Shown here: positions 1 through 44,028 of the stretch, in pieces
Numbering within the stretch: the stretch's first letter is position 1
Layout of the letters: every line of letters begins with the position of its first letter
Assembly: GCA_007694005.1 (NCBI GenBank)
Contig: RECN01000104.1
Location: 1 to 44,028 of the forward strand
Reading direction: 5' to 3'
DNA: 44,028 nt
Source of the DNA: Spirochaetaceae bacterium
Lineage (GTDB): Bacteria; Spirochaetota; Spirochaetia; DSM-27196; SKKC01
The notes under the pieces: model-generated
What the model was told of the DNA's origin: nothing
The model's database searches: none
Seen by the model: only the letters and a program-made list of their open reading frames with translations
Made by a program: the position numbers and the translations under genes

Positions 1-300
1 GAGCACGATCCTGTTGCCGGCATTCGGGGGGCCGAAGCCGTATATACCGACGTGTGGGTCAGTATGGGCGAAGAAGACAAGGCACAGGAGCGCCTGCAGC
101 TTCTTGAACCCTACAGGGTCACTGAGGCCCTGATGCGCGCCGCAGCCGATGACGCGATATTTCTGCACTGTCTGCCCGCAGTCAAGGGAAACGAGGTGAA
201 CTCCGACGTGTTCGAAGGCCCGCAGTCACGGGTTTTTGATCAGGCCGAAAACCGGAAGCACACGATCCGTGCGCTGATCCTCGAAACTCTGGGGCTGTAA
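1..300 (+). CDS. argF: Ornithine carbamoyltransferase, C-terminal part
   Basis: This frame is open from the first base, so the gene starts outside the window and only the last 99 residues are present, about the final third of a roughly 310-residue enzyme. The enzyme joins carbamoyl phosphate and ornithine to make citrulline in arginine synthesis, or runs in reverse in arginine breakdown. The fragment reads GAEAVYTDVWVSMGEE, the usual carbamoyltransferase segment, followed by FLHCLPAVKGNEV, which contains the HCLP motif that lines the ornithine and carbamoyl phosphate site. Whether it is the biosynthetic (argF) or catabolic (arcB) type cannot be decided from the fragment. The next gene starts 60 bases downstream with its own ribosome binding site. 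Confidence 0.93.
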   Translation, partial: EHDPVAGIRGAEAVYTDVWVSMGEEDKAQERLQLLEPYRVTEALMRAAADDAIFLHCLPAVKGNEVNSDVFEGPQSRVFDQAENRKHTIRALILETLGL

Positions 301-360
301 TTGCATCGCACAGGATGCTTCACTATACTTTAAATGGTAATCCATGGAGGGATAAGGCCA

Positions 361-774
361 GTGAAACGAATCATTTCCATAGCGATCGTTCTTGCCGTGC
401 TTCTGTCAGTTGCAGGAACCGTGAGTGCGCAGGAAGCTCAGAACGAGAGTTCCTACTACGCACGTACTTTTTTTATACACCGAATTTTCCCTAATCAGCG
501 TGGCTATCGTGTACAGTACTGGACCGACAGCGGTGCACCGGCCGAAACGTTTCTCCCGATAGACTGGTTCCGTCGCGCCGGTGGACAGGGCGTGTTCCTC
601 GAAGGAAACGGCCCTGCGTATCCATACATGCAGATATTCTGGCGCGATGGAGAGTTCTCACAGATCCGGCTTTACGTACGGCGAAGCATGTCACACGAGT
701 CCTGGGGCCGATGGATCGCGCCGGATAACGTCGATGAGCTTTTTGACGTCGACGCGCCGGTTCTTCGACTGTAA
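361..774 (+). CDS. Small exported protein of unknown function
   Basis: I chose the GTG at 361 because a GGAGG lies at 346-350 and translation from it gives a clean signal peptide: MKR, then a hydrophobic run IISIAIVLAVLLSVAG, then a likely cleavage after VSA. An ATG at 334 in the same frame would put the ribosome binding site inside the gene. The mature part is about 115 residues and rich in aromatic and charged residues (a YRVQYW segment and several Trp), which suggests a small compact beta-rich periplasmic domain. I recognise no family. The DHH phosphoesterase gene follows 44 bases later on the same strand. Confidence 0.7.
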   Translation: MKRIISIAIVLAVLLSVAGTVSAQEAQNESSYYARTFFIHRIFPNQRGYRVQYWTDSGAPAETFLPIDWFRRAGGQGVFLEGNGPAYPYMQIFWRDGEFSQIRLYVRRSMSHESWGRWIAPDNVDELFDVDAPVLRL

Positions 775-818
775 TCAACGGCAGACCGAACTGCACCGGA
801 ACCATATAAAAAACATCT

Positions 819-1805
819 ATGAAAACTGAACCTCAGGCTCCGGCGATTATACTGGAGAAAATACGCGACGCACGCGAAGTACTCATTTGCACCCACATGG
901 AGCCCGACGGTGATTGCATAGCTTCCTCTATGGCTCTTGCCTCTGCCCTGAAGCGAATGGGAAAAGAAGTGCATCAGTTCAATCCCGGGCCTTTCGATCG
1001 GGGAGAGATTCAGCGTTTCCAGTCTCATTTCCTCCCATCGGTGCCGTCGTACCTGCGCCGACACACTGACGGGCGCCTGGTGGTCGTTCTCGACTGTGCG
1101 CTACCCGATCGAATCGGTTCGCTCGCCGAAGAAATCAGTGGTCTCCCCGCGGTCGTTATCGACCACCATCCGGTCTCAGCTCCTATGGGTGAGGCCGCGT
1201 GGGTGGTCCCTGAGGCGCCCGCTGCGGCTTGGCTGGTACAGTTAGTCATCGAAGGGCTTGGCGTGCCCCTGAGTGGAGATGAGGCAGACTTGCTCATGTT
1301 CGGCCTCTGCACCGACACCGGTTACTTCCGACACCTGAACGAAACCCACGCACCCGTGTTTAGCGGTGTTTCACGGATCGTCGCCGCCGGCGCATCGCCA
1401 CGTGACGCACACGCTGCAATGTACGGAAACAAGACGATGGAGTCCCGTAAACTCATTGCAACGCTTCTGCAGCGTATGCAGAGTCATTTCGACGGCCGGT
1501 TCCTCATTACCTGGGAGCTCGAAGAAGACACCCGAACCGTCGGAAAGAGCAATCGCGACAGCGAAACATTCTACCAGCTCGCATTCGCCGTAAAAGAGGT
1601 CGAAGCGCTCGCCCTTATCAGAGAAGAGTCACCCGGTCGTTGCACCGGGAGTCTGCGCTCGCGTGATTCCATCGACGTGAGTCCGGTTGCACGGAAGTAT
1701 GGTGGCGGTGGGCACAAGAATGCTTCCGGCTTTCTCGCGGAACTGGATTATCAGGAACTGGTCGCGAATCTGCTGCACGATTTCGAGAGTCTGTTCAGCC
1801 CGTAA
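819..1805 (+). CDS. nrnA: DHH-family phosphoesterase, NrnA-like (nano-RNase / pAp phosphatase)
   Basis: This 328-residue protein has the full DHH/DHHA1 layout. The first metal motif is HMEPDGD at residues 26-32, with Asp30 and Asp32. VVLDCALPDR follows near residue 90, then the signature IDHH at 114-117, and a metal-site Asp in TDTGYF at about residue 166. The C-terminal DHHA1 domain ends in the substrate-binding KYGGGGHKNASGF. NrnA-type enzymes degrade very short RNA oligomers to mononucleotides and can dephosphorylate 3'-phosphoadenosine 5'-phosphate. The length is normal for the family. The start has only a weak ribosome binding site, and a slightly different start is possible. Which substrate it prefers cannot be read from sequence. 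Confidence 0.9.
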   Translation: MKTEPQAPAIILEKIRDAREVLICTHMEPDGDCIASSMALASALKRMGKEVHQFNPGPFDRGEIQRFQSHFLPSVPSYLRRHTDGRLVVVLDCALPDRIGSLAEEISGLPAVVIDHHPVSAPMGEAAWVVPEAPAAAWLVQLVIEGLGVPLSGDEADLLMFGLCTDTGYFRHLNETHAPVFSGVSRIVAAGASPRDAHAAMYGNKTMESRKLIATLLQRMQSHFDGRFLITWELEEDTRTVGKSNRDSETFYQLAFAVKEVEALALIREESPGRCTGSLRSRDSIDVSPVARKYGGGGHKNASGFLAELDYQELVANLLHDFESLFSP

Positions 1806-2165
1806 TTATTCTACCTTTCAGAAAAGTATCTCATAATCGATCAGCGAACTCGGTGAAAATTGCCGAATAACGACCTGATCGCGTCACAATTCTGAGCACG
1901 TAACGGTTCCTGCCCGCCGGCACCCGGCCTCCCGTCGGTAACTTCCAGTCACATGTGGATGTCCTTACTCAACACGTTTATACCCTTTATATGGCGCAGA
2001 TTCGGTGCATCAGTCGGATCGAACCACCAGCGGTATGGCTACCCTCGTTTTTGGTACGTCTGATTCCGTAGACTCGAACAAGGTCACAACGTGTCAACAG
2101 CTGCCCGTCCGATGGTCGGCATGCTTCTTGTATGGAGTCCGTATACTTGATTTTCGGGAGGACGC
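1806..2165 (+). other. Intergenic stretch, 360 bases
   Basis: No convincing gene was seen on either strand. The only frame of note is a short minus-strand one without coding character. The region ends with a TATACT at 2142-2147, which could be a -10 element for the sigma-like gene, and a strong GGAGG at 2157-2161. No clear -35 element or T-tailed hairpin terminator was found after the DHH gene. Confidence 0.4.
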
Positions 2166-3026
2166 ATGACCGATTTAACACAGCTCGTAATTCGCTATCA
2201 GGACACGGGATACGGATACGAGGAAATCGTACGGAAGACGTCAGTGATGATTTACCGCTATCCCGGTACGATTCCGTCCCTCACGGATGACGACCGCGGT
2301 GATTTTCTCCTGTACTTCACCCCGCGACTGAAACAGATCGTAAGCCGCTACCAACCGGAGCGCGCTGAGTTTGAGCCCTACCTGCGCATGTGCATGAAAT
2401 ACCGCATCATGAGCTACCTGATTTCCCGCCATCGGACAACACGCTACGATCCTGCCGACACCCATATCGGTAGCTGGGAGCTGCGAGAGACACCCGATGC
2501 GTCGGAACTTCATTCTGTCACAATCGATACCTCTGTTATCGGTAGCCTTCTTGAACCGCCGGTACAACGGGTGTTGCGTCGACTGAGTCGAACGAGTGTC
2601 CTGTGCTTCTGTCTGAAGGCGATATGTGATGCTGATGAACGGACCATCATCCGCATCGCTGAGCTGTGCTCTTCCGATGCAACCTGGCTCATGCATTGCA
2701 AGTACGTCCTGCTCGAGACCCTTGGTCCACGACGCCGTCGACAGGCCCTGATTGGAGCCCGCATCGGACGCTTGTATACGCGCATCTACAATCTCGAGAA
2801 ACGACTGTACGGCGAATCTGATCCCGTCACTCGCAGAAGTCTGGATCAGAAACTTGCGAACAGCAGACGACTATATCAGCAGAATTGTCGGAGACTCAGA
2901 AGATTGTCTCTACGACCCACGAACAGCAATATTGCTGCGCTCCTGCATGTAGCAAAAGGTACCGTGGATAATGCTGTGTTTACGGTTCGAAACGCGCTCG
3001 AAAAGGCTATCTCCGAAGGGCGGTGA
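2166..3026 (+). CDS. Divergent sigma-70-like protein
   Basis: The start ATG at 2166 has a strong ribosome binding site (GGGAGG) 5 bases upstream. The 286-residue product is rich in Arg and His. Residues about 1-85 resemble sigma-70 region 2: a helix with IRYQDTGYGYEEIV, an acidic DDDRGDFLLYF stretch, then FEPYLRMCMKYRIMSYL, where the -10 recognition helix would sit. The middle (about 120-250) is a basic helical linker. The C-terminus (about 252-286, TNSNIAALLHVAKGTVDNAV) reads like a region 4 helix-turn-helix. It is too divergent to name. It may be an alternative sigma factor, an anti-terminator or another regulator built from sigma-like helices. No anti-sigma gene is adjacent. Confidence 0.5.
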   Translation: MTDLTQLVIRYQDTGYGYEEIVRKTSVMIYRYPGTIPSLTDDDRGDFLLYFTPRLKQIVSRYQPERAEFEPYLRMCMKYRIMSYLISRHRTTRYDPADTHIGSWELRETPDASELHSVTIDTSVIGSLLEPPVQRVLRRLSRTSVLCFCLKAICDADERTIIRIAELCSSDATWLMHCKYVLLETLGPRRRRQALIGARIGRLYTRIYNLEKRLYGESDPVTRRSLDQKLANSRRLYQQNCRRLRRLSLRPTNSNIAALLHVAKGTVDNAVFTVRNALEKAISEGR

Positions 3027-3059
3027 CGCTCGAAAACTCCGGAGTGAGTGGATCGCCTG

Positions 3060-3094
3060 CAGTCAGACAGGTCCCTTTCGGAGCTGCCTGACTG
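3060..3094. terminator. Long hairpin between convergent genes
   Basis: CAGTCAG (3060-3066) can pair with CTGACTG (3088-3094), and the stem continues with CAG/CTG inside after one mismatch. It lies in the 75-base gap between the 3' ends of the sigma-like gene and ppa. There is no run of T on either side, so it is at best a non-canonical bidirectional terminator. Confidence 0.35.
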
Positions 3095-3101
3095 ACGGCA
3101 C

Positions 3102-3722
3102 TCACGTCTTTCGTGCTTTGCCGCCATTCGACGTCTTGCTTGCCTTCGATGTCTTGCGAGCCTGTGCTCCACGAGAACTCGTATTCGATTTCTGGGGACT
3201 GAAAGTCTCGTTGTACACACGGAGACTCTCTTCGATGATCTGAATTGCAACATCCCGGTTAACGCTCATTTTGACCGACGTTTCCGAATGCTCGAGACTC
3301 TTGTAAACCTCGAAGAAATGGGAGATTTCCTCGAGTATGTGCCTGGGGAGTGTCGATATATCACGATAACCCGAATACACCGGATCCTTGAACGGAATCG
3401 CGATGATCTTTTCATCGACCTCGTTGTCGTCAACCATCTTGATTACGCCGATAGGATAGCACTCCACCATTGCGAGGGGATCCAGGGTTTCTGAACACAG
3501 GACGAGCACGTCGAGTGGGTCATTATCACCCGCAAGAGTACGCGGAATAAAACCGTAATTCTGCGGATAATGTGTCGAGGTAAAGAGTATGCGGTCGAGG
3601 CGGATCAGACCGGTGGTCTTGTCCAGCTCGTACTTTTTCTTACTTCCCTTCGGAATTTCAATAATGGCCAGAAAGTTTTCCGGCCGTATACGCTCAGGTT
3701 CTACGTCATGCCACGGATTCAT
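3102..3722 (-). CDS. ppa: Inorganic pyrophosphatase, family I, with a basic C-terminal tail
   Basis: This enzyme hydrolyses pyrophosphate to two phosphates in the cytoplasm and so drives biosynthetic reactions forward. Family I motifs are all present: IEIPKGSKKKYELDK, YPQNYGFIPRT, the signature DNDPLDVLV with its three metal-binding Asp, and KMVDDNEVDEKIIAIP. I chose the ATG at 3722, which gives the MNPWHDVEP start. A GTG 45 bases upstream is possible but adds residues that do not look conserved. The product is 206 residues. The last 30 or so, rich in Lys, Ser, Thr and Arg (for example GAQARKTSKASKTSNGGKA), form a low-complexity basic tail beyond the normal catalytic fold. The gene converges on the sigma-like gene and diverges from pepF. 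Confidence 0.93.
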   Translation of the reverse strand: MNPWHDVEPERIRPENFLAIIEIPKGSKKKYELDKTTGLIRLDRILFTSTHYPQNYGFIPRTLAGDNDPLDVLVLCSETLDPLAMVECYPIGVIKMVDDNEVDEKIIAIPFKDPVYSGYRDISTLPRHILEEISHFFEVYKSLEHSETSVKMSVNRDVAIQIIEESLRVYNETFSPQKSNTSSRGAQARKTSKASKTSNGGKARKT

Positions 3723-3854
3723 ACGCTTGTATGTACCACGACCGTAAGGCTTCGTCAATGAAAGCACGTCCGTAAAACGCCTGCTTCGGTTGACGCCTCA
3801 TGACCAACACCATAGGATAAACGAATCAAACTGAGTCAGGAGCACACCTTAGAC

Positions 3855-5672
3855 ATGAGTATCGACCAGAAAAACACCATACCCGCAAGGCAGGACGTTG
3901 CCGATGCGGACCGCTGGGACCTTTCAAAGCTGTTTACCGATGATCAGGCATGGAGAAAGGGACTGGATGAGTTCAACTCCCGAATTCCTGAAATCGCTTC
4001 GTTCAAGGGAACACTTGGTACCTCGGTATCTGCTCTACACGCGTGTCTCGACTACCTGACCCAACTGGAGACGCTCGGCGAGCGCCTGGGTTACTACGCG
4101 CAGCTGCGCTATTCCGAAGACGCAGGCGACTCGAAAAACCAGGAGCGCGTCTCGCTCTTTATGCAGGCGGCATCGGCAGCAACAACCGCGCGAAGCTTTG
4201 TCGACCCCGAGATACAGGGTATCGATACAGAGACTCTGAAAGCGTTTCTGAAAGATCCGCTTCTTGAGGACTACCAGGTATATCTGAGCAAGCTGATCCG
4301 TATGAAACCACACATTCTGTCGGAAGCCGAGGAACGCCTTCTCGGCATGCAGATGGAAGCAAACCAGACTGCCCAGAAGGCTTTCAGTTCGCTGACTGAT
4401 GTTGACTTTGATTTTGGAACGATTGAAACCCCCGAAGGTGCGAAACCACTGAGTCAGTCATCACTCTCAAGTTTTCTGATGAATCCGGACCGGTCATTAC
4501 GGGAGACCGCATATCGTCAGTTCTATCGCGTCTACGACGCACATAAAAACACCATTGCAACGCTGTATGCAGGGAGTGTGCATCTTGACACCTATCAGGC
4601 GCGGGCACGGAACTTCAAAAGCAGCCGTGCCGCTGCACTGTTTCCCGACAACGTACCGGAAGACGTGTATGACAACCTGATCTCCACCGTTTCTGATCAC
4701 CTGCCGACCCTGCACCGGTATTACGGTCTCCGAAAGAAGCTGCTCGGACTCGACCGCTATCAGATGTTTGACAACTACGTGCCACTGATTTCGGATGTGA
4801 AAGCGACACACAGCTATACTGAAGCCGTAGAGCTGATTTCGGAAGCCCTGATGCCGCTGGGAAGCGAGTACGTCGATACACTCAGGAACGGTCTGCTCGG
4901 CGGCTGGGTGGACAAATACGAGAACAAGGGAAAACGAAGCGGTGCATTCAGCGCAGGAAGTTTCGTTGGTGATCCGTACATTCTCATGAACTATAAGGAG
5001 GACGTGCTGCGTGACGTGTTCACGCTGGCCCATGAAGGCGGCCACAGCATGCACTCATGGTACTCGTCCAGAAACAACCCTTTCCCTCAATATGACTATA
5101 CAATTTTCGAGGCCGAGGTTGCGTCTACGTTCAATGAACAGCTTCTGCTGAAATACCTTCTTGAGCGTGCAGACGACGAGAGAATGCGCGCGTATCTGAT
5201 CAATAAACACATCGATGATATTCTGGCGACATTGTTCCGGCAGACGATGTTTGCGGAGTTCGAACACAGGGCTCATCATATGAACGAGTCCGGCACGCCA
5301 CTGACCGTTGACAGTCTCCGTAGCACCTACAAGGAACTGCTCGAGAAGTACTTCGGACCGGACGTTACCATTGATACCGAAAGCGATCTCGAAGGCCTGC
5401 GCATACCCCACTTCTACCGTGCGTACTACGTATACAAGTACGCAACCGGAATCAGTGCGGCAATCTCGCTCAGTAAAAGGGTTCTGGACGGGGGAACCCA
5501 CGAACGAGACGAGTACTTCAATTTCCTGAAGTCCGGAGGATCCCGATTTCCCATCGATGCCTTGAACGTTGCGGGAGTCGACATGTCTACACCGCAACCG
5601 ATTTCGGAGGCTATGATGGTTTTCGACGAGCGCATCACTGAGCTCGAACGACTGACCGGAAACGGGCTTTGA
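3855..5672 (+). CDS. pepF: Oligoendopeptidase F (M3 family zinc peptidase)
   Basis: The product of 605 residues matches PepF in length. The catalytic zinc motif is HEGGH at residues 393-397, within TLAHEGGHSMHSW. The third zinc ligand is the Glu in IFEAEVAST about 25 residues later. The N-terminal helical lobe begins with DRWDLSKLF, a typical PepF opening. These enzymes cut peptides of roughly 6-20 residues in the cytoplasm and contribute to peptide turnover. A GGAG sits about 15 bases before the ATG. The stop overlaps the TTG start of the thioesterase gene, so the two are probably co-translated. Confidence 0.94.
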   Translation: MSIDQKNTIPARQDVADADRWDLSKLFTDDQAWRKGLDEFNSRIPEIASFKGTLGTSVSALHACLDYLTQLETLGERLGYYAQLRYSEDAGDSKNQERVSLFMQAASAATTARSFVDPEIQGIDTETLKAFLKDPLLEDYQVYLSKLIRMKPHILSEAEERLLGMQMEANQTAQKAFSSLTDVDFDFGTIETPEGAKPLSQSSLSSFLMNPDRSLRETAYRQFYRVYDAHKNTIATLYAGSVHLDTYQARARNFKSSRAAALFPDNVPEDVYDNLISTVSDHLPTLHRYYGLRKKLLGLDRYQMFDNYVPLISDVKATHSYTEAVELISEALMPLGSEYVDTLRNGLLGGWVDKYENKGKRSGAFSAGSFVGDPYILMNYKEDVLRDVFTLAHEGGHSMHSWYSSRNNPFPQYDYTIFEAEVASTFNEQLLLKYLLERADDERMRAYLINKHIDDILATLFRQTMFAEFEHRAHHMNESGTPLTVDSLRSTYKELLEKYFGPDVTIDTESDLEGLRIPHFYRAYYVYKYATGISAAISLSKRVLDGGTHERDEYFNFLKSGGSRFPIDALNVAGVDMSTPQPISEAMMVFDERITELERLTGNGL

Positions 5673-6463
5673 GTGATCCCGTTATCGCCGGGCCGACATG
5701 GTACGAGACCTTCGAGATCGGTTCATTCTGGACTGACGTCAACGGGGTTGCCTCACCACAAGCCCTGCTTCAGATGATGCAGGACGTCGCGTGGAAGCAT
5801 GCCCAGGCCCTGAAGTTCGGCTATTCCGAACTCGGTGCCCAGAACCAGTTCTGGGTTCTCTCAAGACTCACCATGGACGTCAGACGCTACCCGCGCTGGG
5901 GCGAAACCGTGCGCCTGGAGAGCTGGACTTCAGGTACAAACAAACTGCTCGCACTCAGGGATTTCCGCCTCTATGACGACGACGAGCGGGAGCTCATGAA
6001 GGGCGTGACCGGCTGGCTCATAGTCGATCACGGAAGCCGCAGACCTCTGCGACCCGAAGGCATTGTAGCGGAGCTTTCTATCCCGTCTCTGCCCAGCCAG
6101 TATGACGGAGGCCCGGAGAAAGTACGGGCTCCCGATTCCGATTCCGATGGTCAGACCACCTACGGCGTGGCCGCACGATACTCGGACATTGACGCACAGC
6201 AACACGTGAACAATACCCGCTACGTATCGTGGATGATCGATGGACTGAGTGCAGATTGGGTTGTCAGTCGACGCATTCGCCGCATGTCCGTTAACTTTCT
6301 CAAAGAGTGCAACCTTGGCGACACGCTGCGAATCGCGCACGAATGTCTACCCGAACGCGATCAGACCAGGCATTCTGTGCTGAGGGAAGCTGATGGCCAG
6401 TACGCGGCACACATGCAGTTGCACTGGGATACCCAGAATACGCCCGTCTTCACACAATCTTGA
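5669..6463 (+). CDS. Acyl-ACP thioesterase (FatA-like, double hotdog)
   Basis: The TTG start overlaps the pepF stop (TTGA), which suggests translational coupling. The 264-residue protein is the size of a bacterial FatA-type thioesterase with two hotdog domains. The first begins WYETFEIGSFWTDVNGVASP and has the long helix LLQMMQDVAWKHA. The second carries the family motif DIDAQQHVNNTRYVSWMID, with the conserved Asn and His. The enzyme releases free fatty acids from acyl carrier protein in the cytoplasm and so sets chain length or supplies free acids. The pairing with a peptidase has no obvious pathway logic. Chain-length preference cannot be judged. Confidence 0.88.
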   Translation: MSDPVIAGPTWYETFEIGSFWTDVNGVASPQALLQMMQDVAWKHAQALKFGYSELGAQNQFWVLSRLTMDVRRYPRWGETVRLESWTSGTNKLLALRDFRLYDDDERELMKGVTGWLIVDHGSRRPLRPEGIVAELSIPSLPSQYDGGPEKVRAPDSDSDGQTTYGVAARYSDIDAQQHVNNTRYVSWMIDGLSADWVVSRRIRRMSVNFLKECNLGDTLRIAHECLPERDQTRHSVLREADGQYAAHMQLHWDTQNTPVFTQS

Positions 6464-6488
6464 CACAGCCTTCCATTTCGCTGGATAC
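6460..6488 (+). promoter_or_regulatory. Possible promoter for the DUF4168 gene
   Basis: A perfect TTGACA at 6460-6465 overlaps the thioesterase stop codon. A 17-base spacer leads to GGATAC at 6483-6488, a weak -10. A better-looking TAGAAT lies at 6509-6514 but has no good -35 at the right distance. Confidence 0.35.
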
Positions 6489-6557
6489 GGACCTGTTAGC
6501 TTCTCCCGTAGAATCATTCAACGTTCAGGCCCGTTGCTGAACAAAGGAGAACAACGT

Positions 6558-7106
6558 ATGAAAGGCACACGAATTATCACAGGCATTGTAATGCTGCTTG
6601 CGCTCGGCGGGGCACTGTCATTCGCACAGTTTGCACCCGAGGGTCAGGCACCACCAGGAGGACAGGACGCACCCGGACTCGCCCCGGCACCTGCTCCCGT
6701 GGAAGTAGACCTGGAGGATGGTGAGCTCGAACGCTTTACACGAGCACTGATCGAGGTACAGATCATTCAGCAGGAAGCTCAGGTCGAGATACAGCAGGTC
6801 ATCGACGCATCTTCGCTCGACATGATGCGATTCCAGGAGCTTCATCAGTCCATGATGATGCAGCAGGGCCTTCCGGCAGACGTCGCTGACAACGAAGAGG
6901 CGGAATATGAGACGGTAATCGCCGATATTCAGGACCTTGAAGTTGGAGCCGCCACGGAAATGGAAGATGCTGTTGTAAATCAGGAACTCGCGGTGGAACG
7001 GTTCAACGAAATCGCTGAGGCGATTCCCCATGATCCGGACCTTGCCGAAGAACTGAACGCCCTCGCGGCGGTCATTATCGAAGAGGACTACTCCGGAGAG
7101 TTCTAA
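6558..7106 (+). CDS. Exported DUF4168-like protein
   Basis: I chose the ATG at 6558 because AAAGGAGA lies at 6543-6550 and translation gives a signal peptide (MKGTRIITGIVMLLALGGAL, cleaved near SFAQ). After a Pro/Gly/Ala-rich linker (about residues 23-52) comes an acidic, helical domain of about 125 residues. It has the DUF4168 pattern: an opening ELERFTRALIEVQIIQQEAQ and a closing helix pair VERFNEIAEAIPHDPDLAEELN. The function of this periplasmic family is not known. The gene ends in a strong terminator just before tRNA-Leu. Confidence 0.75.
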   Translation: MKGTRIITGIVMLLALGGALSFAQFAPEGQAPPGGQDAPGLAPAPAPVEVDLEDGELERFTRALIEVQIIQQEAQVEIQQVIDASSLDMMRFQELHQSMMMQQGLPADVADNEEAEYETVIADIQDLEVGAATEMEDAVVNQELAVERFNEIAEAIPHDPDLAEELNALAAVIIEEDYSGEF

Positions 7107-7131
7107 CGCAGATCCCCTCTGATTATTCCGT

Positions 7132-7160
7132 AAAACCGGCTGCCCTGCAGCCGGTTTTTT
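7132..7160 (+). terminator. Rho-independent terminator after the DUF4168 gene
   Basis: An 11-base stem, AAAACCGGCTG (7132-7142) with CAGCCGGTTTT (7148-7158), closes a 5-base loop and is followed by T residues. Confidence 0.9.
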
Positions 7161-7170
7161 ACGATTCACC

Positions 7171-7200
7171 TTGACAGCATTCGGCGTTCTGGTCTATTTT
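7171..7200 (+). promoter_or_regulatory. Promoter of tRNA-Leu
   Basis: A consensus TTGACA at 7171-7176 and TATTTT at 7195-7200 are separated by 18 bases. The tRNA begins 20 bases downstream, right for a short 5' leader removed by RNase P. Confidence 0.75.
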
Positions 7201-7220
7201 AAGCGCCGTTATCAGTCCAC

Positions 7221-7304
7221 GCGGCAGTGGTGGAATTGGTAGACACGCCAGCTTGAGGGGCTGGTGGCCGCAAGGTCGTGGAGGTTCAAGTCCTCTCTGC
7301 CGCA
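7221..7304 (+). tRNA. tRNA-Leu (anticodon GAG)
   Basis: The acceptor stem GCGGCAG pairs with CTGCCGC at 7297-7303, with discriminator A at 7304. The D arm contains TGGTAGACACG. The anticodon stem CCAGC/GCTGG encloses the loop TTGAGGG with anticodon GAG. A long variable arm (TGGCCGCAAGGTCG) is typical of class II leucine tRNA, and the T arm carries GTTCAAGTC. The bases after the discriminator are GCA, so the 3' CCA is not encoded and must be added by the nucleotidyltransferase. The tRNA reads CTC and CTT codons. Confidence 0.95.
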
Positions 7305-7306
7305 GC

Positions 7307-7346
7307 AAAAGCCGTCTGACCGAACAGGTCAGATGGCTTTTTTTTT
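7307..7346 (+). terminator. Rho-independent terminator after tRNA-Leu
   Basis: AGCCGTCTGACC pairs with GGTCAGATGGCT (one G-T pair) around the loop GAACA and is followed by a run of about nine T. Confidence 0.92.
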
Positions 7347-7392
7347 GGAGAGGACTTGATCGTGTTGAGCGCCAAGCGGCAGCGAAAACGTG

Positions 7393-7872
7393 TTATGATC
7401 GGGGTACGAGAAGCCAGACGCCGAGCGCCATGGCAAGTATCCCGAGGAATCGTCGCAGATCAAATGCAGCCGTAATCCCTGCCCCGCCGATCGAATCCAT
7501 AATCGAGCCTGCGACAAGTTGCGCAAGAATGATCGCAGAGAGCCCTGCGGTGACACCGACGCCCTGTACCGAAAAGGTAACCCCGCTCACGATGGTTATC
7601 CCGAACCACCCCCCAAACAGCGTGAGCAGGTATACGTTTGTCCAGATCGAGCCGCCTTGGGGCACAAAGGCCGACTGTGGGGGCCAGTTACCGCTGACCC
7701 AGAGGACAGCGATAATGAGCAAGGCGGTGGATCCACCCGCGAGATTTATAAGCAGGCCGGTGCGTATAGGCCCTATAGCGAGACCGGCCCGACCACCGGC
7801 TGATGATTGAAGAGCAATTGCTATACCCGTAATGAGTGCGGCGAGGACGCTGGTAATAATTCTAGTGTTCAC
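7393..7872 (-). CDS. YdcZ/DMT-family membrane protein
   Basis: This small integral membrane protein has about five hydrophobic segments and resembles the YdcZ (DUF606) branch of the drug/metabolite transporter superfamily. The second half is most typical: FGGWFGITIVSGVTFSVQ, then GLSAIILAQLVAGSIMDSIG, then LRRFLGILAMALGVWLL. The substrate is unknown. I chose the GTG at 7872, giving VNTRIITSVLAAL, because family members begin directly with the first membrane helix and because this leaves about 100 bases for promoters between this gene and the divergent ABC gene. A longer frame starting at GTG 7947 adds 25 polar residues and would leave only 23 bases. Neither start has a clear ribosome binding site. 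Confidence 0.7.
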   Translation of the reverse strand: MNTRIITSVLAALITGIAIALQSSAGGRAGLAIGPIRTGLLINLAGGSTALLIIAVLWVSGNWPPQSAFVPQGGSIWTNVYLLTLFGGWFGITIVSGVTFSVQGVGVTAGLSAIILAQLVAGSIMDSIGGAGITAAFDLRRFLGILAMALGVWLLVPRS

Positions 7873-7970
7873 GAGCAAGAGGATATCAACTTGCGAGATT
7901 CCCTGTCCAGTTTGCGATTTTATGTTCCATGTATGGTCCGTCAGCACCTGTCCCGTGTACTTTTAAACAT

Positions 7971-8855
7971 ATGCAGAATATTCTTGAAGTTCAGGACCTC
8001 GTGAAACACTACCGGCAGGTTTGTGCGGTTGACGGCATCAGTTTCTCGCTGGCCGAGGGGATGTGCTTCGGGCTTCTTGGTCCGAATGGCGCGGGAAAGA
8101 CCACGACAATAGAAATAATGGAAGGCATTCTCAAGCCGGACCGAGGACAGATCCTGTATCGGGGTCGTCCGATTGATTCAGAGTTCAAGAAACGCGCAGG
8201 CATTCAGTTCCAGAACACGTCACTCCCTGATCATCTGACTGTTTCGGAAACGATACGCCTTTTTCAGTCCTTTTATCCGGAGCCACGACCGTTCAACGAG
8301 ATCGTCGAGATATGCTCGCTTTCAGACATTCTATCCCGGGACAATAAGAAGCTCTCCGGAGGGCAGCGCCAACGTCTGCTGCTTGCCATTGCAATTGTAC
8401 CGCAGCCGGACCTTGTGTTCCTCGACGAACCGACGACCGGGCTCGATCCTCAGGCGCGGCGTAATTTCTGGGACCTCATCCGCAGAATTCAAACCGAGGG
8501 CGCAACTATTGTCCTCACAACGCATTATATGGACGAAGCTCATATGCTCTGTGATCAGATTGGAATCATGGATCACGGGAAAATGCTTGAAATCGATGCC
8601 CCGCAGGCTATGCTCGACAGGCATTTTGAAGGGGTCCTTGTTCGGATACCGTTCGACGAACCAAAACGCATCGACTTCCCCCTTCCCGAAGGAACCGTTG
8701 TCAGAAACGATGCTATCGAGTTGACATCGACCCGGCTCGACGAGACCGTCAGGCGTCTGATCACTCTCGGACTAAGCCTCGATGGCCTTTCAGTACACAA
8801 ACCAACGCTTGAAGATCTGTTCATCAAGCTGACCGGTAATACCCTGCGGGCATGA
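7971..8855 (+). CDS. ABC transporter ATP-binding protein (ABC-2 type)
   Basis: The 294-residue ATPase has Walker A GPNGAGKTT (about residues 37-45), a Q-loop Gln in IQFQNTSLPD, the signature LSGGQ (128-132), Walker B LVFLDEP (about 148-154), a D-loop and the switch His in TTHYMDEA. Residues from about 235 form the C-terminal extension common in drug and polysaccharide ABC-2 exporters. I chose the ATG at 7971 because it gives the standard opening MQNILEVQDLVKHY. A start at 7929 adds 14 unlike residues. It works with the permease 20 bases downstream as a membrane exporter. The substrate is not evident. Confidence 0.93.
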   Translation: MQNILEVQDLVKHYRQVCAVDGISFSLAEGMCFGLLGPNGAGKTTTIEIMEGILKPDRGQILYRGRPIDSEFKKRAGIQFQNTSLPDHLTVSETIRLFQSFYPEPRPFNEIVEICSLSDILSRDNKKLSGGQRQRLLLAIAIVPQPDLVFLDEPTTGLDPQARRNFWDLIRRIQTEGATIVLTTHYMDEAHMLCDQIGIMDHGKMLEIDAPQAMLDRHFEGVLVRIPFDEPKRIDFPLPEGTVVRNDAIELTSTRLDETVRRLITLGLSLDGLSVHKPTLEDLFIKLTGNTLRA

Positions 8856-8875
8856 AGGACTAAAGGATATAGACA

Positions 8876-9910
8876 ATGAAAAGCTTCATCGCACTGGTCA
8901 GGGCTCGAACCCTCGAGTTTGTACGGGATCGCGGCACCTTTTTCTGGAATCTGCTTTTCCCGATGATACTCGTTTTCGGATTCGCTCTGGCGCTATCCGA
9001 TCCGAGCCCGACCGTGTTCACCGTTGCACTCGCGGGCGATGCTCCCGTCGAACTGGACTTCATCTCTATCGAGCAGATCGATTTTGTTCGCTACGACCTG
9101 GAAAGCGGAGAAACCATGGCTTCAGTGGTCGAACGGGTCCGGAGACATGAGCTCGATATGGCGATAGACTTCGAGCAGCAACAGTTCTTTCTGAACACGG
9201 AAAACCATACCTCACCACTGATACGACGCATATTCGAAGACTCTGTCCTTCGGGATCGTATGAACGGCATAGAAGTCCCGGTTTTCGTCGAACGTGAGAT
9301 CAGCGGTCAGCCAATACGCTATGTGGACTGGGTAGTCCCCGGTGTAATCGGCATGAATATGCTATTCAGCTGTCTTTTCGGCGTCGGGTTCGTTCTCGTT
9401 CGATACAGAAAAAACGGTGTTCTCAAGCGTCTGAAAGCGACACCTGTCTCCGCATTTACGTTTGTATCGGCTCAGGCAGCGAGCCGGCTCATGATCGTTC
9501 TTGCCACGTCCATATTTGTCTTTGCGGGAACCAACGCATTTCTGAACTTTACAATGGAAGGCTCCTATCTGTCGCTTCTGATCGTGACGACACTCGCGAT
9601 TATCTGCATGATCTCGATAGGACTTCTTTTTGCGTCCCGACTGAAGAGTGAGGAACTCGCTGGAGGCCTTATGAATCTTGTGAGCTTCCCGATGATAATC
9701 GGATCCGGCGTATTCTTCTCGCTCGAGACAGCCCCCGAGGCGCTCCGGATTGCATCCCGTGTTTTGCCACTGACGCACTTCGTGGAGGCCTCGAGAGCCG
9801 TCATGATCGAAGGAGCTGGCATCGTCGCGATACTCCCGAATCTTCTGGCGCTATCGGCTTTTTCGATAGTGTTTGTTGCGGCATCCGCGCTCGTGTTTCG
9901 ATGGGACTAA
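8876..9910 (+). CDS. ABC-2 type exporter permease
   Basis: The protein has 344 residues, with a ribosome binding site AAAGGA about 10 bases before the ATG. The layout is that of a long ABC-2 permease. There is one N-terminal membrane helix (about residues 22-42, FFWNLLFPMILVFGFALAL), then a large extracytoplasmic domain of about 120 residues. A cluster of about five C-terminal helices follows, including the GVFFSLETAPEALRIASRVLPLTHFVEASR segment around the last periplasmic loop (quoted here as a landmark: SLETAPEALR then LPLTHFVEASR). It pairs with the ATPase just upstream. Family members export drugs, lipids or antibiotics, or act in assembly of surface structures. It is convergent with the polyprenyl synthase gene. 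Confidence 0.9.
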   Translation: MKSFIALVRARTLEFVRDRGTFFWNLLFPMILVFGFALALSDPSPTVFTVALAGDAPVELDFISIEQIDFVRYDLESGETMASVVERVRRHELDMAIDFEQQQFFLNTENHTSPLIRRIFEDSVLRDRMNGIEVPVFVEREISGQPIRYVDWVVPGVIGMNMLFSCLFGVGFVLVRYRKNGVLKRLKATPVSAFTFVSAQAASRLMIVLATSIFVFAGTNAFLNFTMEGSYLSLLIVTTLAIICMISIGLLFASRLKSEELAGGLMNLVSFPMIIGSGVFFSLETAPEALRIASRVLPLTHFVEASRAVMIEGAGIVAILPNLLALSAFSIVFVAASALVFRWD

Positions 9911-9944
9911 TGAAGAAGTCGCACAGGCTGCATCGCGAACAGAT

Positions 9945-10919
9945 TCACGTGCAGGCAAGATCGGCGATCGCGGTGAGCAGGGGCGAATCGCCGGCGTGAC
10001 GGCGAATTTCCTCCTCGATTTCGGTGCGACGCGTCCGGCACCAGCCGCGAAACCCTTCAACATACACGGTGGAAAGGTAGTCCCGGCGATGTTCTCGTTC
10101 CAGGAACGATAGCGGGTCAACCGCTTCGCCCGTTTCGTGCAGCCACGTAACGAGGAGATTGTATTCCCAGTGTGGAACGTCACGCAGGTTTTGCATGTCA
10201 TCGTTACGGGCGTGCAGGATATCGTGCTCGTCATCGCGCATCTGAAAATGACGGCCGAGTGACAGTCCGAAAACTCGGAGACGCTCGAGTGTTTCGCGCA
10301 CCACACGATCATCGTGACCCGTATAAGATTCGCTCAACAGATATCCGATCTGAACAGGCGCAACGAAGGTATAATAGCCTGTCTTGGCATCGTACAGCTG
10401 ATACAGGGACTGAAGGTTCAGTTGATGCGTGGAGCGAGAAATATAGGACAGGTCATCCGCCTGACCGGCAATCGTTATAAGCGATATCTTTTGCACAAGC
10501 GGAATAATCTGCCTCGAAAGACCGTGGTCGGCCACGGTCTGCCCGAGAAGCTGCATCCCGCAGACGTGGAGAAAGTCTCCGCCGAGAAGACGCAACGCGT
10601 CATAGTCCCCTTCCGCCTGATTCACTCCAGTCGGTTGAACACGCTCTGTTCGATCGATTCGGTCATCGTGCATGAGCGCGAAAAGATGAAGAATCTCGGT
10701 AGCGCTCGCAATGCGAAGAACGGGATCAGTCACTTTCCGGGAGCCGGCCATGTGCAGAAGCAGTCGCGGCCGCAGCCGCTTCCCTTTGCGCTCGGTGTAG
10801 TTCCTGATATACGACAGTACGTCCTGTCCACCGCTCAGGTTGAGTTCGGCTGCAATGTCGTGGAGATAGCGCTCAATGTAGCTGTCGACCGCCTTGAGAG
10901 CCGTCTGTTCATCGGTCAT
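9945..10919 (-). CDS. Polyprenyl diphosphate synthase (trans type)
   Basis: This enzyme adds isopentenyl diphosphate units to an allylic diphosphate to make the isoprenoid side chain, here probably of a quinone. The first Asp-rich motif is HDDRID (Asp85, Asp86, Asp89), and the second is FQMRDDEHD (Asp229, Asp230, Asp233). GGDFLH near residue 115, the conserved Lys179-Thr, and the early RLRPRLLL arginine motif are also present. I chose the ATG at 10919 because it overlaps the stop of the prenyltransferase gene as ATGA. A GTG at 10940 is an alternative. The first motif has Arg where Val or Ile is more usual. The chain length of the product cannot be predicted reliably. Confidence 0.87.
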   Translation of the reverse strand: MTDEQTALKAVDSYIERYLHDIAAELNLSGGQDVLSYIRNYTERKGKRLRPRLLLHMAGSRKVTDPVLRIASATEILHLFALMHDDRIDRTERVQPTGVNQAEGDYDALRLLGGDFLHVCGMQLLGQTVADHGLSRQIIPLVQKISLITIAGQADDLSYISRSTHQLNLQSLYQLYDAKTGYYTFVAPVQIGYLLSESYTGHDDRVVRETLERLRVFGLSLGRHFQMRDDEHDILHARNDDMQNLRDVPHWEYNLLVTWLHETGEAVDPLSFLEREHRRDYLSTVYVEGFRGWCRTRRTEIEEEIRRHAGDSPLLTAIADLACT

Positions 10920-11851
10920 CCGATTCCCGTTGTCTGCCACAGTATAAGAGTCCCGACAAAAAGAAGGCTGAAGATCATATGCAGCGCGGCTGCGCGCATG
11001 GTCAGATCCGACAGATCGTGAGGCTCGGATGTTGCGTATACCGTAAGCAGGATTTTTACCGCCGGAACGATCGCGATCAGGGTCACCAGCGAAACGAACG
11101 GAAGAAGACCGGCTACAATCAGGGCTCCGGTATATGCAAAGGGCACGAGCAGCAGAATCGACATAAGATGTCGTGAGTACGTAAGCCCGAAGAGTCCGGC
11201 CAGGGTATGAACTCCAGCCTCCCGGTCACTGTGTATGTCCCGGATATTGTTGGCGTGAAGAATAGAAGCCACAAGAAAGGCCATAGGGCCACTGATCAGA
11301 ACCTCTTCCCAGCCAGGGGCTCCCTGCAGAGCCCACACACCCATAGCGACCATGGCAGGCCCAAGAAGAAAAAACACGAGTACATCTCCAAGGGCAACAT
11401 ACTTCAGACTGATTCGAGCGCCCGTATATAAGTACGCGAGCACCGCGCCGCTGATCCCGAGCGTTACAAACAGGCCTCCCCGCTCAAATCCTATGAGCGA
11501 ACCGACCAGTATCCCCACTGCAAAATACAGATGCCCGGTAACCTTCATAAAGCGGGGAGAGACAAGTTTCTGTGGCAGCAGATGGGACGGGTCAATATCG
11601 CCTTCGATATCAACACCATTTTCGAAGTCATAGTAGTCATTCAGCACGTTCGTACCCGCGTGGAGAAGAAGGCCTGCCACAAAATAGCAGACATACACCC
11701 ACCATACGACTCCGCTGCCAAGCGAGAGAACGAGTGCGAGCAGCATGGGCATGATCGATGCCGTAAAAGAAAACGGTCGCAGCGACATCAGCCAGAGACG
11801 CGCGCCTGGTAGTCCGGTTACTGGAGTGTTGTCCACATTCGTGTCAGTCAT
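10916..11851 (-). CDS. menA: UbiA-family prenyltransferase, MenA-like
   Basis: This 311-residue membrane protein has about eight or nine hydrophobic segments. The first Asp-rich motif is NVLNDYYDFENGVD and the second lies in NNIRDIHSDREAG, the two Mg-diphosphate sites of UbiA enzymes. The MenA branch is suggested by GDVLVFFLLGPAMVAMGVW after the fourth or fifth helix and by the RPFSFTASIMP opening. MenA attaches a polyprenyl chain to 1,4-dihydroxy-2-naphthoate in menaquinone synthesis. Its neighbours support a quinone role: an NDH-2 upstream and a polyprenyl synthase overlapping its stop. Other aromatic acceptors are possible, since no other men gene is in the window. Confidence 0.8.
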   Translation of the reverse strand: MTDTNVDNTPVTGLPGARLWLMSLRPFSFTASIMPMLLALVLSLGSGVVWWVYVCYFVAGLLLHAGTNVLNDYYDFENGVDIEGDIDPSHLLPQKLVSPRFMKVTGHLYFAVGILVGSLIGFERGGLFVTLGISGAVLAYLYTGARISLKYVALGDVLVFFLLGPAMVAMGVWALQGAPGWEEVLISGPMAFLVASILHANNIRDIHSDREAGVHTLAGLFGLTYSRHLMSILLLVPFAYTGALIVAGLLPFVSLVTLIAIVPAVKILLTVYATSEPHDLSDLTMRAAALHMIFSLLFVGTLILWQTTGIG

Positions 11852-11874
11852 GTCTGTACCCTCTCCTGTTCTTC

Positions 11875-13050
11875 TTACCCCCGGACCGACGGAACGTCAA
11901 CGCCGCGTTTGAGATGAAACGCTGCCAGGTAGAACTCAAACGCCGCTCCAGCGGTAAAGTGCCTGAATCCCGACATCAGATAATGCAGCCGCAGACCGAA
12001 CTTTCCCGCAACCGGTACGAATCCGAAAATTGTTCCGCTGCTCGTGCCTCCAAGCGGTATGACCCACCCGAGATCCACTGGCGAGAACGCCTTTGGCTTT
12101 CGACCACGAACAAGCGCGGCTATGTTTCGCCCTGCTCGACGCCCGGAATAGTATGCGAAGTTGACGGCTCGTCGCACCGGCGTATCACCGTTCAGTAGCT
12201 GGGCTGCGTCTCCTGCCACAAAGACCTCCGGAAAGGTCTGAAGCTGCAGAAACTCGTTCGTCAGCAGTCGACGGTCACGGGCAGCGGGAAGATCTGCCGA
12301 CGTCTCCGGCGTGGCAGCCTGCATGCCGGCGCTCCAGCACACAACGGCGTTCCCAATGCGCGTCCCGTCACTGAGGACCGCCGTATCATCATTCAGTGAT
12401 TCCAGTGAAACGCCGGTCGCGACTGCAATATCGCTGCGTTCCAGATACTTCGCCACCCGCCTCCTGACCCGCTGTGCCATGGGAGCGAGAATACTGTCTG
12501 CTTTCTCTACCACCAGAATTTTCAGGCGTCGCCCGGCAGCCGCGAAGCCGTCCCGGGTGCACGCGGCTACTTCGAGCCCCGTGTAGCCGCCGCCGACGAC
12601 GACAAGTGTACATTCCTGTCCATCCGCGAGCCTGCGCTCGAGGGTTTCGCGTAAAGACACAGCCGCCGGAAACGAATCCACGGTATGCAGAGTCCCGGAC
12701 TCTGGAGCGAATCCGAAAAACGCAGGCGCTGAGCCGTTTGAAAGGACAAGAAAGTCGTAGGGGTATGCCTCGTTGCGTGTGTGGACCAGTCGTGTCTCTG
12801 CGTCGATGCGCGAGACGACATCCGCTACAATCCTGACACGTGCGTCAAAAATTTCATCGAAGCGAACGGTGATTGCGTCACGTCGGACACGTCCCGAAAG
12901 GACATCGGGAAGCGCTGGAAGCATTGTTGCATACTCATTGCGATCGATGAGGGTCATCTGCGCCCCGGGTAGCGCTTTCAGGAGTGTCTTGACGGTCTGG
13001 ACACCGGCAAACCCTCCTCCGACGACCACGATCTTTGGTGAATCAATCAT
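11875..13050 (-). CDS. ndh: Type II NADH:quinone oxidoreductase (NDH-2)
   Basis: This flavoprotein of about 391 residues oxidises NADH and passes electrons to membrane quinone without pumping protons. It opens with the FAD-binding Rossmann motif KIVVVGGGFAGVQT. A second nucleotide motif, LVVVGGGYTGLEVA, binds NADH. VFVAGDAAQL is the C-terminal FAD motif. The last 70 residues contain a hydrophobic or amphipathic region that would attach it to the membrane. I chose the ATG at 13050. An upstream frame start at 13104 would place a good promoter (13060-13089) inside the coding region. It leads an operon with the MenA-like and polyprenyl synthase genes, 23 bases from the former. Confidence 0.88.
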   Translation of the reverse strand: MIDSPKIVVVGGGFAGVQTVKTLLKALPGAQMTLIDRNEYATMLPALPDVLSGRVRRDAITVRFDEIFDARVRIVADVVSRIDAETRLVHTRNEAYPYDFLVLSNGSAPAFFGFAPESGTLHTVDSFPAAVSLRETLERRLADGQECTLVVVGGGYTGLEVAACTRDGFAAAGRRLKILVVEKADSILAPMAQRVRRRVAKYLERSDIAVATGVSLESLNDDTAVLSDGTRIGNAVVCWSAGMQAATPETSADLPAARDRRLLTNEFLQLQTFPEVFVAGDAAQLLNGDTPVRRAVNFAYYSGRRAGRNIAALVRGRKPKAFSPVDLGWVIPLGGTSSGTIFGFVPVAGKFGLRLHYLMSGFRHFTAGAAFEFYLAAFHLKRGVDVPSVRG

Positions 13051-13059
13051 TATACCGGG

Positions 13060-13089
13060 AATATACGTGCTCTCGTACAGTATCGACAA
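13060..13089 (-). promoter_or_regulatory. Candidate promoter for the ndh-menA-polyprenyl synthase operon
   Basis: On the minus strand, TTGTCG (13089-13084) and TATATT (13065-13060) are separated by 18 bases. The -10 ends only 9 bases before the ndh ATG, and there is no clear ribosome binding site, so the transcript would be nearly leaderless. Confidence 0.45.
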
Positions 13090-13122
13090 ACACGAACCTG
13101 CCAAAAGGTTCCGCTCGCGATC

Positions 13123-15240
13123 CTAATCGGTCACCTGAACGAGGACTACGATCGATCTTCCGGATACCGGGACCGCTGTCCCGGCCGAATACACAGCCGC
13201 ATCGTCGGTCTCGAGGAACGCAGGTTCGCGGGCGGTGTCGAGCACACCGTTCCATTTTTCACCCCACTCTGCTGAAGGGAGAACGAAGTCCATTGGTTCC
13301 CAGTATGCATTAAAGAGAACCAGAAAGGTATCGTCGCGCATCTGTTCCTGGTGAGCGTCTCGACCAGGCAGCTCCGTGCCGTTCAGGTAAACCGCAAGAG
13401 ACTTGGCGAAGCCCTCGCTCCAGGCCGTATCGTCCATGTGCTGCCCATCAGGCGTAAGCCATGCAATATCGCGTACTTCAGACCCCCGTATCTCCCTGCC
13501 CTGAAACCATCGCCGTCGGCGGAACACGGGGTGCTCCTGGCGGAATCCGATCAGGCGGGCGGTGAACTCACGAAGAGACTCATCAGTCTCCTCCCAGTCG
13601 TACCATGACAGTTCATTATCCTGACAATAGGTGTTGTTGTTTCCGTTCTGTGAGCGCCCGATCTCATCTCCGCCGAGCAACATGGGTATACCCTGCGAAA
13701 GCATAAGCGTGACGAGGAAGTTGCGCTTCTGACGGCCTCGAAGAGCGATAATCTTTGGATCGTCCGTTTCACCTTCTACGCCACAATTCCACGATCGGTT
13801 ATGTGACTCTCCGTCGTTATTATCCTCGCCGTTCTCTCCGTTGTGCTTTTCGTTATACGAGACGAGGTCATGCAGGGTAAAGCCGTCGTGAGCGGTAACG
13901 AAGTTTATGCTCGCGTACGGCCGACGGCTTGAACTCTCGTAGAGATCGGAACTACCGGTAAACCGGGTAGCGAACTCACCGAGTGTCTGGTCCTCGCCCC
14001 GCCAGAAGTCCCGTACCGTATCACGGTACTTTCCATTCCACTCGGCCCATCCCGGGGGAAAGTTACCGACCTGATACCCGCCTTCACCGATATCCCAGGG
14101 TTCAGCGATCAGTTTGGCACTTCTGATTACCGGATCCTGGTGGATGATGTCGAAGAAGGCCGAGAGCCGGTCAACATCGTGGAGCTCACGCGCGAGGGTC
14201 GACGCCAGATCAAAACGGAAACCGTCAACGTGCATCTCCACGATCCAGTATCGCAGAGAGTCCATAATGAGCTGCAGAACGAAGGGGTTCTGCATGTTCA
14301 TGCTGTTACCCGTTCCGGTGTAATCCATGTAGTAGCGTTTGTCGTCAGCAAGGACACGATAATACGAAGCGTTGTCTATGCCTTTCAGCGAGAGCATGGG
14401 GCCGAGATGATTCCCCTCGCCAGTGTGGTTGTATACGACGTCGAGGATGACTTCGATGCCGGCCTGATGCAGGGCCTTGACCATGGTCTTGAACTCGGCA
14501 ACCTGCATTCCGGGACGCGTGTCCGCCGTGTACTCACTATACGGCGCAAAAAAACCAATGCTGTTGTAACCCCAATAGTTTCTCAACCCCTGATCGATCA
14601 GGTGCTTGTCGTGTATAAAATGATGGATGGGCATGAGCTCGATGGCCGTGATCCCGAGTTCCTGCAGGTACTGTATTATGACAGGGTTTGCAATCCCGGC
14701 GTATGTGCCTCGCTGTTCTTCCGGTATGTCAGGATGTCTCTCGGTGAGCCCCTTCACGTGTGTCTCGTAGATGACAAGCTCGTTGTCAGGCGTATTCAGT
14801 CGTCGGTCACCGTTCCAGTCAAAATGCGGCTGTGTGATGACGGCTTTCGGTACGAAGGATGCACTGTCACGGGTATCCGGTTCTCCGTCAGGATCATCAA
14901 ACTGATAGGGGAAAACAGACTCATCCCATTCAATATCACCGACTATCGCACGTGCGTAGGGGTCTATCAGAAGCTTGTTCGGGTTACACCGAATACCTTC
15001 CTCAGGCTTCCAGGGGCCGTGAACACGAAACCCGTACAACTGACCGGGTTCCAGATCAGGAAAGTATCCGTGATGGCAATGACCGGTAACCTCAGGCAGC
15101 GCGACACGGGTTTCATGACCGTTCTCTTCAAAAAGACACAGTTCGACCTTGTCGGCTGCCTCGGAGTACAGCGAAATATTCACTCCGACGCCGTCGTAGG
15201 TTGCCCCCAGAGGATACGAGGATCCTGACCAGACTTTCAT
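13123..15240 (-). CDS. glgX: Glycogen debranching enzyme GlgX / isoamylase type (GH13)
   Basis: At 705 residues this has the usual GlgX length and layout: an N-terminal starch-binding beta domain (opening SSYPLGATYDGVGVN), a TIM-barrel catalytic domain, and a C-terminal beta domain. The catalytic residues are the nucleophile Asp344 in DGFRFDLAS, the acid/base Glu380 in AEPWDIG, and Asp452 in TAHDGFT. DVVYNHTGEG is the conserved first barrel motif. It removes alpha-1,6 branches from glycogen or limit dextrins in the cytoplasm. The ATG has a strong GGGAGG just upstream. It is divergent from gpmI, so glycogen use and lower glycolysis start from the same intergenic region. Confidence 0.95.
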   Translation of the reverse strand: MKVWSGSSYPLGATYDGVGVNISLYSEAADKVELCLFEENGHETRVALPEVTGHCHHGYFPDLEPGQLYGFRVHGPWKPEEGIRCNPNKLLIDPYARAIVGDIEWDESVFPYQFDDPDGEPDTRDSASFVPKAVITQPHFDWNGDRRLNTPDNELVIYETHVKGLTERHPDIPEEQRGTYAGIANPVIIQYLQELGITAIELMPIHHFIHDKHLIDQGLRNYWGYNSIGFFAPYSEYTADTRPGMQVAEFKTMVKALHQAGIEVILDVVYNHTGEGNHLGPMLSLKGIDNASYYRVLADDKRYYMDYTGTGNSMNMQNPFVLQLIMDSLRYWIVEMHVDGFRFDLASTLARELHDVDRLSAFFDIIHQDPVIRSAKLIAEPWDIGEGGYQVGNFPPGWAEWNGKYRDTVRDFWRGEDQTLGEFATRFTGSSDLYESSSRRPYASINFVTAHDGFTLHDLVSYNEKHNGENGEDNNDGESHNRSWNCGVEGETDDPKIIALRGRQKRNFLVTLMLSQGIPMLLGGDEIGRSQNGNNNTYCQDNELSWYDWEETDESLREFTARLIGFRQEHPVFRRRRWFQGREIRGSEVRDIAWLTPDGQHMDDTAWSEGFAKSLAVYLNGTELPGRDAHQEQMRDDTFLVLFNAYWEPMDFVLPSAEWGEKWNGVLDTAREPAFLETDDAAVYSAGTAVPVSGRSIVVLVQVTD

Positions 15241-15395
15241 GAGTCCCTCCCGCTTCGCGCTAGCGCACGGTGCGTTTATCCCCTATTTTTGTCAAGTCAC
15301 CCGATATATCGCGTACCCGCGGATCTGCTTTGTTGATACCCGTTTGCTGATACCCGGCGTCCTCTCCGTGTCTTTCGCCAGACTGCAATGTCCCG

Positions 15396-15401
15396 TATAA
15401 T
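15396..15401 (+). promoter_or_regulatory. Consensus -10 element just before gpmI
   Basis: A perfect TATAAT ends 7 bases before the ATG at 15409. The -35 region (around 15373-15378, TTTCGC) is weak. If used, the mRNA would start at or within a base or two of the start codon. Confidence 0.4.
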
Positions 15402-15408
15402 CACGGAC

Positions 15409-17067
15409 ATGGAACAGAGACCAAAACCAGTCGTGCTTATAGTCAGGGACGGATGGGGACGCAACCCCAATCAGGAACATCACGCCTTCAACGCCGTTGA
15501 ACTCGCCAATACTCCGTGCAGCGACAGATTGCTGAAAGAGTATCCGTGGACAGCCATCCACACATCGGGAGAAGACGTCGGACTGCCCGAAGGTACCATG
15601 GGGAACTCCGAGGTCGGACACCAGAATCTTGGCGCCGGACGCATTGTCGACCAGGAGTCGGTGCGCATAACCCGGGCCATACGCGACGAATCGTTCTTCA
15701 AGGTTGAAACGCTCGTAAAAGGACTCAAACGCGCGCAGGATCGCGATGCATGGGTTCACATCATGGGGCTTGCTTCCGACGCAGGTGTCCACGCGCTGCT
15801 CGGGCATCTGTACGCCTGCGTTGAGGCGTGTGCCCGCATCGGACACACGAAGGTTGCGGTGCACCTGTTCACCGACGGACGCGACACCGGGCCGTTTACC
15901 GGCATTCAGTTCATCAGAAATGTCCAGAAGAAGCTCGATGAAATCGGCATTGGCCGTATCGTGTCGATTTGCGGGCGGTACTACGCCATGGACCGGGACA
16001 ACCGTTGGGAACGGGTCCGCATGGCCTACGACATGCTGACCGGACGGGCGTCTGACCTTCCGGTCTTCGAAACTGCCGACGAAGCCATGCAGAACTACTA
16101 CGACAACCCGAGTAACGACAGCCAGAACGGGGATGAGTTTGTCACCCCTCGATACATCGGGACCGACTGGAAGGACACCCGTGTCAGCGACGACGATACG
16201 GCGATTTTTTACAACTACCGGGGCGACCGACCACGCGAAATACTCCGCTCCTTCGTGATGGATCCCTTTTACGGAGCCGTTAAGCCGAGCCCTGACAGCG
16301 GTGAGAAAGGTTTCGATCGCGGCGATAAGCTCGATGTCTACTGGCTCTCCATGACTGCCTACGAGACGGAGCTGAACGCAATGCTCAACGTGATATTTCT
16401 GAAACCGCCGAAGATGAAAAACATAGGCGGCGAGTTCCTGTCCCTGAAAGGACTGACTCAGTTCCGCACCGCAGAAACGGAAAAGTTTCCACACGTTACA
16501 TTCTTCTTCAATGACTACCGGGATGAGCCTTTTGACGGTGAACACCGTGAAATGCCTCAGTCACCCAAGGTGGGAACATACGACCTGAAACCTGAAATGA
16601 GCGCGCTTGAAGTTAGAGACGCAGTATTGAACCGGATCAAGGCTGACGACTGTGAGGACTTCATCCTCGCTAACTTTGCCAACGGCGACATGGTCGGGCA
16701 CACGGGGAAACTCGAAGCGGCAATCAAAGCCTGCGAGACCGTCGACTCCTGCGTCGAAGAGATCGTCCAGGCGGTGCGGGATCGCGGTGGAAAACTCATC
16801 GTAACCGCGGACCACGGTAACTCCGAGCAGATGTACGAACCGGTAAACGAAAGTGCCCATACCGCTCATACGACCTATGACGTTGACTGCATTATTGTCG
16901 ACGATGAACGAAAGAACCTTGCAAGCGGCAGCACGACAAGACCATCAGACGGTCTGCGCTCCGGTGGGCGCCTCGCTGACGTTTTTCCGACCGTTATCGA
17001 CCTTCTGGGTCTGGAAAAGCCCGAAGAAATGACGGGAGTTTCACTTCTGAATACGGACGGACCGTGA
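15409..17067 (+). CDS. gpmI: 2,3-bisphosphoglycerate-independent phosphoglycerate mutase
   Basis: This enzyme interconverts 3- and 2-phosphoglycerate in glycolysis using two manganese ions and a phosphoserine. It has about 552 residues. The N-terminal metal motif is PVVLIVRDGWGRN. The catalytic Ser is in EGTMGNSEVGHQN (about residue 67). The phosphatase-domain metal site is TADHGNSEQM, with His in HTAHTT. HVTFFFND and the phosphotransferase-domain arginines are also present. An ATG at 15388 would add seven residues, but the TATAAT at 15396-15401 would then lie inside the gene, so I prefer 15409. The stop overlaps the GTG of the metallo-beta-lactamase gene (GTGA). It is somewhat longer than the roughly 510 residues common in the family. 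Confidence 0.95.
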   Translation: MEQRPKPVVLIVRDGWGRNPNQEHHAFNAVELANTPCSDRLLKEYPWTAIHTSGEDVGLPEGTMGNSEVGHQNLGAGRIVDQESVRITRAIRDESFFKVETLVKGLKRAQDRDAWVHIMGLASDAGVHALLGHLYACVEACARIGHTKVAVHLFTDGRDTGPFTGIQFIRNVQKKLDEIGIGRIVSICGRYYAMDRDNRWERVRMAYDMLTGRASDLPVFETADEAMQNYYDNPSNDSQNGDEFVTPRYIGTDWKDTRVSDDDTAIFYNYRGDRPREILRSFVMDPFYGAVKPSPDSGEKGFDRGDKLDVYWLSMTAYETELNAMLNVIFLKPPKMKNIGGEFLSLKGLTQFRTAETEKFPHVTFFFNDYRDEPFDGEHREMPQSPKVGTYDLKPEMSALEVRDAVLNRIKADDCEDFILANFANGDMVGHTGKLEAAIKACETVDSCVEEIVQAVRDRGGKLIVTADHGNSEQMYEPVNESAHTAHTTYDVDCIIVDDERKNLASGSTTRPSDGLRSGGRLADVFPTVIDLLGLEKPEEMTGVSLLNTDGP

Positions 17068-17846
17068 GACTGACCTTTCTCGGAACCTGTGCAGGCACCG
17101 AGCCCATGCCCGGGCGCCTGCACACATCTGTCCTTCTCGAGATCGGAGAGCACCTGTACTTCCTCGACGCTGGTGAGGCCTGTTCGAGAACCGCATATCT
17201 TCTCGGTCACGACCTCACCAGGGTTCGCGGGATTTTTCTGAGCCACGCACACATGGACCACACCGGTGGCCTCCCGAATCTCTTGTGGACTATACGCAAA
17301 CTTCACGGACTGTCGTCTTTTGACGGTCGCGTCAGTGAACCGATCACCGTATATACAGCGAACCTTCCCGCATGGAACGCGGTGACCGATCTTCTCTCCC
17401 ACACGGAAGGAAACTTCGGCATCGACTTCGAGCTGAACGGACAACGGCTTCAACCCGGACTCTGTCTGGATACGGAGACCCTGTGCGTCACAGCCGAGGC
17501 CAATACACATCTTCCGGTTGATCCTGACCAGGGACCTCAGTCTTTCTCTTTCCGCATCGAATCAGCCGGTGCATCTCTTGTGTATTCGGGAGACGTGGGA
17601 ACTGTACGCGACCTTGAGCCTCTCCTGCAGGATCCTGCTGACCTCGTACTCGTGGAGACCGGTCACCACAGCGTCGAAGACATCTGCTCCTGGGCCGAAG
17701 CGAACCGGGAAAACATCGGAAGGCTTGGATTCTACCATCACGGCCGGGCGATTCTGCGCGACCCTGCCACTCAGCTGCGCGTAGCGCGTGCGCACACCTC
17801 GATACCGGTGTTCTTTGCCAACGATGCCGACACCGTTGATCTGTAA
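17064..17846 (+). CDS. Metallo-beta-lactamase-fold hydrolase, RNase Z-like
   Basis: The GTG start overlaps the gpmI stop (GTGA), so the two genes are probably translated together. The 260-residue protein has the metal motif HAHMDH at residues 61-66. It also has a further His in EANTHLPVD, an Asp in VYSGDVG (the bridging metal ligand) and a C-terminal GFYHHGR. The opening MRLTFLGTCAGTEPMPGR is like RNase Z and its relatives. The exosite arm needed for tRNA 3' processing is not evident, so a phosphodiesterase or other hydrolase role is as likely as tRNA maturation. Confidence 0.82.
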   Translation: MRLTFLGTCAGTEPMPGRLHTSVLLEIGEHLYFLDAGEACSRTAYLLGHDLTRVRGIFLSHAHMDHTGGLPNLLWTIRKLHGLSSFDGRVSEPITVYTANLPAWNAVTDLLSHTEGNFGIDFELNGQRLQPGLCLDTETLCVTAEANTHLPVDPDQGPQSFSFRIESAGASLVYSGDVGTVRDLEPLLQDPADLVLVETGHHSVEDICSWAEANRENIGRLGFYHHGRAILRDPATQLRVARAHTSIPVFFANDADTVDL

Positions 17847-17939
17847 GACGCGACCAGCCCGAAGATGCGGATAGTCAGTGTTTTCGCGATCACGTGACAC
17901 GGTGGCTGCAATGCTTCATACTTCCGTTTTGAGGGCACT

Positions 17940-19157
17940 GTGATCATCCATCGAGACATAGCCGAGCATCTGTTCACCGGTTTCAGCATCAAACGCTGGA
18001 ACGACCTTGTTCGTCCTATGGAGCTGAACGAGATGGACAGGCGTGCATTCGCGATCATGACGACGTATTTTCTCGCGAAGCTCGAAGAGGAACAGGGACA
18101 CGCCGTCGACTGGAACCTCATCATTGATCATTCGATTTTTGATCTTCTACGCAAACTTGCGATCTCGGATATAAAGGAATCGGTTCACCGGGACATACGG
18201 ACTCACTATCCCGTAGAGTATCGAAAGCTGAATGAATGGGTCGTAAGCTCTGTGGCGCCAATGCTTGCCCACTACGGCCTCGACGACCGGTTCAGGGAGT
18301 TTCTCCTCGGAAGAACCGAGGAAGAGACCTGGACGGTCGAAGAGACGCGCTCGCATCATATCCTCGAAGCCGCCCGAACCTATTCGAGCCACCGCGAGTT
18401 TCAGATTATCAAGTCCGTAAACTATCACGACCCCCGGGTCCCTGATATCGAGAATGATCTTCGGGGAAGACTTGAGCCCTACCTCGATCTGGCGGGCATG
18501 CGACAACTGGTTCTTGAACTCGATCTGTACAGGTTAATCAGTGTAATCGATCGACTGCGCTACCAGACGCGGTGGAGCAGAACGCCACGGATACCGGAAA
18601 CGGCAGTTCTCGGGCATTCGCTTATGGTCTGCGTCTTCGTGTATCTTCTGTCGCATCAGGCGGGTGCGTGCGACAGACGAAAATACAACAACTTCTTCGG
18701 AGCCCTGTTCCATGACCTTCCCGAGGCGGTCACCAGGGATATCGTAGCACCGACAAAAACGGCCACGCCAGGTCTTCCGGAGATTGTAAAGACCATCGAG
18801 GATCGCACGGTTGCCGCGGAGATCTATCCGCATATGAGTGCATCGGCCGGTGAAGAGATCCGCTATTTCACCGAAAACGAGTTCGTGAGTCGGATACGTA
18901 CAAGCGAAGGTGTGCGGGTTGTTTCCTTTGGAGAAATACAAAGCACCTTCAACGAAGACGGTTATGATCCGGTTGACGGAGAAATCATCCGCGTTGCCGA
19001 CGAGTTCTCTGCGTTTCTCGAGGCATGGCAGTCATTACAGTTTGGAGTTTCGTCGCCCGTTCTTGAAGAAGGCCTGCAACGCCTCAGAAATGCATACTCC
19101 GACCGACTCGAAGTCGCCGGGGTACGAACGGCCGAAATGTTCGCCCAGTTCCCCTGA
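17940..19157 (+). CDS. Tandem HD-domain protein (degenerate plus intact YfbR-like halves)
   Basis: The GTG at 17940 has GAGGG close upstream. The C-terminal half is a good HD metal phosphohydrolase of the YfbR type: an opening RYQTRWSRTPRIPETAVLGHS with His226, then ALFHDLPEAVTRDI with His258-Asp259, and a late metal Asp in RVADEFSAF. YfbR-type enzymes dephosphorylate deoxynucleoside monophosphates. The N-terminal half (about residues 10-110) lines up with the same fold (IKRWNDLVRPMELNE, then a helix pair). However, it has lost the His and HD residues (EMDRRAFA where a HS is expected, IFDLLRKLAISDIK where HD is expected). It therefore looks like one active and one structural HD half. The substrate is unknown. 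Confidence 0.75.
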   Translation: MIIHRDIAEHLFTGFSIKRWNDLVRPMELNEMDRRAFAIMTTYFLAKLEEEQGHAVDWNLIIDHSIFDLLRKLAISDIKESVHRDIRTHYPVEYRKLNEWVVSSVAPMLAHYGLDDRFREFLLGRTEEETWTVEETRSHHILEAARTYSSHREFQIIKSVNYHDPRVPDIENDLRGRLEPYLDLAGMRQLVLELDLYRLISVIDRLRYQTRWSRTPRIPETAVLGHSLMVCVFVYLLSHQAGACDRRKYNNFFGALFHDLPEAVTRDIVAPTKTATPGLPEIVKTIEDRTVAAEIYPHMSASAGEEIRYFTENEFVSRIRTSEGVRVVSFGEIQSTFNEDGYDPVDGEIIRVADEFSAFLEAWQSLQFGVSSPVLEEGLQRLRNAYSDRLEVAGVRTAEMFAQFP

Positions 19158-19176
19158 TTCGTTGACGATAGCGCAC

Positions 19177-19203
19177 AAAAAACCCGCCACTGCATGGCGG
19201 GTT
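19177..19203 (-). terminator. Terminator of the small charged protein gene
   Basis: AACCCGCCA (19181-19189) and TGGCGGGTT (19195-19203) form a perfect 9-base stem. On the minus strand it is followed by TTTTTT. It lies between two convergent genes and may slow plus-strand transcription too, but lacks the T run in that direction. Confidence 0.85.
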
Positions 19204-19227
19204 CCCGGTGGTATACAATTTCCCGAA

Positions 19228-19467
19228 TCAGTCGGAATCTTCGTCGTCGTCGTCGCTATCGTCGTCGTCACCATCTTCGTCGTCTCCGACGTAGCGTTCG
19301 TCCATTGGCCCACCCGGGTTCAGATATTCCAGATAGGATGTGTCCTCGGTCTCGTTTTCTTTTTCTTCGTCTGTCCGGTTCAATTTCTTAGCCCGTTTCA
19401 GTTCCTGCTTCTTCTTCTTTTCCAGCTGTTTACGACGTTTGTCGCCTTTGAAGGATCGTTTCGCCAT
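19228..19467 (-). CDS. Small bipolar charged protein, 79 residues
   Basis: The ATG at 19467 has AGGAG just upstream and the gene ends before a good terminator, so this short frame is very likely real. The first 30 residues are strongly basic (MAKRSFKGDKRRKQLEKKKK). A short middle has TSYLEYLNPGGPMDERYVGD. The last 19 are almost all Asp with a few Glu and Ser. The acidic tail is coded by GAC/GAT/GAA triplet repeats. I recognise no domain. A basic arm with an acidic tail suggests binding to nucleic acid or ribosomes with self-masking, which is only an inference. Confidence 0.75.
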   Translation of the reverse strand: MAKRSFKGDKRRKQLEKKKKQELKRAKKLNRTDEEKENETEDTSYLEYLNPGGPMDERYVGDDEDGDDDDSDDDDEDSD

Positions 19468-19720
19468 ACGTGAACTCCTCTCGATATGCGTAGAATACTC
19501 TCCAGCGGATGAACCGCAGGGAGGACCCGCATGGACAGCGGCACCTCCCTCTTCTGGAGTCTGTACGGAATACTCGGGTCAAAACGCTGTATCGCTGGAT
19601 AACCTGAATGAGGTAATACAGGCACCGGAAGTGCCTGTGCGAATGAACAACGTGTGGTTCGCACGGATATACGTACGTACAGGCGTTAAGTATCCACGGA
19701 TCATGCGCGATATGCAACCG
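19468..19720 (-). other. Intergenic region with two overlapping hairpins
   Basis: No gene was seen. ACAGGCAC (19618-19625) pairs with GTGCCTGT (19631-19638) around a CGGAA loop. A second, overlapping stem pairs GTGCGAA (19637-19643) with TTCGCAC (19658-19664). The two share bases and so could be alternatives. Neither is followed by a T run. They sit about 55-100 bases after the decarboxylase stop and may mark the end of that operon. Confidence 0.4.
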
Positions 19721-21142
19721 TCAACGGGATTGCAGTTTCGCTTCTATGGTCACAAGATCCTTAATAAACGCCCGGATATGACGCTCTTCGGTATACGTCT
19801 GACCGACGGACAGACGCAGGACGTACGCCCCGTCAAGTACGGTATGCGTCAGATAATACCTCCCATCCGTAGCGATCGCCTGCTCGAGCAAACGATTCAT
19901 CTCGTCGCCAGATGTGTGACGGAAGCACACCAGATTCAGAGGATGTGGCGCCGCAATCTCGAACTGTGGGAGCTGCTCGAGCTCGGAGGCGAAAAGCTGG
20001 GCGAGACGTATGTGTTCTCGTACGTGGAACTGCAAGCCGGAGACACCGTAGTGTCGGATCACGAACCAGAGTTTAAGCGCACGAAACCGCCGACCGAGTG
20101 GAATCTGCCAGTCACGGTAATCGATAACCGACCCGCTTTCACTCGCCGTGTTTCTGAGATACTCGGGAAGTATACTCAGTGCACGGATCAGTGCGGACCG
20201 ATCCGATACGTAGAAACAGTCGCAGTCAAAGTTCGTGAACATCCACTTGTGTGGATTAAAACAGTAACTGTCGACGCCTGCCAGTCCATCATGAATGTAT
20301 CGGAACTCAGGACATAATGCCGCCGTACCTGCCATGGCTGCATCCACGTGGACCCACAGACCATGGTGCGCTGCAATATCCGTTATCGATGCAACCGGGT
20401 CAATCGCGTGCGACGAGGTCGTACCAATCGTCGCACACACGAAAAACGGCACGTATCCGGCCGACACATCCGTGGCCACCATCTCATTAAAGTCTTGGGA
20501 ACGCATGGCATACGTGTTGTCGGATGGCACCTTCCGGAGGTTCACTGCAGGGATTCCGGCGATTCGAAGAGCTTTCTCCACCGATGAATGAGCGTGCTCG
20601 CTGCAGTACGCCACCAGCCGTGAAAGATGTACGTCGTTCTCGTGAATCACGCGATGCCGAGCTGCGATCAGAGCACAAAGGCATGCACTCGATGCGGAGT
20701 CCTGAATGACTCCGCCACCCGGACCATCCGACCGGAATACGGCAGGAAGTCCCAGCATATCGACCAGCCAGTCAAGCACGTGAGCCTCGAGCTCCGTACA
20801 CGCAGGACTTGTCTGCCAGAGCATACCCTGCACACCCAGGCCGGCCGAAAGCAGTTCGCCGAGTATCGACGGCCCGCTGGTATTCGCCGGAAAATACCCG
20901 AAAAATCCGGGCGACTGCCAGTGTGTCAGTCCGGGATATACAATGTTTCGAACGTCTTCAATAATCCGGTCGAAAGACTCACCTTCAACAGGTGCTTCCT
21001 TGGGCAGCGCCGAGCGAATTTCTCCAGGCTGAGTCCTGCTGAGTACCGGACGATCCTCGACTGTTGTGTGATAATCAATGAGCTCGTCGATCATTCGGTA
21101 GCCATACCGACGAAACTCTTCCCAATCCATGTGATGAGACAT
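19721..21142 (-). CDS. Aromatic-L-amino-acid decarboxylase-like enzyme (PLP group II)
   Basis: The 473-residue protein follows the animal, plant and bacterial aromatic amino acid decarboxylase pattern closely. HWQSPGFFGYFPAN lies near residue 74, SPACTELEAHVLDW at 112, SEHAHSSVEKA with the ring-stacking His185, VHVDAAM with Asp267, and NPHKW with the PLP lysine Lys299. DYRDWQIPLGRRFRALKLW follows from about 341. The mobile-loop Tyr328 (PEYLRN) is kept, which favours decarboxylation over the aldehyde-forming reaction seen when it is Phe. The product would be an aromatic amine such as tyramine, tryptamine or phenylethylamine. Which substrate is used is not known. It is the last gene of a long minus-strand run, 20 bases after the NAD(P)-binding protein gene. 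Confidence 0.87.
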   Translation of the reverse strand: MSHHMDWEEFRRYGYRMIDELIDYHTTVEDRPVLSRTQPGEIRSALPKEAPVEGESFDRIIEDVRNIVYPGLTHWQSPGFFGYFPANTSGPSILGELLSAGLGVQGMLWQTSPACTELEAHVLDWLVDMLGLPAVFRSDGPGGGVIQDSASSACLCALIAARHRVIHENDVHLSRLVAYCSEHAHSSVEKALRIAGIPAVNLRKVPSDNTYAMRSQDFNEMVATDVSAGYVPFFVCATIGTTSSHAIDPVASITDIAAHHGLWVHVDAAMAGTAALCPEFRYIHDGLAGVDSYCFNPHKWMFTNFDCDCFYVSDRSALIRALSILPEYLRNTASESGSVIDYRDWQIPLGRRFRALKLWFVIRHYGVSGLQFHVREHIRLAQLFASELEQLPQFEIAAPHPLNLVCFRHTSGDEMNRLLEQAIATDGRYYLTHTVLDGAYVLRLSVGQTYTEERHIRAFIKDLVTIEAKLQSR

Positions 21143-21162
21143 AGAGTCCTCGCGTATACGCG

Positions 21163-21777
21163 TCAGGTGATCCAGACGGTCTGTTTCAGGTACACCGGAT
21201 TCTCGACTTCCTGAAGCACGAGCTCGGCGACATCGGCACGACTGACCTTTGAAGCGACGACATCAAGACCAGTGCCCGTGCGGGCAGTACCGCTTCGCTC
21301 GCCGTCAAAAAGGCCTCCAGGACGTATAATTGTCCAGTCGGCAGCGGATGCGCGAAGCAGTTCTTCCTGCCGCTCCTTATCCGACATGGTCTTTTTGAGC
21401 ACCGTCTTCATAAGGAGCTTAAAGAACGACGGAACACAGTCTTTGCTGTCGCCGACACCGAGGGAACTGACGGCGATTACCCGACTCAACCCGAGTTTCC
21501 GCATAACCTGGAGAATAATATCGGTCCCCGAGGAAACAACGGTACCGGGGTTTCCTTTTGTATTCCCGAGCGTGATTACGACAAGATCGCAACCCGTGAC
21601 GGTGCGAAAGACCGCGCCCGCGTCGAGCACGTTGCCCTCGACCACTTCAACACCTGCCGTCTCGGGAATCGACTGGGGGCTACGCGCGAGCGCCTTTACT
21701 CCGAACCCCTGCTCTACCGCCCGTTCAAGAACCTGCCGACCGACCCCGCGAGTTCCTCCGAACAGAGCAATTCTCAT
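21163..21777 (-). CDS. NAD(P)-binding Rossmann protein (SDR-like)
   Basis: This is a 204-residue atypical short-chain dehydrogenase of the NAD(P)H-binding group (YwnB/BVR-B-like). It opens MRIALFGGTRGVGRQVLERA with the GxxGxxG nucleotide loop. It has VVEGNVLD after the second strand, VITLGNTKGN, VIAVSSLGVGD at the fourth strand, and DWTIIRPGGLFDG near the end. There is no clear YxxxK catalytic pair, so it may act as a reductase with another residue or as a redox sensor. The ATG overlaps the stop of the MazG gene (ATGA). Its place in the run between MazG and the decarboxylase suggests co-expression, not a known pathway. Confidence 0.78.
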   Translation of the reverse strand: MRIALFGGTRGVGRQVLERAVEQGFGVKALARSPQSIPETAGVEVVEGNVLDAGAVFRTVTGCDLVVITLGNTKGNPGTVVSSGTDIILQVMRKLGLSRVIAVSSLGVGDSKDCVPSFFKLLMKTVLKKTMSDKERQEELLRASAADWTIIRPGGLFDGERSGTARTGTGLDVVASKVSRADVAELVLQEVENPVYLKQTVWIT

Positions 21778-22103
21778 CGATCATCCCCATCACCTTTGAT
21801 GGTACCGCGTTCGAGGCGTGCGGCGAGTTTCTCGACGTTGTATGCGGCAACCTCTTCGAGCGTCAGATCAAGCTCCGTGCAGATCTGCGTCAGATACCAC
21901 AACACGTCACCGAGCTCTTTCTTGAGTGCTGTGCGGTCGTCCTCCGAAATCTCTCCATTGCGGTCACGAAAAATCTTCTTGACCTTCCCGGCGACCTCGC
22001 CCGCCTCATTCGCGAGACCCATAGTCGGGTATACGATGGAATGATTCATCTCGATCACGTTCCACGTATCGCGTGACCGTTTCTGGTATTGCTCGAAATC
22101 CAC
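21774..22103 (-). CDS. MazG-like nucleotide pyrophosphohydrolase
   Basis: This 109-residue protein carries the MazG metal motif. NEAGEVAGKVKKIFRD holds the first Glu pair, and KKELGDVLWYLTQI follows about 35 residues later with Glu and Asp. It is a single-domain MazG of the house-cleaning type, which hydrolyses non-canonical or excess nucleoside triphosphates to monophosphates and pyrophosphate. The C-terminal helices are short. Its stop overlaps the next start by four bases, and it starts 30 bases after the second chimeric gene. Confidence 0.88.
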   Translation of the reverse strand: MDFEQYQKRSRDTWNVIEMNHSIVYPTMGLANEAGEVAGKVKKIFRDRNGEISEDDRTALKKELGDVLWYLTQICTELDLTLEEVAAYNVEKLAARLERGTIKGDGDDR

Positions 22104-22133
22104 CTGTTCAGCTCCCTGTTTGTTGCAAATGCG

Positions 22134-23096
22134 CTACTGTTTGTACGCGAGTGCCCGGTTCTTTTCGTAACCGAACTTCTCGTCGCGCTTAAGCTGCCCC
22201 GGCTCGATTTCAATGCCAAGTTTCGCCCGAAGGCTTGCGGCAAAAACGTCACGGAACTGTTCAAGTGTCGGGAGTGCTCCGGTGACTTCCCGGACGCTCG
22301 TCATAGGCTCGACGACCTTGTCTTTCAGCTCCGGCGTGACATAAATGACCTTGAAGTAGTCATCCATCTGGAGATTATCAAGAAAACACACCGAGTTCAG
22401 TACGTACAGGTTCTCAATCTCCTGAATCACGATGTTGGCGATTTTCTTGCCCCCAACGCGCACAGCCCCCTGGTGTTTATACCACGCTTCCGCTACCCCG
22501 AGTTCTTTCAGAGTCTCGACATATACCTCGCCGAACTTTCTGAACGCGTCGTCAGGGCCTTCAAACGCATCCTGTGCAACGACCGCCTGCACGTTCACGG
22601 TTCCGTTTGGATCAAGAAACACCAGCGTACGCTGTCCGGTAACAATCACGTGCTCAAGCGCGGGACAATCCTCACGAATTTCATTGAAGAGGTTCGCCGA
22701 GTTCGTGAGCGTGATTATGGCACGAGCGCCGGAATCATTCAGAATGTGGATGATTTCACGCCCCTTGTACAAGGTGTTGAACGGTACCGCGATGGCGCCG
22801 AGTTTCTGTATCCCGTAGAACGAAAACACAAACTCAGGGATATTCGGAAGCATCATTGCAACCCGATCACCCGCGTTGATTCCGAGCGTTTTCAGCCCGT
22901 TCGCGACACGACTCGCCTGTTCGTCGACTTCCCTGAACGAATAGCTTTTTCCCTCGTAGGTTATCGCTTCCCGTTTTTTCAGGCTCGCGACAGTTTCCTC
23001 AAAAATCTGTCCGACCGTTTTCGGACCATCGTGCTGCACAGACGAAGCGTCTCCGCCCGCGCTGCCCGTTTTCTTCTTAAACAATCCAAATGGCAT
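22134..23096 (-). CDS. Chimera: acyl-CoA synthetase N-terminus joined to lipoate ligase-like C-terminus
   Basis: Residues about 26-155 are the N-terminal part of an AMP-forming acyl-CoA synthetase: GQIFEETVASLKKREAITY, YSFREVDEQASRVANGL, GDRVAMMLPNIPEFV, AIAVPFNTLYKGREI and PALEHVIVTGQ. The AMP-binding, hinge and catalytic-lysine motifs that must follow are missing. From about residue 156 the sequence reads like the second half of a lipoate-protein ligase A domain: LVFLDPNGTVNVQ (where family members have a DxG(T/N)LN stretch), RVGGKKIANIV with the conserved Lys, and MTSVREVTG followed by helices. The ligase glycine motif RRxSGGG is not visible. RBS-like GAGG lies about 10 bases before the ATG, and 24 bases separate it from the upstream chimera. 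Either half alone should be inactive. See the finding on reciprocal exchange. Confidence 0.7.
   Translation of the reverse strand: MPFGLFKKKTGSAGGDASSVQHDGPKTVGQIFEETVASLKKREAITYEGKSYSFREVDEQASRVANGLKTLGINAGDRVAMMLPNIPEFVFSFYGIQKLGAIAVPFNTLYKGREIIHILNDSGARAIITLTNSANLFNEIREDCPALEHVIVTGQRTLVFLDPNGTVNVQAVVAQDAFEGPDDAFRKFGEVYVETLKELGVAEAWYKHQGAVRVGGKKIANIVIQEIENLYVLNSVCFLDNLQMDDYFKVIYVTPELKDKVVEPMTSVREVTGALPTLEQFRDVFAASLRAKLGIEIEPGQLKRDEKFGYEKNRALAYKQ
22632..22634 (-). other. Putative exchange point in the second chimeric gene
   Basis: This CAG codon (residue Gln155) is where acyl-CoA synthetase-like sequence ends and ligase-like sequence begins. The same codon stands at the junction in the other chimera. 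The exact crossover could lie a few codons either side. Confidence 0.45.
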
Positions 23097-23120
23097 GTAT
23101 ATAAACCTCGTATCCCTTTG

Positions 23121-24527
23121 TCAGTTCTCAGTGATCATCCGGTCACTTTCGCCGGACTCGCCGCGCAGTTCCTTGCGAAGAACCTTGCCGGTCGGGCTCT
23201 TGGGTAGCTGTTCGATGAACTCAACGTACTTCGGAACCTTGTATGAGCTCAAATGTGCTTCGCAGAACTCTACAATTTCCCGTTCAGTCGCTGTCTCACC
23301 GTCCCGAAGGACGACAAAGGTCTTTACTGCTTCCTCGCCGCGTTTATCGGGAACTCCAATGACGGCCGCCTCTGAAACCTTCGGATGCGTGTACACGACT
23401 TCCTCGACTTCACGGGGAGAAATATTGTAGCCACCACGGATGATCAGGTCCTTCTTTCGGTCAGTGATAAAGAAAAAGCCGTCTTCGTCAACGTACCCAA
23501 GGTCACCGGTATGCAGCCACCCGTCGATAATAGTCGACGCTGTTTCCTCGGGAAGTTTCCAGTACCCTTTCGTGACAACATCGCCCTTTATAACGATTTC
23601 CCCTTCCTGGCCGGTCGGGACGGGGTTGTTCTGATCGTCGAAGACTGTCATTTCGACACCCGGTGCGGGAGGACCTATGCTGCCGAGCTTGAAGTTCTCA
23701 CCAAACTCATTCAGACATACCGCGCTTGTCGTCTCGGTGAGCCCATACCCTTCTGCTATGCGGGTATTAAACTCCTTCTCGAAATCCTCCAGCACGCGGT
23801 GTGGAAGCGGCGCGCCACCCGACACGCAGATACGCAGGCTTTTCGGCATCTGTGCCTTCTTCCTCTTTGCAAGGGTCACCAGCTGTGTATACATAGCCGG
23901 GACGGCGATCAGTGCCGTTGCGTCCGTGCTCTCAATCGCATCATACAGCGCCTGCGGACTGTACTGAGGCACAAGTGCAAGCCGCGTGCCGTTGAAAATC
24001 CCGAGCAGAAGGCCGTTGGATAGACCGTAGACATGGTACAAAGGAAGAACCAGAACAACCGTGTCGCTGACTCCCAGCGGGAACACGCTGGTACTCACGT
24101 CGGCACACTGACTGTAGAAGTTCCGGTGGCTCAGCATGACTCCCTTTGGCTTACCGGTAGTGCCCGAGGTGTAGATCAGTACCGCCGGATCATCAAGATC
24201 ACGATCGACCGCCTCAAACGTAGCGGATGCCTTCGACATTAGCTCCGAGAGGTTGATACTTCCAACCGGCTTGGCGCCGCGACGTCCCTGCCGCGACGCA
24301 TAGGCGACGTCAATGTTCTCTTTTGTTGATTTTTCTTTATCAACCTTGACGTCTGCACCGGCTACGATCGATTTCTGTTTAACACCCTGTATAACCAGGG
24401 TGTCCGACAGCGATCCGCCGGAAAGCTGGTATTTACCAACAATCCGGCCTTCCGCGAGAGCCGCTCCGTACGAAACGATATCGGCGGCGTCTCCACTTGG
24501 GTTAAAGAATAGTCTCCAGTTCGCCAT
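23121..24527 (-). CDS. Chimera: lipoate ligase-like N-terminus joined to acyl-CoA synthetase C-terminus
   Basis: Residues about 1-80 look like the start of a lipoate-protein ligase: MANWRLFFNPSGDAADIV, then an AALAEGRI helix where MAxDEALL is usual, and IDVAYASRQ where the RR motif begins. From about residue 81 it is a complete C-terminal acyl-CoA synthetase: YTSGTTGKPKG at 119-129 (the AMP-binding loop), PLYHVYGL, EGYGLTETT, WLHTGDLG, DRKKDLIIRGGYNISPREVEEV (hinge), and the catalytic lysine in PTGKVLRKEL. The first 150 or so residues that precede this in normal synthetases are missing and are found in the next gene. AGGGG lies close before the ATG, and the symporter gene ends 6 bases upstream. 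Automatic annotation would likely call it simply an AMP-binding protein. Confidence 0.72.
   Translation of the reverse strand: MANWRLFFNPSGDAADIVSYGAALAEGRIVGKYQLSGGSLSDTLVIQGVKQKSIVAGADVKVDKEKSTKENIDVAYASRQGRRGAKPVGSINLSELMSKASATFEAVDRDLDDPAVLIYTSGTTGKPKGVMLSHRNFYSQCADVSTSVFPLGVSDTVVLVLPLYHVYGLSNGLLLGIFNGTRLALVPQYSPQALYDAIESTDATALIAVPAMYTQLVTLAKRKKAQMPKSLRICVSGGAPLPHRVLEDFEKEFNTRIAEGYGLTETTSAVCLNEFGENFKLGSIGPPAPGVEMTVFDDQNNPVPTGQEGEIVIKGDVVTKGYWKLPEETASTIIDGWLHTGDLGYVDEDGFFFITDRKKDLIIRGGYNISPREVEEVVYTHPKVSEAAVIGVPDKRGEEAVKTFVVLRDGETATEREIVEFCEAHLSSYKVPKYVEFIEQLPKSPTGKVLRKELRGESGESDRMITEN
24288..24290 (-). other. Putative exchange point in the first chimeric gene
   Basis: This CAG codon (residue Gln80) marks the switch from ligase-like to synthetase-like sequence. 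It is in the same codon phase as the CAG at 22632-22634, so a single exchange there keeps both genes open. Confidence 0.45.
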
Positions 24528-24533
24528 ATACCC

Positions 24534-26069
24534 CTACACTTCAGCTTTCAGGTACTCGTCGGGCTCATCGAAGTACTGACTGATCACAGCTTCGGACGAC
24601 CGGGGTGTCAGCAGACTGACCACGACGAACACGATTATATTAACGAGAATTGTGGGAATCACGGGATGCAGATCGAGCAGCAGCACGCGTGATCCGTCGA
24701 CGGTGATGAGCAAACCGAGTACCAGATAAATAACGCCCGCACTGGTCGCAGCAATTGCGCCCTGCTTTGTCGCCCGCTTCCAGAAGAGTCCACCGACCAG
24801 AGCCGGAGCCCACTGGGCAAAACCCGGGACACTGACGTCAGTCAGGTACAGAGCCATGGCTCCCTGATTCCAGATAGAGAACCCCAGACTCAGAATAACG
24901 ATGATAGCAACGCTCCATCGGGCGAAGCTCGCGACTTCCTTGTCCGATGCGTCAGGTTTGACGATGCCCTGTACGATGTCACGGGCGACGATGACGCTCG
25001 ACGTCATGAGCTGTACCGCCGCGGTGCTGACCGCTGCGGCAACAACACCCATGAGAACGAATACCCCAAACCACTCAGGAAGCACCCGCTGTATGATGGT
25101 CTGTACGACTCGGTCCGCCTCTTCCTGCACAGACACACCCGCTTCGGCGGCCATCGCGGCGAGTTCTGAGGGCGGAATGATGGCCGGCGCGATCAGAGAA
25201 CCCCAGACAAAGGGAATTATGTAGAAAAACAGACCGCCGAAGACGAAAATGAGCAGCGGAAACCACTTGAACAGGGACTTGTCACGGGCAGTCATGGTTC
25301 CGATTACGACGTGTGGCCATGAGAACGCGAGCAGACCTACAACGAAGGTCCCTGCGAAAAGCACGGGCGTGTAGTTGCCCAGGGGTCCAGGGTTCGAAAG
25401 GGACTCCGGGCTGACCTCAGCTACCCTGGCCGCGGCTTCGGGAAGTCCACCCGGAAACACCGTCACAACGACCGCAATGAGTGAACCGAGGAGCGCGGTG
25501 ACGTACACCGATCCGAGAAAGATGTTCACCCACGCGACGATGCGCATACCACCGAGCATGACGATTGCCATGAGCAGTACGACGGTGTAAATAGCACCGT
25601 AAATCGCAGGCAAGCCGGTCAATGCCTGAAACCCTGCCCCGACACCCAGGGGTTGAATGCCAATGTAGGGCACGACGAACGCCAGTATCGAGACTGAGAG
25701 AACGAGGCGCAATCCCTTGCTTTCATAGCGCTCGGCAAGAACCTCGACCGGGCTGAGGTAGCGGTTTATGCGCGATATCGCCCACAGTCGTGGACCAAGC
25801 AACATATACAGAACGGCAAAGCCCAGTACAGAACCCCAGATAAATGCAACGTACCCCGGCCCTTCGGTATACAGCAGTCCCGGAAAACCGTAGAAGGTCC
25901 ATGCGCTAGAGATAGCGAACAGAACAAAGAAAAACATGACGACAACGCCAATTGTTCGCCCGCCAAGCATGTAATCTTCTGCAGTCTTGGCAGAAACCCG
26001 ATATCCGTATGCTGCCATACCGATAACGATCGCACCAAAGACCAACAGCGCACCTAAAGTAAAAACCAT
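24534..26069 (-). CDS. Sodium:solute symporter (SSS family)
   Basis: This 511-residue membrane protein has about thirteen hydrophobic helices and the SSS landmarks. YMLGGRTIGVVVMFFFVLFAISSAW (read as GGRTIG followed by FFVLFAISSAW) covers the first helices. FVVGLLAFSWPHVVIGTM lies in the middle, and FVLMGVVAAAVSTAAVQLMTS forms the helix with the sodium-site Ser/Thr residues. It would import an organic acid, amino acid or vitamin with sodium. The substrate is unknown. A small two-helix gene lies 38 bases upstream, as in the PanF/YhdT and ActP/YjcH pairs. The synthetase/ligase chimeras follow directly, which fits uptake and activation of a carboxylic acid. Confidence 0.9.
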   Translation of the reverse strand: MVFTLGALLVFGAIVIGMAAYGYRVSAKTAEDYMLGGRTIGVVVMFFFVLFAISSAWTFYGFPGLLYTEGPGYVAFIWGSVLGFAVLYMLLGPRLWAISRINRYLSPVEVLAERYESKGLRLVLSVSILAFVVPYIGIQPLGVGAGFQALTGLPAIYGAIYTVVLLMAIVMLGGMRIVAWVNIFLGSVYVTALLGSLIAVVVTVFPGGLPEAAARVAEVSPESLSNPGPLGNYTPVLFAGTFVVGLLAFSWPHVVIGTMTARDKSLFKWFPLLIFVFGGLFFYIIPFVWGSLIAPAIIPPSELAAMAAEAGVSVQEEADRVVQTIIQRVLPEWFGVFVLMGVVAAAVSTAAVQLMTSSVIVARDIVQGIVKPDASDKEVASFARWSVAIIVILSLGFSIWNQGAMALYLTDVSVPGFAQWAPALVGGLFWKRATKQGAIAATSAGVIYLVLGLLITVDGSRVLLLDLHPVIPTILVNIIVFVVVSLLTPRSSEAVISQYFDEPDEYLKAEV

Positions 26070-26107
26070 AGTTCAGTTCTCCTTGTGAATCGAGTCTTTG
26101 GCTGGTA

Positions 26108-26326
26108 TCAGCGATACGGCCAGAAGAAAAAGAAATAGACCATGTAACAGATCAACCAGAAAATCACAAACACTATTCCGATCACCAGAGGTGGTGTCAT
26201 CCATCCAAAAAACAGATTTCCCTCTTCGAGAAATCCCGAGAACGACACCGCAATAAACGCTATCACCGAAATCCCGAGTGCCGAAAGAAACAGCTTACCC
26301 GGAAGATGCCCCATCATTTCCTTCAT
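26108..26326 (-). CDS. Small two-helix membrane subunit of the symporter
   Basis: I chose the ATG at 26326 (MKEMMGHLPGK) because AAAGGAGA lies 9 bases upstream. A frame start 78 bases earlier has no such site. The product has 72 residues with two membrane helices, about 12-33 and 44-68, and ends in FFFFWPYR. It resembles in size and position the small companion proteins (DUF997 or DUF485 type) found before sodium:solute symporters. Their role is not well understood, perhaps assembly or stability. It is the first gene of the long minus-strand run. Confidence 0.75.
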   Translation of the reverse strand: MKEMMGHLPGKLFLSALGISVIAFIAVSFSGFLEEGNLFFGWMTPPLVIGIVFVIFWLICYMVYFFFFWPYR

Positions 26327-26348
26327 GAATTGCGTCTCCTTTTTTTTT

Positions 26349-26365
26349 ATCGGTTCGCGACCGAT
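26349..26365 (-). promoter_or_regulatory. Leader hairpin before the symporter operon
   Basis: ATCGGT and ACCGAT form a perfect 6-base stem around a 5-base loop. On the minus strand a run of nine A and the ribosome binding site follow. It could protect the 5' end of the mRNA. No riboswitch class was recognised. Confidence 0.35.
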
Positions 26366-26443
26366 TACCGGCACATTATGCGGTGCTGCTTTCCCGGCAG
26401 TCAAGTGAGAATATTCACGCAGTTCTTCGCCCCGGCTTGCGCC

Positions 26444-26472
26444 TTGCCTGTTGGGGTCCGGTCGACTACGAT
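26444..26472 (+). promoter_or_regulatory. Candidate promoter for the CPBP protease gene
   Basis: TTGCCT (26444-26449) and TACGAT (26467-26472) are 17 bases apart. The ATG at 26485 is only 12 bases further on and has no good ribosome binding site. The position inside a longer possible frame argues for the downstream start. Confidence 0.4.
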
Positions 26473-26484
26473 CGGACCTGCATC

Positions 26485-27312
26485 ATGAGACACAGACTTC
26501 ACACGAGAGCATCCGGACACTCAATCGATATTCTGAAAGTCATGCTTGTGGCGCCGCTGTTTCTGCTGGTCCAGGCCGGGGTCGCGGTCGTTCTCCGCAT
26601 GGCACTACGCGCTTCAGCGGTAGAAGCGGATTCTGCGGTACTGCTCCTGCTGTCGAACACCATGAGTATGCTCGTCGCGGGAGGTGCAGTCGCGTGGCTG
26701 TCAGCCGTAAAACTGCCGGGTAATGTGTCGTGGCGTCCGGGTCGGTCGGATGTGCACATCGCGCTTCGGCTGGCGTTCCCGACCGTACTGATAATGCTGG
26801 GAACACAGGCTCTCGTTTCCATGATTCTTGTTGCGTTACGGGTGGAACCGGGTCTTTACGGAGAGTTTGCACAAGCGCTGTATGCAATTCCCCTGCCTCT
26901 TGCGTTGATGGGTGTCGCGATTATTCCCGGCATCGTTGAAGAGTACGTATTCCGGAGTGTGATACAGCAGGGGCTGTCGCCGTATCTTCGCCCGCTATCG
27001 CGCATAGTGCTTTCGGCAGCGCTGTTTGGTCTCGTGCACATCCTGCCGATTCAGATGATCTCTGCCGGCATAATCGGAATTTCACTGGGATACATACGAT
27101 ACAGAAGCGGATCACTGCTTCCGGCAATCTGGGGTCATGCGGTTGCGAACGCCCTCGTACTGATCATACAACCCGACCTTACCGGCACCGTATCCGCCCC
27201 GGAGACCGCAGCACTGTCATTCGTCGTTTCTGGTGTCTTTGCTGTCGCTGCTATGACGTCCGGAATCGTGCTCTTTGAGCGATCGTGTGTACGTCTATCC
27301 GAACAGCGTTGA
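26485..27312 (+). CDS. CPBP-family intramembrane metalloprotease
   Basis: The 275-residue protein has about eight membrane helices and the three CPBP (CAAX protease/bacteriocin-processing, Abi) motifs: IVEEYVFRSVIQ with the EExxxR, FGLVHI with FxxxH, and GHAVANAL with the HxxxN/A. In bacteria these proteases cut membrane substrates such as anti-sigma factors or peptide leaders. The target here is unknown. I chose the ATG at 26485 (MRHRLHTRASG) because the 34 residues available upstream look non-coding and contain a promoter. The 3' end overlaps the ptsN 3' end by 18 bases, with the two genes convergent. Confidence 0.85.
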   Translation: MRHRLHTRASGHSIDILKVMLVAPLFLLVQAGVAVVLRMALRASAVEADSAVLLLLSNTMSMLVAGGAVAWLSAVKLPGNVSWRPGRSDVHIALRLAFPTVLIMLGTQALVSMILVALRVEPGLYGEFAQALYAIPLPLALMGVAIIPGIVEEYVFRSVIQQGLSPYLRPLSRIVLSAALFGLVHILPIQMISAGIIGISLGYIRYRSGSLLPAIWGHAVANALVLIIQPDLTGTVSAPETAALSFVVSGVFAVAAMTSGIVLFERSCVRLSEQR

Positions 27313-27738
27313 CAGCATTTCGGCGTTCGTCTTACAGGCCAACACCTGCTTCCGCCGTTTCTCATCCTTGAGAAGCTGACTGATCTCTGCGAGAAAGCGG
27401 ATATGTGGCCCGGTGCGGCCTTTTGGTGAGAGGGTCATAATGAAGATTCGTGCGGGTTTTCGGTCGAGACTTTCAAAGTCGATCTTTTTCTTTGTGATTC
27501 CGACGCACGCGAGTAACTCGTCCACCGCGTCAGTCTTGGCGTGGGGTATTGCGATGCCATGCTCCATGCCGGTAGACATGCGGTTCTCGTTATCCATGAG
27601 AGCCTGCAGAGCAGCCTCCCGATCAGACACTTTTCCGGTAGCACAGAGCATATCCAGCATCTGCACAATGACCTCGTTTTTCGTGCGCGCCTTGAGATCG
27701 GTCGTAACCAGATCTTCCGTTAATACTTCTTGCAGCAT
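27295..27738 (-). CDS. ptsN: PTS IIA protein, fructose/nitrogen type
   Basis: This 147-residue single-domain EIIA is phosphorylated on His66 in the motif MEHGIAIPHAKTDAV. Such proteins receive phosphate from HPr and act as regulators of potassium, nitrogen or carbon metabolism. No EIIB or EIIC permease gene is nearby, which fits the nitrogen-PTS type. I chose the ATG at 27738 (MLQEVLTEDLV), the normal family start. The 72 residues that a longer frame would add do not resemble the family and would contain a strong promoter. It is divergent from the antiporter operon. Confidence 0.9.
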   Translation of the reverse strand: MLQEVLTEDLVTTDLKARTKNEVIVQMLDMLCATGKVSDREAALQALMDNENRMSTGMEHGIAIPHAKTDAVDELLACVGITKKKIDFESLDRKPARIFIMTLSPKGRTGPHIRFLAEISQLLKDEKRRKQVLACKTNAEMLSTLFG

Positions 27739-27747
27739 GGTAGCGTG

Positions 27748-27776
27748 AGCGTAGGCACTCGGCACCTTTGTGTCAA
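27748..27776 (-). promoter_or_regulatory. Promoter of ptsN
   Basis: On the minus strand TTGACA (27776-27771) and TACGCT (27753-27748) are 17 bases apart. The -10 ends 9 bases before the ATG, and there is no ribosome binding site, so the mRNA should have a leader of only a few bases or none. Confidence 0.55.
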
Positions 27777-27823
27777 GTTTGAACTTGATTGCAGCCAGAC
27801 TTCCGTTTGTGATAGAAACTCGT

Positions 27824-28333
27824 ATGCAGCGCATTCTCAATAACGCGGGTTTCGTGTTCCTTCTCGCGGTCGTGTGGGTCATTTTAAACGAAAACCTGAG
27901 CGTGCTCACGATACTTGGCGGAGTAATCGTTGGAATCGTCGCTTTGTATTTCACAAACCGGCTGGTCCTGAAAGACGACTACCAGCGCATATACAGAGTA
28001 CGCCCGCTGATGCTGCTGGGTTACAGTCTCGTTCTCGTGAAAGAAATTTACGTTGCCGGCTTTCACGCCATGGTAAAAATCATTACCAGGAAGGTGAATG
28101 TTAATATCGTTGAGTTTGATACACAGTTGAAGGATGACTTTCACATCTCCCTGCTGGCAAACTCCATTACGCTGACACCAGGCACGGTAACCATGGAGAA
28201 ATCAGGACAACACCTGAAGGTGATCTGGATAGATGCACACACAAACGACTCGGCTGAGGCCGGGAGAGAAATAATGGGTTCGTTTGAACGATTGCTCCTT
28301 CCATCCGAAAAACGCTTAGGGCGACACGAATGA
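27824..28333 (+). CDS. mrpE: Cation/proton antiporter subunit MrpE (MbhA)
   Basis: This is the first gene of an eight-gene antiporter operon. The 169-residue protein has two close N-terminal membrane helices (FVFLLAVVWVILNENLSVL and ILGGVIVGIVALYF). A cytosolic domain follows with LVKEIYVAGFHAMVKII and the typical MrpE stretch LANSITLTPGTVTMEKSG. MrpE is needed for full activity and assembly in known Mrp complexes. I chose the ATG at 27824 because MQRILNNAG leads straight into the first helix. An ATG 54 bases upstream is possible. No good ribosome binding site was seen. The stop overlaps the mrpF start (ATGA). Confidence 0.9.
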   Translation: MQRILNNAGFVFLLAVVWVILNENLSVLTILGGVIVGIVALYFTNRLVLKDDYQRIYRVRPLMLLGYSLVLVKEIYVAGFHAMVKIITRKVNVNIVEFDTQLKDDFHISLLANSITLTPGTVTMEKSGQHLKVIWIDAHTNDSAEAGREIMGSFERLLLPSEKRLGRHE

Positions 28334-28590
28334 GTCTACTCATATACGCGATGGTCGCGTTGACCATTCTTCTCATGGCAAGTCTCGTGCGGATAATTAT
28401 CGGACCGACGATCTGGGATCGCCTGCTCGGAATGAACCTGGTTACGACCAAAATAGTCATGGCGATCGCCGTTCTCGCGGTCCTTATGGAACGCAGTTTT
28501 CTCATCGACGTCGCGATTGTCTACTCGCTTCTCGGGTTCATCGCCAGCATTCTCATCGCGCGCTTTATCGAAAAGAAGGGGCAGGTATGA
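28330..28590 (+). CDS. mrpF: Cation/proton antiporter subunit MrpF (MbhB)
   Basis: At 86 residues with three membrane helices this is a standard MrpF. The conserved segment RIIIGPTIWDRLLGMN carries the Asp that is important for function in known complexes. It is followed by TTKIVMAIAVLAVLM and IVYSLLGFIASILIARF. Starts and stops overlap with both neighbours (ATGA at each end), so the subunits are probably made in fixed ratio. Confidence 0.92.
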   Translation: MSLLIYAMVALTILLMASLVRIIIGPTIWDRLLGMNLVTTKIVMAIAVLAVLMERSFLIDVAIVYSLLGFIASILIARFIEKKGQV

Positions 28591-28892
28591 TTGAAATCGC
28601 CGGTTACGTTCTCATTGGTGTCGGTCTCGCGTTCTCTGCAATCGGAATCTACAGTGTTCTCTTTTACGAGGACTTCTACGCTCGGGTAGTCATAACGAGC
28701 AAGGTCGATACCATGGGGCTCATTACGGTTCTCTTTGGCGTTATGCTGGTAAGCGGTTCGTGGTCCGTCGCGCTGAAGTTGCTGCTGCTCCTCGTGTTCG
28801 ACCTCATGACCGGTCCCCTTGCAACAACAGGGATTGCGCATTCAGCATACCAGAGTGGGTATCGGATCAAACGGGAGTTTGGACATGGTTGA
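28587..28892 (+). CDS. mrpG: Cation/proton antiporter subunit MrpG (MbhC)
   Basis: The 101-residue protein has three membrane helices and the MrpG pattern: an opening GYVLIGVGLAFSAIGIYSVL, LYEDFYAR-like text as FYEDFYARVVITSKVDTMG, and the closing FDLMTGPLATTGIAHSAY. The gene start overlaps the mrpF stop. The stop lies 8 bases inside the next gene. Confidence 0.92.
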   Translation: MIEIAGYVLIGVGLAFSAIGIYSVLFYEDFYARVVITSKVDTMGLITVLFGVMLVSGSWSVALKLLLLLVFDLMTGPLATTGIAHSAYQSGYRIKREFGHG

Positions 28893-29463
28893 GCTTATGC
28901 TTCTCGGGAGCATGCTTGTCCTTGCGCTTCTCGCCCTGTACACCGGGCCGTTGCGGATCGCGGTCATCTACTTCAGCGTATTTTCTTTGATCTGTTCGTT
29001 CCTGTACCTGTATTACCAGGCTCCGGATGTAGCAATCGCCGAAGCGGTCATGGGGAGCGGTCTTATTACCCTGCTCTACCTGACGGCCCTGAAGCGATAC
29101 CGGGTATACAGCGTCTGCTACACGAACACCGATTTCCCAACGGTCAGTGACCGGGAAATCATAGAGGGGACGCGAAAAGGCGAACTCGTCAGAGAAATCG
29201 AAGATTTCTGTTTCGCCAGAGAGCTCGAACCTCAGCTTGTTTTTACGCCGCAGCCAGTAAGCGAGGTTCTACAAAGCGGCCGACACGATCTGATCATACA
29301 TCAGACCGGCGATAAGATTACCATCATCGGCAATCGCGAAAACTACGTCATCGACGAGCTCGAAATGCTTCTCGTCCTCCGCTATCAGGACCTGAAAGTT
29401 CTGGTCGAACGATACGGCGGATCAAGCGAATACGGTGACGACTACCTGCCGGAGGAGGATTAA
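28885..29463 (+). CDS. MbhD/DUF4040-like antiporter subunit with an extra soluble domain
   Basis: I chose the ATG at 28885, which has CGGGAG upstream and gives an immediate membrane helix. Residues 1-73 form three helices with the DUF4040/MbhD signature YQAPDVAIAEAVMGSGLITLLYL. This equals part of the C-terminal region of the large MrpA subunit. Residues about 74-192 are an added soluble domain: TNTDFPTVSDREIIEG, EIEDFCFARELEPQLVF, VLQSGRHDLIIHQTGD and ELEMLLVLRYQDLKVLVERY. By eye the LQSGRHDLII piece recalls half of a periplasmic-type solute-binding fold, but I cannot name it. It probably lies on the cytosolic side and may regulate the antiporter. Confidence 0.75.
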   Translation: MVELMLLGSMLVLALLALYTGPLRIAVIYFSVFSLICSFLYLYYQAPDVAIAEAVMGSGLITLLYLTALKRYRVYSVCYTNTDFPTVSDREIIEGTRKGELVREIEDFCFARELEPQLVFTPQPVSEVLQSGRHDLIIHQTGDKITIIGNRENYVIDELEMLLVLRYQDLKVLVERYGGSSEYGDDYLPEED

Positions 29464-29467
29464 CCGG

Positions 29468-29728
29468 ATGCGGACAGTTCTGGTAAGCATCTTCGTAGCG
29501 CTCCTCTTCGCGGGCGTTGTGTTTCTGTACACGGTGCACGGGGAAACAACAGGCGTCGATATCGCGAGTTACTACATATATAACTTCGCCGCCGACACCG
29601 GTGCGGGGAACGCCGTCGCGGCTATTTATCTGAACTACCGCATGTACGACACGATTTTTGAGGCCCTCATACTACTGGTGAGCATCATCGCCATGCTGCA
29701 TTTCTTCCGGGCAGGAGGTTCGAAGTAA
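29468..29728 (+). CDS. MbhE-like antiporter subunit
   Basis: This 86-residue protein has an N-terminal membrane helix (TVLVSIFVALLFAGVVFLYTV), a loop, then the MbhE signature NAVAAIYLNYRMYDTIFEAL leading into a second helix. In classical Mrp this segment is the very C-terminal end of MrpA or the N-terminal part of MrpB. Here and in archaeal Mbh operons it is a separate gene. A GGAGGAGG at the end of the previous gene serves as ribosome binding site. The stop and the next start share bases (TAATG). Confidence 0.85.
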   Translation: MRTVLVSIFVALLFAGVVFLYTVHGETTGVDIASYYIYNFAADTGAGNAVAAIYLNYRMYDTIFEALILLVSIIAMLHFFRAGGSK

Positions 29729-30159
29729 TGAACACTGACTCCAACGAGACAACAGAGTTGGCGACACTGGAACAGACGGCATCAGAAGAACTTATCAGCG
29801 TCATGACCGGTCTGCTGTATCCGTTCATCGCCGTGTTTGGTATCTACATCATCTATAATGGACATGACACGCCCGGTGGCGGATTTCAGGGAGGCGCAAT
29901 TATGGCCGCCCTGTTTCTCGCGCGATTCATAGTTGCACACGAGAACGACCTCGAAGTTCACTTCGTTCACAATCTGGAAAAGTTTCTGTTTGCCCTTCTT
30001 CTGATCGTGCCGGGTATTTTTGTCTTTGCCGGCCTGCAGATACAGTTTCCTGAACTCAAGATTCCCTATCTCATATTCATGAACTTCCTGATCGGTATGA
30101 AAGTTGCCCTCGGCCTCACCATTGTCGTCTACAGATTCGGATTTTTTGAAGGCAGGTAG
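29728..30159 (+). CDS. mrpB: Cation/proton antiporter subunit MrpB (MbhF)
   Basis: This 143-residue protein has four membrane helices. The MrpB signature is GIYIIYNGHDTPGGGFQGGAI followed by MAALFLARF. The family motif HxxPGGGFQ is complete (HDTPGGGFQ). An acidic, polar N-terminus of about 25 residues precedes the first helix. Translation is coupled to the previous gene through TAATG. Confidence 0.92.
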   Translation: MNTDSNETTELATLEQTASEELISVMTGLLYPFIAVFGIYIIYNGHDTPGGGFQGGAIMAALFLARFIVAHENDLEVHFVHNLEKFLFALLLIVPGIFVFAGLQIQFPELKIPYLIFMNFLIGMKVALGLTIVVYRFGFFEGR

Positions 30160-30162
30160 AAC

Positions 30163-30531
30163 GTGATCGATATTCCTTTTGGCCCCGATTTCATAAACGG
30201 GCAGACCGTAAGCCTGGTGCTGTTTTTCATCGGTCTTCTCGGTGTCGTTACCCAGCGAAACATCTTCAAGACCATTATTGCGATTAATATCATGGACGTC
30301 GGTGCGATTCTGTTTCTGCTCACGGTCAACGTCCGTCCGACAAGCGTGCCACCGGTCGGGAGCACCGACATGCTGCGTATGGCGGATCCCCTGCCGCAGG
30401 CGCTCATGATAACGGCCATTGTCATAGGGATCTCAGTCACCGCTGTGAGTCTTACAATATTCATCAGCCTGTTCAGAAAGCACGGCAGCTCAGACTGGAC
30501 CAAGCTGATTCACCGCATAGAGAGCCGATAA
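30163..30531 (+). CDS. mrpC: Cation/proton antiporter subunit MrpC (MbhG, NuoK-like)
   Basis: The GTG at 30163 follows the mrpB stop by 3 bases. The 122-residue product has three membrane helices like NuoK of complex I. The most typical segment is ADPLPQALMITAIVIGISVTAVSL, which contains the conserved PQALxLTAIVIG of MrpC. It forms part of the proton path beside MrpD in known structures. Its stop overlaps the mrpD ATG (TAATG). Confidence 0.92.
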   Translation: MIDIPFGPDFINGQTVSLVLFFIGLLGVVTQRNIFKTIIAINIMDVGAILFLLTVNVRPTSVPPVGSTDMLRMADPLPQALMITAIVIGISVTAVSLTIFISLFRKHGSSDWTKLIHRIESR

Positions 30532-32126
30532 TGCAGCTATACATTCTCGTTGTAGGCCCCATTCTGATCGCGACACTCGGCTATTTTCTGCCGCGCACCC
30601 TCTTCCGGGTTGTACTTCTGACATTTCAGGTTGCACAGACGGCGCTCGCCGGCTACCTGCTCGTGATTGTTCGCAGCGAGGGCGTCATTCTGCAACAGGT
30701 CGGTGGCTGGGCGCCGGTTATCGGAATCGCGCTCCGAGCCGATCTGCTCGGCACGACCATGGTCTTCTTTACGACGCTCCTGTACCTGTTCCTGTTTCTG
30801 TTCAGTGTCCGGAAGAAATACACCGACAACATGTTTCAGTTTCTGTACATCGTAATTCAGGGAGTGACCATCAGTGTTTTTCTTTCGCAGGACATCTTCA
30901 ACATCTATGTCCTGATAGAGGTCATGACAATCATGATCAGTGTTCTGATCATGTGGAAACGCGATAAACAGGCCCTGTACGACGGCACGCTGTATTTACT
31001 GATCAATCTGTTCGCGATGAGCTTTTTTCTTCTCGGTATCGGTCTGCTGTACCGGACCCTCGGAGTTCTCAACTTTCAGGCGATGGAAGCCCGCGTAGCA
31101 CAGGTCACAGACCCGAGATCGCTCATCCTCCCCTTATCGTTCATGCTGACCGCCGTCTCACTCAAGGCCGCTCTGATGCCGCTATTCAGCTGGCTTCCGC
31201 ACGCACACGGAACACCGAGCGCACCAAGCATCGTATCAGCGGTTCTGTCCGGACTGCTGGTAAAGGTCGGTATCTATCTGTTTATTCGCCTGCGAGACAT
31301 CTTCTCCGCGGCCATGATTCTCGATGAGTTTTTCCTCGTAATCGGAGCCGGAACTGCCGTCATCGGCATACTGCTCGCACTGACACAGCGCGATATCAAG
31401 CTCATCCTTGCCTACTCCACGGTCAGCCAGATCGGACTGATCATGGTCGGTCTGAACAGCGGCATTACCGAAGCCTACTGGGGCAGCATCTTTCACATCC
31501 TGAATCATGGTCTGTTCAAAGCCCTGCTGTTTCTGACAGCCGGGGCGATCGCAAAGGAATACGGGACAAAGGACATCAACAAAATTCGCGGTGCGATCCG
31601 TCGGGTACCCATGGTCTCCATTGCCGCGATCCTTGCGATCTCCGGTATTATCGGGACACCCTTTTTCAATGGGGCTATCTCGAAGTATCTGATACAGAGC
31701 GGCTTCACCGGGGTTAATGAAACCATCATCTACATCATCAATTTTGGCACCACCCTTGTGTTCATAAAGTACGCCGTCATGTTCTGGGGTAACAGCGGTG
31801 CCTCACGCACCTCGCAGCCCGATCCTTTCGTGAACAGCGTGACTATGGCTATGGGCATAGCCTGCATTGTGCTCGGGATTGCGGCACGGCCGGTAATCGG
31901 TTACCTGTTCGAAGTCAACGTCAGCGTTGAGGGTGCGTACTATGCGGATAAGTTTGTTGCGTGGGCGCTGACGGTGGGGGCTGCGATCCCCGTGTATTAC
32001 TTCGGTGTCCGCAAGGCGAGCTTTTTCGCGACCATACGTCAGACACGCCTGAGCTTCCCCGACATGGCTCTGCTCGTAACCGTTTTTCTCGCATCGCTCA
32101 TGGCGTGGCTGTACTACACGGTATGA
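30531..32126 (+). CDS. mrpD: Cation/proton antiporter subunit MrpD (MbhH, NuoN/M-like)
   Basis: At 531 residues with about fourteen helices this is the antiporter-like subunit. It has the key helix-5 Glu in YVLIEVMTIMISVLIM. The central Lys lies in AVSLKAALMPLFSWLPHAHGTPSAPS, and LILAYSTVSQIGLI and IFHILNHGLFKALLFLTAG follow. In this operon it is the only large NuoL/M/N-type subunit, because no full-length MrpA is present. The complex should exchange sodium or other cations for protons across the cytoplasmic membrane. It ends 20 bases before the convergent rlmD gene, with no terminator seen between them. Confidence 0.93.
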   Translation: MQLYILVVGPILIATLGYFLPRTLFRVVLLTFQVAQTALAGYLLVIVRSEGVILQQVGGWAPVIGIALRADLLGTTMVFFTTLLYLFLFLFSVRKKYTDNMFQFLYIVIQGVTISVFLSQDIFNIYVLIEVMTIMISVLIMWKRDKQALYDGTLYLLINLFAMSFFLLGIGLLYRTLGVLNFQAMEARVAQVTDPRSLILPLSFMLTAVSLKAALMPLFSWLPHAHGTPSAPSIVSAVLSGLLVKVGIYLFIRLRDIFSAAMILDEFFLVIGAGTAVIGILLALTQRDIKLILAYSTVSQIGLIMVGLNSGITEAYWGSIFHILNHGLFKALLFLTAGAIAKEYGTKDINKIRGAIRRVPMVSIAAILAISGIIGTPFFNGAISKYLIQSGFTGVNETIIYIINFGTTLVFIKYAVMFWGNSGASRTSQPDPFVNSVTMAMGIACIVLGIAARPVIGYLFEVNVSVEGAYYADKFVAWALTVGAAIPVYYFGVRKASFFATIRQTRLSFPDMALLVTVFLASLMAWLYYTV

Positions 32127-32146
32127 TGTTACGCTCGCTCCGATGA

Positions 32147-33556
32147 CTACTCATTCTTCCGAACAAGCTCGACGACGTTTTCTATATGATAGGTCTGAGG
32201 GAACATGTCTACCGGTTGTATGCGAACAAGATCATAGGCCTCCGAGAGCATGGCCACGTCGCGCGCCTGCGTCGACGGTTTACAACTCACGTAAATGATC
32301 CTTGGAGGTTTCTCCCGAAGAAGCGTCTTGACGACCGCCGGGTGCAGACCGGCTCGCGGAGGATCGAGAATGACGAGATCGGGCCGCTGAAAATCGCCCG
32401 GGTAGGTCGTACTGAGAACATCTTCTACCGTTCCACACACGAAGGTGCAGTTGTCAACTCCATTCGCTTCCTGATTCGTCCGCGCCGCGTCTATAGCCTC
32501 GGGAACGTTTTCGACGCCGTAGACATGACTCGCGGCGGCTGCAACGAGAAGAGCAATGCTGCCGGCACCGCAGTAGAGATCATAAACAACCTGCGAGCCG
32601 TCGAGACCCGCCCACTCACGCACCAGCTCGTAGAGTCGCTCGGCCTGGTCAGGATTCGTCTGAAAAAACGACTGCGGACGGATGCTGAAATCTATGCCCA
32701 GAAGCGTCTCGACGATATCTGACTCGCCGTAGCGGAGCGTCAGACGCGCATTCTGCAACGTATCATTTTTACTCGTGTTCACTCCCACGTAGAATGACGT
32801 GATTTCCGGAAACTGTTCCCGAAAAAGAGATTCGTAGGGCCCGGCAAGATCGTCACGTTCGGTTCCAAGAACGAGAATGACCATGACCCCACCGTTACGA
32901 CTCGTTCTGATGATCAGGGACCTCAGTTCACCGGCATTTTCGACCGGGTCGTAAAACAGATCACCACGCTCTCGCGCGTAGGTACAGACGGTATTACGTA
33001 TACGGTCTGAGAGCTGATCCAGAAGAAAACACTCGCTGATCTGCAGCACCTTGTCGAAACTGCCCTTAACGTGAAAACCGAGTGCGTCCCGCGCCGAAAA
33101 GACATCATCGCTCTCAATCTCGGCGGGAGTGAGCCACCGCCGGTTCGAAAAGCTGAAATCGAGCCTGTTTCGGTAAAACCGGTCGCTGCGGGACGGCAGA
33201 ACATCGGGAATCTCGGGTCTCGGGACAGCAGCCAGACGGTCAAAAATCTGTTCGACAAAATGTTTCTTGTATCTACATTGTTCTGCATACTCGAGAAACT
33301 GCCACTTACACCCGCCGCAGTGCTCAAAGTGCCGACAGAAGGGTTCAACCCGCTCGGGCGACCGTCGGACAAACTCGACGGGATGCGCGAAGGCAAAGCG
33401 CTTCTTCTTCTTGTGCACCCGGGCGTGTACGACTTCGCCCGGCAGCACATCCTCAACAAAGATGACCGGCCCGTTTTCAGGCTTCGCGACACCGTGCCCG
33501 GTGTATTCGAGGTCGACGATTTCCAGATCTTTGAGATTTTTTTCCATACGAGGCAT
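32147..33556 (-). CDS. rlmD: 23S rRNA (uracil-1939-C5)-methyltransferase RlmD/RumA type
   Basis: The 469-residue enzyme has an N-terminal TRAM domain (LEIVDLEYTGHGVAKPENG). Next come iron-sulfur cysteines Cys74, Cys80, Cys83 (FCRHFEHCGGCKWQ) and Cys176 in QISECFLLD. The SAM-dependent methyltransferase domain has VYDLYCGAGSIALLVA, LVILDPPRAGLHP and the catalytic Cys in IYVSCKPSTQARD. It methylates a uracil of 23S rRNA using SAM and a covalent Cys adduct. RlmCD-type enzymes with two target sites look similar, so the exact uracil is not certain. A good promoter lies directly upstream. Confidence 0.92.
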   Translation of the reverse strand: MPRMEKNLKDLEIVDLEYTGHGVAKPENGPVIFVEDVLPGEVVHARVHKKKKRFAFAHPVEFVRRSPERVEPFCRHFEHCGGCKWQFLEYAEQCRYKKHFVEQIFDRLAAVPRPEIPDVLPSRSDRFYRNRLDFSFSNRRWLTPAEIESDDVFSARDALGFHVKGSFDKVLQISECFLLDQLSDRIRNTVCTYARERGDLFYDPVENAGELRSLIIRTSRNGGVMVILVLGTERDDLAGPYESLFREQFPEITSFYVGVNTSKNDTLQNARLTLRYGESDIVETLLGIDFSIRPQSFFQTNPDQAERLYELVREWAGLDGSQVVYDLYCGAGSIALLVAAAASHVYGVENVPEAIDAARTNQEANGVDNCTFVCGTVEDVLSTTYPGDFQRPDLVILDPPRAGLHPAVVKTLLREKPPRIIYVSCKPSTQARDVAMLSEAYDLVRIQPVDMFPQTYHIENVVELVRKNE

Positions 33557-33567
33557 AGCTATCCCGG

Positions 33568-33596
33568 ACTATACGGTACTGACGACGGACTTACAA
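33568..33596 (-). promoter_or_regulatory. Promoter of rlmD
   Basis: On the minus strand TTGTAA (33596-33591) and TATAGT (33573-33568) are 17 bases apart. The -10 ends 11 bases before the ATG, which implies a leader of about 4-5 bases. Confidence 0.55.
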
Positions 33597-33604
33597 GGCT
33601 GCAG

Positions 33605-33633
33605 TAGTCATACCTGTTCTGAAGCCTTATACT
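33605..33633 (+). promoter_or_regulatory. Candidate promoter of the lipoprotein-LysM gene pair
   Basis: TAGTCA (33605-33610) and TATACT (33628-33633) are 17 bases apart and lie 45 bases before the lipoprotein ATG, leaving a normal leader with AGGAGG. It is back to back with the rlmD promoter. Confidence 0.5.
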
Positions 33634-33678
33634 GTACACGAAGGTCTGAGATTAATTCCATAGGAGGATTATCCCTAT

Positions 33679-34305
33679 ATGAAACGAAAAACGCTACTAT
33701 ATATCATAGTCGGCTCGCTCCTTCTTTTCATGGGCGCATGCGCATCCGCCCCCGAAGAAGAGCCGGAAATTCCCGTTGTTGATGATGTCGCACAGAACGA
33801 GGCAGCGGCTCTCCGCGAGACGATTATCGAGTACGGTCTCGACGAGTACGAGGCAGACGAGTTCGCCGCCGGTGACGCCCAGTTCAGCGCAGGTACCGCG
33901 AATCTCGTCGACGATCCTGAGTCTGCAGGAGAAAATTTCCGCATGGCGATAGGCCACTTCGAGACCGTAATCAGTCGGGGCTTTCCGACGCTTCTCGGCG
34001 AGCGTGAAGAGGCCGCAGAAGCGGTGCGCGAAGAAGCCCTCGCCGCTCGAGCCGACGTGGCAGCAGCCACCGTTTTTTCGAGTGCAGACACGAAACTCGC
34101 ACGGGCGCAGACACAAAGAGCTGACGGATCGTTCGAAGCTTCGTTTGTCTCGTTCAACGAGGCAACCGTTGAGTTCGCAGACGCACGGGATACCGCGGTC
34201 GAACGCCGCGAACGGGCGCAGGCAGCACTCGATCGGGCGAATCAGCGCCTCGAAGAGGCAGAAGAGCGCGCACGCGAGCTCGACGAAGAAGTTGACGAAG
34301 ACTAA
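33679..34305 (+). CDS. Lipoprotein with helical repeats
   Basis: The ATG has a strong TAGGAGG about 12 bases upstream. The 208-residue protein opens MKRKTLLYIIVGSLLLFMGAC, a lipoprotein signal with the modified Cys in MGAC. An acidic linker is followed by Ala- and Glu-rich helices that probably form a TPR-like or coiled structure (FSAGTANL, FRMAIGHFETVIS, LARAQTQRADGSFEASFVSF). The end (about 170-208) is a charged coiled coil of Glu, Arg and Ala. It should sit on the periplasmic face of a membrane. It is 18 bases before the LysM gene, and the two share composition. No function can be given. Confidence 0.75.
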   Translation: MKRKTLLYIIVGSLLLFMGACASAPEEEPEIPVVDDVAQNEAAALRETIIEYGLDEYEADEFAAGDAQFSAGTANLVDDPESAGENFRMAIGHFETVISRGFPTLLGEREEAAEAVREEALAARADVAAATVFSSADTKLARAQTQRADGSFEASFVSFNEATVEFADARDTAVERRERAQAALDRANQRLEEAEERARELDEEVDED

Positions 34306-34323
34306 TCAGGAGAGACACGCAAT

Positions 34324-35307
34324 ATGAAGATTTACAGACGATTATTTATTGGTGTGCTGGCTTTCCTCTTTGTCGGTGGAATGCTTTCCGCTCAGAGCCT
34401 TCTTGACAACGAAGAATTTCGAAGAGCCCGGGAACTGCAGCAGCAGGCTCAGGAGGCTTTCGACGCGGGCGAGTACGAGCGGTCAATCGAGCTTTCAGAG
34501 GAAGCCGAAGAAGCATCGCTCCGTGGACGGGACATTGCTGAGCAACGACGGGACGGATTTCGTGCGGCAAATGCACGAACAATCGCCCGTGACCGGCTAT
34601 CCACCGCAGAGTCGCTCAACATACGAAACGAGTTTCCGGATATCTGGGACGAGGCACAGGCGGCTTACGATCAGGGGCAGGAACAGTACGATAGTGAGAG
34701 TTTCATAGAAGCACGCAGCTCATTCCTCTCGGTCCGAGATGAGATAATCACCGACGAGGTACTTGGACAGCTGCGAAGAATTGGTGGGCTTCGGATCGAA
34801 GCCGCGGAAGCTCGAGGCCTTGCACGCACACGACTCAATCGCGCCGAAACGCTCGATATTGAGCGGGAGTTCCCCGACGTCTACGAAGAAGCCCTCGCGG
34901 CCTTTGAGAGCGCCGACGGAGCCTACGATAACGAACAGTGGCAGGAATCACGAGACGGTTTCCGGTCCATTCTCGACATTATCGACGCAGACATGCTTGC
35001 CGAACTCCAGGACCGTCAGCGGGCCCGTGAAGCAGCGGCAGAGGAAGCCGAAGAAGAAGTCGCGGATCTACCCGGATTCTATATCGTACGTCGCATTCCC
35101 GAGCGTCGGGACAGTTTCTGGCGCATCGCCGAATACGAGTTTATCTACGATAATCCCTGGGAATGGCAGCGTATTTACGAGGCCAACCGCGACCTGCTGC
35201 AGGACCCCGATAATCCGGATCTGATTCAGCCCGGAATGCGGTTCAGAATACCACCGCTGGAAGGTGAGACGCGATCGGGAACGTGGAATCCCGAAGACGC
35301 CCGCTAA
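34324..35307 (+). CDS. Exported LysM protein with two helical repeats
   Basis: AGGAGA precedes the ATG. The 327-residue protein has a signal peptide (MKIYRRLFIGVLAFLFVGGM, cleaved near LSAQS). A helical region follows, in which two similar units of about 60-80 residues can be seen. One contains ARDRLSTAESLNIRNEFPDI and the next ARTRLNRAETLDIEREFPDV, each followed by an EAxAAxxxGxxxYD-like turn. After an Ala/Glu linker comes a C-terminal LysM domain (about 250-312): FYIVRRIPERRDSFWRIAEY through NPWEWQRIYEANRDLL to LIQPGMRFRIP. LysM binds peptidoglycan, so the protein probably links the wall to another envelope part. It ends at a strong terminator. Confidence 0.85.
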   Translation: MKIYRRLFIGVLAFLFVGGMLSAQSLLDNEEFRRARELQQQAQEAFDAGEYERSIELSEEAEEASLRGRDIAEQRRDGFRAANARTIARDRLSTAESLNIRNEFPDIWDEAQAAYDQGQEQYDSESFIEARSSFLSVRDEIITDEVLGQLRRIGGLRIEAAEARGLARTRLNRAETLDIEREFPDVYEEALAAFESADGAYDNEQWQESRDGFRSILDIIDADMLAELQDRQRAREAAAEEAEEEVADLPGFYIVRRIPERRDSFWRIAEYEFIYDNPWEWQRIYEANRDLLQDPDNPDLIQPGMRFRIPPLEGETRSGTWNPEDAR

Positions 35308-35323
35308 GACCGGTCGATTGACA

Positions 35324-35354
35324 GGCCCCTCGCTTTTGAGGGGCCGTTTTTTTA
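35324..35354 (+). terminator. Rho-independent terminator after the LysM gene
   Basis: GGCCCCTC (35324-35331) pairs with GAGGGGCC (35338-35345) around GCTTTT and is followed by GTTTTTTTA. It also separates this operon from the convergent pbpC. Confidence 0.93.
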
Positions 35355-35361
35355 GCCTGGA

Positions 35362-37167
35362 CTACTGACGCCACAAAAGATAATCAGCAGTCCGCAGTAC
35401 CACACGCGCGGGCAGCGAGCTTCCTGGTCGTCCGATTACTGTCTGTCCGTCGAGATTTCCCATCCACACCGCCACCGTGTGCTCTTCCGACGCTGCTATC
35501 GCGAGAATGTCGGTAAACTGACTTGCCGTTCCGGTTTTCAGAATGATCCCCTCGTATTCGTGTATGAACGAATCTGCGGGAAATCCGAGATGTCTGTAAG
35601 AAGCCGACGAGAGGATTTCCCGCACCTGTCCCGCTGACGCCTCAGACACGACACGCCGGTCGGGCGTCGGCATCATGCGGTCGTCTACCGGTCTGAATGA
35701 CAGCGGGAGATAGACGCCTCCGCGTGCGATCGACGCGTAGGCTGCCGACAGTTCGTCGAGGCTTGTTCGAGCAGCTCCGAGGACCGCACCAAGGCCGGCT
35801 TCCGGGATCTCTCTGATCAGTATCTCAAACCCGAGGTTCTGCATATACGTCGAAAACAGGGACTCCCCCAGCTCATCGTACAGAACCACTGCGGGCACGT
35901 TCAGCGACGAACCTAAAGCCTCGGCTGCGGTGACGACGCCGTTGAACTGCCTGTTAAAGTTAAAGGGAATAAAGACCCGTTCATTGCCAAAACGCGTCGG
36001 TTCGTCGAGAAAGGTGCTGTCCATGGTATACCCCCGCTCAAACGCCAGGGCGAAGAGAAACGGTTTAATGGTACTGCCGGGACTTCTCGGAACCCGGACC
36101 GCATCGATGTAGGAACGACCGTAGGGTGTCCCGTCAGGATTTGATCCGAGATACGCGAGGACCTCGCCGGTGCTGTTCTCGACCACGAGCGCAGCTGCAT
36201 CGGAGATCCGATTTCCCCGTGCATCGTGCAACGCATCGAACACAGCCGAAACGAGAAAAGCCTGGACATCGAGATCAATCGTCGATCTGATCGACGATGT
36301 TTCACTTGAGGTCGTGAGCCTGTTTACGTAGTGCGCAAGACTGAGACTACTGATATCCGGAGCGTCTATAAGCAGGAGCCGCTGCACCGGCCCGCGACGA
36401 GCACGCGAACGGGCCCGTTCGGCTATATGCTCAAGCGAGACACGAGTGAAGTCCCTCCCCGTCATTGTCGCCGCCCGGAAAGCCGCCTCAACAGCACGTT
36501 CCGGAGCGCGATGCAGCGCGTACAGGTTCGGGTTCCTCGGGATAGCCATGAGAAGATACGCCTGCCGGGTATCGAGGTCGGACGCGCGGGTGTTAAACCA
36601 GAACCGCGCAGCTGCATCTATGCCTTCGACCGAAAACCCGAAAGGTATATGGTTCACGTACAGCTCTAGAAGCGCCTCAGGATCGAGCCTGGCTCGAAGA
36701 CGAAGCGCGTTCCAAGCGTCTCGTAGCCGGGCGACGCCGACCGTCTGCTTCGGATGACCATCGGGTTCGCGAACGGTACCCCGAATCAGGCGAGACAGCT
36801 GAACGGCAATCGTTGCCCCGCCGTAGGCCTCGTGACCAGAGCCCATCCGACGGTGCAGTCTGCCGAGCACGGCAAGCGGATCAATCCCGGGGTGCAGGTA
36901 ATAGCGACGGTCCTCCGAAGCGAGAACAGCTTCGATGACGTGATCGGGAAGCGCATCGATCGACACATGAAAGCGATAGCCTGCATCGCCCGTCTGAAGG
37001 ACTGCAAACTCCTGTCCATACCGGTCGGTAACGACGGAGCTTGACGGACGATGCTGCAAGGCCGTGAGTTCCGGATACGGCGTAAAGCGGGCTCCAAGGA
37101 ACACGCACACGATCAGAGCCAACGGAACGAGATACATGCGTTTCAGCCACGCCACCGTACGTGACAT
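35362..37167 (-). CDS. pbpC: Bifunctional penicillin-binding protein 1C
   Basis: This 601-residue class A penicillin-binding protein has an N-terminal anchor (about residues 12-28). The glycosyltransferase domain shows AVLASEDRRYYLHPGIDP, GGATIAVQLSRLIRG and ELYVNHIPFGF. The transpeptidase domain has the nucleophile Ser365 in PGSTIKPF, then SLNVP, and Lys544-Thr-Gly in LKTGTAS. It polymerises and crosslinks peptidoglycan in the periplasm. The C-terminal extra domain typical of E. coli PBP1C (about 770 residues) is absent, so this is a short form. The alpha-2-macroglobulin gene ends 3 bases upstream, the well-known pairing of these two families. Confidence 0.93.
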   Translation of the reverse strand: MSRTVAWLKRMYLVPLALIVCVFLGARFTPYPELTALQHRPSSSVVTDRYGQEFAVLQTGDAGYRFHVSIDALPDHVIEAVLASEDRRYYLHPGIDPLAVLGRLHRRMGSGHEAYGGATIAVQLSRLIRGTVREPDGHPKQTVGVARLRDAWNALRLRARLDPEALLELYVNHIPFGFSVEGIDAAARFWFNTRASDLDTRQAYLLMAIPRNPNLYALHRAPERAVEAAFRAATMTGRDFTRVSLEHIAERARSRARRGPVQRLLLIDAPDISSLSLAHYVNRLTTSSETSSIRSTIDLDVQAFLVSAVFDALHDARGNRISDAAALVVENSTGEVLAYLGSNPDGTPYGRSYIDAVRVPRSPGSTIKPFLFALAFERGYTMDSTFLDEPTRFGNERVFIPFNFNRQFNGVVTAAEALGSSLNVPAVVLYDELGESLFSTYMQNLGFEILIREIPEAGLGAVLGAARTSLDELSAAYASIARGGVYLPLSFRPVDDRMMPTPDRRVVSEASAGQVREILSSASYRHLGFPADSFIHEYEGIILKTGTASQFTDILAIAASEEHTVAVWMGNLDGQTVIGRPGSSLPARVVLRTADYLLWRQ

Positions 37168-37170
37168 AAC

Positions 37171-40100
37171 TTACTCCCTGCGTTGTATCTGAACGAGATG
37201 ACCCTCGGAACGCCCAAACACCTCCGGCTCGTACACGAGAGTTGCATCCGCCGGTGGAGATGGAAATACCCCCGGTATGCGGGCCCGTACGAGAAATTCG
37301 AACTCAATAGCTCCCGGCAGGAGATCGTGCAGAAACACACGGTACTCGTTGTCGTACACGCGTCCCGGGCCGGAACTCACGTCTCCGTAGCCTGCGGTCG
37401 TCTCAAGCCGCGTATCGAGAATCTCGAGGCCGGATGCCACCGGAATAGTCACCGCAACCATGGACCGCCGAACGCCGGTGTTCAGCGTGGTGCGAATCCG
37501 GTAGGTCGTTCCGCCGACCAGGTCCTGAGCATCGATGTCGGAGCCATCGATCGTGAGAAATTGCTGGATCACGCTTATTCCCTGGTCGCGAGGCGGAAGT
37601 GCCTCGGTCGGAAGCAGATACGACATCTGCAGTCGGTACCAGAGCGGACTCACCGCCCCCTCGATCATGACCGGTAGCGCCTCTCCGGGCTGCCCGGCAG
37701 TAATATCCGCCGCCCGCGCTTCGAAGCGGACCGAGCGTTCTGCGTCACCTCCGATCTCCTGAACACCGAGGTCGGCAGAACCGATGCGTGCCCGAATGTC
37801 CTGCCGCGGATGCTCCCCGTCGTTCAGTGCAGACCGGGTAAACACATGAACGACCCACACCGCTTCAGTCGCAGAGAGCCCCCTGCCCCGCCTCAGTTCC
37901 AGCGACTCGGCGATACGACCGCTGTAGACGGTTTGCGGTTCGAATGTTGCGGAGAGCAGATACATTCTCGCGAGCGTCGATACAGGAGTATCGACTGATC
38001 TGGCCACGCTCAGCGGTTCCCGCAACTCGACCGAACGCTCGGAGACCAGCACGTGACTCTTCATGCTGTCGTAGAATGTGCGGGACTGGTCACGGTCTCC
38101 GAGGTTCAGATACGAGAGCGCAAGCAGACCCTGTTCCGCATGGCCCAGTCGTCGGGGTTCCATGTCCCGCTCGAAGCCTGAAAGACTACCATCCTCAAGA
38201 CGACCGAGGAGCGTCAGGGCGTATCCCGCGGTCAATCGGGTTACGGCGTCAAACCGGGAACCGAAAAAGACTGTTTCCAGATACCGTTCGAAAGAATCGG
38301 AATCAAAGCCGGATGCGGAAATACCGTCACTAATGAGGTCGTAATGCGATGCACGCATGTCCGCGTACATGACACCGATGCGGGAACTTGTGGCAGCGTG
38401 AGATGCCCGAAAACCGTCGAACAGAGGTATCCCGCCGTCGGCCTGCTGATACTCCCCTAACGTCCGAAACAGCTCTTCGATGTCCGCATCTCCGTCGCCG
38501 ACGGTGATCGAGCCGTAGACCCGGCCGACCATGTGCTCGATCAGGATAGTAGTTGTCTGTTCAAGTCGATCACGAGCCTCATCGAGCGCGGTCAGGCGGT
38601 CGGTCCGGACGCGAATGCTGACCTGTTCGCTTCCCGGCAGCGAAAAAAGCGGGAAGAGAATCTGATCCACTTCGCCGGCGTCGGGCTCCATGAGAGACGA
38701 CGTCGAAACCGTTTCGCGGGTCGATGGAACAACAACCTCGAGCTCGCTGTATGACTGGTCTACCAGGACATCCGACTCGAAGAGAAGCGATAGACGGGCG
38801 ATACCTGCCGCTTGTGCAGACACCAGGAAAGGTACGCGCATAGTCTCACCGGCACCGATGCGCACCTGGACTGACTGCGGGCTGTGAAAGGCGAGCACCG
38901 GCTGTAAAAGCTGACCATCGTCGCTCTCGAAGGACACGCTGGCGTCAACATCCTGTCCGGTTGTATTGGTCAGAAGTACACCGAGTTCTGCAGTGTCGCG
39001 GATGCGAAGCATACGGGGTAGATCCGGCCGTACGTTGACCGGCAGCGATGCCCGCACCTCGCGCTCAGCTATCCCGAAGCGCTCGGATCCGAAAGCGACC
39101 GCGCTGAAACGCCACGTCGTCAGGGTGTCAGGGAGGTCGACCTGGTAGTTTACACGACCGTCGGCATCGGTCCGTCCCGAGACATCGAATACGGCGAGAC
39201 GCGAGAAGTCGCTTCGATCATACGCCTCAGCGGCGAACGAACGCGCCGCTTCTGCATCTGCCTTGCCTCCACCGCCGCCTCCGTGGAGATTCCGCGACTC
39301 AAACAGGACAGGAGAGACAAGGAGGTTCCGGCTGTCGCCGCCCTGCACTGCAAGCGGAAACTGACTGCGACGATACATGTGTGATATGGGATCAGGAATA
39401 CGGTAATTGATCAGATCTACCACACCGCGATCCACACCAATTAGAAGTACCCGTTGATCTGCAACCGGTCTGCCATCGCTGCGCACCGACACATCCAGCT
39501 CGATACGCTCACCCGGGCGCGCATCGTGTTCCAGTCCGCCAATAACGACGTCGAGTCTCCGGTGTTCTGTGGATACCGGGATCGTAGTCATTCCGTAGTA
39601 TCCGGCCGGTCGACCGAGGTCCGGACGGCCGTACTCGTCCGGCGGCATCTCCGACCGCGGACTCGCTGCATACACGCCTACATAGACAACCGGAGCATAG
39701 TCTTCGCGGATCGGAACTTCGATAACGCCGGTGCTCCCGTCAATATGAACGAAGAACTCGTCGAGAATTCCTGCCTGCTCGACGGTTACGAGGTACTCTC
39801 CGGACTCAAGAGGGCTGCGAAGCAGGATTCTCGCAGTTTCACCCGGCTCATACAGACTTTCCTCAGGATCGAGACGGATCTGACCTTCGAAATCGTAGCT
39901 CCACAACGCGACGTCGGCCCCGGTCACAAAAAAGTCATAGGCGGTTACGACGGGTCTTCCCGCATGATCCTCGGCCCGGATCTCGACGGTGTAACTACCG
40001 GTGTGCCCGGGCTGCACCTGAAACGAGGTCTGCCCGGCTTCGATCTGAAGAGGCAGTTCGACCTCCGGTATCGTTTCGCGCTCGTAGGTTCGCCAGTATG

Positions 40101-42939
40101 CTCCCGCCGGTCCGGCTGTTGTTTCGGTTCGCCAGACATGGCGTGACAGCGTCAGCGTCGCCGCTCCCGTGAAGCCCGCGTCGTGAACTGCGCTGTTGGA
40201 ACCCGAGCCTGAATCGAGCGGTCGAACAATCAGGACTTCGCCGTCAATCGTCTCTCCGGATGTAAAGAACCATCGTTGATCTGCAAGGCGTACACCGAAG
40301 TAGTAGTCTGAAGGGTGTACAATAACCGATCGGCGATCGGCGGTTTCGCGTTCGCTCGCGTCGGTAACGGCACTCTGAACGGTATACCGGTAAGCTCGTC
40401 CGGCCTGCGGCGCGGGTCGGGTCTCTACCACGTGCTCGAACATACCCGCGGCGTCGAGATTATCCGTGTGTACACCGACCGAAAATGCCGACGTCCACTC
40501 ACGGGGCCCGAATCGATAGCCGGAGCGCGAGAACGACTCGGGGCCATACTCGTGCGGTTCAGCAGAGATATTCAGCCTCAGGTCGGCGGCCTGGGGCACA
40601 CCTCCCGACAGGTACTCGGCGGATGTCAGAACGGTCATTTCGTTCCCGGCGATCAGAAGATCCGGAGTAATCACCTGCGACACCGACACCGACGCCGGCT
40701 CGAAGTATGCTACGTCGAAATACAGATCCGATGAGCGCCCGTCCCGCGTGTACCTGACCACGTATCGACCGGGATCAATACCTTCGGGCACCTCAAAACT
40801 CACATCAAACGCACCGTCACGATCCGTCTGACCGGATGTCCGATACAAATCTTCTCCAACTCCCCACGGGTGCCTGACTCTGAGTTCGTAGGAGCCAACA
40901 CGCGGGACGAAACCACCGTCTGCCCTGTCACGATCGAAGCCCGCGATGTGTACCGCCTCACCGGGACGATAAATGCCCCTGTCGGTCGCCATCCAGACAT
41001 CAGGATCGGGTGCCTGCCCGACCTGCGGCGACACGACGCTGAAAATGCCCTGCTGGTAGGGACTGTGAGACCCGGGTCTTGAGACCACGAGACTATCGTC
41101 CGCGTCCTCGACGGTGACATACAATTCAAGATTTCTATCATGTACGAAGTGATCGGTGAACTTTGATTCTTCCAGAGCAATGGCCGAAAAGCCCTGAGCG
41201 TCCGTCTGTCCGAACGCGACGGCGCGACCGCCGGGCCCGGAAACCGTAACAGAAGCCCCTGCCACCGGACTTCCGTCTGACATCCGCTGGGCCCAGACAA
41301 GAACCCTGTTTCGCGCATAGCGGGTAATTAGGCCGATGTCAGTCGACTGGACACGAAGCGTCCCCGAGCGCGTCAGTGCGCGCCTGCCGGGTTCCGGCCG
41401 GGGCACGACATTCCAGCGAACCTCGACAGCACCCGACCCCGACGTATCAAGAAAGGGTTCGAGATCCATGACCTCAAGACGGGGAACGTTCGGCTCGGAT
41501 TCCGACAGGTCCAGCGCGGTGTAAGGAGGTGAGGACGAAGGAAAAAACGGATGATCGATCGATCCGGCGGCGAAATCGGCCCGGTCAAGATTACGATACG
41601 AGAACCAGATTCTTGGCGCGAACGACGACTCCATAATGCGGTTGCCGGTCTCAGGCATCGTAAAACGCCCGGTAGCCGGCGGCAGATCGGCAGTCACGCG
41701 AAGATCTTCGTTTATACTCCGTCCGAATCGGTCTGCAAGCCCCGATCGGAGCTCGATACGGACGCTCTCCTCGAATCCTGCAGGCAGGTTCCGGAGACGC
41801 ACGACCGAACCGGCGACATCAGCATGGTCGCTGACATCGACCCAGCCGGAACGATACATCCATATTCGTGACCCGATACTCCCGGATTCGATGTCATGAG
41901 AAAACTGCAGGTACAGCGTACCCGGTTCATCCTCCCAGCCTCCCGGGAAACGATAGCTTCGCGTCGTCACCTCCTGAAAGGAAAACGGTCTGACCGTCGC
42001 GAAGTCGAAGGCCTGCCTCTCAGATGTACCGACCGTCGATTCCGTGGTACTCCGTGCGCCGGTCTCGAGCGCTATCTGTATCGAAGTCTCCACCGGAGGT
42101 GTGTCGTCAAGGTGAAGCTCTACGTAATACCGGGAACGCGACGCGCTCATCCACGTGGGCATTTCCGGATGCCTGAGCTCGAAATCGCTCAGGTCTTCAC
42201 CGACGATCACGCTGAGATAGTCTTTCACGACCTCAGCGGTCACGGGATAGTTAAACTCAAGCGTGAAGACGCGAGCCTCTTCGGGCGGAAGGTCGTCGGT
42301 GTCGCCCCAGACGCGAAACTCCATGCTGCCGGCGTGAACACGAAGCAGATCGAGTTCTTCATCCTGAAAGACAAACTGAAGCAGCGGAACCGATGAGTCT
42401 GATCGAAGAGACACCGACACCCGGTACTCATGCTGCCCTTCGAGATCCTGTGCCGGCTCGAAGAGGAACATTCTGCTGCCAAGCGCCCGCACGGTACCTT
42501 CGACGTCGGGTTCAATGCGAAGCAGACCCGAGGGGATGGTGGTCCCTGAAAGCGCCTGCAGGGGCATGACCGGACTGTCGAACACGACGTAAACCTGCGG
42601 ACGTCTGATCCCTGCGGGGAGCGTGCCGACCGGTCCGTAGTCGACGACGGCGAGATCATCCGCATTATCGAAAAAATCTGAATCCGCTACGCCGTCACGA
42701 GCCTGGCGGCTGAAATATCGCACCGGGGTATCAAAACGAACCGATCGGGTACCGGGAACGGATGAATACCCATCGTAATACGACGGCACGCCTGCTTCAC
42801 GAGCCCGTCGTTCCACTTCGTCGATACGTGAAGAAACATCACCGGTACCCGAGCGGCACGAGAACAGCACAAGCGCAATTAGCGCGAAGAAGACTCCAGG
42901 CGAAAACCCTGCTACCCGATAACGATCATGATTGCGCAT
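37171..42939 (-). CDS. Bacterial alpha-2-macroglobulin-like lipoprotein lacking the thioester Cys
   Basis: I chose the ATG at 42939, giving MRNHDRYRVAGFSPGVF and a lipobox LVLFSC at about residue 28. A frame start at 43050 lies deep in the upstream gene. The 1922-residue product has a long row of beta-sandwich domains: MG and Ig-like (GQTDAQGFSAIAL, VWMATDRGIYRPGEAVHIAG). The conserved FDVSGRTDADGRVNYQVDLP and DTLTTWRFSAVAF segments precede an all-helical domain and a C-terminal receptor-like domain. Where relatives have the thioester CxEQ, this one reads RDRLEQTTT, with Arg at about residue 1458 in place of Cys. Family members trap attacking proteases in the periplasm. Without the thioester, only physical trapping or a structural role is possible. 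It is co-transcribed with pbpC. Confidence 0.9.
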   Translation of the reverse strand: MRNHDRYRVAGFSPGVFFALIALVLFSCRSGTGDVSSRIDEVERRAREAGVPSYYDGYSSVPGTRSVRFDTPVRYFSRQARDGVADSDFFDNADDLAVVDYGPVGTLPAGIRRPQVYVVFDSPVMPLQALSGTTIPSGLLRIEPDVEGTVRALGSRMFLFEPAQDLEGQHEYRVSVSLRSDSSVPLLQFVFQDEELDLLRVHAGSMEFRVWGDTDDLPPEEARVFTLEFNYPVTAEVVKDYLSVIVGEDLSDFELRHPEMPTWMSASRSRYYVELHLDDTPPVETSIQIALETGARSTTESTVGTSERQAFDFATVRPFSFQEVTTRSYRFPGGWEDEPGTLYLQFSHDIESGSIGSRIWMYRSGWVDVSDHADVAGSVVRLRNLPAGFEESVRIELRSGLADRFGRSINEDLRVTADLPPATGRFTMPETGNRIMESSFAPRIWFSYRNLDRADFAAGSIDHPFFPSSSPPYTALDLSESEPNVPRLEVMDLEPFLDTSGSGAVEVRWNVVPRPEPGRRALTRSGTLRVQSTDIGLITRYARNRVLVWAQRMSDGSPVAGASVTVSGPGGRAVAFGQTDAQGFSAIALEESKFTDHFVHDRNLELYVTVEDADDSLVVSRPGSHSPYQQGIFSVVSPQVGQAPDPDVWMATDRGIYRPGEAVHIAGFDRDRADGGFVPRVGSYELRVRHPWGVGEDLYRTSGQTDRDGAFDVSFEVPEGIDPGRYVVRYTRDGRSSDLYFDVAYFEPASVSVSQVITPDLLIAGNEMTVLTSAEYLSGGVPQAADLRLNISAEPHEYGPESFSRSGYRFGPREWTSAFSVGVHTDNLDAAGMFEHVVETRPAPQAGRAYRYTVQSAVTDASERETADRRSVIVHPSDYYFGVRLADQRWFFTSGETIDGEVLIVRPLDSGSGSNSAVHDAGFTGAATLTLSRHVWRTETTAGPAGAYWRTYERETIPEVELPLQIEAGQTSFQVQPGHTGSYTVEIRAEDHAGRPVVTAYDFFVTGADVALWSYDFEGQIRLDPEESLYEPGETARILLRSPLESGEYLVTVEQAGILDEFFVHIDGSTGVIEVPIREDYAPVVYVGVYAASPRSEMPPDEYGRPDLGRPAGYYGMTTIPVSTEHRRLDVVIGGLEHDARPGERIELDVSVRSDGRPVADQRVLLIGVDRGVVDLINYRIPDPISHMYRRSQFPLAVQGGDSRNLLVSPVLFESRNLHGGGGGGKADAEAARSFAAEAYDRSDFSRLAVFDVSGRTDADGRVNYQVDLPDTLTTWRFSAVAFGSERFGIAEREVRASLPVNVRPDLPRMLRIRDTAELGVLLTNTTGQDVDASVSFESDDGQLLQPVLAFHSPQSVQVRIGAGETMRVPFLVSAQAAGIARLSLLFESDVLVDQSYSELEVVVPSTRETVSTSSLMEPDAGEVDQILFPLFSLPGSEQVSIRVRTDRLTALDEARDRLEQTTTILIEHMVGRVYGSITVGDGDADIEELFRTLGEYQQADGGIPLFDGFRASHAATSSRIGVMYADMRASHYDLISDGISASGFDSDSFERYLETVFFGSRFDAVTRLTAGYALTLLGRLEDGSLSGFERDMEPRRLGHAEQGLLALSYLNLGDRDQSRTFYDSMKSHVLVSERSVELREPLSVARSVDTPVSTLARMYLLSATFEPQTVYSGRIAESLELRRGRGLSATEAVWVVHVFTRSALNDGEHPRQDIRARIGSADLGVQEIGGDAERSVRFEARAADITAGQPGEALPVMIEGAVSPLWYRLQMSYLLPTEALPPRDQGISVIQQFLTIDGSDIDAQDLVGGTTYRIRTTLNTGVRRSMVAVTIPVASGLEILDTRLETTAGYGDVSSGPGRVYDNEYRVFLHDLLPGAIEFEFLVRARIPGVFPSPPADATLVYEPEVFGRSEGHLVQIQRRE

Positions 42940-44028
42940 CGCGGAGAACCCTGGCGCTGTCGAGAAGACCACTGTGCTCAGCGAAATCAGCCGGCGTCCA
43001 GATTGTTCCCTGCACTCGTATACGATCGTTCGTACGTGCACCCGCTGCAACGAGCCGTTCGATCACCCCGACCGGGTCATACCTGAACTCCGCTCCAAGG
43101 ACCAATGCCATTGCGAGGGGATTCAGGACACGGCCTTCGTAAAACGCGGCAGCGTGTACATCTGCGCCGGCCTCCAGAAAGAGATCAATCAGCGATAGAT
43201 TGATGTCGCCGCGCTCAATCCCGACGATCACCGGCAGTGTAAGCGCAGTCACCCGCATATCTCCCGTCTCGAGAACAATATCCGGTGACGCCCCTTCGGC
43301 GAGCAGCAGTTCTATCAGGTCAATGTCAACATCATCGCGAAACAGCCCTGAAAGAACGACCGCGGTCAGAGGAGTAAAGGTTGAGGCTTCAATATCGAAC
43401 CTGGTATCAACATCAGCGCCAGCTCCGAGTAGCAGTTGGACTATCTCCATAGACGGCCGAAAGGACCCGAGAAGCTCAGGCAACGAAGACTCGGCGCCAA
43501 AGGCAACTGCCAGCGCGGAATCACCGTCGGCGCTGACCACATTCGGATCGCCTCCATCGGCAATCCACTCTCTGACTGTTTCCAGGTTGCCACGCCGCAA
43601 TCCACGAAACAGCTCATTCCTGCTGATGGTCGGTTGTCGACGCTCAAGAACGACCAGAAGTCGCTCATCCAGCTCGGGGGTAAACTCTACTTTGAGTGTC
43701 CGGCTTGTATAACCCTGCGCGCGTACTTCGATAGACGCGGTCTCACCGGACTCGAAAAGCCCCGAAAAGATCTGGTTCCCGACGGCGACGCCATCGAGAA
43801 AAATCTCGGCGCTCGGCGGGTCGGTTTCAATCGTAAGACGGGACGGTCCGCTCCTACCTTCGGCTTCACCCTCGCGGACGGGAGGGAGCAGCCGGGTACT
43901 CGATCGGTCAAGAATCTCCGTTCGTTCTGCGACCGTAATGCTTGAAGTCGATGGTCTGACCTGGGCCATGCGTTCGGCAGCGTAGCGGAGGACGGTCTGT
44001 ATGGTGCGAATATCCGCTTCGTCCGGTG
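42926..44028 (-). CDS. PEGA and ankyrin-repeat protein, 5' end outside the window
   Basis: The frame is open to the last base of the window. The 20 or so residues before the first internal ATG (43969) read like coding sequence (DEADIRTIQTVLRYAAERM), so the true start is probably beyond the window. A PEGA domain (LTIETDPPSAEIFLDGVAVG through VEFTPELDERLLVVLE) is followed by about six ankyrin repeats with the usual LLLGAGADVDT and LLLAEGASPDI turns. PEGA is normally outside the cytoplasm, so this is probably an envelope protein that binds partners. It overlaps the alpha-2-macroglobulin start by 14 bases, so it belongs to the same operon. Confidence 0.85.
   Translation of the reverse strand, partial: PDEADIRTIQTVLRYAAERMAQVRPSTSSITVAERTEILDRSSTRLLPPVREGEAEGRSGPSRLTIETDPPSAEIFLDGVAVGNQIFSGLFESGETASIEVRAQGYTSRTLKVEFTPELDERLLVVLERRQPTISRNELFRGLRRGNLETVREWIADGGDPNVVSADGDSALAVAFGAESSLPELLGSFRPSMEIVQLLLGAGADVDTRFDIEASTFTPLTAVVLSGLFRDDVDIDLIELLLAEGASPDIVLETGDMRVTALTLPVIVGIERGDINLSLIDLFLEAGADVHAAAFYEGRVLNPLAMALVLGAEFRYDPVGVIERLVAAGARTNDRIRVQGTIWTPADFAEHSGLLDSARVLRDAQS

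Follow-up and report, generated by a model that had tools for sequence, protein, structure and literature searches.

Adjacent genes encoding reciprocal chimeras of an acyl-CoA synthetase and a lipoate-ligase-fold protein: probable partner subunits of a two-headed complex

In a 44,028-nucleotide stretch of DNA from a Spirochaetaceae bacterium (the window: contig RECN01000104.1 of assembly GCA_007694005.1), two neighboring genes, P1 and P2, each join half of an acyl-CoA synthetase (ACS) to half of a lipoate-ligase-fold protein; read along the operon, the two ligase segments (N first, C last) flank the ACS segments, of which C precedes N, and the native ACS stop and start fall midway (Table 1). 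The explanation that we find most probable overall, and hold with reasonable confidence, is that the two proteins need each other as subunits of a single heteromeric complex with two heads, which takes part in carboxylate uptake and activation. ACS-N of P2 and ACS-C of P1 would form a whole AMP-forming acyl-CoA synthetase, LigN of P1 and LigC of P2 would form a whole LplA/BPL-fold domain, and each chain would cross between the heads once. The first-pass annotation of this DNA had proposed a reciprocal chimera at 24527-23121 and 23096-22134; an ORF check finds both frames open on the minus strand at these positions, and Pfam and profile-profile searches bear out the proposed composition.

Table 1. 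Features of the gene pair and its upstream neighbors, in window positions; the LigN/ACS boundary in P1 is placed to within a few codons.
Feature	Position	Strand	Description
Small membrane protein	26108..26326	-	72 aa (MKEMMGHLPGKLFL...YFFFFWPYR); usually adjoins the symporter on its upstream side
SSS-family Na+/solute symporter	24534..26069	-	511 aa; conserved upstream neighbor
P1	23121..24527	-	ligase N-half + ACS C-half; 468 aa; homologues at >60 loci
LigN segment	24276..24527	-	P1 residues 1-84, the last part being the conserved PRxGRxG loop
ACS-C segment of P1	23124..24275	-	PF00501 151-384 + PF13193
P1-P2 gap	23097..23120	-	24 nt; P1 and P2 in one frame with a single TGA between
P2	22134..23096	-	ACS N-half + ligase C-half; 320 aa
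ACS-N segment	22635..23096	-	P2 residues 1-154; PF00501 1-128; fold match 8r2r
LigC segment	22137..22634	-	P2 residues 155-320; PF21948 68-199; fold match 3efs; invariant K218

When each half was searched separately against protein families, the AMP-binding halves and the ligase halves were all matched, LigC in Pfam and LigN by profile-profile comparison. Pfam matches in P1 span residues 82-448 and comprise the later part of AMP-binding (PF00501; residues 82-323 on profile positions 151-384) and AMP-binding_C (PF13193), and residues 32-153 of P2 correspond to positions 1-128 of the AMP-binding profile; NCBIfam agrees with Pfam on the synthetase parts. When the ACS halves are joined in silico, a single continuous match to PF00501 spans positions 1-384 and scores 343.9 bits, as compared to 228.7 and 109.9 bits apart, alongside PF13193 over positions 1-76, so that a complete AMP-binding plus AMP-binding_C set is found in the joined halves and on no single chain. 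ACS-C carries the P-loop YTSGTTGKPKG, GYGLTET, TGD, DRKKD and PTGK, with K448 as the catalytic lysine, and ACS-N matches the fold of 8r2r (Z 16.3, 2.2 A, 135 residues). On the ligase side, residues 159-289 of P2 match positions 68-199 of LplA-B_cat (PF21948) at 36.1 bits, above the cut-off, and LigC in the P2-alone model matches the Aquifex biotin protein ligase 3efs (Z 14.5, 2.6 A, 127 residues; chain residues 41-168; VIA). LigN alone finds no match in a Pfam search, apparently because it has diverged too far, and matches intact LplA-like proteins in profile-profile comparison (93.3% probability, E 2.7e-7). Joined LigN and LigC match uninterrupted LplA-like proteins at 99.8% (E 1.1e-27) in an alignment of 230 columns that spans the junction, and against PDB profiles there is a single weak match, to 6jom (E 0.063), that crosses both the junction and the lipoate-binding loop. 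Sequence homology (the joined profile match) and fold homology (LigC with 3efs) thus place the joined domain in the LplA/BPL superfamily. Automated annotation is misleading here, as either gene taken alone could pass for a synthetase cut short or an incomplete lipoate ligase.

The pair has a characteristic setting. A symporter lies upstream at 51 loci at which the symporter start is present, and 45 of these 51 have a hydrophobic small ORF candidate of ~70-77 aa, of which about three are probably chance ORFs. The small membrane proteins end in WP(Y/F)R, the ...WPYR motif being common to several phyla, and the 72-aa protein of the window had no match in a Pfam search. The small membrane protein, symporter, P1 and P2 constitute a four-gene operon-like cluster, in which a small membrane protein, an SSS symporter and an AMP-forming synthetase are conserved together. 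The nearest named models to the symporter are PanF, PutP and MctP, each below its own cut-off; the best score, to PanF (125 of 328), is a weak hint at the transporter substrate, and with only 26-38 bits against three ActP-type models (cut-offs 750-1099) the protein is not identifiable as ActP. By analogy with acs-yjcH-actP for acetate, the operon would import a carboxylic acid and activate it at once, and on balance we lean toward such a coupling of uptake with activation. A check of the rest of the carrier genome for an intact lipoate ligase, which the first-pass annotation had proposed, found two further ordinary LplA/LipB-family genes, and the chimeric ligase would therefore serve an additional function. 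Just downstream of P2 (window 19721-22103, minus strand) lie genes for a MazG-domain protein, an NAD(P)H-binding protein and a PLP-dependent decarboxylase (diaminobutyrate decarboxylase-like), apparently limited to close relatives, and a CAAX-protease (Rce1-like) gene at 26383-27312 (plus strand) is divergent from the operon. At five loci of one Desulfobacterota-type group (L082, L083, L084, L086 and L093), a FabF-like gene follows the pair, and L093 has a second, intact acyl-CoA synthetase nearby.

The ACS head is probably active: K128, E265, D342, R357 and K448 of P1 are invariant in 55/55 pairs, all of which have the P-loop lysine, TE, TGD, DR hinge region and A10 lysine, and this head would make acyl-AMP and then acyl-CoA. 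In the ligase head, K218 of P2 is likewise invariant in 55/55 pairs and aligns with the lysine of intact LplA relatives; we take it to be the equivalent of LplA K133 and Mhp-Lpl K138. The lysine of the KxSG motif of LplA is retained as this residue, with the adjacent glycine mostly lost. In Mhp-Lpl (6JOM), K138 hydrogen-bonds the carbonyl of lipoyl-AMP and is described as essential to both steps, adenylation and transfer; the loop that binds lipoate is RRDTGGGAIYLD (PMC7186572). The aspartate that precedes the lysine in the (N/G)D motif of the aligned intact ligase relatives is absent from all 55 pairs (S 33, A 14, G 8, D 0). No single chain carries an intact RRxxGGGxVxxD lipoate-binding loop; the loop is cut, and its remnants in the family are PRxGR(G/A/N) on P1 and RTLVF on P2. 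PRxGRxG (P1 residues 78-84) aligns with the R(K/V)xGGGG loop of intact relatives, which places the break within or just past the lipoate-binding loop. This motif is probably the ligase glycine motif that the first-pass annotation had reported as not visible, although its caution that the exact boundary is uncertain by a few codons still applies. In addition to the change from D to S/A/G, the ligase head differs from LplA in the loss of GG in the KxxG region, in a four-residue deletion after PPE, and in altered H and G positions, and because several LplA motif positions differ, its catalysis is uncertain.

With the lysine of LplA and without the aspartate of its relatives, the ligase head may therefore be a transferase-only half-ligase. 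Under this proposal it would accept from the ACS head an acyl group already activated there and place it on a protein lysine, as a half-ligase like LIPT1, and lipoate or a medium-chain acid would fit such a head. We infer the carboxylate substrate, the transfer step and any channelling; acyl transfer by the ligase head, proposed from the residue pattern, is at present doubtful, and we are just as hesitant about the fuller scheme in which, in these ancient reciprocal chimeras, the crossing point would be where the ligase head receives the acyl group from the synthetase head. Alternatively, one could envision a complex that forms, and whose ACS head works, around a ligase-fold head that is non-catalytic and acts as a clamp or as an acyl/adenylate-sensing regulator of synthetase and transporter, which we rate at somewhat below even chances. 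Such a head would account for the replacement of the aspartate in 55/55 pairs, the interrupted glycine loop and the changed H and G positions of LplA, and it would suit an operon that looks like plain carboxylate uptake and activation; however, it would not predict an LplA lysine invariant in 55/55 pairs across phyla, nor purifying selection on LigN and LigC comparable to that on the ACS halves.

Both AlphaFold2 and covariation predict that P1 and P2 assemble in trans, and we consider this likely; of the three outcomes that the first-pass annotation had envisaged, a split enzyme working in trans is the best supported. Because P1 and P2 are in frame with a single TGA, they could be folded as one artificial 797-residue read-through chain, from an input alignment in which 96 sequences cover the two genes. 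This chain was predicted with a mean pLDDT of 89.9 and a pTM of 0.88, low confidence being confined to the artificial linker (458-493), as compared to a pTM of 0.63 and a pLDDT of 83.1 for P2 alone. In the model of P2 alone, two ligase strands are absent and the last three 10-residue blocks score 76/66/52 rather than the 96/95/89 seen in the read-through chain. The joint model retrieved ACS structures and no LplA/BPL among the matches listed by Foldseek/VIA, and the matches listed by Foldseek for P2 alone were likewise taken up by ACS structures; ACS-filled lists for the joint model are no argument against a ligase fold. In an analysis of evolutionary-distance covariation, with the upstream symporter as the control gene, partial correlations were higher between halves of the same enzyme in trans than between fused halves in cis (LigN-LigC 0.31 vs LigN-ACSc 0.17; ACSn-ACSc 0.33 vs ACSn-LigC 0.17), the trans-cis differences amounting to only ~1-2 jackknife SD. 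That P1 and P2 each work alone, their half-domains being autonomous modules or leftovers without trans assembly, is improbable. Half-domains can be stable, and the pLDDT of P2 alone is fair, but P2 is without the ACS P-loop and C-domain and P1 is without the ligase lysine and the ACS N-subdomain; moreover, the partner raises AlphaFold2 confidence and completes strands, and the genes are always adjacent and covary in trans.

The arrangement is widespread and conserved. Among 61 searched relatives of the same order, ~30 have matches over most of the length of P2 at 54-96% identity, and two single-contig genomes (G007 and G010) carry the P1-P2 arrangement. A scan of one genome per species returned 71 loci, two of which (L114 and L115) are ordinary ACS genes; adjacent P1 and P2 in unchanged order are found at >60 loci in at least four phyla. 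The carriers are Spirochaetales MAGs, the isolate Alkalispirochaeta alkalica DSM 8900, Desulfobacterota-type MAGs, Fibrobacterota/Chitinivibrionales, one WOR-3 MAG and one MAG labelled Kuenenia. P1 is directly upstream of P2 at every locus with both genes complete, the two being spaced by -59 to +172 nt, frequently with a 4-nt overlap (ATGA), which suggests translational coupling. In G063 the genes seemed to lie 1.2 Mb apart, but this apparent exception was rejected, since both are interrupted by runs of N in a scaffold. In a tree of the concatenated pair, a Spirochaetales clade stands beside a second clade with the remaining phyla, and the arrangement is older than the split of the family's Spirochaetales and Desulfobacterota clades. 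Two deltaproteobacterium-labelled MAGs (L077 and L078) have a pair nested inside the Spirochaetales clade, through horizontal transfer or mislabelled bins. No plasmid record among those searched had a match over 80% of P2.

Purifying selection prevails in each of the four segments: dN/dS is mostly 0.02-0.2 in close species pairs, with some higher ACS-N values where dS is very small. At L021, in a genome shared with L109, an in-frame TGA at P1 codon 338, where an invariant tryptophan stands (W337 in the window), represents a sequencing error or a lost copy, related genomes having intact copies. At L037 (genome G020) only part of P1 is matched (37%) and P2 is matched from residue 84, and at L107 (genome G039) there is a frame break within P2 and a disturbed P1 start; local loss or a low-quality assembly is possible for both. 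Decaying pseudogenes from a recent recombination are a very improbable explanation of the family, for although disrupted copies do occur (e.g., the TGA of L021 and the frame break of L107), they are few, nearly all of the >60 loci are open and the catalytic residues are invariant; with the dN/dS values observed, the suggestion of two dead genes does not hold. Least probable of all is an assembly artefact: the window's genome is in 204 contigs, but the pair recurs in independent assemblies that agree, including the single-contig G007 and G010 and the isolate A. alkalica DSM 8900, and the earlier concern about assembly error can be set aside.

As to how the exchange arose, the segment order fits a circular or tandem ACS copy integrated into a ligase gene, and a circle of ~1.66 kb is one possible origin. 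The CAG codons to which the first-pass annotation had assigned a crossover are indeed present at 24288-24290 and 22632-22634. However, the P2 junction reads TGE or TGN as well as TGQ among homologues, whose P1 junction position is occupied by any of S, G, Q, A and T, and because the CAG codons are not conserved, a recent crossover at CAG microhomology is unsupported. No intermediate of the exchange was found, and the 149 Spirochaetota genomes searched yielded no close uninterrupted ligase parent. Distant intact ligase relatives are present in a phylum sample centred on a Desulfobacterota-type MAG. Three of these (L123, L124 and L125), LplA-like ligases of ~370 aa, keep the RRVGGGG loop unbroken and immediately follow genes that resemble those of TRAP transporters, an identification made by eye from the sequence start; another (L128) has as neighbors an acyl-CoA dehydrogenase gene, a TRAP-type receptor gene and an uninterrupted ACS gene. 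L126, L127 and L129 encode ~520-530 aa, an LplA-like domain being followed by ~280 residues with the cysteine-rich CAKxxDCxxRYQxGCEECGRCSIG. Because intact relatives adjoin TRAP genes, a synthetase and an acyl-CoA dehydrogenase, these neighborhoods suggest that the ligase family may have stood beside carboxylate uptake and activation already before the exchange.

Split enzymes and fused enzymes are common, and both enzyme families involved here are known, but to our knowledge a reciprocal, obligate-looking exchange between them is new, and a limited search of the open-access literature found no precedent for chimeric, split or permuted ACS-ligase pairs. If the favored two-headed complex is correct, a reciprocal gene exchange has been fixed and kept in at least four phyla with the two enzymes mutually dependent, and the pair offers a direct test case for natural obligate trans-complementation. 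P1 and P2 share with ANL ACSs (PRK06187-like fatty-acid--CoA ligases) the core motifs and catalytic lysine, and their joined halves make a whole PF00501; unlike those enzymes, the synthetase is divided between two polypeptides whose genes stand in reverse order, and each of its halves is joined to half of a different enzyme. With the LplA/LipB/BPL superfamily (PF21948) they share the fold, the lysine position and an alignment across the lipoate-binding loop, but the ligase is split at that loop, has lost the aspartate, is without the C-terminal accessory domain and is fused to ACS halves. With operons of the acs-yjcH-actP (acetate) and yhdT-panF type the cluster shares a small membrane protein and an SSS symporter adjoining an ACS gene; in contrast to them, the synthetase is a reciprocal chimera with a ligase, and the small protein has no Pfam match. 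The bipartite lipoate ligase LplA/LplB of Thermoplasma is also encoded by two genes, yet it is split between whole domains, whereas in P1 and P2 the catalytic domain is cut inside the substrate loop and swapped with another enzyme. A further parallel is the mammalian pairing of a lipoate-activating enzyme (ACSM family) with LIPT1, a half-ligase unable to activate lipoate (PMC7253636) whose physiological role is lipoyl relay (PMC7253636, review): there too an ACS-type activator is paired with an LplA-fold protein, although as separate ordinary genes and proteins rather than chimeras, and if the transfer step is real, P1 and P2 would constitute a bacterial route of uptake, activation and protein acylation akin to it.
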